This document shows positions 1-39,644 of a DNA stretch of 39,644 bases, piece by piece. The translations under genes and the position numbers were made by a program. Position 1 is the first letter of the stretch; every line of letters begins with the position of its first letter. The notes beneath the pieces were generated by a model that saw only the letters and a list, made by a program, of their open reading frames with translations, searched no databases and was not told where the DNA came from. This stretch comes from Thiohalobacter sp. (GTDB lineage Bacteria; Pseudomonadota; Gammaproteobacteria; Thiohalobacterales; Thiohalobacteraceae): the NCBI RefSeq assembly GCF_027000115.1, contig NZ_JALTON010000050.1, positions 1-39,644 of the forward strand, in the 5' to 3' direction.

Positions 1-711
1 CCGCGCGCCGTGGTCGAGGAGGCCGAGGCGCGCGGGCTGCAGGTGTTCGACGCCACCTGTCCGCTGGTCACCAAGGTGCACATGGAGGTCGCCCGCCATG
101 CCCGGGCCGGCATCGACTGCATCCTGATCGGGCATGCCGGTCATCCCGAGGTGGAGGGCACGCTGGGGCGTTACGACGGCAGCGGGGGCGGCGAGATGCA
201 CCTGGTCGAGTCGGTGGAGGACGTGGCGCGGCTGCAGGTGCGCGATCCCGGGCGGCTGGCCTATGTCACCCAGACCACGTTGTCGGTGGACGACACCGCC
301 CGCATCATCGATGCCCTCCGCGAACGTTTTCCCGCCATCCGCGGGCCGCGCAAGGACGACATCTGCTACGCCACCCAGAACCGCCAGGACGCGGTCAGGC
401 GGCTGGCCGGGGACTGTGATCTGGTGCTGGTGGTCGGCTCCCGCAACAGTTCCAATTCCAATCGTCTGCGCGAACTCGCCGAGCAGCGCGGCGTGCCCGC
501 CCATCTCATCGACGATGCCAGCGAGATCGATCCCGCGTGGCTGGAGGGATGCGAGTGCGTGGGCGTGACCGCCGGGGCTTCGGCGCCCGAGGTGCTGGTC
601 GGGGACGTGGTCGCCCGGCTCGAGGCCGCCGGCTATACGCTGGAAGAAGAACGCGGCGGGCAGCGCGAAACGGTCACCTTTGCGCTGCCACGGGCGTTGC
701 GGATGAGCTGA
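1..711 (+). CDS. ispH: 4-hydroxy-3-methylbut-2-enyl diphosphate reductase, 3' part (cut by window edge)
   Basis: IspH (LytB) is the [4Fe-4S] enzyme that makes IPP and DMAPP in the last step of the MEP isoprenoid pathway. The reading frame is open through base 1, so the N-terminal third, including the first cluster cysteine, lies outside the window; the GTG at base 10 is only an internal codon. Visible family motifs are [12 protein letters not shown] (second cluster Cys), [11 protein letters not shown] (catalytic His/Glu region), [19 protein letters not shown] (third cluster Cys) and [11 protein letters not shown] (diphosphate-binding Ser/Asn). It ends 12 bp from the convergent pilE. The same ispH/pilE adjacency is known in Pseudomonas. 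A GC-rich imperfect inverted repeat lies around 713-740 between the two stops, without a T-run. Confidence 0.97.
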
Positions 712-723
712 GGGCTGGCCGGG

Positions 724-1176
724 TCAGCGTCCGGCCCAGCAGTCGGCCACGCTCTTGCCGCTGCCGCTACGACCCTTTACCCCGGTCTGGGTCAGTGTGA
801 GGTTGCCGCAGGCGTCGGCGGACTGGCTGCTCGTGGGTGTTGCCGTGAGTGTGTAGGCCAGGCTGCCGTTGCTCAGAACCAGGGACAGGTTGTAGTGGGG
901 GGTTCCGCCAGTCGCAGCTGCATCCTTCGGGCAAGTCGAGGGGATGCCGTTGGCACCCACTGCCGCGCCTGCATAGCTGTTGTTGGCCGAGTAGTAGCGT
1001 TCCAGGGCGCTGGCCGCCTCCAGCATGACCGCCGCGCAATCGGCGCGATTGGTCCGCAATACATGCTGCCGGTAGGAAGGGTAGGCCAGCGATGCCAGGA
1101 TCGCGACAATGGCAACCACGATCATCAGTTCGATGAGGGTGAAGCCGCGTGCTCGTAAGGAGTGGGTCATTGTCAT
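724..1176 (-). CDS. pilE: Type IV pilin-like minor pilin PilE
   Basis: Minor pilin with a class III prepilin leader: short basic N-terminus, then the PilD cleavage motif G/FTLIELMIVVAI with Glu at mature position 5 and a hydrophobic helix. The C-terminal region has two Cys (DACGNL and VADCW), the usual disulfide loop of PilE proteins. The frame stays open upstream to 1254. I chose the ATG at 1176 because an AGGTG lies 9 nt before it and because a short leader is the family norm; the ATG at 1170 is also possible. It is the last gene of the fimT-pilV-pilW-pilX-pilY1-pilY2-pilE operon. In P. aeruginosa PilE belongs to the priming complex that starts pilus assembly in the inner membrane. Confidence 0.9.
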   Translation of the reverse strand: MTMTHSLRARGFTLIELMIVVAIVAILASLAYPSYRQHVLRTNRADCAAVMLEAASALERYYSANNSYAGAAVGANGIPSTCPKDAAATGGTPHYNLSLVLSNGSLAYTLTATPTSSQSADACGNLTLTQTGVKGRSGSGKSVADCWAGR

Positions 1177-1208
1177 GTCTCTGTTCACCTGTCCGGGGTA
1201 AGGATCTG

Positions 1209-1547
1209 TCAGGGCGGTGGCGGCAGTGCCGAGCGTATACTGGGGAGTATCCATATTTCTTCGGCGCGGAGTTTGCCGTCTCCGTCCGTGGCATAACGGA
1301 TGCCCAGTGTGTTCCCTTCCTTGAGGTCCACCAGAGAGGTGCGGCCCCTCGGTGAGTACACCTCTGTGTGGCTGTCGATGTAGAGCAGCAGGTCGTTGAC
1401 GATCAGCCGGCCTCTCAGGGTATCGACCTCGGTCGCGATGCCCGCCACCGGGAATGACGGCGGATAGTGGGCCGGCCGTTCTGCCGCCGATGTCAATCCT
1501 GCGATCAGGAGCAGTGTGGTCATGGCGGTGCCTTGTAGAAAACGCAT
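1209..1547 (-). CDS. pilY2: PilY2-like small exported protein
   Basis: A 112-residue protein with an N-terminal signal-like segment (MTTLLLIAGLTSA) followed by a small, probably beta-rich domain with segments such as GIATEVDTLRGRLIVNDLL and GNTLGIRYATDGDGK. Size, position between pilY1 and pilE, and the 'value stored, reference to default state' style of short beta-strands fit PilY2, a poorly understood type IV pilus biogenesis factor of P. aeruginosa. The start at 1547 has GAGG at the right distance and follows pilY1 by 15 bp, so translation is probably coupled. The assignment rests mainly on synteny and size, because the family is weakly conserved. Confidence 0.7.
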   Translation of the reverse strand: MRFLQGTAMTTLLLIAGLTSAAERPAHYPPSFPVAGIATEVDTLRGRLIVNDLLLYIDSHTEVYSPRGRTSLVDLKEGNTLGIRYATDGDGKLRAEEIWILPSIRSALPPPP

Positions 1548-1562
1548 GTCGCTATCCTCGTG

Positions 1563-4500
1563 TCAGTTGGTGCAGTTCGCGTCAGTTGTCGCGCAGCGCA
1601 GCTCTTCCCAGGAGAAGCGGCCGGTGCCTATACCGCCGAGGTCCTTCATCACGGTTTTGTCCACCTCATCACCGGTCGTCACGTTGGTGCCCGAGGTATA
1701 ACAATTATTGCCCATGCAAGCGGTCTCGGTGGGCATGCCGATCTTCGGGTCCAGGCGCATGCCGCCCGGCGCATTACCGTTGAGCTTGTCGAGGGCATCG
1801 ACCACGCCGTCGTTGTTGAGATCGAACACCGGATCGGCAGGGCGGCCGCCGGACAGGAAATCCAGCGCCATGAACCAGCCGCTGCCGCCGCCGAGACAGG
1901 GATCTGCATCGGGGATGGTGGTGTTGAAGAGGACCACGCTGCCGCGCGCCAGCGGATTGGTGATTGAGCGCTCGCCGCTGTCCGGCAGGTCCACGTACCA
2001 GCCCTCATCCGGCGAAGTCTTGAGATAGTCCACCGTGTTGGCGGTCAGTTCGCGCGCATTGGCATTGGTGGTCGAGTTGGTGATGGTCTGGGCCACCAGG
2101 TCGCCACGGGTCAGGCTGTGGGTTCCGTGATCCCAGACCCCGTAGAAGGACTGGGTGGTGGTGCTGGTGGTGTCGGCAGAGACCAGGTACTGGCCGGTAC
2201 CGAAGAGCACGATCAAGTTGGGTGCGTTGCTGGCCGAGGTGGTCACGTCCGTGTTGCCGACCACCTCCGGTTCGACCGTGATGGGCTGGCCGCTGGCTGC
2301 GGTGAACAGGGGTTTCGGGGTATTGCCCTGCTTGTAGGCGACCTTGCGGTTGCCGTTCGAGAGGTCGAACACCCAGAGGTTGCCCTTGAGATCGCCGGCA
2401 TAGACCCGGTCCACGGTGCCGTCATTGTCGGAGTCGACGATGGCGGGCGTTGCCAGGCCATTGCGGTCGCTGGGCGAGCCGACGCCGGTGCAGATCACGT
2501 CGTAGTCGCTGCTGGACCAGATGCCGTCCAGCCCGTCCTCGATGTTGAGCACGAACAGCGCGGCCTCGCCGTCGCATACCGAGCCGGTGCCGCCAGTGGA
2601 GTTGTAGCCGTTGCCGACGATGACTACCCATTCCCCGCTGTTGTTGCCGGTCTTCTGGAGGGCGATCTTGGGTTCGCTGTAGGTGTAGCCGAGGTCCGGG
2701 TGGGTGAACTCCCACATCACGGTATCAGCGGGTGCGCTGCCGGTCTCGGAGAAGCCGCCGGGGTTGGTGACGTCGAGCGCGAACAGGCCACGCCCGCCGC
2801 CGCGCAGTCCGCCGACAAGGATGGTCTTCCAGCCGGTGCCGCCGGTCGGCGTGGTCTGGATGTAGGCGTCCGAGACGGTCGGTGACAGGTCCACGTAGAA
2901 CAGGTGGTTGTACCCGGGTTCGGTCAGATAGTGCAGGCCCTCGGCGGCCCCGGTCGAGTACACCATGCTGGGGATATAGGCGAGGATTTCCTGCCCGTCG
3001 CTGGCGCGGAAGCCGTGCAGCATGCCGTCGTTGGCGCCCACATACACGGTGCCCGAGCGGTTCGCATAGTTGTTGCGGAAGTCGGCATAGGTCTGGCCGC
3101 TTGTGGTCGGGAAGGGCGCGGCGGCGGGGTAACTCAGTTCCGGCGCCCCCACGTAGACCGGTGCGGAGTGAACGATGTCGCCGAGCCGGCTGGCGCGGTC
3201 ACGGAACGACTTGCTGGTAAAGCTGGTCCCGGTGCCCGCATCCACATAGTTGCAGGGATCGCTGGTGTTGGAGGCCTCGCAGCCCCGGTCCCCGCGGATG
3301 AAGCCCAGGCGCGCCAGGCCGGCAGCGACACTGTCCAGGGTGCCGCTGCTGTTGGTGCGCAGGTCATTCTGCTGGCTGCTGTCCAGGTCGTTCCACTGAA
3401 AGGCAACGCCGTCGGCGACAGACGGGTTATAGGTCAGGATGGTCCGGCTGGTCATGGCGTCCAGCTTGTTGGCGGCTGACCAGGACGAGGTGGAGGAGAC
3501 AGCGCCAGTCACGGCATTCAGCGGAAAGGCGAGCAGATCACCGTCCCAGTCACCTGAATTGAACAGGGCGAGATAGAGCTCGGAGTTTGTATTGAGCGAG
3601 GTGGTGTTGAAGGCCACCGCGGCGGCCGAACCCTTGCGGCCGGCGATCTCCCCAAGGGCGTTGTTGAGGCCCGTGACCAGATCATCCGGCGTCTGGGCAC
3701 TCAGGAAGGTGCCGCGGCCATTGTAGGCGGCATGCCAGAGGTCGTCTATGCGTTCGTCATCCTGGTTGTCGGTCGGATCCGGCCAGCCGGGGAAGCTTGC
3801 GGATGTCGGATCGTCGGTATTCGGGTCGAGTGTCCCGCTGAGGCCGAAGGCGATGCCGAAGGTGACCATGTGCTGTGCCGGATTCGGGTCCTCGGTAGTG
3901 GTGCGCACGAGGTTGTCATGTGTGGAGGGCTTGAGGTCGCGTTCGTAGTAGTGCATGGCGACATCCGCCAGGGTGTTGCTGAAGCTGTCGGCGTACGGGG
4001 CGCCATCGTAGGCGGTGTTGCCATCGCCATCGGTGTTGCCCACGCCGGGCGAACCGCCGTTCCAGTGGCCGTCTGTCACCAGGATGGAGAAATTCTGCTG
4101 GCAGGCGCCGCCCGCTGTCGGTCCGAGGATGGGAGAGCTGCTGCCTTCGTAAAGATCGCCAACGCGTTGAAGTGCAGTGCGTGCGGGCGTACCCGGGCAG
4201 GTGTTCCAGTCACATGGCAGGTTTAGCCCATACAGGGTCTGCAGGAAATTCGACTTGTTGGTGGTGTTGCTCATGCTGGCGGCGTTGATCTGGTTGCCGC
4301 CGTTGAAGATATCCAGCCCCATGCGTTTGTCATCGGTATTGTTGACAGCACTGCCCACTGCGTTCTTGCCGACATACTGCCGTTTGCGGTAATAGGTGAA
4401 CCAGTTGGCGAAGTTCTGGATTTCTTCGGCGTATGTGCAGGTTGGGGCGGCAGCGCAGTCGGTGCGGTTTGCGCTGCCAGTGTAGGTGGAGCCAGGCCTG

Positions 4501-5171
4501 ATCTCGACCAGGGTCCGGCCATCGGTAGTGTCCACGACGCCGTTGCCATTGGTGTCGGTCCAGGTGTAGTAGCGGGCCGGGAAGATGGTTTCCTGGTACC
4601 AGCCAAGGTTCGCCGTGTAGTTCAGGAAGGTGAAGTTCTGGGTAAGATCCATGGTTGCCGTGCCGTTCGGGTCGACCGGCGCGGCGGTCGGACTGGCATC
4701 GGCGTACAGGTTGTTGTTGCTGGTGTCCTTGCCGGGCCAGGGCCTGTACGTAATTTCAGGGTTGTAGTAAAGCGCATTGTAGTTGTGGTTTCGGGTGCGC
4801 CAAGCGCCGGAAACACTGGTTTCAGCGGGTGTGGTGTAGGGGAAGCAGCCCTGCCGCGATCCACTTGTGCACGAGCTGCCAGAGTTGATGTAAATCTGGT
4901 CCAGGCCGTTGTTGACCGTGGGGAACATGTAATAGTTTCCTGACCAACCGCTCAGGAAGGGCAGTCCCTGGCTGCCTCCCGCAACCAGGTTCTCCCACTC
5001 CATGCTGCCGGAATCGTCGAAGATGAAGTAAACGTTCGGCTCTACCGCCGCGCTCAGGAACAGAGGGCTCTTGGGCAGGGTGCCGGGGGCCGCAAGAACG
5101 CTGCCGGTTGTGAGCGTCATGGCGGTGGCGAGGATGCGGAGTCGATGAGTGATCTGTCGGTTGCGGTTCAT
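1563..5171 (-). CDS. pilY1: PilY1, type IV pilus tip adhesin / assembly factor
   Basis: A 1202-residue exported protein. It has a signal peptide (about residues 1-28), then a von Willebrand A-like start NVYFIFDDSGSM that carries the D-x-S-x-S metal-site motif. The C-terminal half has the PilY1 beta-propeller signature, with VYVGANDGMLHGF and, near residue 915, the calcium loop DSDNDGTVDRVYAGD. Further Asp-rich loops (DTNGNGVVD near 204, DLNNDGVVD near 1117) also look Ca2+-binding. PilY1 sits at the pilus tip with the minor pilins, is needed for pilus extension and adhesion, and in Pseudomonas takes part in surface sensing. AGGGAGA lies 7 nt before the chosen ATG. It lies between pilX and pilY2 in the operon. 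The reading frame is intact. Confidence 0.95.
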   Translation of the reverse strand: MNRNRQITHRLRILATAMTLTTGSVLAAPGTLPKSPLFLSAAVEPNVYFIFDDSGSMEWENLVAGGSQGLPFLSGWSGNYYMFPTVNNGLDQIYINSGSSCTSGSRQGCFPYTTPAETSVSGAWRTRNHNYNALYYNPEITYRPWPGKDTSNNNLYADASPTAAPVDPNGTATMDLTQNFTFLNYTANLGWYQETIFPARYYTWTDTNGNGVVDTTDGRTLVEIRPGSTYTGSANRTDCAAAPTCTYAEEIQNFANWFTYYRKRQYVGKNAVGSAVNNTDDKRMGLDIFNGGNQINAASMSNTTNKSNFLQTLYGLNLPCDWNTCPGTPARTALQRVGDLYEGSSSPILGPTAGGACQQNFSILVTDGHWNGGSPGVGNTDGDGNTAYDGAPYADSFSNTLADVAMHYYERDLKPSTHDNLVRTTTEDPNPAQHMVTFGIAFGLSGTLDPNTDDPTSASFPGWPDPTDNQDDERIDDLWHAAYNGRGTFLSAQTPDDLVTGLNNALGEIAGRKGSAAAVAFNTTSLNTNSELYLALFNSGDWDGDLLAFPLNAVTGAVSSTSSWSAANKLDAMTSRTILTYNPSVADGVAFQWNDLDSSQQNDLRTNSSGTLDSVAAGLARLGFIRGDRGCEASNTSDPCNYVDAGTGTSFTSKSFRDRASRLGDIVHSAPVYVGAPELSYPAAAPFPTTSGQTYADFRNNYANRSGTVYVGANDGMLHGFRASDGQEILAYIPSMVYSTGAAEGLHYLTEPGYNHLFYVDLSPTVSDAYIQTTPTGGTGWKTILVGGLRGGGRGLFALDVTNPGGFSETGSAPADTVMWEFTHPDLGYTYSEPKIALQKTGNNSGEWVVIVGNGYNSTGGTGSVCDGEAALFVLNIEDGLDGIWSSSDYDVICTGVGSPSDRNGLATPAIVDSDNDGTVDRVYAGDLKGNLWVFDLSNGNRKVAYKQGNTPKPLFTAASGQPITVEPEVVGNTDVTTSASNAPNLIVLFGTGQYLVSADTTSTTTQSFYGVWDHGTHSLTRGDLVAQTITNSTTNANARELTANTVDYLKTSPDEGWYVDLPDSGERSITNPLARGSVVLFNTTIPDADPCLGGGSGWFMALDFLSGGRPADPVFDLNNDGVVDALDKLNGNAPGGMRLDPKIGMPTETACMGNNCYTSGTNVTTGDEVDKTVMKDLGGIGTGRFSWEELRCATTDANCTN

Positions 5172-5207
5172 GGCATGTCTCCCTGATCGGGATGGCGCTT
5201 GGCGCCC

Positions 5208-5771
5208 TCAGAATTTGCGTCCGTAGTAACTGCGTACCATGACCTCGGTCACGGTGCCGCCCGCCTGCGCGCCAGTGGCGCGCGCGGTGACCTGGAACGT
5301 GGAAATATCGCCGGGCTTGAACTTGCCGTATTCGCCGATCTTCTTGGAGTTGTCCTCGGCCTTCACGTTGCCGCCGAACTTGATGAAGTAGCGGGGCGTG
5401 ACCGTGGCGCCACTGGGCAGCGTGATGGGGGTGCCGCTCGCGGAGAGGTTGGCATTGGTCCATGTGGCAGCCGCAAAGGGGTCCGGCGGATTGTCGAACT
5501 CTCCGAACAGGCCGTTGCTGCCGGCGAAGGCGGCGGTGCTGGCCACGGATTCGATGAGGTTCTCGCCGTCGCGCAGCCCGGATTCGGCAAGCTGCAGCGC
5601 CAGATTGCGATCGGCCATGGAAGCGGACATCTTCTCTTCGAGGGTGGTGCCCTGCATGGCCGACACGCCGATCAGGGTCATGATGAGCAGGAACAGCAGG
5701 CTCATCACCAGGGCGGCGCCCCGCTGATGGTCGAGGCGTGTCTGGCCGGAAGCGAATGTCGTCATGCTCAT
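5208..5771 (-). CDS. pilX: Minor pilin PilX
   Basis: A 187-residue PilX-family minor pilin. The N-terminus carries a short basic leader, then QRGAALVMSLLFLLIMTLIG. Like GspK/PilX proteins it lacks the Glu at mature position 5 that ordinary pilins need. The next segment, LEEKMSASMADRNLALQLAESGLRDGE, is the typical PilX N-terminal helix with its AES(G/A)LR motif. PilX forms the pilus-tip priming complex with PilV, PilW, PilE and PilY1. GAGG precedes the ATG at 5771; an ATG two codons later is an alternative. It sits 7 bp after pilW and 36 bp before pilY1. Confidence 0.9.
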   Translation of the reverse strand: MSMTTFASGQTRLDHQRGAALVMSLLFLLIMTLIGVSAMQGTTLEEKMSASMADRNLALQLAESGLRDGENLIESVASTAAFAGSNGLFGEFDNPPDPFAAATWTNANLSASGTPITLPSGATVTPRYFIKFGGNVKAEDNSKKIGEYGKFKPGDISTFQVTARATGAQAGGTVTEVMVRSYYGRKF

Positions 5772-5778
5772 GTCGTCC

Positions 5779-6762
5779 TCAGGGTGCGCGGCTGCGGATG
5801 GTGACGGTGGTGGTGTAGGCCTGGCGCAGGCGGCGGTCGCCGGCGGTCACGCTGTTTCCGTCGTAGGTATAGGTCTGCGGACTGTCCACGATGTTGTCGG
5901 CATAGGAGCGCAGCAGCAGGTGCACGCGCACGCTGACCACGCGCTCGAAGTCCAGAACACCGGCGGAGGCAGCAGTGAGGTAGCGGTCCGCGGTGCCGTC
6001 ACCCGTGGTGTCCTCGCCGTACCAGATCTGCATGTCCTCGACGCCGTCCACCAGTTCCAGTTGAGTGGTGCCATCGTCGCGAATCAGTGCCGGCTCGCCA
6101 TTGGCATTGTTCTGAAGGTAGTACTGCAGGCTGCGTACCCGGTAAAGGCGTGCCTCGCCGTCGCTGCCGTAGGACTTGCTGAGGTCACCTGTCTGGTTGC
6201 CCGGCGATACCGAGCCGCCGGGGTTGTGGTTGGCCTGGCCGGAGGTGTTGGGATTGGCGTTGGTGATCTGGAAGATGTCGCCGTCCTTGCAGTCGCTGAC
6301 AATGGCGATGTCACCCTGGTTCAGGCCATTTCCGGGGGTGATGTGCAGGGCCGAGGAAGGTGTGGGCATGTAGGGCGGCGTGACGGTGATGCCCGAGCCG
6401 TAGGCGCCCTGGATACGGATGGTGTCGGACCCATTGAGGCCGGTGCCGTCGGTGCCGCTGAGCCCGCCCAGGCCGATGTTGATGCCGCCACCGCCGATGA
6501 CGTCGTTCTGGGTGACCTGCTGGACGCAGCCCCAGAAATCGGCCATGCGCAGGTCACGGGCCAGGAATTCGATGGCGAAGCGACCGTTTTCCTGCATGCG
6601 GGAGGCCGAGTCGTTCATGCGGAAGGACTGCTTGGTGGAGAGGTAGATCTGGCTGACGCCGGCGATGAGGATCAGGCTGATGGTGATGGCCACCATCAGC
6701 TCCACCAGGGTCAGGCCGGCTTGTCTGCAACGTGCGCGGTGCATGATGGATGGCGTCCTCAT
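5779..6762 (-). CDS. pilW: Minor pilin PilW
   Basis: PilW-family minor pilin, 327 residues. It has the prepilin motif AG/LTLVELMVAITISLILIAG with Glu5, followed by the PilW hallmark helix RMQENGRFAIEFLARDLRMADFWGC. The C-terminal half is a variable globular domain. The frame is open further upstream, but I chose the ATG at 6762 because it overlaps the pilV stop in an ATGA arrangement typical of translational coupling; the ATG at 6744 is a possible alternative. It is the third gene of the fimT-to-pilE operon and is expected at the pilus tip with PilV, PilX and PilY1. Confidence 0.9.
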   Translation of the reverse strand: MRTPSIMHRARCRQAGLTLVELMVAITISLILIAGVSQIYLSTKQSFRMNDSASRMQENGRFAIEFLARDLRMADFWGCVQQVTQNDVIGGGGINIGLGGLSGTDGTGLNGSDTIRIQGAYGSGITVTPPYMPTPSSALHITPGNGLNQGDIAIVSDCKDGDIFQITNANPNTSGQANHNPGGSVSPGNQTGDLSKSYGSDGEARLYRVRSLQYYLQNNANGEPALIRDDGTTQLELVDGVEDMQIWYGEDTTGDGTADRYLTAASAGVLDFERVVSVRVHLLLRSYADNIVDSPQTYTYDGNSVTAGDRRLRQAYTTTVTIRSRAP

Positions 6763-7301
6763 GGCTGAAAGGTGGTGACCAGAGAGCCCGACAGGGTTCC
6801 GCTGCGATCGTTGTCCCACCAGATCTTGACGGCATAAATGGCGACGCCATTGGTGAGGGCGCCATCACACTGGTGGTTGCCGACGCCCGTGCCGTCGCCC
6901 GGCGTGCTGTCGATGCAGACGATGGCCTCGCCCAGCGTCGTGCTGTTGGGGGTAGGCAGGTACTGGCGCACCAGTTGGCGCCATTCGTAGACATCGTTGG
7001 CGGCCATGTCGGCCGCACTGCAACCTGCGGTGGTCTTGCAGGCGGCCCTGGCCGCGCCTGCGGCCTTGTCGTAGGCGCCGGCCGCGACCCCGGCCTGGTT
7101 GGCGCGCATGCGTTCGATGATGTCGCTGCTCAGGATGGCGGCCTGGCTGCGCAGGAAGGCGGTCTGGTTGTTGCGCAGGGCGGTGACCTGGAGCCCGGCC
7201 AGCCCCAGCAGCCCGATGGACAGGACCAGCACGGCGATCATCACCTCGATGAGGGTGAAGCCGCATTGCTGTGGAGAATGTGTGCGCAGGTCGTTCGGCA
7301 T
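6759..7301 (-). CDS. pilV: Minor pilin PilV
   Basis: PilV-family minor pilin of 180 residues. The leader ends in QQCG, then FTLIEVMIAVLVLSIGLLGL with Glu5, and then the characteristic GLQVTALRNNQTAFLRSQA helix. Four cysteines in the soluble domain (CKTTAGC, VCID, HQC) probably make disulfides. The start at 7301 (MPNDLRTHSPQQ) gives a normal short leader; the frame is open another 16 codons upstream, overlapping fimT. It starts 7 bp after fimT and overlaps pilW by 4 bp, so the cluster reads as one operon. Confidence 0.9.
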   Translation of the reverse strand: MPNDLRTHSPQQCGFTLIEVMIAVLVLSIGLLGLAGLQVTALRNNQTAFLRSQAAILSSDIIERMRANQAGVAAGAYDKAAGAARAACKTTAGCSAADMAANDVYEWRQLVRQYLPTPNSTTLGEAIVCIDSTPGDGTGVGNHQCDGALTNGVAIYAVKIWWDNDRSGTLSGSLVTTFQP

Positions 7302-7308
7302 GGTCTTG

Positions 7309-7830
7309 TCAGCTGCAGGTGAGGTTGGTGATATTGGCGCGGCCGGCATTGGAAATGCTGATCCGTCGGCCGGTTTCGCCCGTACGGTCGTCGCACAGGT
7401 CGAGGGTGTCGGCCGTGTTGACCACGCCCATCGGATCGTAACGGTACTGCTGCGCCGCGGCGCTACCGAAGGTTACGCTGGCATGGAAGGGTTCCATGAC
7501 CCGCAGGACCTCGGTGGCATCGATGGCGCCGTCGGCGTCATCGTCCACCCAGACCACCCAGCCGTTGCTCCAGTCGGTGGTGGCATCGCAGGTGGGGATG
7601 GCATTCGCGTAGCTGCTGCTCGGGCAGATGTAGCCGTAGCGTCGGCGCTTGATGGCCTCGGCGCGTGCCAGGTGGGTCGCCGCCACGAATTCATTGGCAT
7701 ACCCCACCAGCCGGTTGTTTTTTATGAAGTCGATGAAGCTGGGCACGCCCCACGCCAGAATGATGGCGGCGACGGCGAGCGTGATCATCAGCTCGACCAG
7801 GGTGAACCCTTGTGCGTTTCTCGTGTTCAT
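7309..7830 (-). CDS. fimT: GspH/FimT-type pseudopilin, first gene of pilY1 operon
   Basis: A 173-residue GspH/FimT (FimU)-type minor pilin. The prepilin motif is AQG/FTLVELMITLAVAAII, then the family segment GVPSFIDFIKNNRLVGYANEFVAATHLARAEAIKR. The start at 7830 follows an AAAGAGA stretch. It is the first gene of the minor-pilin/PilY1 operon. The 137 bp upstream, to the stop of the next minus-strand gene at 7968, hold the likely operon promoter, but I see no convincing -35/-10 pair. Whether it matches FimT or FimU cannot be settled by eye. Confidence 0.88.
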   Translation of the reverse strand: MNTRNAQGFTLVELMITLAVAAIILAWGVPSFIDFIKNNRLVGYANEFVAATHLARAEAIKRRRYGYICPSSSYANAIPTCDATTDWSNGWVVWVDDDADGAIDATEVLRVMEPFHASVTFGSAAAQQYRYDPMGVVNTADTLDLCDDRTGETGRRISISNAGRANITNLTCS

Positions 7831-7967
7831 GGCTGTCTCTTTTAGCGGATGCACGGGCGGAATCCCAAGGCCGGGCCGACAAAATGCCGACTCGCGCCGA
7901 CGAATGGCGCGCAGCGCGTGATCCGGTTGGCAAAACAGCGGCCGATCCGATGCTTGCTGAAGTCTCT

Positions 7968-8378
7968 TCAGTCCAACCGCAAGGCCGCGCGGGCAGGTTC
8001 GGCAGGGGCGACGAGGGTGGTCAGGCGGTAGTGGCCAGGGCCGCCGGGTGACTGCCAGTCGACGCGTACGGTGAGGCGTCGCAGCGCCAGCCCGGGTTCC
8101 GGCTGCCATTGCCAGGCGAGCCGGTAGCGGGCGTGCAGGCCGGCGTGGGTCCGGGCACCGGCGGCGGGCAGCCGGTTCCAGGTCCGGCGGTCGGGGAAGC
8201 CGGTGAGTGCGGCGACCAGACCGTCGGCGAGGCCGCGGGCCTCGGTGAGGGTCCGGGCCTCGGCGGCATGGCGCAGCAGCTGGGCCTGCAGGCCGGCGGC
8301 CCCGGCCAGCCCCAGGCCGAGGATGGCCAGCGCCACCAGGGCCTCGATCAGGCTGTAGCCGGTCGCGCCGTATCGCAT
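7968..8378 (-). CDS. PilV-like minor pilin of the second pilin cluster
   Basis: A 136-residue prepilin-like protein. Its leader is very short (MRYGATG), followed by YSLIEALVALAILGLGLAG with Glu5, then AGLQAQLLRHAAEARTLTEA, resembling the PilV/GspI family. The ATG at 8378 overlaps the preceding gene's stop (ATGA), so it is translationally coupled as the last gene of a four-gene set. The soluble domain is rich in Arg, Gly and Pro. This set lies just upstream of the classical fimT-pilE operon, on the same strand, but has no PilY1. Function as a minor pilin is inferred from the leader and the neighbours; which pilus it serves is unknown. Confidence 0.78.
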   Translation of the reverse strand: MRYGATGYSLIEALVALAILGLGLAGAAGLQAQLLRHAAEARTLTEARGLADGLVAALTGFPDRRTWNRLPAAGARTHAGLHARYRLAWQWQPEPGLALRRLTVRVDWQSPGGPGHYRLTTLVAPAEPARAALRLD

Positions 8379-9451
8379 CAGAAATCCCGCCAGCTGCCAG
8401 GCACTTGTGGCGCCTCGATGATGGGCAGGGCGAGCCGCGGCGGCTGGCCGGCGGCCTGCTCGATGTGGGCCAGGCGCACGCCGGGCGAGAGACGGTTCAG
8501 GTTGCCGCCTACCGCCAGGGTACCGAACAGGGTGAAGTGTCCCCAGGGTGGTCCGCCGGGACAGGGGGCCTCGATCACCACCACCCCATGGACCTGCGCC
8601 CCGCCGCCCAGCTGCGGGCAGCCCAGCGCGGCGGGGAACACCAGCACCACCGGCGCGGTCGGGCGGCCCAGGCTGCGCCGCCACTGGCCCGCGGCGAGAT
8701 CGGCGGCGGTCGCCCACCAGTAGCGGCGGGCAGCCGGCGGCAGGCCGCGGGCGACTTCGTCGGCGGCGAGTTGCTGCAGCTCGGCGCGCGATACCGCGAA
8801 CAGGTGGGCCCACAGCCCGCCGCCCGTGAAGGCGCCGCCCTGGATGGCGCCGCCGCGCAGGTTGGCGGCCCCGGGGGCATGGCAGCCCGCGGGCCCGGAG
8901 CTGGCGAGCGCGGTGCCCGGTTGCAGGCTGAACAGGCCCTGCGGCCGGACGTCTGCGCCGCTGTGCGGGCGGCTGAGGCAGCCGTCCACCACCAGCGGCG
9001 GGGCCTGTTCGCCGGCACGTGTCAGTACGCTGGCCGGGCGCAGCCAGGCGCTGACCCGACCATGGATCTCCGGGATGCCGCGGAGCTGGGCGTCGGCCAC
9101 GACCCGCACGAAGCGGGGGTCGGCGGCGTGGCGGGCGAAGGCGACATTGATGCCGAAGCGGTCGCCATCGGGCGCGGGCAGGGCCGGCGCCGCACGCCCC
9201 GGGGCGCCGATCTCCAGCCCGCCGCCCGCCGGCAGCCAGGCGACCGGCCGTTCGATCAGCCAGCGCCGGCCCCAGGCCAGTCCGGCCTCGGCCGCGGCCC
9301 GCGCCGCCTGTTGCTGGGCCAGCAGACGGCTCGCGCGCTGGCTCTCGCCGGTGCCCTGGGCGACATCGAACAGCAGTGCGGTGATGCTGAAAAGGAGCAT
9401 GAGGGCGACCAGCAGGGTGCCGCTGCCGCGCTGCCGGCTGTCAGGGCGCAT
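8378..9451 (-). CDS. PilX-like (GspK-type N-terminus) protein of the second pilin cluster
   Basis: A 357-residue protein whose N-terminus, RQRGSGTLLVALMLLFSITALL, resembles PilX-type minor pilins: a hydrophobic helix after a Gly with no Glu5, then LLAQQQAARAAAEAGLAWGR, which matches the PilX AAEAGL motif. The remaining 300 residues form a large, Gly/Ala/Pro-rich exported domain with Cys pairs (VDGCLSRP, AGCHAPG, LGCPQLG, EAPCPGG). It is about twice the length of the cluster-one PilX. It starts inside the end of the PilW-like gene (11-bp overlap) and overlaps the PilV-like start by 4 bp. It is probably a minor pilin; its substrate or partner is not evident. Confidence 0.7.
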   Translation of the reverse strand: MRPDSRQRGSGTLLVALMLLFSITALLFDVAQGTGESQRASRLLAQQQAARAAAEAGLAWGRRWLIERPVAWLPAGGGLEIGAPGRAAPALPAPDGDRFGINVAFARHAADPRFVRVVADAQLRGIPEIHGRVSAWLRPASVLTRAGEQAPPLVVDGCLSRPHSGADVRPQGLFSLQPGTALASSGPAGCHAPGAANLRGGAIQGGAFTGGGLWAHLFAVSRAELQQLAADEVARGLPPAARRYWWATAADLAAGQWRRSLGRPTAPVVLVFPAALGCPQLGGGAQVHGVVVIEAPCPGGPPWGHFTLFGTLAVGGNLNRLSPGVRLAHIEQAAGQPPRLALPIIEAPQVPGSWRDF

Positions 9452-10148
9452 GGGCCAGGAACCCGTCGTTGCGGGGACGGACGCGACGGCTCAGCCGGAC
9501 CGTCGGCCCGCCGGGCACCCGGCTGGCGGCGGTCAGGTCGATGGTGAGCTGCTTGCGCAGGAGGGCAGGCTGGCCGCTGCGGCAGGGCTGGCCGGGACGG
9601 GCGGGGTCCAGGCACTGGTCGGCGACGCGGAAGCGCAGGGCGGTGACCCGGGTGGCGGTGCTGGTGAGGTCCTGCCACTGGCCGCTGGCGCAGTCGTGGG
9701 TCGCCCCCGCCAGCCGGACCTCGAGGGCGCCACCCTGCAGCCGGAAGCCGAACTGCTCCACGTTCACCCGGTTGCGCCCGGGCCCGCCCTGGCCGCTGCG
9801 GCCCACGCCGAGCAGGCCGTCAGCGTTGCGGTCATAGCTGAACAGGACGCAGGAATCGGCGGCCTCGCCCGGCGCCTGGCCGAGACGCAGGTCGCCCACC
9901 GGGCCGAAGGGGCTGGCCGCGGCCGGCTGTACGGTGGGATCGAAGGCGCGGAAACCGGCGCGGCGCAGGTCGCCGGCCATGAGCGTCAGTGCCGCCCGCG
10001 CCTCGCCGTCGAGCCGGGCCGCGGCCAGCGCCACTTGGCTGGCGTTCAGGTTGAGCTGGTAGAAACGGTACCCGCCGCCAATGACCAGCAGGCCCAGGGT
10101 CAGTCCGATCATGAGTTCGGTTAGGGTGAAGCCCGCTGTCCTCAGCAT
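9441..10148 (-). CDS. PilW-like minor pilin of the second pilin cluster
   Basis: A 235-residue prepilin-like protein: MLRTAG/FTLTELMIGLTLGLLVIGGGYRF with Glu5 and an uninterrupted hydrophobic helix, then RLDGEARAALTLMAGDLRRAGF. The last segment matches the PilW-type 'LxxDLRxAGF' motif. It has four Cys in the soluble part. The ATG at 10148 lies inside the end of the GspH-like gene (7-bp overlap), and the stop overlaps the PilX-like gene, so all four genes are one transcription unit. Confidence 0.78.
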   Translation of the reverse strand: MLRTAGFTLTELMIGLTLGLLVIGGGYRFYQLNLNASQVALAAARLDGEARAALTLMAGDLRRAGFRAFDPTVQPAAASPFGPVGDLRLGQAPGEAADSCVLFSYDRNADGLLGVGRSGQGGPGRNRVNVEQFGFRLQGGALEVRLAGATHDCASGQWQDLTSTATRVTALRFRVADQCLDPARPGQPCRSGQPALLRKQLTIDLTAASRVPGGPTVRLSRRVRPRNDGFLAHAP

Positions 10149-10696
10149 GATGGATAACCGGGCGGCGCCGAATGACCGGCGGGGCGGCAGATACGCAGCC
10201 GTCCAAGCAGGCCGAGACGCAGTTCGAGCCGTTCCCCCCGGCGGTTGTCCAGCGCCAGGGTGCCCGGGCTGGCCAGGCCGCGGACCGGGTCGAAGCGGGC
10301 TCGGCCACCGGGGAATGTGACGCGCTGCAGGGTGATTCCGGGAAAGGCGGCGGCCTCGCGCCGGCGCAGGTGCAGCTGGCCGCCACGGGCCAGCGTGCAG
10401 GCGGCGGCCTGGTGTGGGCTCGCCAGCCGGCAGTCGCAGGGCCGCCGCGCCAGCCCGTAGCACCAGCCGGCGCCGGTGCGGAAGCTCAGGGTCAGCGCCG
10501 GCGCCAGCGGGTCGGTGCGGGCCAGTGCCCGGGCGCCGCGCAGGTCCGCCGCCAGCGTCTCCGCCGCGGCCCTGAGGCGCTGGCGGTCCAGGACCCGGCC
10601 CATGGCCGGCAGGGCCTGGGTGACCAGAATGGCCAGCACCGCCAGCGCCACCAGCAGTTCCACCAGCGTGAATCCCTTCGGGTGTCGATCGTCCAT
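10142..10696 (-). CDS. GspH/FimT-type pseudopilin, first gene of second pilin cluster
   Basis: A 184-residue GspH/FimT-type pseudopilin: MDDRHPKG/FTLVELLVALAVLAILV with Glu5, followed by ALPAMGRVLDRQRLRAAAETLAADLRGARALA, the family's N-terminal amphipathic helix. The soluble domain is Arg-rich and has several Cys. It is the first gene of the second minus-strand pilin set and diverges from a pilE-like gene across 153 bp. AGGGCGGG precedes the ATG. The order gspH-pilW-pilX-pilV differs from the first cluster (fimT-pilV-pilW-pilX), which suggests an independent origin rather than a recent tandem duplication. Confidence 0.8.
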   Translation of the reverse strand: MDDRHPKGFTLVELLVALAVLAILVTQALPAMGRVLDRQRLRAAAETLAADLRGARALARTDPLAPALTLSFRTGAGWCYGLARRPCDCRLASPHQAAACTLARGGQLHLRRREAAAFPGITLQRVTFPGGRARFDPVRGLASPGTLALDNRRGERLELRLGLLGRLRICRPAGHSAPPGYPSC

Positions 10697-10756
10697 GATC
10701 CCGCCCTGAATTCGATTTTGTTGTCCCAGCAGGTGATGGTAACGGGCCCGACGGCG

Positions 10757-10785
10757 TATACTGCCGTCCTGCGCCGCAGGACGGC
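10757..10785 (+). promoter_or_regulatory. -10-like box TATACT abutting a 10-3-10 perfect palindrome
   Basis: TATACT at 10757-10762 is followed at once by GCCGTCCTGC (10763-10772), a 3-nt spacer, and the exact complement GCAGGACGGC (10776-10785). If TATACT is the -10 of the pilE-like gene, transcription would begin near 10769, inside the palindrome, which fits an operator better than an RNA hairpin. The -35 region is weak. GTATAC is self-complementary, so the divergent gspH-like gene could share this site. No T-run follows, so a terminator is unlikely. Confidence 0.4.
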
Positions 10786-10849
10786 GTCAGAAAATGCCGA
10801 CATTCGATCGTGTGGACGGGAATGCCGGCCGGGTCAGGGAGGGCTCGGA

Positions 10850-11254
10850 ATGCAAGGAAGGCGCGGCTTTACGCTGGTGGAGCTGGTGGTGGTGCTGGTC
10901 ATCATTGCGGTGCTGGCGACGCTGGCACTGCCGGCCTGGACCGGGTATCTGGCCAAGGCACGGCGCATGGATGCCACCGGTGCCCTGCAGCAGCTTCGTC
11001 TGCAGCAGGAGGCCTGGCGCGGTTCCGACGCCGATTACGCCACGCTGGCCGAGCTCGGCTGGTCGCAGCCGGTGACGCCCGACGGCCACTATGTCCTGCG
11101 GCTGGTGGTGCGCACGGCGGCAAGCTTCCGCATCCTGGCCGTGCCCACGCCCGGCGGTGCCCAGCAGGGTGATGCCTGCGGGACCTTCGCCATCGATCAG
11201 GACGGGCCGGTGATGGTGGCGCCCTTTGCGGGAGCGGATTGCTGGCAGCGGTGA
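10850..11254 (+). CDS. PilE-like type IV pilin, divergent from second pilin cluster
   Basis: A 134-residue pilin-like protein: MQGRRG/FTLVELVVVLVIIAVLA with Glu5 and a canonical hydrophobic helix, then WTGYLAKARRMDATGALQQLRLQQEAWR, matching PilE/PilA-type alpha-1. Two C-terminal cysteines (GDACGTFAIDQ and GADCWQR) give the PilE disulfide loop. The ATG at 10850 follows GGGAGGGCT; the open frame upstream has no pilin features. It is divergent from the four minor-pilin genes and would supply the PilE-type subunit of that second set. A short GTGAGGA direct repeat follows the stop. Confidence 0.85.
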   Translation: MQGRRGFTLVELVVVLVIIAVLATLALPAWTGYLAKARRMDATGALQQLRLQQEAWRGSDADYATLAELGWSQPVTPDGHYVLRLVVRTAASFRILAVPTPGGAQQGDACGTFAIDQDGPVMVAPFAGADCWQR

Positions 11255-11374
11255 GGAGTGAGGAGTGAGGAGAAGACTGCATCTGCCACGCCCCCTTTTT
11301 GCCTTGAACCCCAGCTTTAAACCTCATCCAGGCCTTGGCAGTACCCCGGTTCACCATCCGTAAACGGGATATCC

Positions 11375-12496
11375 ATGACGATCAGCGCTTCCCCCGACTG
11401 CCTCATCGTCGGCGCCGGCATCATCGGCATGCTGTGCGCGCGCGAGCTGCGCCGTGCCGGGCTGTCGGTGACCCTGCTGGAGCGCGGCGAGGCCGGCGCC
11501 GAGTCTTCCTGGGCCGGCGGCGGCATCCTGTCACCCCTTTATCCCTGGCGCTATCCCGATGCGGTAAACCGTCTCGCGCGCTGGAGCCAGCAGGTGTATC
11601 CGCAGCTGGCCCAGGCCCTGCGCGAGGAGAGCGGGGTCGACCCGGAATACGAGCCCAGCGGCCTGCTGGTGCTGGACACCGACGAGACCGAGGCCGCGCT
11701 GGACTGGTCGCGCCGGTTCGAGACCCCGCTGGCCCCGGTGACGGATCCGGAGCTGCATGCACTGGAGCCGGGGCTGGCGCCCGACTTTGCCTCGGGGCTG
11801 TCGATGCCCACCATCGGCCAGCTGCGCAACCCGCGGCTGGCCCGCGCGCTGCGCGAGGCGGTGGTGCGAGCGGGCGTGGTGCTGGAACCCCGGTGCGAGG
11901 TGACCGGCTTCCTGGTCGACGGCGATCGCGTGACCGGCGTGCAGACGGTCGCGGGGCCAAGGCCGGCGGGTTGTGTGCTGGTGGCCAGCGGTGCCTGGAG
12001 CGGTGACCTGCTGGCCGCGACCGGGCTGGCGCTGCCGGTGCAGCCGGTGCGCGGGCAGATGATCCTGTTCCGCGGCGAGCCCGGCCGGGTGCGCCATATC
12101 GTGCTGGACCAGGGGCGCTACCTCATTCCCCGCCGCGACGGCCGGGTGCTGATGGGCAGCACCCTTGAGTACGCCGGTTTCGACAAGTCCACCACCGAGG
12201 TGGCGCGTGCCGAGCTGGCCGAGGCGGCCTTCCGGCTGGTTCCGGCGCTGCGCGAACTGCCCATCGAGCACCAATGGGCCGGGCTGCGGCCAGGCTCGCC
12301 CGAAGGCATTCCGGCCATCGGGTGCCATCCCCGGCTCGAGGGTCTGTTCATCAACGCCGGTCATTTCCGCAACGGTGTGGTGCTGGGCGCGGCCTCTGCC
12401 CGGCTGCTGGCCGATCTGCTGCTGGGGCGGCCGCCGATCGCCGATCCCGCCCCCTATTCCCTGGAAAGCGTGGGTAAAATCGCCGATCGCGCATAG
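11375..12496 (+). CDS. thiO: Glycine oxidase ThiO (FAD-dependent)
   Basis: A 373-residue FAD-dependent oxidase of the DAO/ThiO family. It has an N-terminal dinucleotide-binding motif (CLIVGAGIIGMLCARELRRAG), then LLERGEAGAESSWAGGGILSP, and the C-terminal GLRPGSPEGIPAIG plus NAGHFRNGVVLGAASARLLA, typical of ThiO. ThiO oxidises glycine to iminoglycine (dehydroglycine) for thiazole synthesis in thiamine biosynthesis of many aerobic bacteria. No other thi genes are in the window. A ThiO-like oxidase also sits beside the fimT-pilE cluster in Pseudomonas, so the location looks conserved. The 120 bp upstream hold only a short GTGAGGA microrepeat and no clear promoter. Confidence 0.9.
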   Translation: MTISASPDCLIVGAGIIGMLCARELRRAGLSVTLLERGEAGAESSWAGGGILSPLYPWRYPDAVNRLARWSQQVYPQLAQALREESGVDPEYEPSGLLVLDTDETEAALDWSRRFETPLAPVTDPELHALEPGLAPDFASGLSMPTIGQLRNPRLARALREAVVRAGVVLEPRCEVTGFLVDGDRVTGVQTVAGPRPAGCVLVASGAWSGDLLAATGLALPVQPVRGQMILFRGEPGRVRHIVLDQGRYLIPRRDGRVLMGSTLEYAGFDKSTTEVARAELAEAAFRLVPALRELPIEHQWAGLRPGSPEGIPAIGCHPRLEGLFINAGHFRNGVVLGAASARLLADLLLGRPPIADPAPYSLESVGKIADRA

Positions 12497-12523
12497 ACAA
12501 TCCCGTGCCGGCGGTTCTATACT
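12494..12523 (+). promoter_or_regulatory. Sigma-70-type promoter of the Fur-family gene
   Basis: TAGACA (12494-12499) and TATACT (12518-12523) are separated by 18 bp. The -35 overlaps the thiO stop codon. The expected start of transcription, about 12530, coincides with the first codon of the next gene at 12531, suggesting a leaderless mRNA. Confidence 0.6.
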
Positions 12524-12530
12524 CCGATTC

Positions 12531-12962
12531 ATGGAAAACCGTCCGGACATTTCCATGCCGCCCAGCGAGGACGAGCTGCTCGCTCACCTGATGGCGCATG
12601 ACATCCAGCCGACCCGCCAGCGCCGCGAGATCGCGCGGGTGCTGTTCGCGCGTCCCCAGCACCTGTCCGCCGACGACGTGCTGCGGCTGGTGAATGCCGA
12701 CGGACCCCGCGCCTCCAAGGCCACGGTCTACAACACCCTGGGGTTGTTCGCCCGCAAGGGCCTGATCCGCGAAGTCATCGTCGACCCGACCCGGGTGTTC
12801 TACGACCCCAACACCCGCGAACACCACCATTTCTACAACGTCGATACCGGGCGCCTGGAGGACATCGATGCCGATGCCTGTGCCGTGCAGGGTCTGCCGC
12901 AGCCGCCCGAAGGCACGGTGGCCGAAGGCGTCGACATCATCATCCGGGTGCGCAACGCCTGA
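12531..12962 (+). CDS. Fur-family transcriptional regulator, cysteine-poor
   Basis: A 143-residue Fur-superfamily protein. The winged-helix part includes IQPTRQRREIARVLF, HLSADDVLRLV and the recognition-helix region SKATVYNTLGLFARKGLI (about 62-79). The dimer/metal part contains TREHHHFYNVDTGRLEDID (about 95-113), with the His cluster used for regulatory metal. The CxxC structural-zinc motifs of PerR and many Fur/Zur proteins are absent: only one Cys (117) is present. This resembles the Irr-like/Fur-like branch, which may sense iron, haem or peroxide; the inducer cannot be read from the sequence. The ATG at 12531 sits on the predicted transcription start; the ATG at 12555 is an alternative. 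A mobile repeat begins at the base right after the TGA. Confidence 0.9.
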   Translation: MENRPDISMPPSEDELLAHLMAHDIQPTRQRREIARVLFARPQHLSADDVLRLVNADGPRASKATVYNTLGLFARKGLIREVIVDPTRVFYDPNTREHHHFYNVDTGRLEDIDADACAVQGLPQPPEGTVAEGVDIIIRVRNA

Positions 12963-13216
12963 CCCGCATATTGCACCAGGGGCTGTGGATGATGGCGGAT
13001 TTGCAGCCGGGCTCGGGGCGGGCTGGTGCTCAAGCCGTAGCCGTCGCTACGGCTTGAGTGAAGCGCCCCCGAGGCCGAGCGAAAATCCGCCAGGGCCGCA
13101 GCAGGAAGCGGGCGGGCACACATCGTACTCCGGGCCAAGTGCAAAAAACCCGGTTCATTGCTCGCCAGGACAACAAGTTGCCTGCCGCCCGCGTCCGCCC
13201 TGGTGCAATATGCGGG
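12963..13216. repeat. 254-bp palindromic element with 19-bp terminal inverted repeats, copy 1
   Basis: The ends are CCCGCATATTGCACCAGGG (12963-12981) and its perfect inverse (13198-13216). Inside, a roughly 100-nt hairpin spans 12993-13092: an outer stem TGGCGGATTT/AAATCCGCCA and an inner stem CTCAAGCCGTAGC (13029-13041), loop CGTC, GCTACGGCTTGAG (13046-13058). A second, diverged copy lies at 28540-28796 and one isolated end at 24476. It begins at the base after the Fur-family stop codon. No transposase is present, so it looks like a MITE-type or REP-like non-autonomous element. It fills the gap up to the tRNA promoter. Confidence 0.88.
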
Positions 13217-13227
13217 CTACCCCTCTG

Positions 13228-13257
13228 TTGCCCGGCTCCGAGCCTATCTTCTATACT
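13228..13257 (+). promoter_or_regulatory. tRNA-Thr promoter
   Basis: TTGCCC (13228-13233), 18-bp spacer, TATACT (13252-13257), followed by a GC-rich discriminator (TCGCGC) of the kind found at stringently controlled stable-RNA promoters. The predicted start near 13264 is 5 nt before the mature tRNA. Confidence 0.65.
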
Positions 13258-13268
13258 TCGCGCTCTTT

Positions 13269-13344
<76 letters not shown>

Positions 13345-13348
13345 GCCG

Positions 13349-13377
13349 AAAACGGCCCGCGTCCGCGGGTCGTTTTG
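13349..13377. terminator. Bidirectional rho-independent terminator
   Basis: AAAACGGCCCGC (13349-13360), GTCC loop, GCGGGTCGTTTT (13365-13376): a stem of 12 pairs with one G-T wobble, with an A-run on the left and a T-run on the right. It can end the tRNA transcript on plus and the GGDEF gene on minus. Confidence 0.85.
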
Positions 13378-13386
13378 CATTCGGGC

Positions 13387-14553
13387 CTACGCGGGCAGGT
13401 CGGCGAAGCTGCTGGCGCGGTCGCGGCCGCTGGCCTTGCTGAAGTAGAGTGCCTGGTCGGCGCGGCGCAGCAGGCTTTCCAGCAGGTCGGTGCGCTGTAC
13501 TCCGGTTTCGTCACTCAGACTGGCGATGCCGGCGGAGGCGGTGACCCGAAGGGGATCGGGCTCGCTGCTGAAGGCGATGGCGCGCAGCGAACGCAGCACA
13601 CGCTCGGCCAGCCGCCTCGCGCCATCGCGATCGGTCCCCGGGAGGGCGAGCACGAATTCCTCGCCGCCGAAACGGGCGATGATGTCGCCTTCGCGGGTCT
13701 GGCCCTTGATGAGGGCGGCGGTGACCTGCAGCACCTTGTCGCCCATGGTATGGCCGTGGCGGTCGTTGATCTGCTTGAAGCGGTCCAGGTCCAGCATCAG
13801 TACGGTGAAATCCAGGCCGTGGCGTACGGCGTTGGCGAGCGCGGCCTGGGCCTCGGGGAAAAAGAAGCGGCGGTTGTGGATGCCCGTGAGCTCGTCGATG
13901 ATCGACAGCTCGCGGTAGCGCCGCTGCAGATCGTGGGCCTCGTCCAGGGCCTGCTGCAGCTCGCGGGTGCGTCGGGCCAGCTCCTGCTCCATGCGGTGGC
14001 GGTGGCGCCAGGCGGTGAGCAGGCGGGCGAGGAAATTGGCGAAGACCTGCAGCAGGTGTTCGTGGTGGTCGGCGAAGCGGTCCGCCAGGTTGTGCGAGAC
14101 ATTGATCACCCCCAGCAGCCGTTCCCCGTCGCGCATCGGTACCGAGACCAGCGAGCCGATCTCGGCGCGCTGTTCCGGATGCAGGAAGCGGACCTCGCGG
14201 CGGGTGTCGCGGCAGTGCTGCAGGTTGCCGGTCTCGGCGGCCATGCCCATGATGCCCTGGCCGATGCGGAAGCGGTGGGCTTGGCCAGGCGGTTCGTGCC
14301 GGCCGTCGAGCAGGGCGCCCAGGTCGGTGCCCTGGCGGCAGACCAGTTCGTCATCCTCGATCAGGAACACCGAGCAGCGCTCGAATTCCCCCGTGTCCAT
14401 CAGTACCCGCAGCGCGCCTTCGAGCAGGGCGTCCTCGCTGTCGCCCTGCAGGTCGAAATCCGACAGTGCGCGCAGGGCCGACAGGTCACCCACCAGCCGG
14501 ATGAAGCGCTGGTTGAGCTCGGCATAGGCACGACTGAAGCGTTCGCTGTCCAT
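13387..14553 (-). CDS. GAF-GGDEF diguanylate cyclase
   Basis: A 388-residue protein. A GAF-like sensor domain spans about residues 20-190 (FRIGQGIMGMAAETGNLQHC, SLVSVPMRDGERLLGVINVS), then a coiled-coil linker (ELARRTRELQQALDEAHDLQ), then a GGDEF domain. The active site is GGEEF (about 294-298), with DLDRFKQINDRHGHTMGD for substrate binding. An RxxD inhibitory-site motif (REGD) lies five residues before GGEEF, so the enzyme should make c-di-GMP and be product-inhibited. Start at 14553 because the preceding HDOD gene ends 4 bp upstream; the open frame beyond that lies under the HDOD gene. The signal sensed by GAF is unknown. Confidence 0.9.
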   Translation of the reverse strand: MDSERFSRAYAELNQRFIRLVGDLSALRALSDFDLQGDSEDALLEGALRVLMDTGEFERCSVFLIEDDELVCRQGTDLGALLDGRHEPPGQAHRFRIGQGIMGMAAETGNLQHCRDTRREVRFLHPEQRAEIGSLVSVPMRDGERLLGVINVSHNLADRFADHHEHLLQVFANFLARLLTAWRHRHRMEQELARRTRELQQALDEAHDLQRRYRELSIIDELTGIHNRRFFFPEAQAALANAVRHGLDFTVLMLDLDRFKQINDRHGHTMGDKVLQVTAALIKGQTREGDIIARFGGEEFVLALPGTDRDGARRLAERVLRSLRAIAFSSEPDPLRVTASAGIASLSDETGVQRTDLLESLLRRADQALYFSKASGRDRASSFADLPA

Positions 14554-14557
14554 GGTG

Positions 14558-15439
14558 TCAGCAGTCTCCGTTACGGGTGAGCAGGGCGGCGAGGGCGCGG
14601 ATGTCGGCATCGGCCGCCCGCCGCGCCTCGAATGCCTCGCGCAACCGGTCGACAGGCACCCCCCCCGCGACCGGGCCCGAGTCGGGCAGGCCGGCGGGCT
14701 CGTGTTCGGGGTCGGCATGGAGCGCTGCGCACAGGTCGCGGCACAGGGCCACCAACTGCACCAGCGCGGCGTGTGTGGGCGCCAGCCGGGGCTGGCCGCA
14801 GAACTCGATCACGCTGCCCACGCAGCCCGGCAGGTTCCACAGGGTGGCGATCACGCGGCCGGCCTCGGTCTCGTTGACGGCCAGCGCCTCGGACTCGAGC
14901 TCGGCCAGCGGTCGGTCGGGTTCACGCTGCCACTGGCGCAGGATGTCGCCCATGCGTCCGGGGAAGGCATGCACCAGCACCAGCCGCCCCAGGTTGTGCA
15001 GCAGCCCGGCCAGGAACAGGCAGTCCCGCTCGGCCTCGTCCAGCGGGCTGTGCGGCGCGAGCGCTGCCGCCAGGGTGGCGGTCTGGAAAGCCTGGTACCA
15101 GTAGCCCTCGACGTCGAAGTCGGGGCAGGCGCTGGCGTCGAAGGGGCGGCTGAGGGCAATGCCGATGGCCAGGCCGCGCACCATGTTCAGGCCCAGCACG
15201 CGCACGATGGCCTGGCGTACGCTGGTGACCTCGCGGCTGCGGGCGAAGTAGGCCGAGTTGGCGATGCCGACGATGCGTGCGGCCAGCCCCGGGTCCTGTT
15301 CGATGAGCGCGGCCAGCCGGTCGATGTCGGCCTCGTCGTCAGCCAGTTCCTTGAGCAGGCGGCAGGCCACGCCGGGCAGCGGCGGCAGGTGGAGGATTTC
15401 CTGCAGGCGGGCAAGGGGTGAGGTGTCCCGGTGTGTCAT
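14558..15439 (-). CDS. HDOD-domain signalling protein
   Basis: A 293-residue protein with an HDOD domain (residues about 12-210): LPPLPGVACRLLKELADDEA, LIEQDPGLAARIVGIANSAYF, LFLAGLLHNLGRLVL. HDOD proteins are HD-like domains without hydrolase activity that act in signalling and regulation. Its stop is 4 bp from the start of the GAF-GGDEF gene, so the two are co-transcribed, and the HDOD protein may modulate c-di-GMP synthesis (inference). ATG at 15439; the open frame upstream has no family features. The 139 bp to nadC hold nothing else I can support. Confidence 0.88.
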   Translation of the reverse strand: MTHRDTSPLARLQEILHLPPLPGVACRLLKELADDEADIDRLAALIEQDPGLAARIVGIANSAYFARSREVTSVRQAIVRVLGLNMVRGLAIGIALSRPFDASACPDFDVEGYWYQAFQTATLAAALAPHSPLDEAERDCLFLAGLLHNLGRLVLVHAFPGRMGDILRQWQREPDRPLAELESEALAVNETEAGRVIATLWNLPGCVGSVIEFCGQPRLAPTHAALVQLVALCRDLCAALHADPEHEPAGLPDSGPVAGGVPVDRLREAFEARRAADADIRALAALLTRNGDC

Positions 15440-15578
15440 TGTTGTTATGTCAGACCTCTGACTGGGGCAGTGTCCGGGAGGCGAGATGCCCTGTTGCTCC
15501 CTGCATCGGTCGCTTGCCCGTGCAACTTGAGTCTGCATCATCCGGGATCCAGACGTCCATGCGGCCTGCCGTGATGCT

Positions 15579-16415
15579 TCAGTCGAAGCGCATGGACAGG
15601 TCGATGGCCTTGACGTCCTTGGTCAGGCTGCCGACGGAGATGAAGTCGACGCCGGTTTCGGCAATGGCGCGTACCGTCTCCAGCGTCACGCCGCCGGAGG
15701 CCTCGAGCCGGGCGTGGCCGCGATTGCGGGCCACGGCCTCGCGCAGGGTCTCCAGGTCGAAATTGTCCAGCAGCAGGATGTCGGCGCCGGCCTCGAGCGC
15801 GGCGTCGAGTTCTGCCAGGTTCTCGACCTCGACCTCGACCGGCAGGTCGGTGCCGAGTTGCCGGGCCGCGGCCACGGCCGCGGCGATGGAACCGCAGGCG
15901 GCAATGTGATTCTCCTTGATCAGGATACCGTCGTACAGCCCCATGCGGTGGTTGTGACAGCCGCCCATGCGCACTGCATGCTTCTGGGCATGGCGCAGGC
16001 CGGGCAGGGTCTTGCGGGTGTCGAGCAGGCGCACCGGCAGGCCGGCGACCGCATCTGCATAACGTCTTGCGAGGGTGGCGGTGCCGGACAGTGTCTGCAG
16101 CAGATTGAGCGCGCTGCGCTCGCCGCTGAGCAGCGGTCGCGCGGGACCGGAGAGTGTGCACAGCAGGGTATCGGCCGCGACCCGGTCGCCTTCCTGCTGG
16201 TGCCAGTCGATGCGGATGCGCGGGTCGAGTTCGGCGAAGACGGCGTTGAACCAGGCCAGGCCGCAGAGCACGGCCGGCTCGCGGGCGATGACGCGGGCGC
16301 GGGCCAGCGCGTCCTCGGGCACCAGTGCCGCGGTCAGGTCGCCGCCGCCGAGGTCTTCGTCCAGGCAGCGGCGGACCAGGGCGTGGATCTGCTGGTCCAG
16401 GGCCTCGAGCAGCAT
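15579..16415 (-). CDS. nadC: Nicotinate-nucleotide pyrophosphorylase (quinolinate phosphoribosyltransferase)
   Basis: A 278-residue NadC. It converts quinolinate and PRPP to nicotinate mononucleotide in de novo NAD synthesis. Visible hallmarks: [30 protein letters not shown] (substrate-binding Arg/Lys/His), [40 protein letters not shown], and [20 protein letters not shown] near the C-terminus. The ATG at 16415 gives the normal family length. No nadA or nadB is nearby. Upstream lies a minus-strand TATAAT followed at once by a perfect palindrome (see 16511-16539). Confidence 0.96.
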
Positions 16416-16510
16416 CGTGCTACCCCGTGGTCCGGATCGGTCCGATACCGATCGCCGGGGCAAGACTCTCGATGATCGGTTCCAGGGGAGCGGTTGCTGT
16501 GTCCATATGC

Positions 16511-16539
16511 GGGCCCGTTGTGGCAACGGGCCCATTATA
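16511..16539 (-). promoter_or_regulatory. nadC promoter: TATAAT abutting a 10-3-10 palindrome
   Basis: On the minus strand TATAAT (16539-16534) is followed directly by GGGCCCGTTG (16533-16524), a 3-nt spacer (CCA), and CAACGGGCCC (16520-16511). Transcription would start near 16527, inside the palindrome, so it looks like a repressor operator. The -35 is weak. The layout matches the one at 10757-10785 but with a different palindrome sequence. Confidence 0.5.
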
Positions 16540-16574
16540 CGGGAAGGCACTCGGCTGCGGGGCGGGCCCCGGAC

Positions 16575-17945
16575 TCAGCGGGTCGGTTTCTGCGGCCGGC
16601 TGAAGTAGTCATCCTTCAGCCGCCTGGCCAGTCCGGCGAGCAGGATCACGGCAATGATATTGGGCAGGGCCATGAGGATGTTGGTCACATCCGCGATGTT
16701 CCACACCAGCTGCAGGGGCACGGCCGCGCCGAACACCACCAGCAGCGCATACAGCACGCGATAGGGCATGACCGCGCCGTCGCCGAACAGGAAGCGTGCG
16801 GAACGATCGCCATAGTAGGACCAGGCGATGATGGTGGAAAAGGCGAACAGCGACAGACCGACGCCGACCACCATGCCGCCGGCCGGACCGAGGGTTTCCT
16901 GGAAGGCATGCGCGGTGAGCGCGGCGCCGACCAGGTCGTCGCTGCGGTCCACCCAGGCGCCGGTGACCACGATGACCAGGCCGGTGAGGGTGCAGATCAC
17001 CAGGGTATCGATGAAAGGTTCCATCATGGCCACCAGGCCCTCGCGCACCGGTTCGTTGGTGCGCGCCGCGGCATGTGCCATGGGCGAGGAGCCGAGCCCG
17101 GCCTCGTTGGAGAACAGCCCGCGCGCCACGCCCCAGCGGATGGCCTCGCCGACCGCGGCGCCACCCACCGCCCAGGGATTGAGCGCGTGGTTGAAGATGG
17201 TCTTCAACGCGGCAGGGATCTCGCCGAGGTGGTTGAACAGCACCAGCAGGGCGGCGGCGATGTAGAGGGTGGCCATGAAGGGCACCAGGGTGCTGGCCAC
17301 GCGGGCGATGCGGCGCACGCCGCCGATGATCACCAGCCCGACCAGGATGGCCATGACCAGCCCCACCAGCCAGGCCTGATCGGCGAAGCCCGGGTGCAGA
17401 TAGCGCAGCCCGTCCACCACCGAATTGGCCTGGACCATGTTGCCGATGCCGAAGGAGGCGATCATGGCGAACAGGGCGAAGGCCATGGCCAGCTTGCGCA
17501 TGTTCAGGCCGTTGAGCAGGGTGTACATGGGGCCGCCGGCGACCTCGCCGTCGGGCGTCACCTCGCGGAACTTCAGCGCCAGGGTGCATTCGGTGAACTT
17601 GGTGGCCATGCCCACGAAGGCCGTGACCCACATCCAGAACAGGGCGCCGGGTCCGCCCAGGGAGATGGCTGTGGCCACGCCCGCGATGTTGCCGGTGCCG
17701 ACGGTGGCCGAGAGCGCGGTGGCCAGCGCCTGGAAATGGGAGACCTCGCCCTGGTGGGTGGGGTCGGAGTAGCGGCCGCTGATGAGCGCGGCCGAGTGGC
17801 GAAAGCCGCGGATCTGCACGAAGCCCAGGCGCAGGGTCAGGTAGAGGCCGGTCCCCAGCAGGACGATCAGGGTGATGGGGTGCCCCCACAGCAGACCGGA
17901 GAGGGTGCCGGTCCAGTCGGTGAGGGTCTGCAGCCAGTCGTTCAT
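16575..17945 (-). CDS. AGCS-family amino-acid:Na+/H+ symporter
   Basis: A 456-residue inner-membrane transporter with about ten hydrophobic segments. AGCS-family motifs: HFQALATALSATVGTGNIAG, ISLGGPGALFWMWVTAFVGM, KFTECTLALKFRE and SNEAGLGSSPMAHAAA. Family members import alanine or glycine with Na+ or H+. The start at 17945 is the ATG nearest the divergent tetR; no strong Shine-Dalgarno sequence precedes it. Because the TetR operator at 17995 lies in the shared 78-bp intergenic region, this gene may also be under TetR control (inference). Substrate cannot be set by eye. Confidence 0.93.
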   Translation of the reverse strand: MNDWLQTLTDWTGTLSGLLWGHPITLIVLLGTGLYLTLRLGFVQIRGFRHSAALISGRYSDPTHQGEVSHFQALATALSATVGTGNIAGVATAISLGGPGALFWMWVTAFVGMATKFTECTLALKFREVTPDGEVAGGPMYTLLNGLNMRKLAMAFALFAMIASFGIGNMVQANSVVDGLRYLHPGFADQAWLVGLVMAILVGLVIIGGVRRIARVASTLVPFMATLYIAAALLVLFNHLGEIPAALKTIFNHALNPWAVGGAAVGEAIRWGVARGLFSNEAGLGSSPMAHAAARTNEPVREGLVAMMEPFIDTLVICTLTGLVIVVTGAWVDRSDDLVGAALTAHAFQETLGPAGGMVVGVGLSLFAFSTIIAWSYYGDRSARFLFGDGAVMPYRVLYALLVVFGAAVPLQLVWNIADVTNILMALPNIIAVILLAGLARRLKDDYFSRPQKPTR

Positions 17946-17989
17946 GGCGGGTTAAGGTACCCCACAGCGCCGCTGGCGCCCAGCCGGAC

Positions 17990-18017
17990 TTGACTTGACC
18001 GATCGGTCAAGCATACT
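17990..18017 (+). promoter_or_regulatory. tetR promoter with embedded 16-bp palindromic operator
   Basis: TTGACT (17990-17995), 16-bp spacer, CATACT (18012-18017). The spacer is filled by the perfect palindrome TTGACCGATCGGTCAA (17995-18010), a typical TetR-family operator, implying autorepression. A near-copy (14 of 16 positions) lies at 18676. Expected transcription start is 18024, the first base of the tetR ATG. Confidence 0.75.
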
Positions 18018-18023
18018 GGGGGC

Positions 18024-18626
18024 ATGTCTGCCCAGTCTGACACCCGGACCCGCATCCTCGAGGCCGCCCGGGACCTCATCTACGCCAGCAGCTACGCCGA
18101 CGTAGGCGTGCAGGCCATCTGCGATCGCGCCGGGGTGAAGAAGGGCAGCTTCTACCACTTCTTCAAAAGCAAGCAGGCACTGACCCTGGCGGTCATCGAC
18201 CACTTCTTCTCCGATTTCCGGGACAGCCTGATTCGCGAGGCCTTCCACAGCGATCTGCCCCCACCGGAGCGCTTCGAGCGCCTGGTCGCGCTCGCCATCG
18301 CCCGCCAGGAGATGATCCATCGCGAGACCGGCCACGTGCTCGGCTGCCCCTTTGGCAACCTCGCCACCGAGATGGCCACCAGCGACCAGACCATCCGCGG
18401 TCGCATCGAGACCGTGTTTTCCCGCCTGCAGGGCTATGTCCGTGACGCCCTGCGCGACGGCATCGAGCGCGGCGATTTTCCGCCTCTGGATGTCGAGGCC
18501 ACGGCCGCGGCCATGTTTGCCTATTTCGAAGGCCTGATGCTGCTGGCCAAGACGCGCAACGATCCGGCCGTGCTGCGCGAGTTGCTGCCGGCCATGACGC
18601 AGATCCGTATCCCGCTCGCTCGCTGA
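18024..18626 (+). CDS. TetR-family transcriptional regulator
   Basis: A 200-residue TetR/AcrR regulator. The N-terminal helix-turn-helix covers DTRTRILEAARDLIYASSYADVGVQAICDRAGVKKGSFYHFFKSK in pieces: TRILEAARDLI, then VGVQAICDRAGVKKGSFYHF (about 32-51). The C-terminal ligand/dimer part includes GCPFGNLATEMA, a segment seen in TetR_C proteins that often respond to electrophilic or quinone-like compounds. No Shine-Dalgarno sequence is present and the predicted transcript begins at the ATG. It probably represses itself and the downstream carboxymuconolactone-decarboxylase-like gene through matching operators at 17995 and 18676. Confidence 0.93.
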   Translation: MSAQSDTRTRILEAARDLIYASSYADVGVQAICDRAGVKKGSFYHFFKSKQALTLAVIDHFFSDFRDSLIREAFHSDLPPPERFERLVALAIARQEMIHRETGHVLGCPFGNLATEMATSDQTIRGRIETVFSRLQGYVRDALRDGIERGDFPPLDVEATAAAMFAYFEGLMLLAKTRNDPAVLRELLPAMTQIRIPLAR

Positions 18627-18641
18627 CAGAAGGAGGTCGCC

Positions 18642-18662
18642 ATGTGCCTGTCCGATCCCTGA
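18642..18662 (+). CDS. Possible 6-codon minigene (MCLSDP)
   Basis: Sixteen bases after the tetR stop, AGAAGGAGGTC gives a near-perfect Shine-Dalgarno sequence, then after five bases an ATG opens a 6-codon frame MCLSDP and a TGA. It ends before the second operator. It could be a leader peptide or a decayed start of a former gene; chance is also possible. Nothing recognises a product. Confidence 0.25.
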   Translation: MCLSDP

Positions 18663-18675
18663 GCCCGTCCATAGT

Positions 18676-18691
18676 TTGACCGACCAGTCAA
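18676..18691 (+). promoter_or_regulatory. Second TetR operator copy
   Basis: TTGACCGACCAGTCAA matches the perfect tetR operator at 17995-18010 at 14 of 16 positions. It sits 36 bp before the start codon of the carboxymuconolactone-decarboxylase-like gene, so that gene is a likely target of the same regulator. Confidence 0.7.
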
Positions 18692-18727
18692 CTCGTTATC
18701 CGGAGACATGACAAGGAGAACGCCATC

Positions 18728-19309
18728 ATGCATCAGCAATCCCCCGATACCCCTTCCGTTTCCGAACAGCCCCTGATCCGGCCGCAGCCGCCCGCCGCGG
18801 ACCGGGAACAGGTGGCGCGCCTCTTTGAGGCTGTCGAGTCCCGGCTCGGCTTCGTGCCCGACGGGCTCAAGCTCTACAGCCTGAGCCCGCCCCTGCTGGA
18901 GGCCTTCCTGGGCAACGTCGCCTACTTCAACGAGGGCGGCACGGCGCTGTCGCCTGCGCTCACGGCCATGATCCGCTATCTGGTGTCCTGGGACAGCGGC
19001 TGCCGGTTCTGCGTGGACTTCAACGAGGCCCTGCTGGAACGCATGGGCCATTCCCTGGAGGCGGTGCGCGCCGCGCGTGATGATCCGGAACGGGCGCCGC
19101 TGGAGGCCCGTGAGCGCGCCCTGCTCGCACTGGCGCTGCGGGCGGTGACCGAGCCCGAGACCGTCACCGCCGATGATCTGGATGCGCTGCGGGCGCAGGG
19201 CTGGGGCGACCGCGAGCTCTTCGATGCGGTGGCCCAGGCGGCCAGCAACCGCGCCTTCAACCTGGTGCTGCGGACCTTCAAGGTCGAGCACCAGGGCGCG
19301 CTCGCCTGA
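18728..19309 (+). CDS. Carboxymuconolactone decarboxylase / AhpD-like protein
   Basis: A 193-residue CMD/AhpD-fold protein. The fold's active-site helix is present as SWDSGCRFCVDFNEALL, with a CxxC at C92 and C95. The His that normally follows in the AhpD CxxCxxxH motif is Asn99, so any peroxidase-type proton relay is altered. Helical features LGFVPDGLKLYSLSPPLLEAF and LSPALTAMIRYLVSW match the family. Such proteins often act as thiol-based reductants or peroxidases. AAGGAG lies 9 nt before the chosen ATG. A TetR operator copy is just upstream. The exact reaction is not known. Confidence 0.88.
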   Translation: MHQQSPDTPSVSEQPLIRPQPPAADREQVARLFEAVESRLGFVPDGLKLYSLSPPLLEAFLGNVAYFNEGGTALSPALTAMIRYLVSWDSGCRFCVDFNEALLERMGHSLEAVRAARDDPERAPLEARERALLALALRAVTEPETVTADDLDALRAQGWGDRELFDAVAQAASNRAFNLVLRTFKVEHQGALA

Positions 19310-19313
19310 AGCC

Positions 19314-19345
19314 GCGGGTGCGGGTCAGCGAGGACCCGCACCCGC
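19314..19345. terminator. Perfect 13-bp hairpin between convergent genes
   Basis: GCGGGTGCGGGTC (19314-19326), loop of 6, GACCCGCACCCGC (19333-19345): a perfect 13-bp stem. It overlaps the last codons and the stop of the minus-strand ATPase. There is no T-run, so it may halt both converging transcripts only weakly or in a protein-dependent way. Confidence 0.45.
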
Positions 19346-22060
19346 CCCCTGCAGCGGGCGCCGGCGGCGTCGCAGCAGCGCCTTTTCCAGCTCCACCAGC
19401 AAATACACCAGCACCCCGCCGGCGAGGATGGGGAGCCAGTCGGCGAGGCCCAGGGCCACGGTGCCGAACAGTTTCTGGAGCGGCGGCAGATAGGTGAAGG
19501 CGAGCTGGAACAGGCTCACCAGCAGGGCGGCGATCAGCGCCGGGCGGCTGCCGAACAGACCCCGGAGGTTCAGGCTGGAGGCGGTGAGGAAGCGGGCGTT
19601 GAAGAGATAGACGATCTCGCCGCCGACTAGGGCGTTGACGGCCACAGTGCGCGCCTGCTCGATGGAGGCGCCCGCTTCGCGGTGCCACAGAAACAGGCCA
19701 TAGCAGTAGATCACCAGCAGCCCGGACACGAACAGGATGCGCCAGATCAGGAAGCCGGAGAGCAGCGGTTCCTGGCGCGGGCGCGGGGGCCGTTTCATGA
19801 TGTCGGGCTCGGGCGGCTCGAAGGCCAGCGCGATGGCCAGGGTCACGGCGGTGATCATGTTCACCCACAGGATCTGCACCGGCGACATGGGCAGCAGCCG
19901 GCCCAGGGCGATGGCGATGATGACCACCAGCGCCTCCGCGCCGTTGGTCGGCAGGATGAACAGGATGGCCTTCTTTATGTTGTCGTAGACGGTGCGGCCT
20001 TCCTCGACGCCGGCGACGATGGAAGCAAAGTTGTCGTCGGTGAGTACCATCTCGGCGGCCTCCTTGGCGGCCTCGGTGCCCTTGATGCCCATGGCGACCC
20101 CAACGTCGGCGCGCTTGAGCGCCGGCGCGTCGTTCACGCCGTCACCCGTCATGGCCGTGACCTGATCCTCGGCCTGCAGAGCCTCCACCAGCCGCAGCTT
20201 GTGCTCAGGGCTGGCACGCGCGAACACGTCGGTCGCCAGTACCACGCTGCGCAGTTGCGCCCGGTCCATGTGCTCGATTTGCTCGCCGCTGACCGCGCGT
20301 TCGCCGTCGCCGATGCCGAGCTGGGCGCCCACCGCGGCTGCGGTGACCGCGTGGTCGCCGGTGATCATCTTGACCCGGATGCCGGCATTTCGGCATTCGG
20401 CCACGGCCGCGACGGCTTCCTCGCGCGGCGGGTCGATGAAGCCGACCAGGCCCAGCAGCTGCAGATCGCCATCGACGTCGTCGAAATCGAGTGTGGCCTG
20501 GTCGGGATTGGCCGGTCGCCAGGCCAAGGCCAGCACCCGGTAGCCGCTGCGTGCCATCTGGTGCACGCGCGCCTCCCAGTGGGCGCGGTCGAGGGGCGCA
20601 TCGCGCCCGTACAGGCTGCTGCAGCGCGACAGCACGGCCTCGGGCGCCCCCTTGACGAAGATGTAGCCATGGCCTTCGTGATCGTGGTGCAGGGTGGCCA
20701 TGAAGCGGTGGCTGGAATCGAAGGGGATCAGGTCGACGCGGGGCAGGGCCTCGGTTTCGCGTGGCGGATCCAGTTCTGCCTTCCAGGCAGCGGTCAGCAG
20801 CGCCACCTCCATGGGATCGCCCTGCCACTCCCAGCCCCGCGCCGAATGGACGAGGCTGGCATCGTTGCAAAGCAGGCCGGCGCGAATCAGTTCGCGCAGG
20901 TCGGGGCGGGCATCGGGGTCGACCGGCCCGTCGGCGGTCTCGAAGCCGCCGTGGGGCTCATAGCCGACGCCGGTGACGCGGTAGCTGGCCGCCGGGGTCT
21001 CGATGGCCTGCACGGCCATCTCGTTGCGGGTCAGGGTGCCGGTCTTGTCCGAGCAGATGACGCTCACCGAGCCCAGCGTCTCCACGGCCGGCAGCCTGCG
21101 GATGATGACATTGCGGCCTGCCATGCGCTGCACGCCGATCGCGAGGGTGACGGTGATGATGGCCGGCAGACCCTCGGGGATGGCGGCCACTGCCAGCGCC
21201 ACCGCGGCCAGGAACATTTCGTCCAGGGGCTGGCCATGGAGCAGGGTGCCGATGGCGAAGGTGATCGCGGCGATGGCGAGGATGGCCATGGTGAGGATGC
21301 GACCGAAGCGGGCGATCTGCTCCAGCAGGGGCGTGGTCAGGGTCTGCACCTCGGCCAACAGATTGCTGATGCGGCCGATCTCGGTGTCATCGCCGGTGGC
21401 CACCACCACGCCGATGCCCTGGCCGGTGGTGACCAGGGTGCCGGAATAGGCCATGCTGAAGCGGTCGCCCAGGGCCGCACCGGCCATCACCGGGTCCGTG
21501 CGCTTCTCCACGGCGACCGACTCCCCGGTCAGCGCCGCCTCCTCGATGCGCAGGTCGCGTGCGCGGAGCAGGCGCAGGTCGGCCGGGACCCGGTCCCCGG
21601 CAGCGAGCTGGACGATGTCGCCGGGCACCAGTGCCTCGGCGGGCAGGCTGTGAAAGTGGCCGTCGCGCAGCACCGAGGCGCGTGGCGAGAGCATGCCGCG
21701 GATGGCTTCCATGGCCTGCTCGGCCTTGCCTTCCTGGATGAAGCCGATCAGGGCATTGATGACGACCACGCCAAGGATGACAGCCGCGTCGATCCAGTAT
21801 TCGAGCAGCGCGGTGATGACACCGGCGATCAGCAGGATGTGGATGAGTACGTTGTTGAACTGGGCCAGCAGCCGGCGCCAGGGGCTGCGCCGCTGTGGCG
21901 GCCGCAGGCGGTTGGGGCCGTATTCCGCCAGTCGCGCCCGGGCGGCCTCCGAATCCAGGCCGCGCTCGGTCACGCCGAGTCGCTGGAGGACTGCCTCCAC
22001 CGGCAGGGCGTGCCAGGCCGGCCGGGCCGGTGCCTGTTGCGGCGAACTGATCTGGGTCAT
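19325..22060 (-). CDS. P2-type cation-transporting ATPase
   Basis: A 911-residue P-type ATPase of the P2 (SERCA/PMR1/Na,K-like) group. It has an N-terminal cation-ATPase domain, the actuator motif ALTGESVAVEK, M4 with PEGLPAI, phosphorylation site DKTGTLT at about residue 338, nucleotide-binding KGAPEAVL, hinge TGDGVNDAPALKRADVG, and a C-terminal membrane domain. Compared with SERCA, the M4 Glu (PEGLP), M5 Asn/Glu (TNGAEAL) and M6 Asn/Thr (NMIT) are kept, but the next M6 position, Asp800 in SERCA, is Ala here. Ca2+ is therefore plausible but not certain; Mn2+, Na+ or K+ are alternatives. ATG at 22060 (MTQISSP); the open frame upstream belongs to the antisense of the DUF1538 gene. It is divergent from that operon across 96 bp. 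Confidence 0.9.
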   Translation of the reverse strand: MTQISSPQQAPARPAWHALPVEAVLQRLGVTERGLDSEAARARLAEYGPNRLRPPQRRSPWRRLLAQFNNVLIHILLIAGVITALLEYWIDAAVILGVVVINALIGFIQEGKAEQAMEAIRGMLSPRASVLRDGHFHSLPAEALVPGDIVQLAAGDRVPADLRLLRARDLRIEEAALTGESVAVEKRTDPVMAGAALGDRFSMAYSGTLVTTGQGIGVVVATGDDTEIGRISNLLAEVQTLTTPLLEQIARFGRILTMAILAIAAITFAIGTLLHGQPLDEMFLAAVALAVAAIPEGLPAIITVTLAIGVQRMAGRNVIIRRLPAVETLGSVSVICSDKTGTLTRNEMAVQAIETPAASYRVTGVGYEPHGGFETADGPVDPDARPDLRELIRAGLLCNDASLVHSARGWEWQGDPMEVALLTAAWKAELDPPRETEALPRVDLIPFDSSHRFMATLHHDHEGHGYIFVKGAPEAVLSRCSSLYGRDAPLDRAHWEARVHQMARSGYRVLALAWRPANPDQATLDFDDVDGDLQLLGLVGFIDPPREEAVAAVAECRNAGIRVKMITGDHAVTAAAVGAQLGIGDGERAVSGEQIEHMDRAQLRSVVLATDVFARASPEHKLRLVEALQAEDQVTAMTGDGVNDAPALKRADVGVAMGIKGTEAAKEAAEMVLTDDNFASIVAGVEEGRTVYDNIKKAILFILPTNGAEALVVIIAIALGRLLPMSPVQILWVNMITAVTLAIALAFEPPEPDIMKRPPRPRQEPLLSGFLIWRILFVSGLLVIYCYGLFLWHREAGASIEQARTVAVNALVGGEIVYLFNARFLTASSLNLRGLFGSRPALIAALLVSLFQLAFTYLPPLQKLFGTVALGLADWLPILAGGVLVYLLVELEKALLRRRRRPLQGAGAGPR

Positions 22061-22156
22061 GTTCGGAGTGCCTGTGGCGAACGATAATGTCTCCAAGCTA
22101 GCATTGTCGGGTACCCTTTCACAGGGGCCGTCGCGGATGGCCGGAACGGGGGTGGT

Positions 22157-22894
22157 GTGATCAAGCTGCTGCAGGGGCTGCTGCGGAGCATGGGGGACAG
22201 CGTCCGTGACCTGGCACCCATCTTCATCGTCATTGCGGTGTTCCAGCTGCTGGTCCTGCGTCAGCCCTTGCCGGATGTCTGGGGGCTGCTCGGCGGCGCG
22301 CTGCTGGTCATTATCGGGCTCACCCTGTTCGTGCAGGGGCTGGAGCTGGGCCTGTTCCCCATCGGCGAGAGCATGGCCCATGCCTTCGCGCGCAAGGGCA
22401 GCGTGAGCTGGCTGTTGCTGTTTGCCTTTGCCCTCGGTTTCGGTACCACGGTCGCCGAACCGGCACTGATCGCGGTGGCCGACGAGGCCGCTGAAGTGGC
22501 CGCCGACGGCGGGGTCATCGCCGATCTTCCGGAGGCGCGGGCCGACTATGCCCTGGGGCTGCGGCTGACGGTGGCGCTGTCGGTCGGTGGTGCCATCGTC
22601 CTGGGGGTGCTGCGCATCCTCCGCGGCTGGCCGCTGCACCACCTGATCATGGGCGGCTATGTCGGTGTGGTGGTGATGACCCTGTTCGCGCCACGGGAGA
22701 TCATCGGCATTGCCTATGACTCGGGTGGGGTGACCACCTCGACCATCACGGTGCCACTGGTCACTGCCCTGGGCGTCGGCCTGGCCATGTCCATCAAGGG
22801 CCGCAATCCCATGATCGACGGCTTTGGTCTGATCGCGCTGGCCTCGCTGACACCGATGATCTTCGTCATGGGTTACGGGATGCTGGTCGGATGA
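22157..22894 (+). CDS. DUF1538 integral membrane protein, first of pair
   Basis: A 245-residue protein with about six or seven hydrophobic segments, recognised as DUF1538. Conserved-looking loops: [18 protein letters not shown] (near 95-112) and [20 protein letters not shown] (near 192-211). These small-residue and Ser/Thr-rich segments could line a substrate path. The start is GTG at 22157; no better ATG is near. It overlaps the second DUF1538 gene in an ATGA. The substrate of the family is not established, to my knowledge. Confidence 0.85.
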
Positions 22895-23664
22895 GCAGCC
22901 TGACGGACGTGCTGCTGCAGACGCTGCGCGACGTGGTGCCGATCGCGGTAGTGCTGTTCGGCTTCCAGATCTTCGTGCTGCGGCGCGGTATTCCGAACCT
23001 GCGCCGGGTGCTGCTGGGCTTCGTCTACGTGTTGCTCGGGCTGGCCCTGTTTCTGGAGGGGCTGGAACAGGCCCTGTTCCCCCTGGGCAAGCTGATGGCG
23101 CGCCAACTCACCGATCCCGCCTTCCTGTTCGATTCCGCCAGCGAGGCGCTGGCCGGAGTGCGCTGGGTCGACTACTACTGGGTGTACCTGTTTGCCTTTG
23201 CCATCGGGTTTTCCACCACCATCGCCGAACCCTCGCTGATCGCGGTGGCGCTCAAGGCGGAGGAAGTGTCGGGCGGTGCCATCAGTGTCTGGGGACTGCG
23301 GGTGGCGGTGGCGCTGGGCGTGGCCATCGGCATTGCGCTGGGCACCTTCCGCATCGTTACCGGCACGCCGCTGCACTGGTACATCATCGCCGGCTACGTG
23401 GTGGTCATCGTGCAGACGGCGTATGCGCCGCGCATGATCGTGCCACTGGCCTATGATTCGGGAGGAGTGACCACTTCCACGGTCACGGTGCCGTTGGTGG
23501 CTGCGCTGGGCCTGGGGCTGGCGGGCACGGTGCCGGACCGCAGCCCGCTGCTGGACGGATTCGGGCTGATTGCCTTCGCCAGCCTGTTTCCGATCATGAG
23601 CGTGATGGGCTATGCCCAGTTGAGTGCCTGGCGGGCAAGGCGCAACGGGCATGCAGGGAACTGA
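22891..23664 (+). CDS. DUF1538 integral membrane protein, second of pair
   Basis: A 257-residue homologue of the preceding gene. The same two hallmark loops are present, [20 protein letters not shown] and [20 protein letters not shown], followed by [20 protein letters not shown], which matches [20 protein letters not shown] in the partner. The two proteins therefore probably pair as a pseudo-symmetric heterodimer. Its ATG overlaps the stop of the first gene by 4 bp, giving near-equal synthesis. It is 18 bp upstream of a PII-like gene. Confidence 0.85.
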
Positions 23665-23682
23665 AACGACGGGGAGCGGACC

Positions 23683-24033
23683 ATGCGATTCAAACTCATC
23701 ATTTCACTGGTGGAGGACGACAAGACCGATACTGTCATGGAGGCCGCGCGCGAGGCTGGGGCAACCGGTGCCACCGTCATCAGCAATGCGCGCGGCGAAG
23801 GACTGGAAAAGGCGCGCACCTTCTTCGGCCTGAGCCTGGAAACCCAGCGCGACGTGCTGCTGTTTCTGGTCGAGGAGCATCTCAGCCGGGAGATCCTCGA
23901 ACGCATCGCCGAGGTCGGCGAGTTCGATGCGCGGCCGGGTACTGGTATCGCCTTCCAGATCGACGTCGAGGATGCGGTGGGTGTGTCGCACCAGATAGAG
24001 CGGCTGAGCGAAGTGGTGGAGGAAAAGCTATGA
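23683..24033 (+). CDS. PII-like (GlnB-type fold) regulatory protein
   Basis: A 116-residue PII-like protein. The N-terminal strand MRFKLIISLVEDDKTDTVME, the helix EAAREAGATGATVISNARGEG and the strand-loop DARPGTGIAFQIDVEDAVGV fit the ferredoxin-like PII fold. The central T-loop stretch (GEGLEKARTFFGLSLETQ) is not the GlnB/GlnK sequence and I see no uridylylation Tyr motif, so it is not an ordinary nitrogen PII. PII-like proteins often bind adenine nucleotides or other small effectors and gate a membrane partner. Its place directly after two DUF1538 genes makes those the likely target. It overlaps the CBS gene by 4 bp. Confidence 0.85.
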   Translation: MRFKLIISLVEDDKTDTVMEAAREAGATGATVISNARGEGLEKARTFFGLSLETQRDVLLFLVEEHLSREILERIAEVGEFDARPGTGIAFQIDVEDAVGVSHQIERLSEVVEEKL

Positions 24034-24434
24034 GCGAGCGAACCATCGTGCGGGTACGCGAAGTGATGAAGCCCGATTTCGACATGGTCGACGGCATGAC
24101 CACCGTGGCCGAGGCCCTGCGCACCATGAAACACGTGGAACAGAAGGCGCTGATGGTCAGCAAGCGCCACGAGGATGACGAGTTCGGCATGGTGCTGATT
24201 TCGGACGTGGCCCGCCACGTACTGGCCAAGGATCGCTCGCCGGAACGGGTGAACGTCTACGAGATCATGGCCAAGCCGGTGGTGTCCGTGGACCCGGACA
24301 TGGACATCCGCTACTGCGCGCGCCTGTTCGAGCGTTTCGGGCTGTCGCGCGCACCGGTAATCGAGAGCGGCCAGGTGATCGGGATCGTCAGTTTCACCGA
24401 CTTGGTACTGAAGGGGCTTTGCCAGCGGATATAG
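24030..24434 (+). CDS. Tandem CBS-domain protein
   Basis: A 134-residue protein consisting of a single CBS pair: CBS1 (VREVMKPDFDMVDGMTTVAE ... FGMVLISDVARHVL) and CBS2 (VYEIMAKPVVSVDPDMDIRY ... GQVIGIVSFTDLVL). CBS pairs commonly bind AMP, ADP, ATP or other adenosyl ligands and report energy state to a linked transporter or enzyme. It overlaps the PII-like gene by an ATGA, so it is the last member of the DUF1538-DUF1538-PII-CBS operon. There is no fused catalytic or membrane domain. Confidence 0.9.
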   Translation: MSERTIVRVREVMKPDFDMVDGMTTVAEALRTMKHVEQKALMVSKRHEDDEFGMVLISDVARHVLAKDRSPERVNVYEIMAKPVVSVDPDMDIRYCARLFERFGLSRAPVIESGQVIGIVSFTDLVLKGLCQRI

Positions 24435-24475
24435 GTCCGTAACCGACTGACTGAGCGTCGAAAAGGGGCCGTTGA

Positions 24476-24494
24476 CCCGCATATTGCACCAGGG
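24476..24494. repeat. Isolated terminal inverted repeat of the 254-bp element
   Basis: CCCGCATATTGCACCAGGG identical to the ends of the element at 12963-13216. The bases that follow (CGGGCGG) resemble the inverted right end of the full copies rather than the left end. No inner part and no partner end are present nearby. It lies 17 bp upstream of the phoB Pho box. Confidence 0.8.
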
Positions 24495-24510
24495 CGGGCG
24501 GTCTCGCCTC

Positions 24511-24543
24511 CGTCATCCGTCTGTCATAATGGCGCGGTCTAAT
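24511..24543 (+). promoter_or_regulatory. Pho box and -10 of phoB
   Basis: CGTCATCCGT followed by CTGTCATAAT (24511-24530) gives two GTCAT cores exactly 11 bp apart (24512 and 24523), the PhoB direct-repeat spacing. TCTAAT (24538-24543) is a plausible -10. phoBR is therefore likely autoactivated by PhoB. Confidence 0.7.
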
Positions 24544-24574
24544 GTCGGCAATGTGACAACCGGACCTCTGGACC

Positions 24575-25267
24575 ATGACTGCTGCCACCATCCTGATCGT
24601 CGAGGACGAAGCCGCCATTCGCGACATGGTGCGTTTCGCGCTGGAGCGCGCCGAGTTCGAGACCCGCGAGGCCGGCGATGCGGCCGCCGCCCAGGTTGCC
24701 ATCGCCGACCAGCCGCCGGACCTGATCCTGCTCGACTGGATGCTCCCGGACCTGAGCGGCATCGACCTCGCCCGGCGCCTGCGCAAGGACGAGCTGACGC
24801 GTGACATTCCGGTCATCATGCTCACCGCGCGCGGCGAGGAGGAGGACAAGATCCGCGGCCTGGAGGTCGGCGCGGACGACTACATCACCAAGCCCTTCTC
24901 CCCGCGCGAACTGGTGGCCCGCATCCGCGCCGTGCTGCGGCGGGTGCGGGGCGAGGGTGGCGAGCGGCCGATCGAAATCGAGGGCCTGATCCTGGATCCG
25001 GTCGGGCACCGGGTCAGCGCCCACGGCGAGCCGCTGGAGATGGGGCCGACGGAGTTTCGGCTGCTGCACTTCTTCATGGCCCATCCGGAACGGGTGTTCA
25101 GCCGCTCCCGGTTGCTCGACAGCGTCTGGGGGCGTAACGTCTACGTCGAGGAGCGCACCGTGGATGTGCACATCCGCCGCTTGCGCAAGGCCCTGGCCCC
25201 GCACGGACATGATCGTCTGATCCAGACGGTGCGGGGAGCAGGTTATCGCTTTTCCAGACAGGTCTGA
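24575..25267 (+). CDS. phoB: Phosphate regulon response regulator PhoB
   Basis: A 230-residue OmpR/PhoB-type response regulator. The receiver domain has acidic E10/D11, phosphoacceptor D54 ([10 protein letters not shown]), T84 and K106 ([13 protein letters not shown]). The C-terminal winged helix (about 135-230) includes [20 protein letters not shown] and [16 protein letters not shown], matching PhoB. When phosphorylated by PhoR it binds Pho boxes. It is 9 bp upstream of phoR and has its own Pho box. Confidence 0.96.
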
Positions 25268-25276
25268 GCCTTTGCA

Positions 25277-26617
25277 ATGAATCCCTGGGCCGACGAGGCA
25301 TGGCGCTTTGCCGTGACGGTAGCCGTCACCTCGGCTGTCGGCGCCCTGCTCGGTTCGGCGGGCTGGGGGTTTGCCATGGGCGTGCTGGGCTATCTGGGCT
25401 GGCATCTGGGCAACCTGTTCCGGCTGTTTCACTGGCTGCGTGACGGCAAGCGCTTTCATCCCCCCGAATCCAGCGGTGTATGGGGCGAGGTATTCCAGCG
25501 TATCTACCGCCTGCAGCAGCGCAACCGCAAGCGCAAGCGCAAGCTGGGCAAGATGCTCAATCGCTTTCAGGAAGCCACTTCGGCCATGCCGGACGCCACC
25601 GTGGTGCTCAATGCCGACGAGGAAATCGAGTGGTGGAACGATGCTGCCGGCGAGCTGTTCGCCTTCCAGTTCCCGCGTGACGTGGGTCAGCGCATCGGCA
25701 ATCTGCTGCGCCACCCGGATTTCGTGCGGTATCTGCGTGCCGGTGACTACGAGGCACCGGTCATCATTCCCTCGCCCCGGGACGAGCGGAAGGTGATCTC
25801 GGTACGCATCGTGCCCTACGGCAAGAGCCAGCGCCTGGTGGTCGCCCGCGACATCACCCGGCTTCAGAAACTGGAGCAGATGCGCCAGGACTTCGTGGCC
25901 AATGTCTCGCATGAGCTGCGTACGCCCCTGACCGTGGTATCGGGTTATCTGGAAACGCTGGAGGAGGACAGCGAGCGACTCGACCCGCAGTGGCGCCGGA
26001 CCCTGGGCGTCATGCGCCAGCAGACCGAGCGCATGGAGCGCATCGTCGAAGACCTGCTGATGTTGTCCCGGCTGGAGACCGAGCAGAAGGAGGCAGGGCA
26101 GGAAGCGGTCAGTGTCCCCAGTCAACTGGCCGCCATCTGTGAGGATGCCCGCCGCCTCAGCGGCGAGGACAACCACGACATCCGGCTGGATGTCGATCCG
26201 CGGCTCTGGCTGCGTGGCAACGATGGCGAACTGCGCAGCCTGTTTTCGAACCTGGTGTTCAACGCCGTGCGCTACACCCCTGCTGGCGGGCGTATCGAGG
26301 TGCGCTGGTTCCGGCGCGAGGGCGAGCCCTGCTTCGAGGTGCGGGATACCGGCATCGGCATTGCCGCCCAGCACATCCCGCGGCTGACCGAGCGCTTCTA
26401 CCGGGTCGACGTGGGTCGCAGCCGCTCCAGTGGCGGGACCGGCCTGGGGCTGGCCATCGTCAAGCACGTGCTGCTGCGCCATGGCGGCCGGCTGGAGATC
26501 GACAGCCGGGTCGGCGAGGGCAGTACCTTTCGTGCCTGTTTCCCGGCCGAGCGCCGGCTCGAGATCGAGCCGTCCGATGCCGCCGGGTCCGAGCCCCCGG
26601 AGCGGGCGCGGCTGTAA
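25277..26617 (+). CDS. phoR: Phosphate regulon sensor histidine kinase PhoR
   Basis: A 446-residue sensor kinase. A short N-terminal membrane part (about 10-55) with no large periplasmic domain is followed by a PAS domain (MPDATVVLNADEEIEWWNDA) and a HisKA with phosphoacceptor His near 212 (VSHELRTPLTVVSGYLE). The HATPase_c domain has N box NLVFNAVRYTPAGG, and G boxes DTGIGIAAQHIP and GGTGLGLAIVKHVL. PhoR has no periplasmic sensor and reads phosphate through PstSCAB-PhoU. It is cotranscribed with phoB. pstS follows by 108 bp with its own Pho box. Confidence 0.96.
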   Translation: MNPWADEAWRFAVTVAVTSAVGALLGSAGWGFAMGVLGYLGWHLGNLFRLFHWLRDGKRFHPPESSGVWGEVFQRIYRLQQRNRKRKRKLGKMLNRFQEATSAMPDATVVLNADEEIEWWNDAAGELFAFQFPRDVGQRIGNLLRHPDFVRYLRAGDYEAPVIIPSPRDERKVISVRIVPYGKSQRLVVARDITRLQKLEQMRQDFVANVSHELRTPLTVVSGYLETLEEDSERLDPQWRRTLGVMRQQTERMERIVEDLLMLSRLETEQKEAGQEAVSVPSQLAAICEDARRLSGEDNHDIRLDVDPRLWLRGNDGELRSLFSNLVFNAVRYTPAGGRIEVRWFRREGEPCFEVRDTGIGIAAQHIPRLTERFYRVDVGRSRSSGGTGLGLAIVKHVLLRHGGRLEIDSRVGEGSTFRACFPAERRLEIEPSDAAGSEPPERARL

Positions 26618-26622
26618 CCGAA

Positions 26623-26655
26623 CTGTCACATTTCGTTCATTTCCATGTCATCGGC
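26623..26655 (+). promoter_or_regulatory. Triple-repeat Pho box of pstS
   Basis: Three 11-bp units, CTGTCACATTT (26623), CGTTCATTTCC (26634) and ATGTCATCGGC (26645), place the cores TGTCA, GTTCA and TGTCA exactly 11 bp apart. It starts 6 bp after the phoR stop and lies about 70 bp before the pstS ATG. Confidence 0.8.
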
Positions 26656-26725
26656 GCTGCACACAATGGCGCCAGCATGACAAACCGCCTGCGGCGGACC
26701 TTATCCAAAAGCAAGGAGATCCGAA

Positions 26726-27700
26726 ATGGCAATGAAGAAGCTGATGCTGGCTCTGGGCATGGCTACGGCCGGTTTCATGGCCCAGCAGGCCGCTGCCGGA
26801 GTCGATGTCGATCCGGCGCTCCCCGACTACAGCAAGGCCAGTGGCGTGTCCGGCAACCTGTCCTCGGTGGGGTCGGATACGCTGGCCAACCTGATGACGT
26901 TGTGGGCGGAGGAGTTCAAGCGCGTCTATCCCAACGTCAACATCCAGATTCAGGCTGCCGGTTCCTCTACCGCGCCGCCCGCGCTCACCGAGGGCACGTC
27001 CAATCTCGGCCCCATGAGTCGCAAGATGAAGGACAAGGAAATTGCCGCCTTCGAGAAGAAGTTCGGTTACAAGCCCACTGCGATCCGCGTGGCCATCGAT
27101 GCGCTGGCCGTCTATGTGCACAAGGACAACCCGATCAAGGGGCTGACCATTCCCCAGGTCGATGCCATCTTTTCCTCCACCCGCAAGTGCGGCTACCCGG
27201 AAGACATCACCCGCTGGGGACAGCTTGGCCTGAGCGGTGCCTGGGAGAATCGCCCGATTCAGCTCTATGGGCGCAACTCGGTTTCCGGGACCTATGGTTA
27301 CTTCAAGAAGAAGGCGCTGTGCAAGGGTGATTTCAAGAACAACGTCAACGAGCAGCCGGGTTCGGCCTCGGTGGTGCAGTCGGTATCCAGCTCACTGAAC
27401 GGTATCGGCTACTCCGGCATCGGCTACAAGACCTCGGGAGTACGTGCCGTGCCACTGGCGAAGAAGGAAGGTCAGCCCTTTGTGGAAGCCACCGGCGAGA
27501 ACGCCATCAAGGGCAAGTTTCCCCTGGCCCGTTTCCTGTACATCTATGTCAACAAGCACCCCAACAAGCCGCTGCCACCGCTGGAGCGCGAGTTCCTGAA
27601 ACTGGTGCTGTCGAAGACCGGTCAGAAGGTGGTGGTCAAGGATGGCTATATCCCGCTGCCGGCTTCGGTGGCCCAAAAGGAACTGGCCAAGCTGCAGTAG
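26726..27700 (+). CDS. pstS: Periplasmic phosphate-binding protein PstS
   Basis: A 324-residue substrate-binding protein with a signal peptide (about 1-24, cut after QQAAA). The mature start [40 protein letters not shown] and [11 protein letters not shown] are the phosphate-loop segments of the Pseudomonas-type PstS, which differs from E. coli Pst[19 protein letters not shown] is the second ligand region. It delivers phosphate to PstCAB. The usual next gene, pstC, is about 5 kb away, beyond PilZ, ppx and ppk. The ATG at 26726 follows AAGGAGAT. A terminator follows at 27725. Confidence 0.96.
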
Positions 27701-27724
27701 CAGGGCACAGTATTCTCGCAATCG

Positions 27725-27757
27725 ACGGCCCCGCTTCTGCGGGGCCGTTTTCCGTTT
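27725..27757 (+). terminator. pstS rho-independent terminator
   Basis: CGGCCCCGC (27726-27734), TTCT loop, GCGGGGCCG (27739-27747), then TTTTCCGTTTT. A strong stem with a T-rich tail, 25 bp after the pstS stop. Confidence 0.9.
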
Positions 27758-27817
27758 TGGCGCAGGACAGTTATTAGTCGTCTCACAATTGTCTGAACAT
27801 GGAAGTCCTGTGAATTC

Positions 27818-27908
27818 GTAGGATGGGCAAAGGAACGCAGCGACGTGCCCATCAGCATCCCGTGACCGTCATGATGGGCACGGCCCTTCGGGCCTTTGCC
27901 CATCCTAC
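27818..27908. repeat. 91-bp nested inverted repeat (BIME/REP-like)
   Basis: Outer arms GTAGGATGGGCAAAGG (27818-27833) and its perfect inverse (27893-27908). Inner arms CGTGCCCATCA (27844-27854) and TGATGGGCACG (27872-27882). Each half alone can fold through GATGGGCA/TGCCCATC, so it is a pair of inverted REP-type units. It lies between pstS with its terminator and the duplicated pstS tail. Confidence 0.85.
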
Positions 27909-27913
27909 CAAGT

Positions 27914-28012
27914 CTGGTGTTGTCGAAGACAGGTCAGAAGGTGGGGGTCAAGGATGGCTATATCCCGCTGCCGGCTTCGGTGACCCAAAAGGAACTGGCC
28001 AAGCTACAGTAG
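27914..28012 (+). pseudogene. Duplicated C-terminal fragment of pstS
   Basis: This stretch encodes [20 protein letters not shown], then [12 protein letters not shown] and a stop, and matches the last 32 codons of pstS (27602-27700) with only a few substitutions (for example Val to Gly and Ala to Thr). The frame is still open, but there is no start codon, ribosome site or 5' part, so it is not a gene. It begins 6 bp after the REP-like element and is followed by a second copy of the pstS terminator. It is the remnant of a partial duplication or of a former second pstS. Confidence 0.9.
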
Positions 28013-28036
28013 CAGGCGCCGGTTTCGGCGACAGGG

Positions 28037-28064
28037 ACGGCCCCGCGCGAGCGGGGCCGTTCTT
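28037..28064 (+). terminator. Second copy of the pstS-type terminator
   Basis: ACGGCCCCGC (28037-28046), GCGA loop, GCGGGGCCGT (28051-28060), then TCTTG. The same stem as the pstS terminator with another loop and a weaker T tail; it belongs to the duplicated pstS tail. Confidence 0.75.
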
Positions 28065-28124
28065 GTATGGGCGCAGCATCGTTGGCCCGCAACCGGGTCG
28101 GCTCGGCGGGTGGTCGTGCAGTTC

Positions 28125-28442
28125 TCAGGCCGCGCTCAGCATGTGGCGCAGGGCGTAGAAGTCGCCATAGTCGATGTGGCGCAGCATCAGCCCGACCCCG
28201 GTGCTGTTACCGTGTACCACATAGGCGGGCAGATGGTGTTCCCTGGGCTTGCCGTTCTTCCGGGTCACGAAAATGACCTCCAGTTCGGCGTTGACAGGCA
28301 GTTCGACCCCCTGGGTGCGCACGAACATGCCTTCCAGACTGACATCGCGCGTGCGGCCGTGGATGGTGCCCACCGGGTCGTAGTGCAGCGCGACCTCCAT
28401 CTCGATCGGCTTGCGTTCGCTCCAACGGTGTTCGATTGCCAT
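28125..28442 (-). CDS. PilZ-domain protein (c-di-GMP binding)
   Basis: A 105-residue single-domain PilZ protein. The N-terminal RWSERKPIEMEVALHYDPVG gives the arginine-containing c-di-GMP motif (variant of RxxxR), and TRDVSLEGMFVRTQG gives the (D/N)xSxxG motif. GVGLMLRHID is the usual C-terminal strand. It is likely a c-di-GMP receptor. GGGAGGAA precedes the ATG. Its minus-strand position among phosphate genes suggests it is a passenger in the Pho island; any partner is unknown. A c-di-GMP-making GGDEF protein lies 14 kb away. Confidence 0.88.
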   Translation of the reverse strand: MAIEHRWSERKPIEMEVALHYDPVGTIHGRTRDVSLEGMFVRTQGVELPVNAELEVIFVTRKNGKPREHHLPAYVVHGNSTGVGLMLRHIDYGDFYALRHMLSAA

Positions 28443-28539
28443 GGTATTCCTCCCTCGGCATTTCCCTTTGCCGGTTTTTCGTCAGCAGGAAGAAATCCAG
28501 CAAGAATGGTGCCAGTCTTCCTGTCCCCTCACCGACTAG

Positions 28540-28796
28540 CCCGCATATTGCACCAGGGGCTGCGGATGATGGCGGATTTGCAGCCGGGCTCGGGGAGGGC
28601 TGGCGCTCAAGCCGCAGCCGTCGCTACGGCTTGAGTGAAGCGCCCCCGAGGCCGAGCGAAAAAAATCCGCCAGGGCCGCAGCAGGATGCGGGCGGGCACA
28701 AATCGTACTCCGGGCCATGGGCAAACAACCCGATCCATTGCCCGCCAGGACAACAAGTTGCCCGCCGCCCGCTACCGCCCTGGTACAATATGCGGG
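28540..28796. repeat. 257-bp palindromic element, copy 2
   Basis: The ends are CCCGCATATTGCACCAGGG (28540-28558) and its inverse with one mismatch (28778-28796); TAG before and CTA after extend the inverted repeat to 22 bp. The inner hairpin is conserved: TGGCGGATTT at 28570, and CTCAAGCCGCAGC-CGTC-GCTACGGCTTGAG in pieces at 28606-28635. It differs from copy 1 by scattered substitutions and three extra A's. It fills most of the gap between the PilZ gene and the ppx promoter. Confidence 0.88.
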
Positions 28797-28860
28797 CTAT
28801 CCGTCCGGCCCCTGTTTCTACTATAGTCCCTGCGGGCATCGCTTCCAGGACGCCATCGCG

Positions 28861-28910
28861 TTCCAAGGCCGGCAGTCGGTTGGTATAGTCGCGGCACGGC
28901 CGAAAGGCCG
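28861..28910 (+). promoter_or_regulatory. Putative ppx promoter with 5' GAAA hairpin
   Basis: TTCCAA (28861-28866), 17-bp spacer, TATAGT (28884-28889). A transcript from about 28896 would begin with the hairpin CGGCC-GAAA-GGCCG (28897-28910), a GNRA-type loop, before the ppx start codon at 28940. The -35 is weak. Confidence 0.4.
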
Positions 28911-28939
28911 GTTCCCATCGCTTTTCGAGAGGCTGCCCG

Positions 28940-30442
28940 GTGCTGGATGCCCCTGTGTTCGACGAGATCGCCGCCGTCGATCTCGGTTCCAACAGTTTCC
29001 ACATGATCGTCGCCCGTCTGCGCGATGGCCGGCTGGAGGTCATCGACCGGCTGCGCGAGCATGTGCGCCTGGCGCAGGGCCTGTTGCCCGACAACCGCCT
29101 GTCCGAAGAAGCCCGTGCGCGTGCCCTGGACTGTCTGGCGCGCTTCGGCCAGCGGCTACGGGAACTGCCGACGGGGGCGGTGCGGGCGGTCGGTACCAAC
29201 ACCCTGCGCAAGGCCCGCTCGCCCGGTTTTCTGGAGGCAGCACGGGAGGCGCTGGGGCATCCGGTCGAGATCATCTCCGGCGTCGAGGAGGCGCGCCTGA
29301 TCTATCTGGGCGTGGCCCGCAGCCTGGAGGCGGCGGCACGCGAGCGGCGGCTGGTGATGGACATCGGCGGGGGCAGCACCGAACTCATCATCGGCAGCGG
29401 CGACCAGGCCCAGGAGCTGGAGAGCCTGTACATGGGTTGCGTGTCCATGAGCCAGCGCTTCTTTGCCGATGGCCGCGTGGACAAGCCGGCCATGCGCCGC
29501 GCCATCCTGGCCGCCCAGCTCGAAGTGGAACCCATACGCCGGCGTTTTCTGCGCCGGGGCTGGGAAGGGGCGGTCGGGGCCTCGGGTACCATCAAGGCGG
29601 TCAGGCAGATCCTGCTGGCCGAGGGCTGGTCCGACCAGGGCATTACCCCCGGAGGGCTGAAGAAGCTGCGCAAGGCGCTGATCGCGGCCGGCGACATGGC
29701 GAAGGTTTCGCTCAAGTCGCTGAGCGACGAGCGGCGGCCGGTGCTGCCGGGCGGAGTTGCCATCCTCAGTGCCGTTTTCGACCTGCTCGAAATCGAGCGC
29801 ATGCAGGTGTCGTCCGGCGCGCTTCGCGAGGGCATACTGTTCGACCTGGTCGGCCGCCTGCACCATGCCGATATCCGCGAGCACAGCGTCGAGCGCATGA
29901 TCGAGCGCTTCCGCTGCGACACGGCGCAGGCGCAGCGCGTCGCGCGCGTGGCCCTGCGCCTGTTCGACCAGCTCGCGCCGGACTGGAAGCTGGACGTGGG
30001 CATCTGGCGACCGGTGCTGGACTGGGCCGCGCGGCTGCACGAAATCGGTCTGGTGGTGGCGCATGGCCAGTATCACAAGCACGGTGCCTACCTGGTCGAG
30101 CACTCCGATATGGCCGGCTTTTCGCTGACCGAACAGAAAATGCTGGCCGCACTGGTCCGCAGTCACAGGCGCAAGTTTCCCCGCGCCGTTTTCGAGGGCC
30201 TGCCCAGGGGCGTGCGCGAGGTCGCGGAGTCGCTGGCCGTGCTGCTGCGGCTGGCGGCGCTGATCCAGCGTGGCCGCTCCAGTCGCACACCGGAAATCCT
30301 GCACGCGCGAGCCGATGGCCCGCGGGGGCTGACGCTGCGCTTCGGCAAGGGCTTTCTCGAGCATCACCCGCTGACCCGTGCCGATCTGGAAGCCGAGCGG
30401 CGCTACCTCGGGGCGATCGGCTGGCGGCTCGATTTCGAGTGA
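28940..30442 (+). CDS. ppx: Exopolyphosphatase (Ppx/GppA family)
   Basis: A 500-residue Ppx/GppA phosphatase of the ASKHA fold. Visible: AAVDLGSNSFHMIVARL (phosphate 1 motif), VRAVGTNTLRKA, MDIGGGSTELIIGSG (phosphate 2), GAVGASGTIKAVRQIL and a C-terminal HD-like domain (VVAHGQYHKHGAYLVEHSDM). It removes terminal phosphate from polyphosphate, or hydrolyses pppGpp. The start is GTG at 28940, preceded by GAGAGG; no nearby in-frame ATG fits. It converges on ppk, and the two form the polyphosphate pair of the island. Confidence 0.94.
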   Translation: MLDAPVFDEIAAVDLGSNSFHMIVARLRDGRLEVIDRLREHVRLAQGLLPDNRLSEEARARALDCLARFGQRLRELPTGAVRAVGTNTLRKARSPGFLEAAREALGHPVEIISGVEEARLIYLGVARSLEAAARERRLVMDIGGGSTELIIGSGDQAQELESLYMGCVSMSQRFFADGRVDKPAMRRAILAAQLEVEPIRRRFLRRGWEGAVGASGTIKAVRQILLAEGWSDQGITPGGLKKLRKALIAAGDMAKVSLKSLSDERRPVLPGGVAILSAVFDLLEIERMQVSSGALREGILFDLVGRLHHADIREHSVERMIERFRCDTAQAQRVARVALRLFDQLAPDWKLDVGIWRPVLDWAARLHEIGLVVAHGQYHKHGAYLVEHSDMAGFSLTEQKMLAALVRSHRRKFPRAVFEGLPRGVREVAESLAVLLRLAALIQRGRSSRTPEILHARADGPRGLTLRFGKGFLEHHPLTRADLEAERRYLGAIGWRLDFE

Positions 30443-30560
30443 AATGCCACGGTTGCGGGCGCAACGCAGAGGCACATAGGGCGCCGCGAAAGCCGGGTGC
30501 AGCTTGTGTTGAACCAGGGCCTGGGAGGGTGTCTTCCGCCGCGTTCGCTGGCTTGTCTCC

Positions 30561-32675
30561 TCAGCCCGGGCGGGCGCGCAGTTCCAGCAGCTCGCACTGG
30601 GCGCAGCGCGGTTTCTGCCTGCCGCGCGGACGCTGTCGCCGATAGTGGCCATCGCGATGCAGCACCCAGGCCTGGGTGTTGTCGGCCAGATAGAGTTCCA
30701 GCCCTTCCTTCATGATCTGCTTGCGCAGGGTGGGGTCTTCCACCGGAAAACAGGTTTCCACGCGTCGGAAGAAGTTGCGGTCCATCCAGTCCGCGCTGGA
30801 CAGCCACAGCTCCTCATTGCCGTCGTTGCGGAAGTGGAAGACACGCGTGTGTTCGAGGAAGCGCCCGACGATGGAACGCACCTGGATGCGTTCGGACACG
30901 CCGGGCACGCCGGGGCGCAGGCAGCAGACGCCGCGGACGATGAGGTCGATGCGCACGCCTGCCTGCGAGGCGGCATACAGGGCCTGGATGATCTGCGGTT
31001 CGATCAGTGCATTCATCTTGGCGATGATGCGGGCGCGCTTGCCCTGGCGTGCAAACGCAGCCTCGCGCTCGATTTTTTCCATCAGTGCCTTGTGCAGGGT
31101 GAAGGGTGACTGCAGCAGCTTGCGCAGGGGTTTGACCTTGCCCAGGCTGGTGAGCTGCTGGAAGATCCGGCGCACGTCTTCGCCGATGACCTTGTCGGCG
31201 GTGAGCAGGCCATAGTCGGTATACAGGCGCGCGGTGCGGGCATGGTAGTTGCCGGTGCCGAGGTGCACATAGTGACGCAGCCGCCGGCCCTCGCGGCGGG
31301 TGACGAGGATCATCTTGGCGTGGGTCTTGTAGCCGACCACGCCATAGGTCACGTGCGCGCCGGCTTCCTGCAGCCGGTTTGCGAGCTGGATGTTGGCCTC
31401 CTCGTCAAAGCGCGCGCGCAATTCCACCACCACCGTGACCTCCTTGCCGTTGCGCGCGGCGGCAACCAGGGCGTCCACCACCGCGGAATCCGGGCCGGTA
31501 CGGTAGAGGGTCTGCTTGATGGCCAGAACCTGGGGGTCGGTGGCCGCCTGGCGCAGGAAATCGAGCACCGGCGCGAAGGACTCGAAGGGGTGGTGCAGCA
31601 GCACGTCCTGGCGGCGCAGGATCTCGAAGATGTTCTGTTCCGCCGGCAGCGCAGTCGGCCGGCTGGGCTTGAAGGGCAGGTACTTGAGATCCGGCCGCTC
31701 CACCAGATCGGCGATGGCGATGAGCCGGTTGAGATTCACCGGGCCGTTGACCTGGTACAGGTCGGCCTCGGTCAGCCCGAACTGGGCGAGCAGGAAATCG
31801 GCCATTCTGCGGCTGCAGTTGTCGGCCACCTCCAGGCGCACCGCATCGCCGTAACGGCGGGACAGCAGCTCGCCCTCCATGGCCCGCATCAGGTCATCGA
31901 TTTCTTCCTCGTCGACGAACAGGTCGCTGTTGCGGGTGACCCGGAACTGGTAGCAGCCGGTCACCTTCATGCCGGGAAAGAGCTCGTCGACATGGGCGTG
32001 GATGACGGAGGACAGGAACACAAAGTCATAGGGGCCGGCGCCGCTGCTCTCGGGCAGGCGGATCAGGCGCGGCAGCGAACGCGGGGCCTGGACGATGGCT
32101 ATGCCGCCGGAGCGGCCAAAGGCGTCCTTGCCTTCCAGCGACACGATGAAGTTCAGGCTCTTGTTGAGAATGCGGGGGAAGGGGTGCGCGGGATCCAGGC
32201 CCAGCGGACTCAGCACCGGCATCAGTTCCTGGCTGAAGTATTTCTGCACCCACTGTGCCTGGGTTTCGCTCCAGTCGCTGCGGCGTAGGAAGCGGATCTG
32301 CTCGGACTCCAGCGCGGGAATCAGCTCGTCGTTGAGCACCCGGTACTGGAGGTCCACCAGGTCATGGGCCTCGGCGCTGATCTGGGCCAGTGCCTCCTGC
32401 GGGGTGAGGCCGTCGGATCCCGTTTCCACCGAGCCGGATTCGAGCTTCTGCTTGAGTCCGGCAACGCGGATTTCGAAGAATTCGTCCAGGTTGGTGCTGG
32501 AGATGCAGAGAAACTTCAGGCGCTCCAGCAGGGGTGTGTCCGGGTCCCGTGCCTGTTCCAGCACGCGCCGGTTGAAGGCGAGCAGGCTGAGTTCACGGTT
32601 GATGTAGAGATCCGGGCTGGTGAGGCTGATGGCATCCATGGGAGCTGGTGGTGACGTTGGCGATTTGCTGACCAT
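30561..32675 (-). CDS. ppk: Polyphosphate kinase 1
   Basis: A 704-residue PPK1. N-terminal YINRELSLLAFNRRVLEQAR and FLCISSTNLDEFFEIRVAG are hallmark segments. The catalytic core includes KQTLYRTGPDSAVVDALVAA, VVVELRARFDEEANIQLANR, GYKTHAKMILVTRREG and YVHLGTGNYHARTARLYTD (about 467-485), the autophosphorylation region, then NALIEPQIIQALYAASQAG. It makes polyphosphate from ATP. The start at 32675 is the first Met of the frame; the Met at 32639 is possible. It shares the 150-bp divergent region with pstC, including two arrays of Pho-type repeats. The 118-bp gap to ppx shows only a short stem. Confidence 0.96.
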   Translation of the reverse strand: MVSKSPTSPPAPMDAISLTSPDLYINRELSLLAFNRRVLEQARDPDTPLLERLKFLCISSTNLDEFFEIRVAGLKQKLESGSVETGSDGLTPQEALAQISAEAHDLVDLQYRVLNDELIPALESEQIRFLRRSDWSETQAQWVQKYFSQELMPVLSPLGLDPAHPFPRILNKSLNFIVSLEGKDAFGRSGGIAIVQAPRSLPRLIRLPESSGAGPYDFVFLSSVIHAHVDELFPGMKVTGCYQFRVTRNSDLFVDEEEIDDLMRAMEGELLSRRYGDAVRLEVADNCSRRMADFLLAQFGLTEADLYQVNGPVNLNRLIAIADLVERPDLKYLPFKPSRPTALPAEQNIFEILRRQDVLLHHPFESFAPVLDFLRQAATDPQVLAIKQTLYRTGPDSAVVDALVAAARNGKEVTVVVELRARFDEEANIQLANRLQEAGAHVTYGVVGYKTHAKMILVTRREGRRLRHYVHLGTGNYHARTARLYTDYGLLTADKVIGEDVRRIFQQLTSLGKVKPLRKLLQSPFTLHKALMEKIEREAAFARQGKRARIIAKMNALIEPQIIQALYAASQAGVRIDLIVRGVCCLRPGVPGVSERIQVRSIVGRFLEHTRVFHFRNDGNEELWLSSADWMDRNFFRRVETCFPVEDPTLRKQIMKEGLELYLADNTQAWVLHRDGHYRRQRPRGRQKPRCAQCELLELRARPG

Positions 32676-32716
32676 TATGCCCGACCGGCCGCAGCCCGAC
32701 AGACTTCCGAGGGAAA

Positions 32717-32743
32717 TGTCACGGAAACGTCATGAACACGTCC
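32717..32743 (+). promoter_or_regulatory. Distal three-repeat Pho-type site between ppk and pstC
   Basis: TGTCA (32717), CGTCA (32728) and CGTCC (32739) are exactly 11 bp apart. The site is 67 bp upstream of the proximal Pho box of pstC and about 40 bp upstream of the ppk start, so it may serve either gene. The third repeat is degenerate. Confidence 0.5.
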
Positions 32744-32783
32744 CGTCGCGGGCCGGCCGGCGGTGCCGGGCTATACGGGGCGC

Positions 32784-32818
32784 CTTGTCACACAACTGTC
32801 ATATTGAGCGCCTAGCAT
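32784..32818 (+). promoter_or_regulatory. pstC Pho box and -10
   Basis: TTGTCACACAACTGTCATAT places TGTCA at 32786 and 32797, 11 bp apart. TAGCAT (32813-32818) is a likely -10. The predicted start of transcription (about 32825) is adjacent to the pstC ATG at 32826 and no Shine-Dalgarno sequence is visible. Confidence 0.75.
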
Positions 32819-32825
32819 ACGCGCC

Positions 32826-35108
32826 ATGAGTGAGTCCGGCCCCTCCCGCCCCTCCGTTCTGGAGCGTATTCCCGCCGAGACGCGTGCCCGGCGATGGCGC
32901 TGGCGCACGCTCAAGGACTGGCTCGCCCGTTATGGCGTGAGCGCCGGCGGGATCGGCGTGATCGTCGCCATCCTGCTGATTTTCTTCTATCTCCTCTACG
33001 TAGTGATGCCGCTGCTCGAGCCCGGCGAGGCGAGCCCGGTGGCCGACTATGCGGCGCCCTCGGCCGAGGTGCCGGTGGTGCACCTGGCCATGGAGGAACA
33101 GGCGGAAATCGGTGTCCGCTACGGCCGCGATGGCCGGGTGAGCTTCTTCAGAACCGATACCGGTGCCGTGCTGGACGAGCGCCGGTTGTCCCTGCCCGAG
33201 GGTGTGTCCGTCACCAGCGTTGCGGTGGCGCGGCCCGACAGTCACGCCGTGGCCTACGGCCTGTCCGACGGGCGTGCCCTGGTGGTCAAGGACCGCTACC
33301 GGGTGAGCTACCCCGATGACCGGCGGCTGATCACCCCGGAACTCGAGTATCCGCTGGGTGAGGAACCGGTGGTGGTGGATCCGGAAGGGCAGCCGCTCAC
33401 CGCGCTGGGCCTGGAACTGGACGAGGAGTCGACCCTGGTCGGGGCCACGGCCGACGGCCGCCTGGTGCTGACCAACATCCGCCGCGAAGAATCCTTCCTC
33501 GGCGATGAAGTAGAGCTGGTCGAGACCCGCACCGAGCTGCCGCGCCAACTCGATGACATCCGCTTCCTGCTGATCAACCCCCAGCAGTGGGTGCTGCATG
33601 TCGCCGACGGCACCGGCCGGCTGGTGCACTACGACATATCCGACAAGGAATCCCCGCGCATCGTCGAGGAAGTGCGCCTGCTTGGTGATCGCAAGGGCGC
33701 CACCCTCACCGCCCTGCGATTCCTCACTGGGGGCATCTCGCTGCTGGCCGGCGCCTCGGACGGCAGCATCAGCCAGTGGTTCGCGGTGCGCGACGAGGAA
33801 GGCCAGGAGCGGCTGCGGCGTATCCGCGAGTTCCACGAGCAGTCCGCGCCCATAGTCGGCATTGCCAGCGAGTATGCCCGCAAGGGCTTTCTGGCCGCGG
33901 ACTCCAACGGCAACCTGGCCATCTACCACGCCACTGCGCACAACCTGATTCTCAGGGAAAAGGTGAGCGACGGCCGGCCTGCCGCCATTGCCATCGCGCC
34001 GCGCGCCAATGCCTGGCTGGCCGAGGACGGCAACGGTCGGTTGCACTTCTGGGCCGTGCACAACGAGCATCCGGAGATTTCCTGGTCCTCGTTGTGGGGC
34101 AAGGTCTGGTACGAAAGTTATGACGAGCCCGCCTATATCTGGCAGTCGTCCTCGGCCAGCAACGACTTCGAGCCCAAGTTCAGCCTCACGCCGCTGTCCT
34201 TCGGCACCCTCAAGGCGGCCTTTTATGCCATGCTGATCGGCGCGCCTCTGGCCATCCTGGGCGCCATCTATACCGCCTACTTCATGGCCCCGCGCATGCG
34301 CGGGGCGGTCAAGCCCACCATCGAGATCATGGAAGCCCTGCCCACCGTGATCCTGGGCTTTCTTGCCGGCCTGTGGCTGGCGCCGCTGGTCGAGAAGTAC
34401 CTCCCGGGCATCTTTGCCCTGCTGCTGGTGATGCCGCTGGGCGTGCTGCTGGTGTCCTTCCTGTGGACGCGGCTGCCGGAACGCGTACGCCATCGGGTGC
34501 CCGATGGCTGGGAGGCGTTGTTGCTGGTGCCGGTGCTGGTGCTGATCGGCTGGCTGTCCTTTACCCTCTCCCATCCCATCGAGAATCTGCTGTTCGACGG
34601 GGACATGCGCCTGTGGCTGACGCACACCATGGGCATCGACTTCGACCAGCGCAACTCGCTGGTGGTCGGCCTGGCCATGGGCTTCGCCGTCATTCCGACC
34701 ATCTTTTCCATCGCCGAGGATGCCATCTTCAATGTGCCCAAGCAGTTGACCACCGGCTCTCTGGCACTGGGCGCCACGCCCTGGCAGACGCTGGTGCGGG
34801 TGGTCATCCTGACCGCCAGCCCGGGCATATTCTCGGCGGTTATGATCGGTCTGGGGCGTGCCGTCGGCGAGACCATGATCGTGCTCATGGCCACCGGCAA
34901 CACGCCGGTCATGGACTGGAGCATTTTCCAGGGCATGCGCACCCTGTCTGCGAACATTGCGGTGGAAATGCCGGAGTCGGAGGTGGGCAGCACCCACTAC
35001 CGGGTGCTGTTCCTGGCGGCACTGGTGCTGTTCCTGTTCACCTTCCTGTTCAACACCGTGGCCGAGCTGGTCCGCCAGCGGTTGCGGCGCAAGTATGCGA
35101 GCCTGTAG
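32826..35108 (+). CDS. pstC: Phosphate ABC transporter permease PstC with periplasmic repeat domain
   Basis: A 760-residue PstC, far longer than the 319-residue E. coli form. TM1 spans about 39-63, then a periplasmic region to about 455. That region holds repeated short motifs roughly 50 residues apart: GRDGRVSFF (~95), LSDGRALVV (~143), TADGRLVLT (~204), DGTGRLVHY (~257), SDGSISQWF (~305), SNGNLAIYH (~354) and GNGRLHFWA (~396), suggesting a seven-bladed beta-propeller. The C-terminal permease domain has FGTLKAAFYAMLIGAPLAIL, EALPTVILGFLAGLWL and the coupling loop GLGRAVGETMIVLMATGNTP. Pho box and leaderless-type start upstream. It pairs with PstA, 9 bp downstream. Confidence 0.93.
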   Translation: MSESGPSRPSVLERIPAETRARRWRWRTLKDWLARYGVSAGGIGVIVAILLIFFYLLYVVMPLLEPGEASPVADYAAPSAEVPVVHLAMEEQAEIGVRYGRDGRVSFFRTDTGAVLDERRLSLPEGVSVTSVAVARPDSHAVAYGLSDGRALVVKDRYRVSYPDDRRLITPELEYPLGEEPVVVDPEGQPLTALGLELDEESTLVGATADGRLVLTNIRREESFLGDEVELVETRTELPRQLDDIRFLLINPQQWVLHVADGTGRLVHYDISDKESPRIVEEVRLLGDRKGATLTALRFLTGGISLLAGASDGSISQWFAVRDEEGQERLRRIREFHEQSAPIVGIASEYARKGFLAADSNGNLAIYHATAHNLILREKVSDGRPAAIAIAPRANAWLAEDGNGRLHFWAVHNEHPEISWSSLWGKVWYESYDEPAYIWQSSSASNDFEPKFSLTPLSFGTLKAAFYAMLIGAPLAILGAIYTAYFMAPRMRGAVKPTIEIMEALPTVILGFLAGLWLAPLVEKYLPGIFALLLVMPLGVLLVSFLWTRLPERVRHRVPDGWEALLLVPVLVLIGWLSFTLSHPIENLLFDGDMRLWLTHTMGIDFDQRNSLVVGLAMGFAVIPTIFSIAEDAIFNVPKQLTTGSLALGATPWQTLVRVVILTASPGIFSAVMIGLGRAVGETMIVLMATGNTPVMDWSIFQGMRTLSANIAVEMPESEVGSTHYRVLFLAALVLFLFTFLFNTVAELVRQRLRRKYASL

Positions 35109-35117
35109 GGAAACGAT

Positions 35118-36785
35118 ATGAAGGCCGGCTTCAGGCACTGGTTGAGCAGCGGTTCCCCGTGGATCTGGATCAATGCCGCGGCAGTGAGTGCCAGCCTCAT
35201 CATGGTGGTGGGCCTGCTGGCATTGATCGCCGTGCGCGGCATGGGGCACTTCTGGCCGGCAGCCATCCATGAAATCCAGTACCGCGGCGATGACGGCACC
35301 GTCACCCGCCTTATCGGCGAGATCACCGAACGGGAGACCGTGAGCCGTGCGTACCTGGAGGCCGCCGGCATGCAGGTGCCGGGTGACCTGGACCTTGTCG
35401 AACGTTTCCTGCTCAAGACCGGCAACCGCGATGTCACCGGCTTCGACTTCCGCTGGCTCATCCGGCCGCGGGTGATCGAGGACAGCAACCCGCCCGGGCT
35501 GATGGCGCTGGAACGCCATGAATGGGGCAACTTCTATGGTTACCTGGTCGAGCTGCGCGAAGCCGGCCAGACGGTTGCCAGTGGCGAGACGGCCTGGGAG
35601 GCGCTGCAGCCGCGCCTGGAGCGCGCCCACGACCTATACGAGCAGATCCGAGAAATCGAGAAGGACGATATCGGTAACATCAACTATGGCATGGAACGGC
35701 TGCGGCTGGAACAGCGTCGCCTTGAACTCGAGGGGCGGGCCACGCCCGAGGCCCTTGCCGAACTGGACCGGGAGCGCGCGGAATTGCAGCAGCGTTACCA
35801 GGCATTGCAGGCGCGTCTCGCTGAGCTGCATGGCGAGATCGCGCGCGACAGTCTCATTGCCGAGGCGATGACCGGCCAGCAGGTCGAGATCCCGCTGGCC
35901 AAGATCGTGCGTGCCTACCGGCCCAATGCCATGGGGCTTGGCGACAAGCTTGGTTTCTACATGGCCAAGCTCTGGGAATTCGTCAGCGACGAGCCGCGCG
36001 AGGCCAATACCGAGGGTGGCATCTTCCCGGCCATCTTCGGCACCGTGATGATGGTGTTCATCATGTCCATCCTGGTCACGCCCTTTGGTGTGGTGGCCGC
36101 GGTCTATTTGCGCGAGTATGCCACCCAGGGGCCGTTGACGCGGCTGATCCGCATTGCAGTGAACAATCTGGCCGGCGTGCCGTCCATCGTCTACGGCGTT
36201 TTCGGTCTGGGATTCTTCGTCTATTTCCTGGGCGGCAATATCGATGCCCTGTTTTTCCCCGAGGCCCTGCCGGCGCCCACCTTCGGCACGCCGGGCCTGC
36301 TCTGGGCCTCGCTGACCCTGGCCCTGCTGACCCTGCCGGTGGTGATCGTGGCCACCGAGGAAGGACTGACCCGCATTCCGCGCTCCATCCGCGAGGGCAG
36401 CCTCGCGCTGGGCGCAACCAAGGCCGAGACCCTGTGGCGGACCATCCTGCCCATGGCCAGCCCGGCCATGATGACCGGTCTGATCCTGGCCGTAGCGCGC
36501 GCCGCCGGCGAGGTGGCGCCGCTGATGCTGGTCGGTGTGGTCAAGCTGGCGCCCTCGTTACCGCTGGACAGCAACTTCCCCTTCCTGCATCTGGACCGCA
36601 AGTTCATGCACCTGGGCTTCCACATCTATGATGTCGGGTTCCAGAGCCCCAACGTGGAGGCCGCACGGCCACTGGTCTACGCCACGGCGCTGCTGCTGGT
36701 GGTGGTGATCGTGGTGCTGAACCTGGCTGCGATCGCCATCCGCAACCGTTTGCGGGAACAGTACAAGTCCTTCGACCAGGGCTGA
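35118..36785 (+). CDS. pstA: Phosphate ABC transporter permease PstA with coiled-coil insertion
   Basis: A 555-residue PstA. TM1 is near 22-40; then a long extracytoplasmic region with a predicted coiled coil at about 170-245 ([40 protein letters not shown]). The permease core from about 295 has [60 protein letters not shown] and the coupling loop [20 protein letters not shown]. It partners PstC in the phosphate importer. The insertion is in the same place as PstC's, so the two may pack together in the periplasm (inference). It is 7 bp before pstB. Confidence 0.94.
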
Positions 36786-36792
36786 GCGCCCG

Positions 36793-37650
36793 ATGCGAGT
36801 AAAGACACCCATGAGCGAACAAGGCACACCCACCCATGCATTGGATCCCAGCATCCTGGAGTCCCGTCCCATGCAGCCGCCGGGGCTGGAGCACGAGGAT
36901 ATCTGTCTGGAAGTCCGCGACCTGGATCTCTACTATGGCGAGAAGCAGGCGCTGAAGAAGATCAACATGCGCATTCCGCGGCAGCGGGTGACGGCCTTCA
37001 TCGGTCCCAGTGGCTGCGGCAAGTCCACCCTGCTTCGGTGTTTCAATCGCATGAACGACCTGGTCGATGGCTGTCGGGTCGAGGGCGCCATCGAGCTCGA
37101 CGGTCAGGACATCTATGACAAGAGTGTCAACGTCGCCGATCTGCGGCGTCGGGTGGGCATGGTATTCCAGAAGCCCAATCCCTTTCCCAAGAGCATCTAC
37201 GAGAATGTCGCCTACGGCCTGCGGCTGCAGGGCGTGAACAGCAGGCGCATCCTCGACGAGGTGGTGGAGCGCTCGCTGCGCGGCGCTGCACTCTGGGACG
37301 AGGTCAAGGATCGTCTGCACGACAGTGCCATGGGACTGTCCGGTGGTCAGCAGCAGCGCCTGGTCATCGCCCGTGCCATCGCCATAGAGCCCGAAGTGTT
37401 GCTGCTCGACGAACCGGCCTCGGCGCTGGATCCGATCTCCACACTGAAGATCGAGGAGCTGATCTACGAGCTGAAGTCCGACTACACCATCGTCATCGTG
37501 ACCCACAACATGCAGCAGGCGGCGCGGGTTTCGGACTATACTGCCTTCATGTACCTCGGTGAGCTCATCGAGCACGGCGATACCAACACCATCTTCACCA
37601 ACCCGGCGAAGAAGATGACGGAAGACTATATCACCGGCCGTTACGGCTGA
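36793..37650 (+). CDS. pstB: Phosphate ABC transporter ATP-binding protein PstB
   Basis: A 285-residue ABC ATPase with Walker [13 protein letters not shown], the PstB insertion [21 protein letters not shown]-loop [19 protein letters not shown], signature [16 protein letters not shown], Walker [15 protein letters not shown] and H-loop [13 protein letters not shown]. It powers PstCA. The N-terminus is about 30 residues longer than E. coli PstB. The start may be 36793 or the ATG at 36811 (MSEQGTP); neither has a clear ribosome site. Confidence 0.96.
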
Positions 37651-37678
37651 GTCGGGCAGGGCATCCCAGGAGCACGAC

Positions 37679-38401
37679 ATGGACAAGAACAGCATCGGTC
37701 AGCACATCTCACGGCAGTACAACGCCGAGCTGGAAGATATTCGCAACAAGGTGCTGGCCATGGGAGGGCTGGTCGAGCAGCAGGTGGCCGATGCCATGGT
37801 GGCGCTGCTCGAGGGCGACGAGCGCATGGCCGACATCGTCATCAACAATGACTTCAAGGTGAATGCCCTGGAAGTCGCGATCGACGAGGAATGCAACTTC
37901 ATTCTCGCCCGGCGCCAGCCGGCGGCGAGTGACCTGCGCCTGATCATGGCGGTGATCAAGACCATTACCGATCTCGAGCGCATCGGCGACGAGGCCGAGC
38001 GCATTGCGCGCATGGCACAGCACATTGCCAGCAAGGATGTGGCCAACCGCTATCATGACCGGCTCGAGCACCTGGGCGACCTCTCGCGCAAGATGCTGCA
38101 TGGCGCGCTGGATGCCTTTGCCCGCATGGATCCCGAGCTGGCGGTTCAGGTGTGGCACGAGGATGCCAAGATCGACAAGGAGTACGAGGGCGTGATGCGG
38201 CAGATGATCACGCTGATGATGGAAGATTCGCGGGCCATTCCCAGCGTGCTGGATGCCATGTGGGCGGCGCGCGCGCTGGAACGCATCGGCGACCGTGCCG
38301 GGAACATCTGCGAGTACGTGATCTATCTGGTCAAGGGCAAGGATGTGCGCCACACCAGCCTCGAGCAGCTGGAGCGCGAGGCGCACGAGGGGAAGGACTG
38401 A
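37679..38401 (+). CDS. phoU: Phosphate signalling protein PhoU
   Basis: A 240-residue PhoU with two repeated three-helix bundles. Motifs: EDIRNKVLAMGGLVEQQVAD, then LEVAIDEECNFILARRQPAA and DLRLIMAVIKTITDLERIGD in the first repeat, and ARALERIGDRAGNICEYVIY in the second. The E/DxxxD positions bind metal clusters in the family. PhoU links Pst transport to PhoR and restrains the Pho response when phosphate is ample. AGGAG precedes the ATG. It is the last gene of pstCAB-phoU. Confidence 0.96.
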   Translation: MDKNSIGQHISRQYNAELEDIRNKVLAMGGLVEQQVADAMVALLEGDERMADIVINNDFKVNALEVAIDEECNFILARRQPAASDLRLIMAVIKTITDLERIGDEAERIARMAQHIASKDVANRYHDRLEHLGDLSRKMLHGALDAFARMDPELAVQVWHEDAKIDKEYEGVMRQMITLMMEDSRAIPSVLDAMWAARALERIGDRAGNICEYVIYLVKGKDVRHTSLEQLEREAHEGKD

Positions 38402-38421
38402 CGGATGTCGTGGTTTGACGG

Positions 38422-38647
38422 ATAGCCACGGTATCCACCGAATCCACGGAAACCGTCAATGGCCTGTCCGGTTCCCTGCCGTGAGTGCCGAATGATCGTT
38501 GCCGTGGATGCAGTGGGTGCAGTGGCCGTCCAGATGATGATAGCCACGGTATCCACCGGACCCACGGAAACCGTCGATCGCGTGTCCGTTTCCCTGCGGT
38601 TAGCGCCGAACAGTTGTTTCCGTGGGTTCAGTGGGTGCAGTGGCCGT
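38422..38647. repeat. Tandem pair of palindromic repeats, 118-bp period
   Basis: ATAGCCACGGTATCCACCG starts both copies (38422 and 38540); each runs about 108 bp and ends GTGGGTGCAGTGGCCGT (ending 38529 and 38647). Within each copy the left arm (near 38424-38453) is an imperfect inverse of the right arm (near 38498-38526), with core CCACGG paired with CCGTGG. No gene is found in this 288-bp phoU-argF gap. It is probably a REP/MITE-type non-coding repeat. Confidence 0.85.
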
Positions 38648-38689
38648 TGAACAGGGAACCGCCCCTGGCCTGGTGCCGTGCTCCGGCAA

Positions 38690-39592
38690 TCAGCCGAGCA
38701 GGAATTCCAGCAGTGCCTTCTGGGCATGCAAGCGGTTCTCGGCCTGATCCCAGACCAGGCTGCGCGGGCCGTCGATGACGGAGGTGGCGACCTCTTCCCC
38801 GCGATGGGCCGGCAGGCAGTGCATGAACACGGCGTCCGCTGCTGCGCACTCCATGATTTCGTCGGTCACCTGATAGTCCGCAAAGGCGCGCTCGCGCTGC
38901 GCCTGTTCCTCTTCCTGTCCCATGCTCGCCCAGACGTCGGTGGTCACCAGATCGGCACCGGTCGCGGCCTCGCGCGGATCGCGCACGATCGCTACCCGGT
39001 CGCCGGCAGCGGCAAGGATATCGGGGGCGGGGTCGTAACCTTCCGGACAGGCAATGTGCAGCCGGAAGTCGAACTGGCGGGCGGCATTGATGTAGGAGTG
39101 ACACATGTTGTTGCCGTCGCCGATCCAGGCCACGGTACGGCCCTGGATGTCGCCGCGGTGCTCGACGAAGGTCTGCACGTCGGCCAGCAGCTGGCAGGGA
39201 TGGTAGCGGTCGGTCAGGGCATTGATGACCGGCACCCGCGACACGGCCGCAAAGCGTTCGATCTTCTCGTGCTCGAAGGTGCGGATCATGATGGCGTCGG
39301 CCATGCGTGACAGTACTCGCGCCGTGTCTTCCAGCGGTTCGCCACGCCCGAGCTGGGTGTCGCGCGGGGACAGGAACAGGGCATGGCCGCCGAGCTGGGC
39401 CATGCCGGCCTCGAAGGATACCCGGGTACGGGTCGAGGACTTTTCGAAGATCATGGCCAGCACCTTCCCCTTGAAGGGCTGGTAGAGTTCGCCCGCCTGA
39501 TGCCGGCGCTTGAGCTCGATCGCGCGCGCGATCAGCGCACGAAGCTCGTCGGATGACAGGTCGAGCAGGGTCAGGAAGTGCCGCACGCTCAC
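38690..39592 (-). CDS. argF: Ornithine carbamoyltransferase (anabolic)
   Basis: A 300-residue OTCase. It makes citrulline from ornithine and carbamoyl phosphate in arginine synthesis. The family motifs are present: [14 protein letters not shown] (carbamoyl-phosphate site), [29 protein letters not shown] (HPCQ) and [13 protein letters not shown] (HCLP ornithine site). The start is GTG at 39592, overlapping the stop of the preceding gene (GTGA), which indicates translational coupling. Length matches the family. Confidence 0.96.
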
Positions 39593-39644
39593 GCCGCGGC
39601 CCCTTCCGAGGTGAAGCTGCGTACCAGTGCGGCGACTTCGTCGA
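39589..39644 (-). CDS. argD: 3' end of the gene before argF, probably acetylornithine aminotransferase
   Basis: The last 17 codons before a TGA that overlaps argF. They read [17 protein letters not shown], similar to the ends of ArgD proteins, and argD-argF gene order is common. The body of the gene lies beyond the window, so this is an inference from few residues and from arginine context. Confidence 0.5.

Follow-up and report, generated by a model that had tools for sequence, protein, structure and literature searches.

A transposase-less Thiohalobacter element with IS1380-type ends and a covarying hairpin shared across genera

Bacterial miniature inverted-repeat transposable elements (MITEs) are usually regarded as short-lived, each derived by deletion from a single insertion sequence. 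Among repeats that carry structure, NEMIS/Correia and ERIC sequences come close to the element considered here, as they are short, have terminal inverted repeats (TIRs) and form long stem-loops in transcripts, with effects via RNase III or RNase E, as described in the accessible parts of PMC10969869 and PMC2229807. ERIC is 127 bp long and has a short TIR with TA at the termini (PMC2229807, accessible part). The CIR repeats of Caulobacter and Brucella consist of two hairpin arms and a linker with a conserved RNA fold, according to the same part of that source (PMC2229807), and the available sections of PMC3733652 give the REP length as 20-40 bp. The IS1380 family of insertion sequences is unmentioned in the main text, as available, of a 2024 review of prokaryotic MITEs (PMC10969869), and the accessible portions of literature pairing IS1380 with miniature inverted-repeat elements yielded no description of such elements.

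The window (the whole stretch of Thiohalobacter sp. DNA that was analysed, 39,644 nucleotides) contains a 254-bp unit initially annotated as a MITE-like or REP-like element with a perfect 19-bp TIR, a hairpin of about 100 nt with stacked stems, and a second full copy. The perfect TIR (CCCGCATATTGCACCAGGG) is indeed present at the ends of 12963-13216, as is the second copy at 28540-28796, which has AAAAAAA in place of AAAA and one mismatch in its right-end TIR. The hairpin exists too, while its size had to be revised: it takes up 121 nt (12982-13102) and is followed by a weaker second arm. The features are:

12959-12962, no strand: left flank of copy 1, CTGA, where the 4-bp target duplication is located; includes the TGA stop of a Fur-family gene
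12963-12981, plus strand: left TIR of copy 1, from comparison of the terminal repeats
12982-13102, plus strand: module A of copy 1, the conserved 121-nt hairpin (covariance-model match 12979-13106, 122 bits)
13103-13197, plus strand: module B of copy 1, the variable second arm, from comparison of own-genome copies
13198-13216, minus strand: right TIR of copy 1, from comparison of the terminal repeats
13217-13220, no strand: right flank of copy 1, CTAC, at the target duplication position
24476-24494, plus strand: lone TIR end, a remnant of the element family that the initial annotation did not include; the bases that follow resemble the right end read inward
28536-28539, no strand: left flank of copy 2, CTAG (right flank CTAT at 28797-28800)
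28540-28796, plus strand: copy 2, full length 257 bp, with a PilZ-domain gene on one side and ppx/gppA on the other
28556-28686: hairpin of copy 2 (covariance-model match, 107 bits)

By size and ends the element is not ERIC (features of ERIC as in the available text of PMC2229807), and NEMIS/Correia, like ERIC, have other ends, sizes and insertion sites. CIR repeats share with it two linked hairpin arms and a conserved RNA fold, but are listed without a TIR in the table of PMC2229807, whose accessible part places them in Caulobacter and Brucella only. Likeness to REP/BIME sequences (GTAG and CGTC families) is limited to interspersed, mostly intergenic palindromes: the element is not a GTAG- or CGTC-tagged palindrome of 20-40 bp (length from the available sections of PMC3733652), but a unit of about 254 bp with 19-bp TIRs and target-site duplications. 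Thus the REP-like half of the initial annotation falls away, whereas the MITE-like half is borne out by many copies, 4-bp duplications, empty sites and matching ends of IS1380 elements.

In the window, the 19-mer TIR occurs five times (up to three mismatches) against 0.01 expected from shuffles, and the element folds far beyond its own shuffles on either strand (z about -10.5). A search of the own genome (G000; 2.65 Mb in 63 contigs) for the 19-bp end gave 132 ends (65 forward and 67 reverse, up to two mismatches), while the reversed control pattern gave none. From 128 distinct ends (up to three mismatches) we obtained at least 40 two-ended elements, 23 of them 250-257 bp and 17 of them 73-160 bp long; these counts are lower bounds, since some contigs begin inside a copy and further copies have likely been missed. 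The lengths of the 250-257-bp copies fall in all three frames, and no transposase lies inside. The short forms include B-only types and one A-only type, which means that the element is built from two hairpin modules. Some arrangements are more complex. At 1501-1777 of locus L016 of the own genome, two back-to-back elements share a single CTAG, as if one had inserted at the other's duplicated target, and L001 resembles this arrangement; in L074 (1502-2180) of another genome, G001, a single left end precedes three right ends spaced at 216 bp, so that the right part forms a tandem array. The remnant TIR of the window (24476-24501) lies 41 bp past a CBS-domain gene, ahead of a response regulator gene (Response_reg and Trans_reg_C), and is flanked by TTGA.

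The adjoining four bases on the outer side of each TIR usually read CTAG or TTAA (YTAR). Left and right flanks match exactly in 19 of the 40 own-genome elements, whereas shuffling of the right flanks gave 5.5 matches on average and never more than 12. Five matching pairs (CTTG, ATAG, CTAT, CTTA, and TTCA) are neither CTAG nor TTAA; hence, a mere preference for CTAG is insufficient, and the flanks reflect target duplication. Exact duplications also flank 40 of 93 elements from other genomes, a few of these 93 being overlapping or doubtful pairs. Both window copies have flanks that are diverged pairs, CTGA and CTAC for copy 1, CTAG and CTAT for copy 2. Decayed target sites of the own genome often read CCAG or CTGG for CTAG, a T-to-C bias that would presumably fit very-short-patch repair.

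Copy 1 starts directly after the TGA stop of the Fur-family gene, as had been described, while 11 nt separate its right end from a sigma-70-like promoter of tRNA-Thr (-35 at 13228, -10 ending at 13257). The initial annotation proposed that the element could affect both transcripts; stop codon and promoter are outside it. Empty sites, expected in relatives if the element is mobile, were found at both loci, in five genomes for fur/tRNA-Thr and in seven for pilZ/ppx. The Fur-family gene (PF01475) was located in seven relatives, and in five of them tRNA-Thr(CGT) follows 54-80 nt past the fur stop, with neither TIR nor hairpin between. In G002 tRNA-Thr is nearby and the fur frame extends into it, and the fur locus of G010 has no tRNA. 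The corresponding distance in the window is 306 nt, or 48 nt minus the element and one duplication. The last bases of fur in G001 (cgcaacgcctga) are identical to those in the window, and relatives keep the stop here; the stop codon is therefore the gene's own, and the element inserted at it. The genes flanking copy 2, pilZ (PF07238) and ppx (PF02541), are divergent and without a TIR between them in all seven relatives examined (of nine with ppx, L390 and L391 being left out); their spacing is about 205-341 nt there, judged by tblastn ends, against 497 nt in the window, or 236 nt minus the element and duplication. By a crude gene caller, which missed fur itself, 22 of the 23 long copies are intergenic, and their neighbours show no orientation bias (+- seven, -+ five, -- five, ++ four, one side unknown in two). 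A scan for internal promoters gave small z-scores relative to shuffles, inconsistent from genome to genome.

A query with 30 bases of the end led to plasmid 2 of Polaromonas JS666, on which such an end and an IS1380 transposase annotated as ISPosp7 are 185 bp apart. A protein search with this transposase found relatives in 11 of the 369 genomes of the class. At least one such end (up to five mismatches) is present at all 17 loci with ISPosp7 relatives, and both are present at ten. Ten IS1380 elements could be laid out (ISPosp7 and nine others), seven with identical CTAG flanks, and one end of L264 (CCCGCATATTGCACCA) equals the first 16 bases of our element exactly. The IS1380 elements (ISPosp7, L263-L275) thus share with it a TIR of the form YTAR|CCCG(C/G)AT..TT(G/T)CAC and CTAG duplications, but are 1.57-1.76 kb long, carry a transposase gene and give no match to the hairpin. 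The element, in turn, has two traits of the family, its type of TIR and a 4-bp YTAR duplication. Judged from these sequence matches, the IS1380 family is the likely donor of its transposase.

A transposase with matching ends, which the initial annotation had suggested looking for, therefore exists in IS1380 elements elsewhere, while the own genome has none: the Pfam model PF13701 (DDE_Tnp_1_4) has no match in it and hence none in any copy, meaning that the element is not itself an IS1380 element and would depend on one. In G001, PF13701 gave nothing above the Pfam cut-off and four hits below it, coinciding with hits of DDE_Tnp_1. The genomes that bear the hairpin and those with an ISPosp7-like transposase overlap in only two cases. 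We read this as a partner that has been lost, is missing from the assembly, or is present only at times. Other candidates were rejected: DDE_Tnp_1 transposases are absent from the own genome, and the 13 in G001 have ends that do not match; DDE_5 is absent from five genomes; and the first PF13701 hits, of which five of the eight loci were inspected, do not have these ends. Eight inspected cases of TIR pairs 0.5-3.5 kb apart (116 pattern loci) contained unrelated ORFs and no recognisable transposase. The element had no blastn match in phages and plasmids, and the exact pattern none in viral contigs, where a shorter pattern occurred in three contigs, one of them (L259) with a piece of an ISPosp7-like transposase. 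Openly available literature contained no report of the string that starts the TIR together with a transposase, nor of the apical string of the hairpin.

In other genomes, elements with the same ends are very different in sequence yet similar in fold. In most elements with the apical motif TAGCCGTAGCTA, the hairpin spans positions 19-20 to 140-141, and some hairpins are longer through an insert. The motif stands at 75-76 and is followed by TTGAGTGAA; both occur, within the allowed mismatches, in 56 of the 100 elements scanned. An alignment of 22 of 41 hairpins (A1; left out were 16 of G001, L157, L161, and L026) was folded by RNAalifold into 35 pairs, 23 of which are changed on both sides. In A1, 94.8% of cells are paired, and the covariation is 0.466, against 0.194 in shuffled alignments (500 shuffles never reached the observed value) and no more than 0.063 in slid ones. 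The covariance model R1, built for the 121-nt hairpin, also matched hairpins of G001 outside its training set over all 129 positions. In a second alignment, with one hairpin from each of 30 genomes (A5), 93.0% of cells are paired, 33 of 35 pairs are changed on both sides, and the covariation is 0.652 (0.193 shuffled, at most 0.097 slid) at a mean identity of 56%; this alignment was fitted to R1, with most rows at or near the model length, and includes the own genome and G001, so that it may overlap the source records of A1. The suspected covariation in the stems is thus seen across genomes and hardly at all among own-genome copies (6 of 82 pairs). Within the own genome, divergence is 4.9% in the hairpin, 8.5-9.0% in the TIRs and 15.8% in the rest; as it is lowest in the hairpin, this above all is kept in spreading lineages. 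Rfam 15 matched only tRNA in the window, and in seven loci of other genomes it gave six matches, all below the gathering score. As to module B, in L107, L126, L199, and L207 a motif similar to GTACAGTTTGTAC often lies some 10-20 nt beyond the hairpin; this short inverted repeat could be a protein site.

The model R1 (E ≤ 1e-6) matched 30 of the 369 genomes of the class, in 26 of 272 genera; at most nine candidates were scored per genome, and the copy numbers in this search are therefore lower bounds. In a sample of the phylum it matched 6 of 398 genomes, namely the own genome and five genera of one family outside the class. Although the 30 loci of the class had been retrieved by the hairpin alone, with the TIR unused, 26 of them have a TIR-like 16-mer (up to five mismatches) at the expected place, compared with 241 of 12,000 random windows (2%). 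By eye, L357 and L363 have a degenerate TIR pair, L364 and L366 show no TIR, and L373 has a doubtful left end. Outside the class, the left end is found in seven of eight hairpin loci, the exception being L393. We compared the ends of 28 elements, comprising 26 of the 30 class loci (L356, with its right end off the contig, L364 and L366, without a TIR, and L373, with its unclear left end, were left out) and two of the five genera outside. The two TIRs of one element differ at 1.61 of 16 positions on average, against 5.10 between elements, and 5,000 shuffles never fell below 3.82; in 15 of the 28, a known IS1380 end from the set of ten elements lies within one mismatch. Since the hairpin is shared while the ends differ, the core is old, whereas the ends appear to change with the transposases. 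The element is a long-lived structured MITE family.

Taken together, the element is probably a MITE dependent on IS1380 and moved in trans, in which selection on the fold, most likely in RNA form, maintains the hairpin. An IS1380-family transposase would act in trans on the 19-bp TIRs of the non-autonomous element, which would insert at YTAR, mostly CTAG or TTAA, with duplication of 4 bp. The cargo would be the 121-nt hairpin instead of a decayed transposase gene. The length of this hairpin, its distance from the left TIR and its internal loops are fixed, and the selected fold would most likely be that of RNA of the strand running from the hairpin end to the other end (A->B). This strand has the better fold of the two in 22 of 22 and 29 of 30 sequences; the mean difference is 13-14 kcal/mol, of which composition explains 5.6-7.4 (shuffled -5.6 to -7.4). 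In paired columns, G-U cells exceed A-C cells by 28:12 in A1, 102:39 in A3, 46:18 in A4 and 42:17 in A5 (23:10 distinct), and at pairs predicted on both strands the ratios fall to 16:10 and 29:11 (distinct 17:9 and 13:8), a modest excess counted over related sequences. We read the predicted energies and the G-U excess as favouring RNA of the A->B strand; an RNA role of the hairpin is likely. Our guess as to this role, with modest confidence and by analogy with ERIC and NEMIS, is that the hairpin arises when transcripts read through the element and that it controls how stable these are or how they are processed. The lack of orientation bias counts against a role tied to one neighbouring transcript.

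Alternatively, the hairpin may be kept as a DNA form, a cruciform or a single strand, which juxtaposes the TIRs or serves as a binding site for the transposase, with RNA uninvolved. Its constant distance from the left TIR and the lack of orientation bias relative to genes would agree with this, and a role in mobility would explain why the hairpin is conserved above the rest of the element. However, R1 found no hairpin at 18 IS1380 loci, which are expected to use the same kind of enzyme (L251-L258 and L276-L279 are outside this set), the A->B strand has a better fold than the opposite one in 51 of 52 sequences, and G-U exceeds A-C. We therefore regard a DNA form as rather unlikely.

Long inverted repeats are prone to arm correction by template switching, and such switching could restore complementarity between the arms without selection. 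The lower divergence of own-genome hairpins relative to the rest of the element is what one would see in that case. Still, template switching would erase the internal loops, while these persist at constant places and keep the same bases, which are not complementary (TGGA facing TGAA, GA facing GA), among sequences that are 30-92% identical. One of them, CGAAA/TTGAG, presumably fits tandem G.A pairs; in the window copies, it is replaced by the ordinary pairs CTCAAG/CTTGAG. Moreover, the hairpin length is steady at 121-122 nt in most sequences, and the folding advantage of the A->B strand is contrary to the lack of strand preference that template switching predicts, all of which makes this disfavoured explanation improbable. 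Least probable of all is a recent MITE of the ordinary kind, formed from an IS1380 element by internal deletion and with unimportant stems, for which the typical TIR, duplication and multi-copy state and the 99.6% identity of some copies speak, but whose interior would not be expected to be absent from the 18 IS1380 loci and common to 26 genera of the class sample and five outside it, nor its TIR types to differ between elements while matching within each.

Within the preferred reading, in which IS1380 moves the element and selection keeps the fold, we tentatively consider a stronger version, which is quite possible: a mobile structured-RNA gene, in which an ancient 121-nt RNA would persist across proteobacterial classes in a transposase-less capsule that swaps its TIRs to suit the IS1380 subgroup at hand. 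In that case, no set of ends and no transposase that it uses would last as long as the RNA core. The parts of the system (MITEs, IS1380, hairpin repeats) are known, while a covarying MITE core that spans classes and occurs with several types of IS1380 ends was not found in the literature searched or in Rfam 15. Thus, the element provides a candidate RNA family absent from Rfam and a non-autonomous lineage seemingly outlasting its transposases, and what the interiors of MITEs are for becomes directly testable.

The window contains other repeats. At 27602-28061, two 148-bp direct repeats (86%) copy the 3' end of a phosphate-binding-like protein gene, and a GTAGGATGGGCAAAG hairpin (27812-27914) lies between them, so that the gene tail is duplicated around another palindromic repeat. 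A tandem pair of 109-bp direct repeats (85%) is found at 38421-38647.
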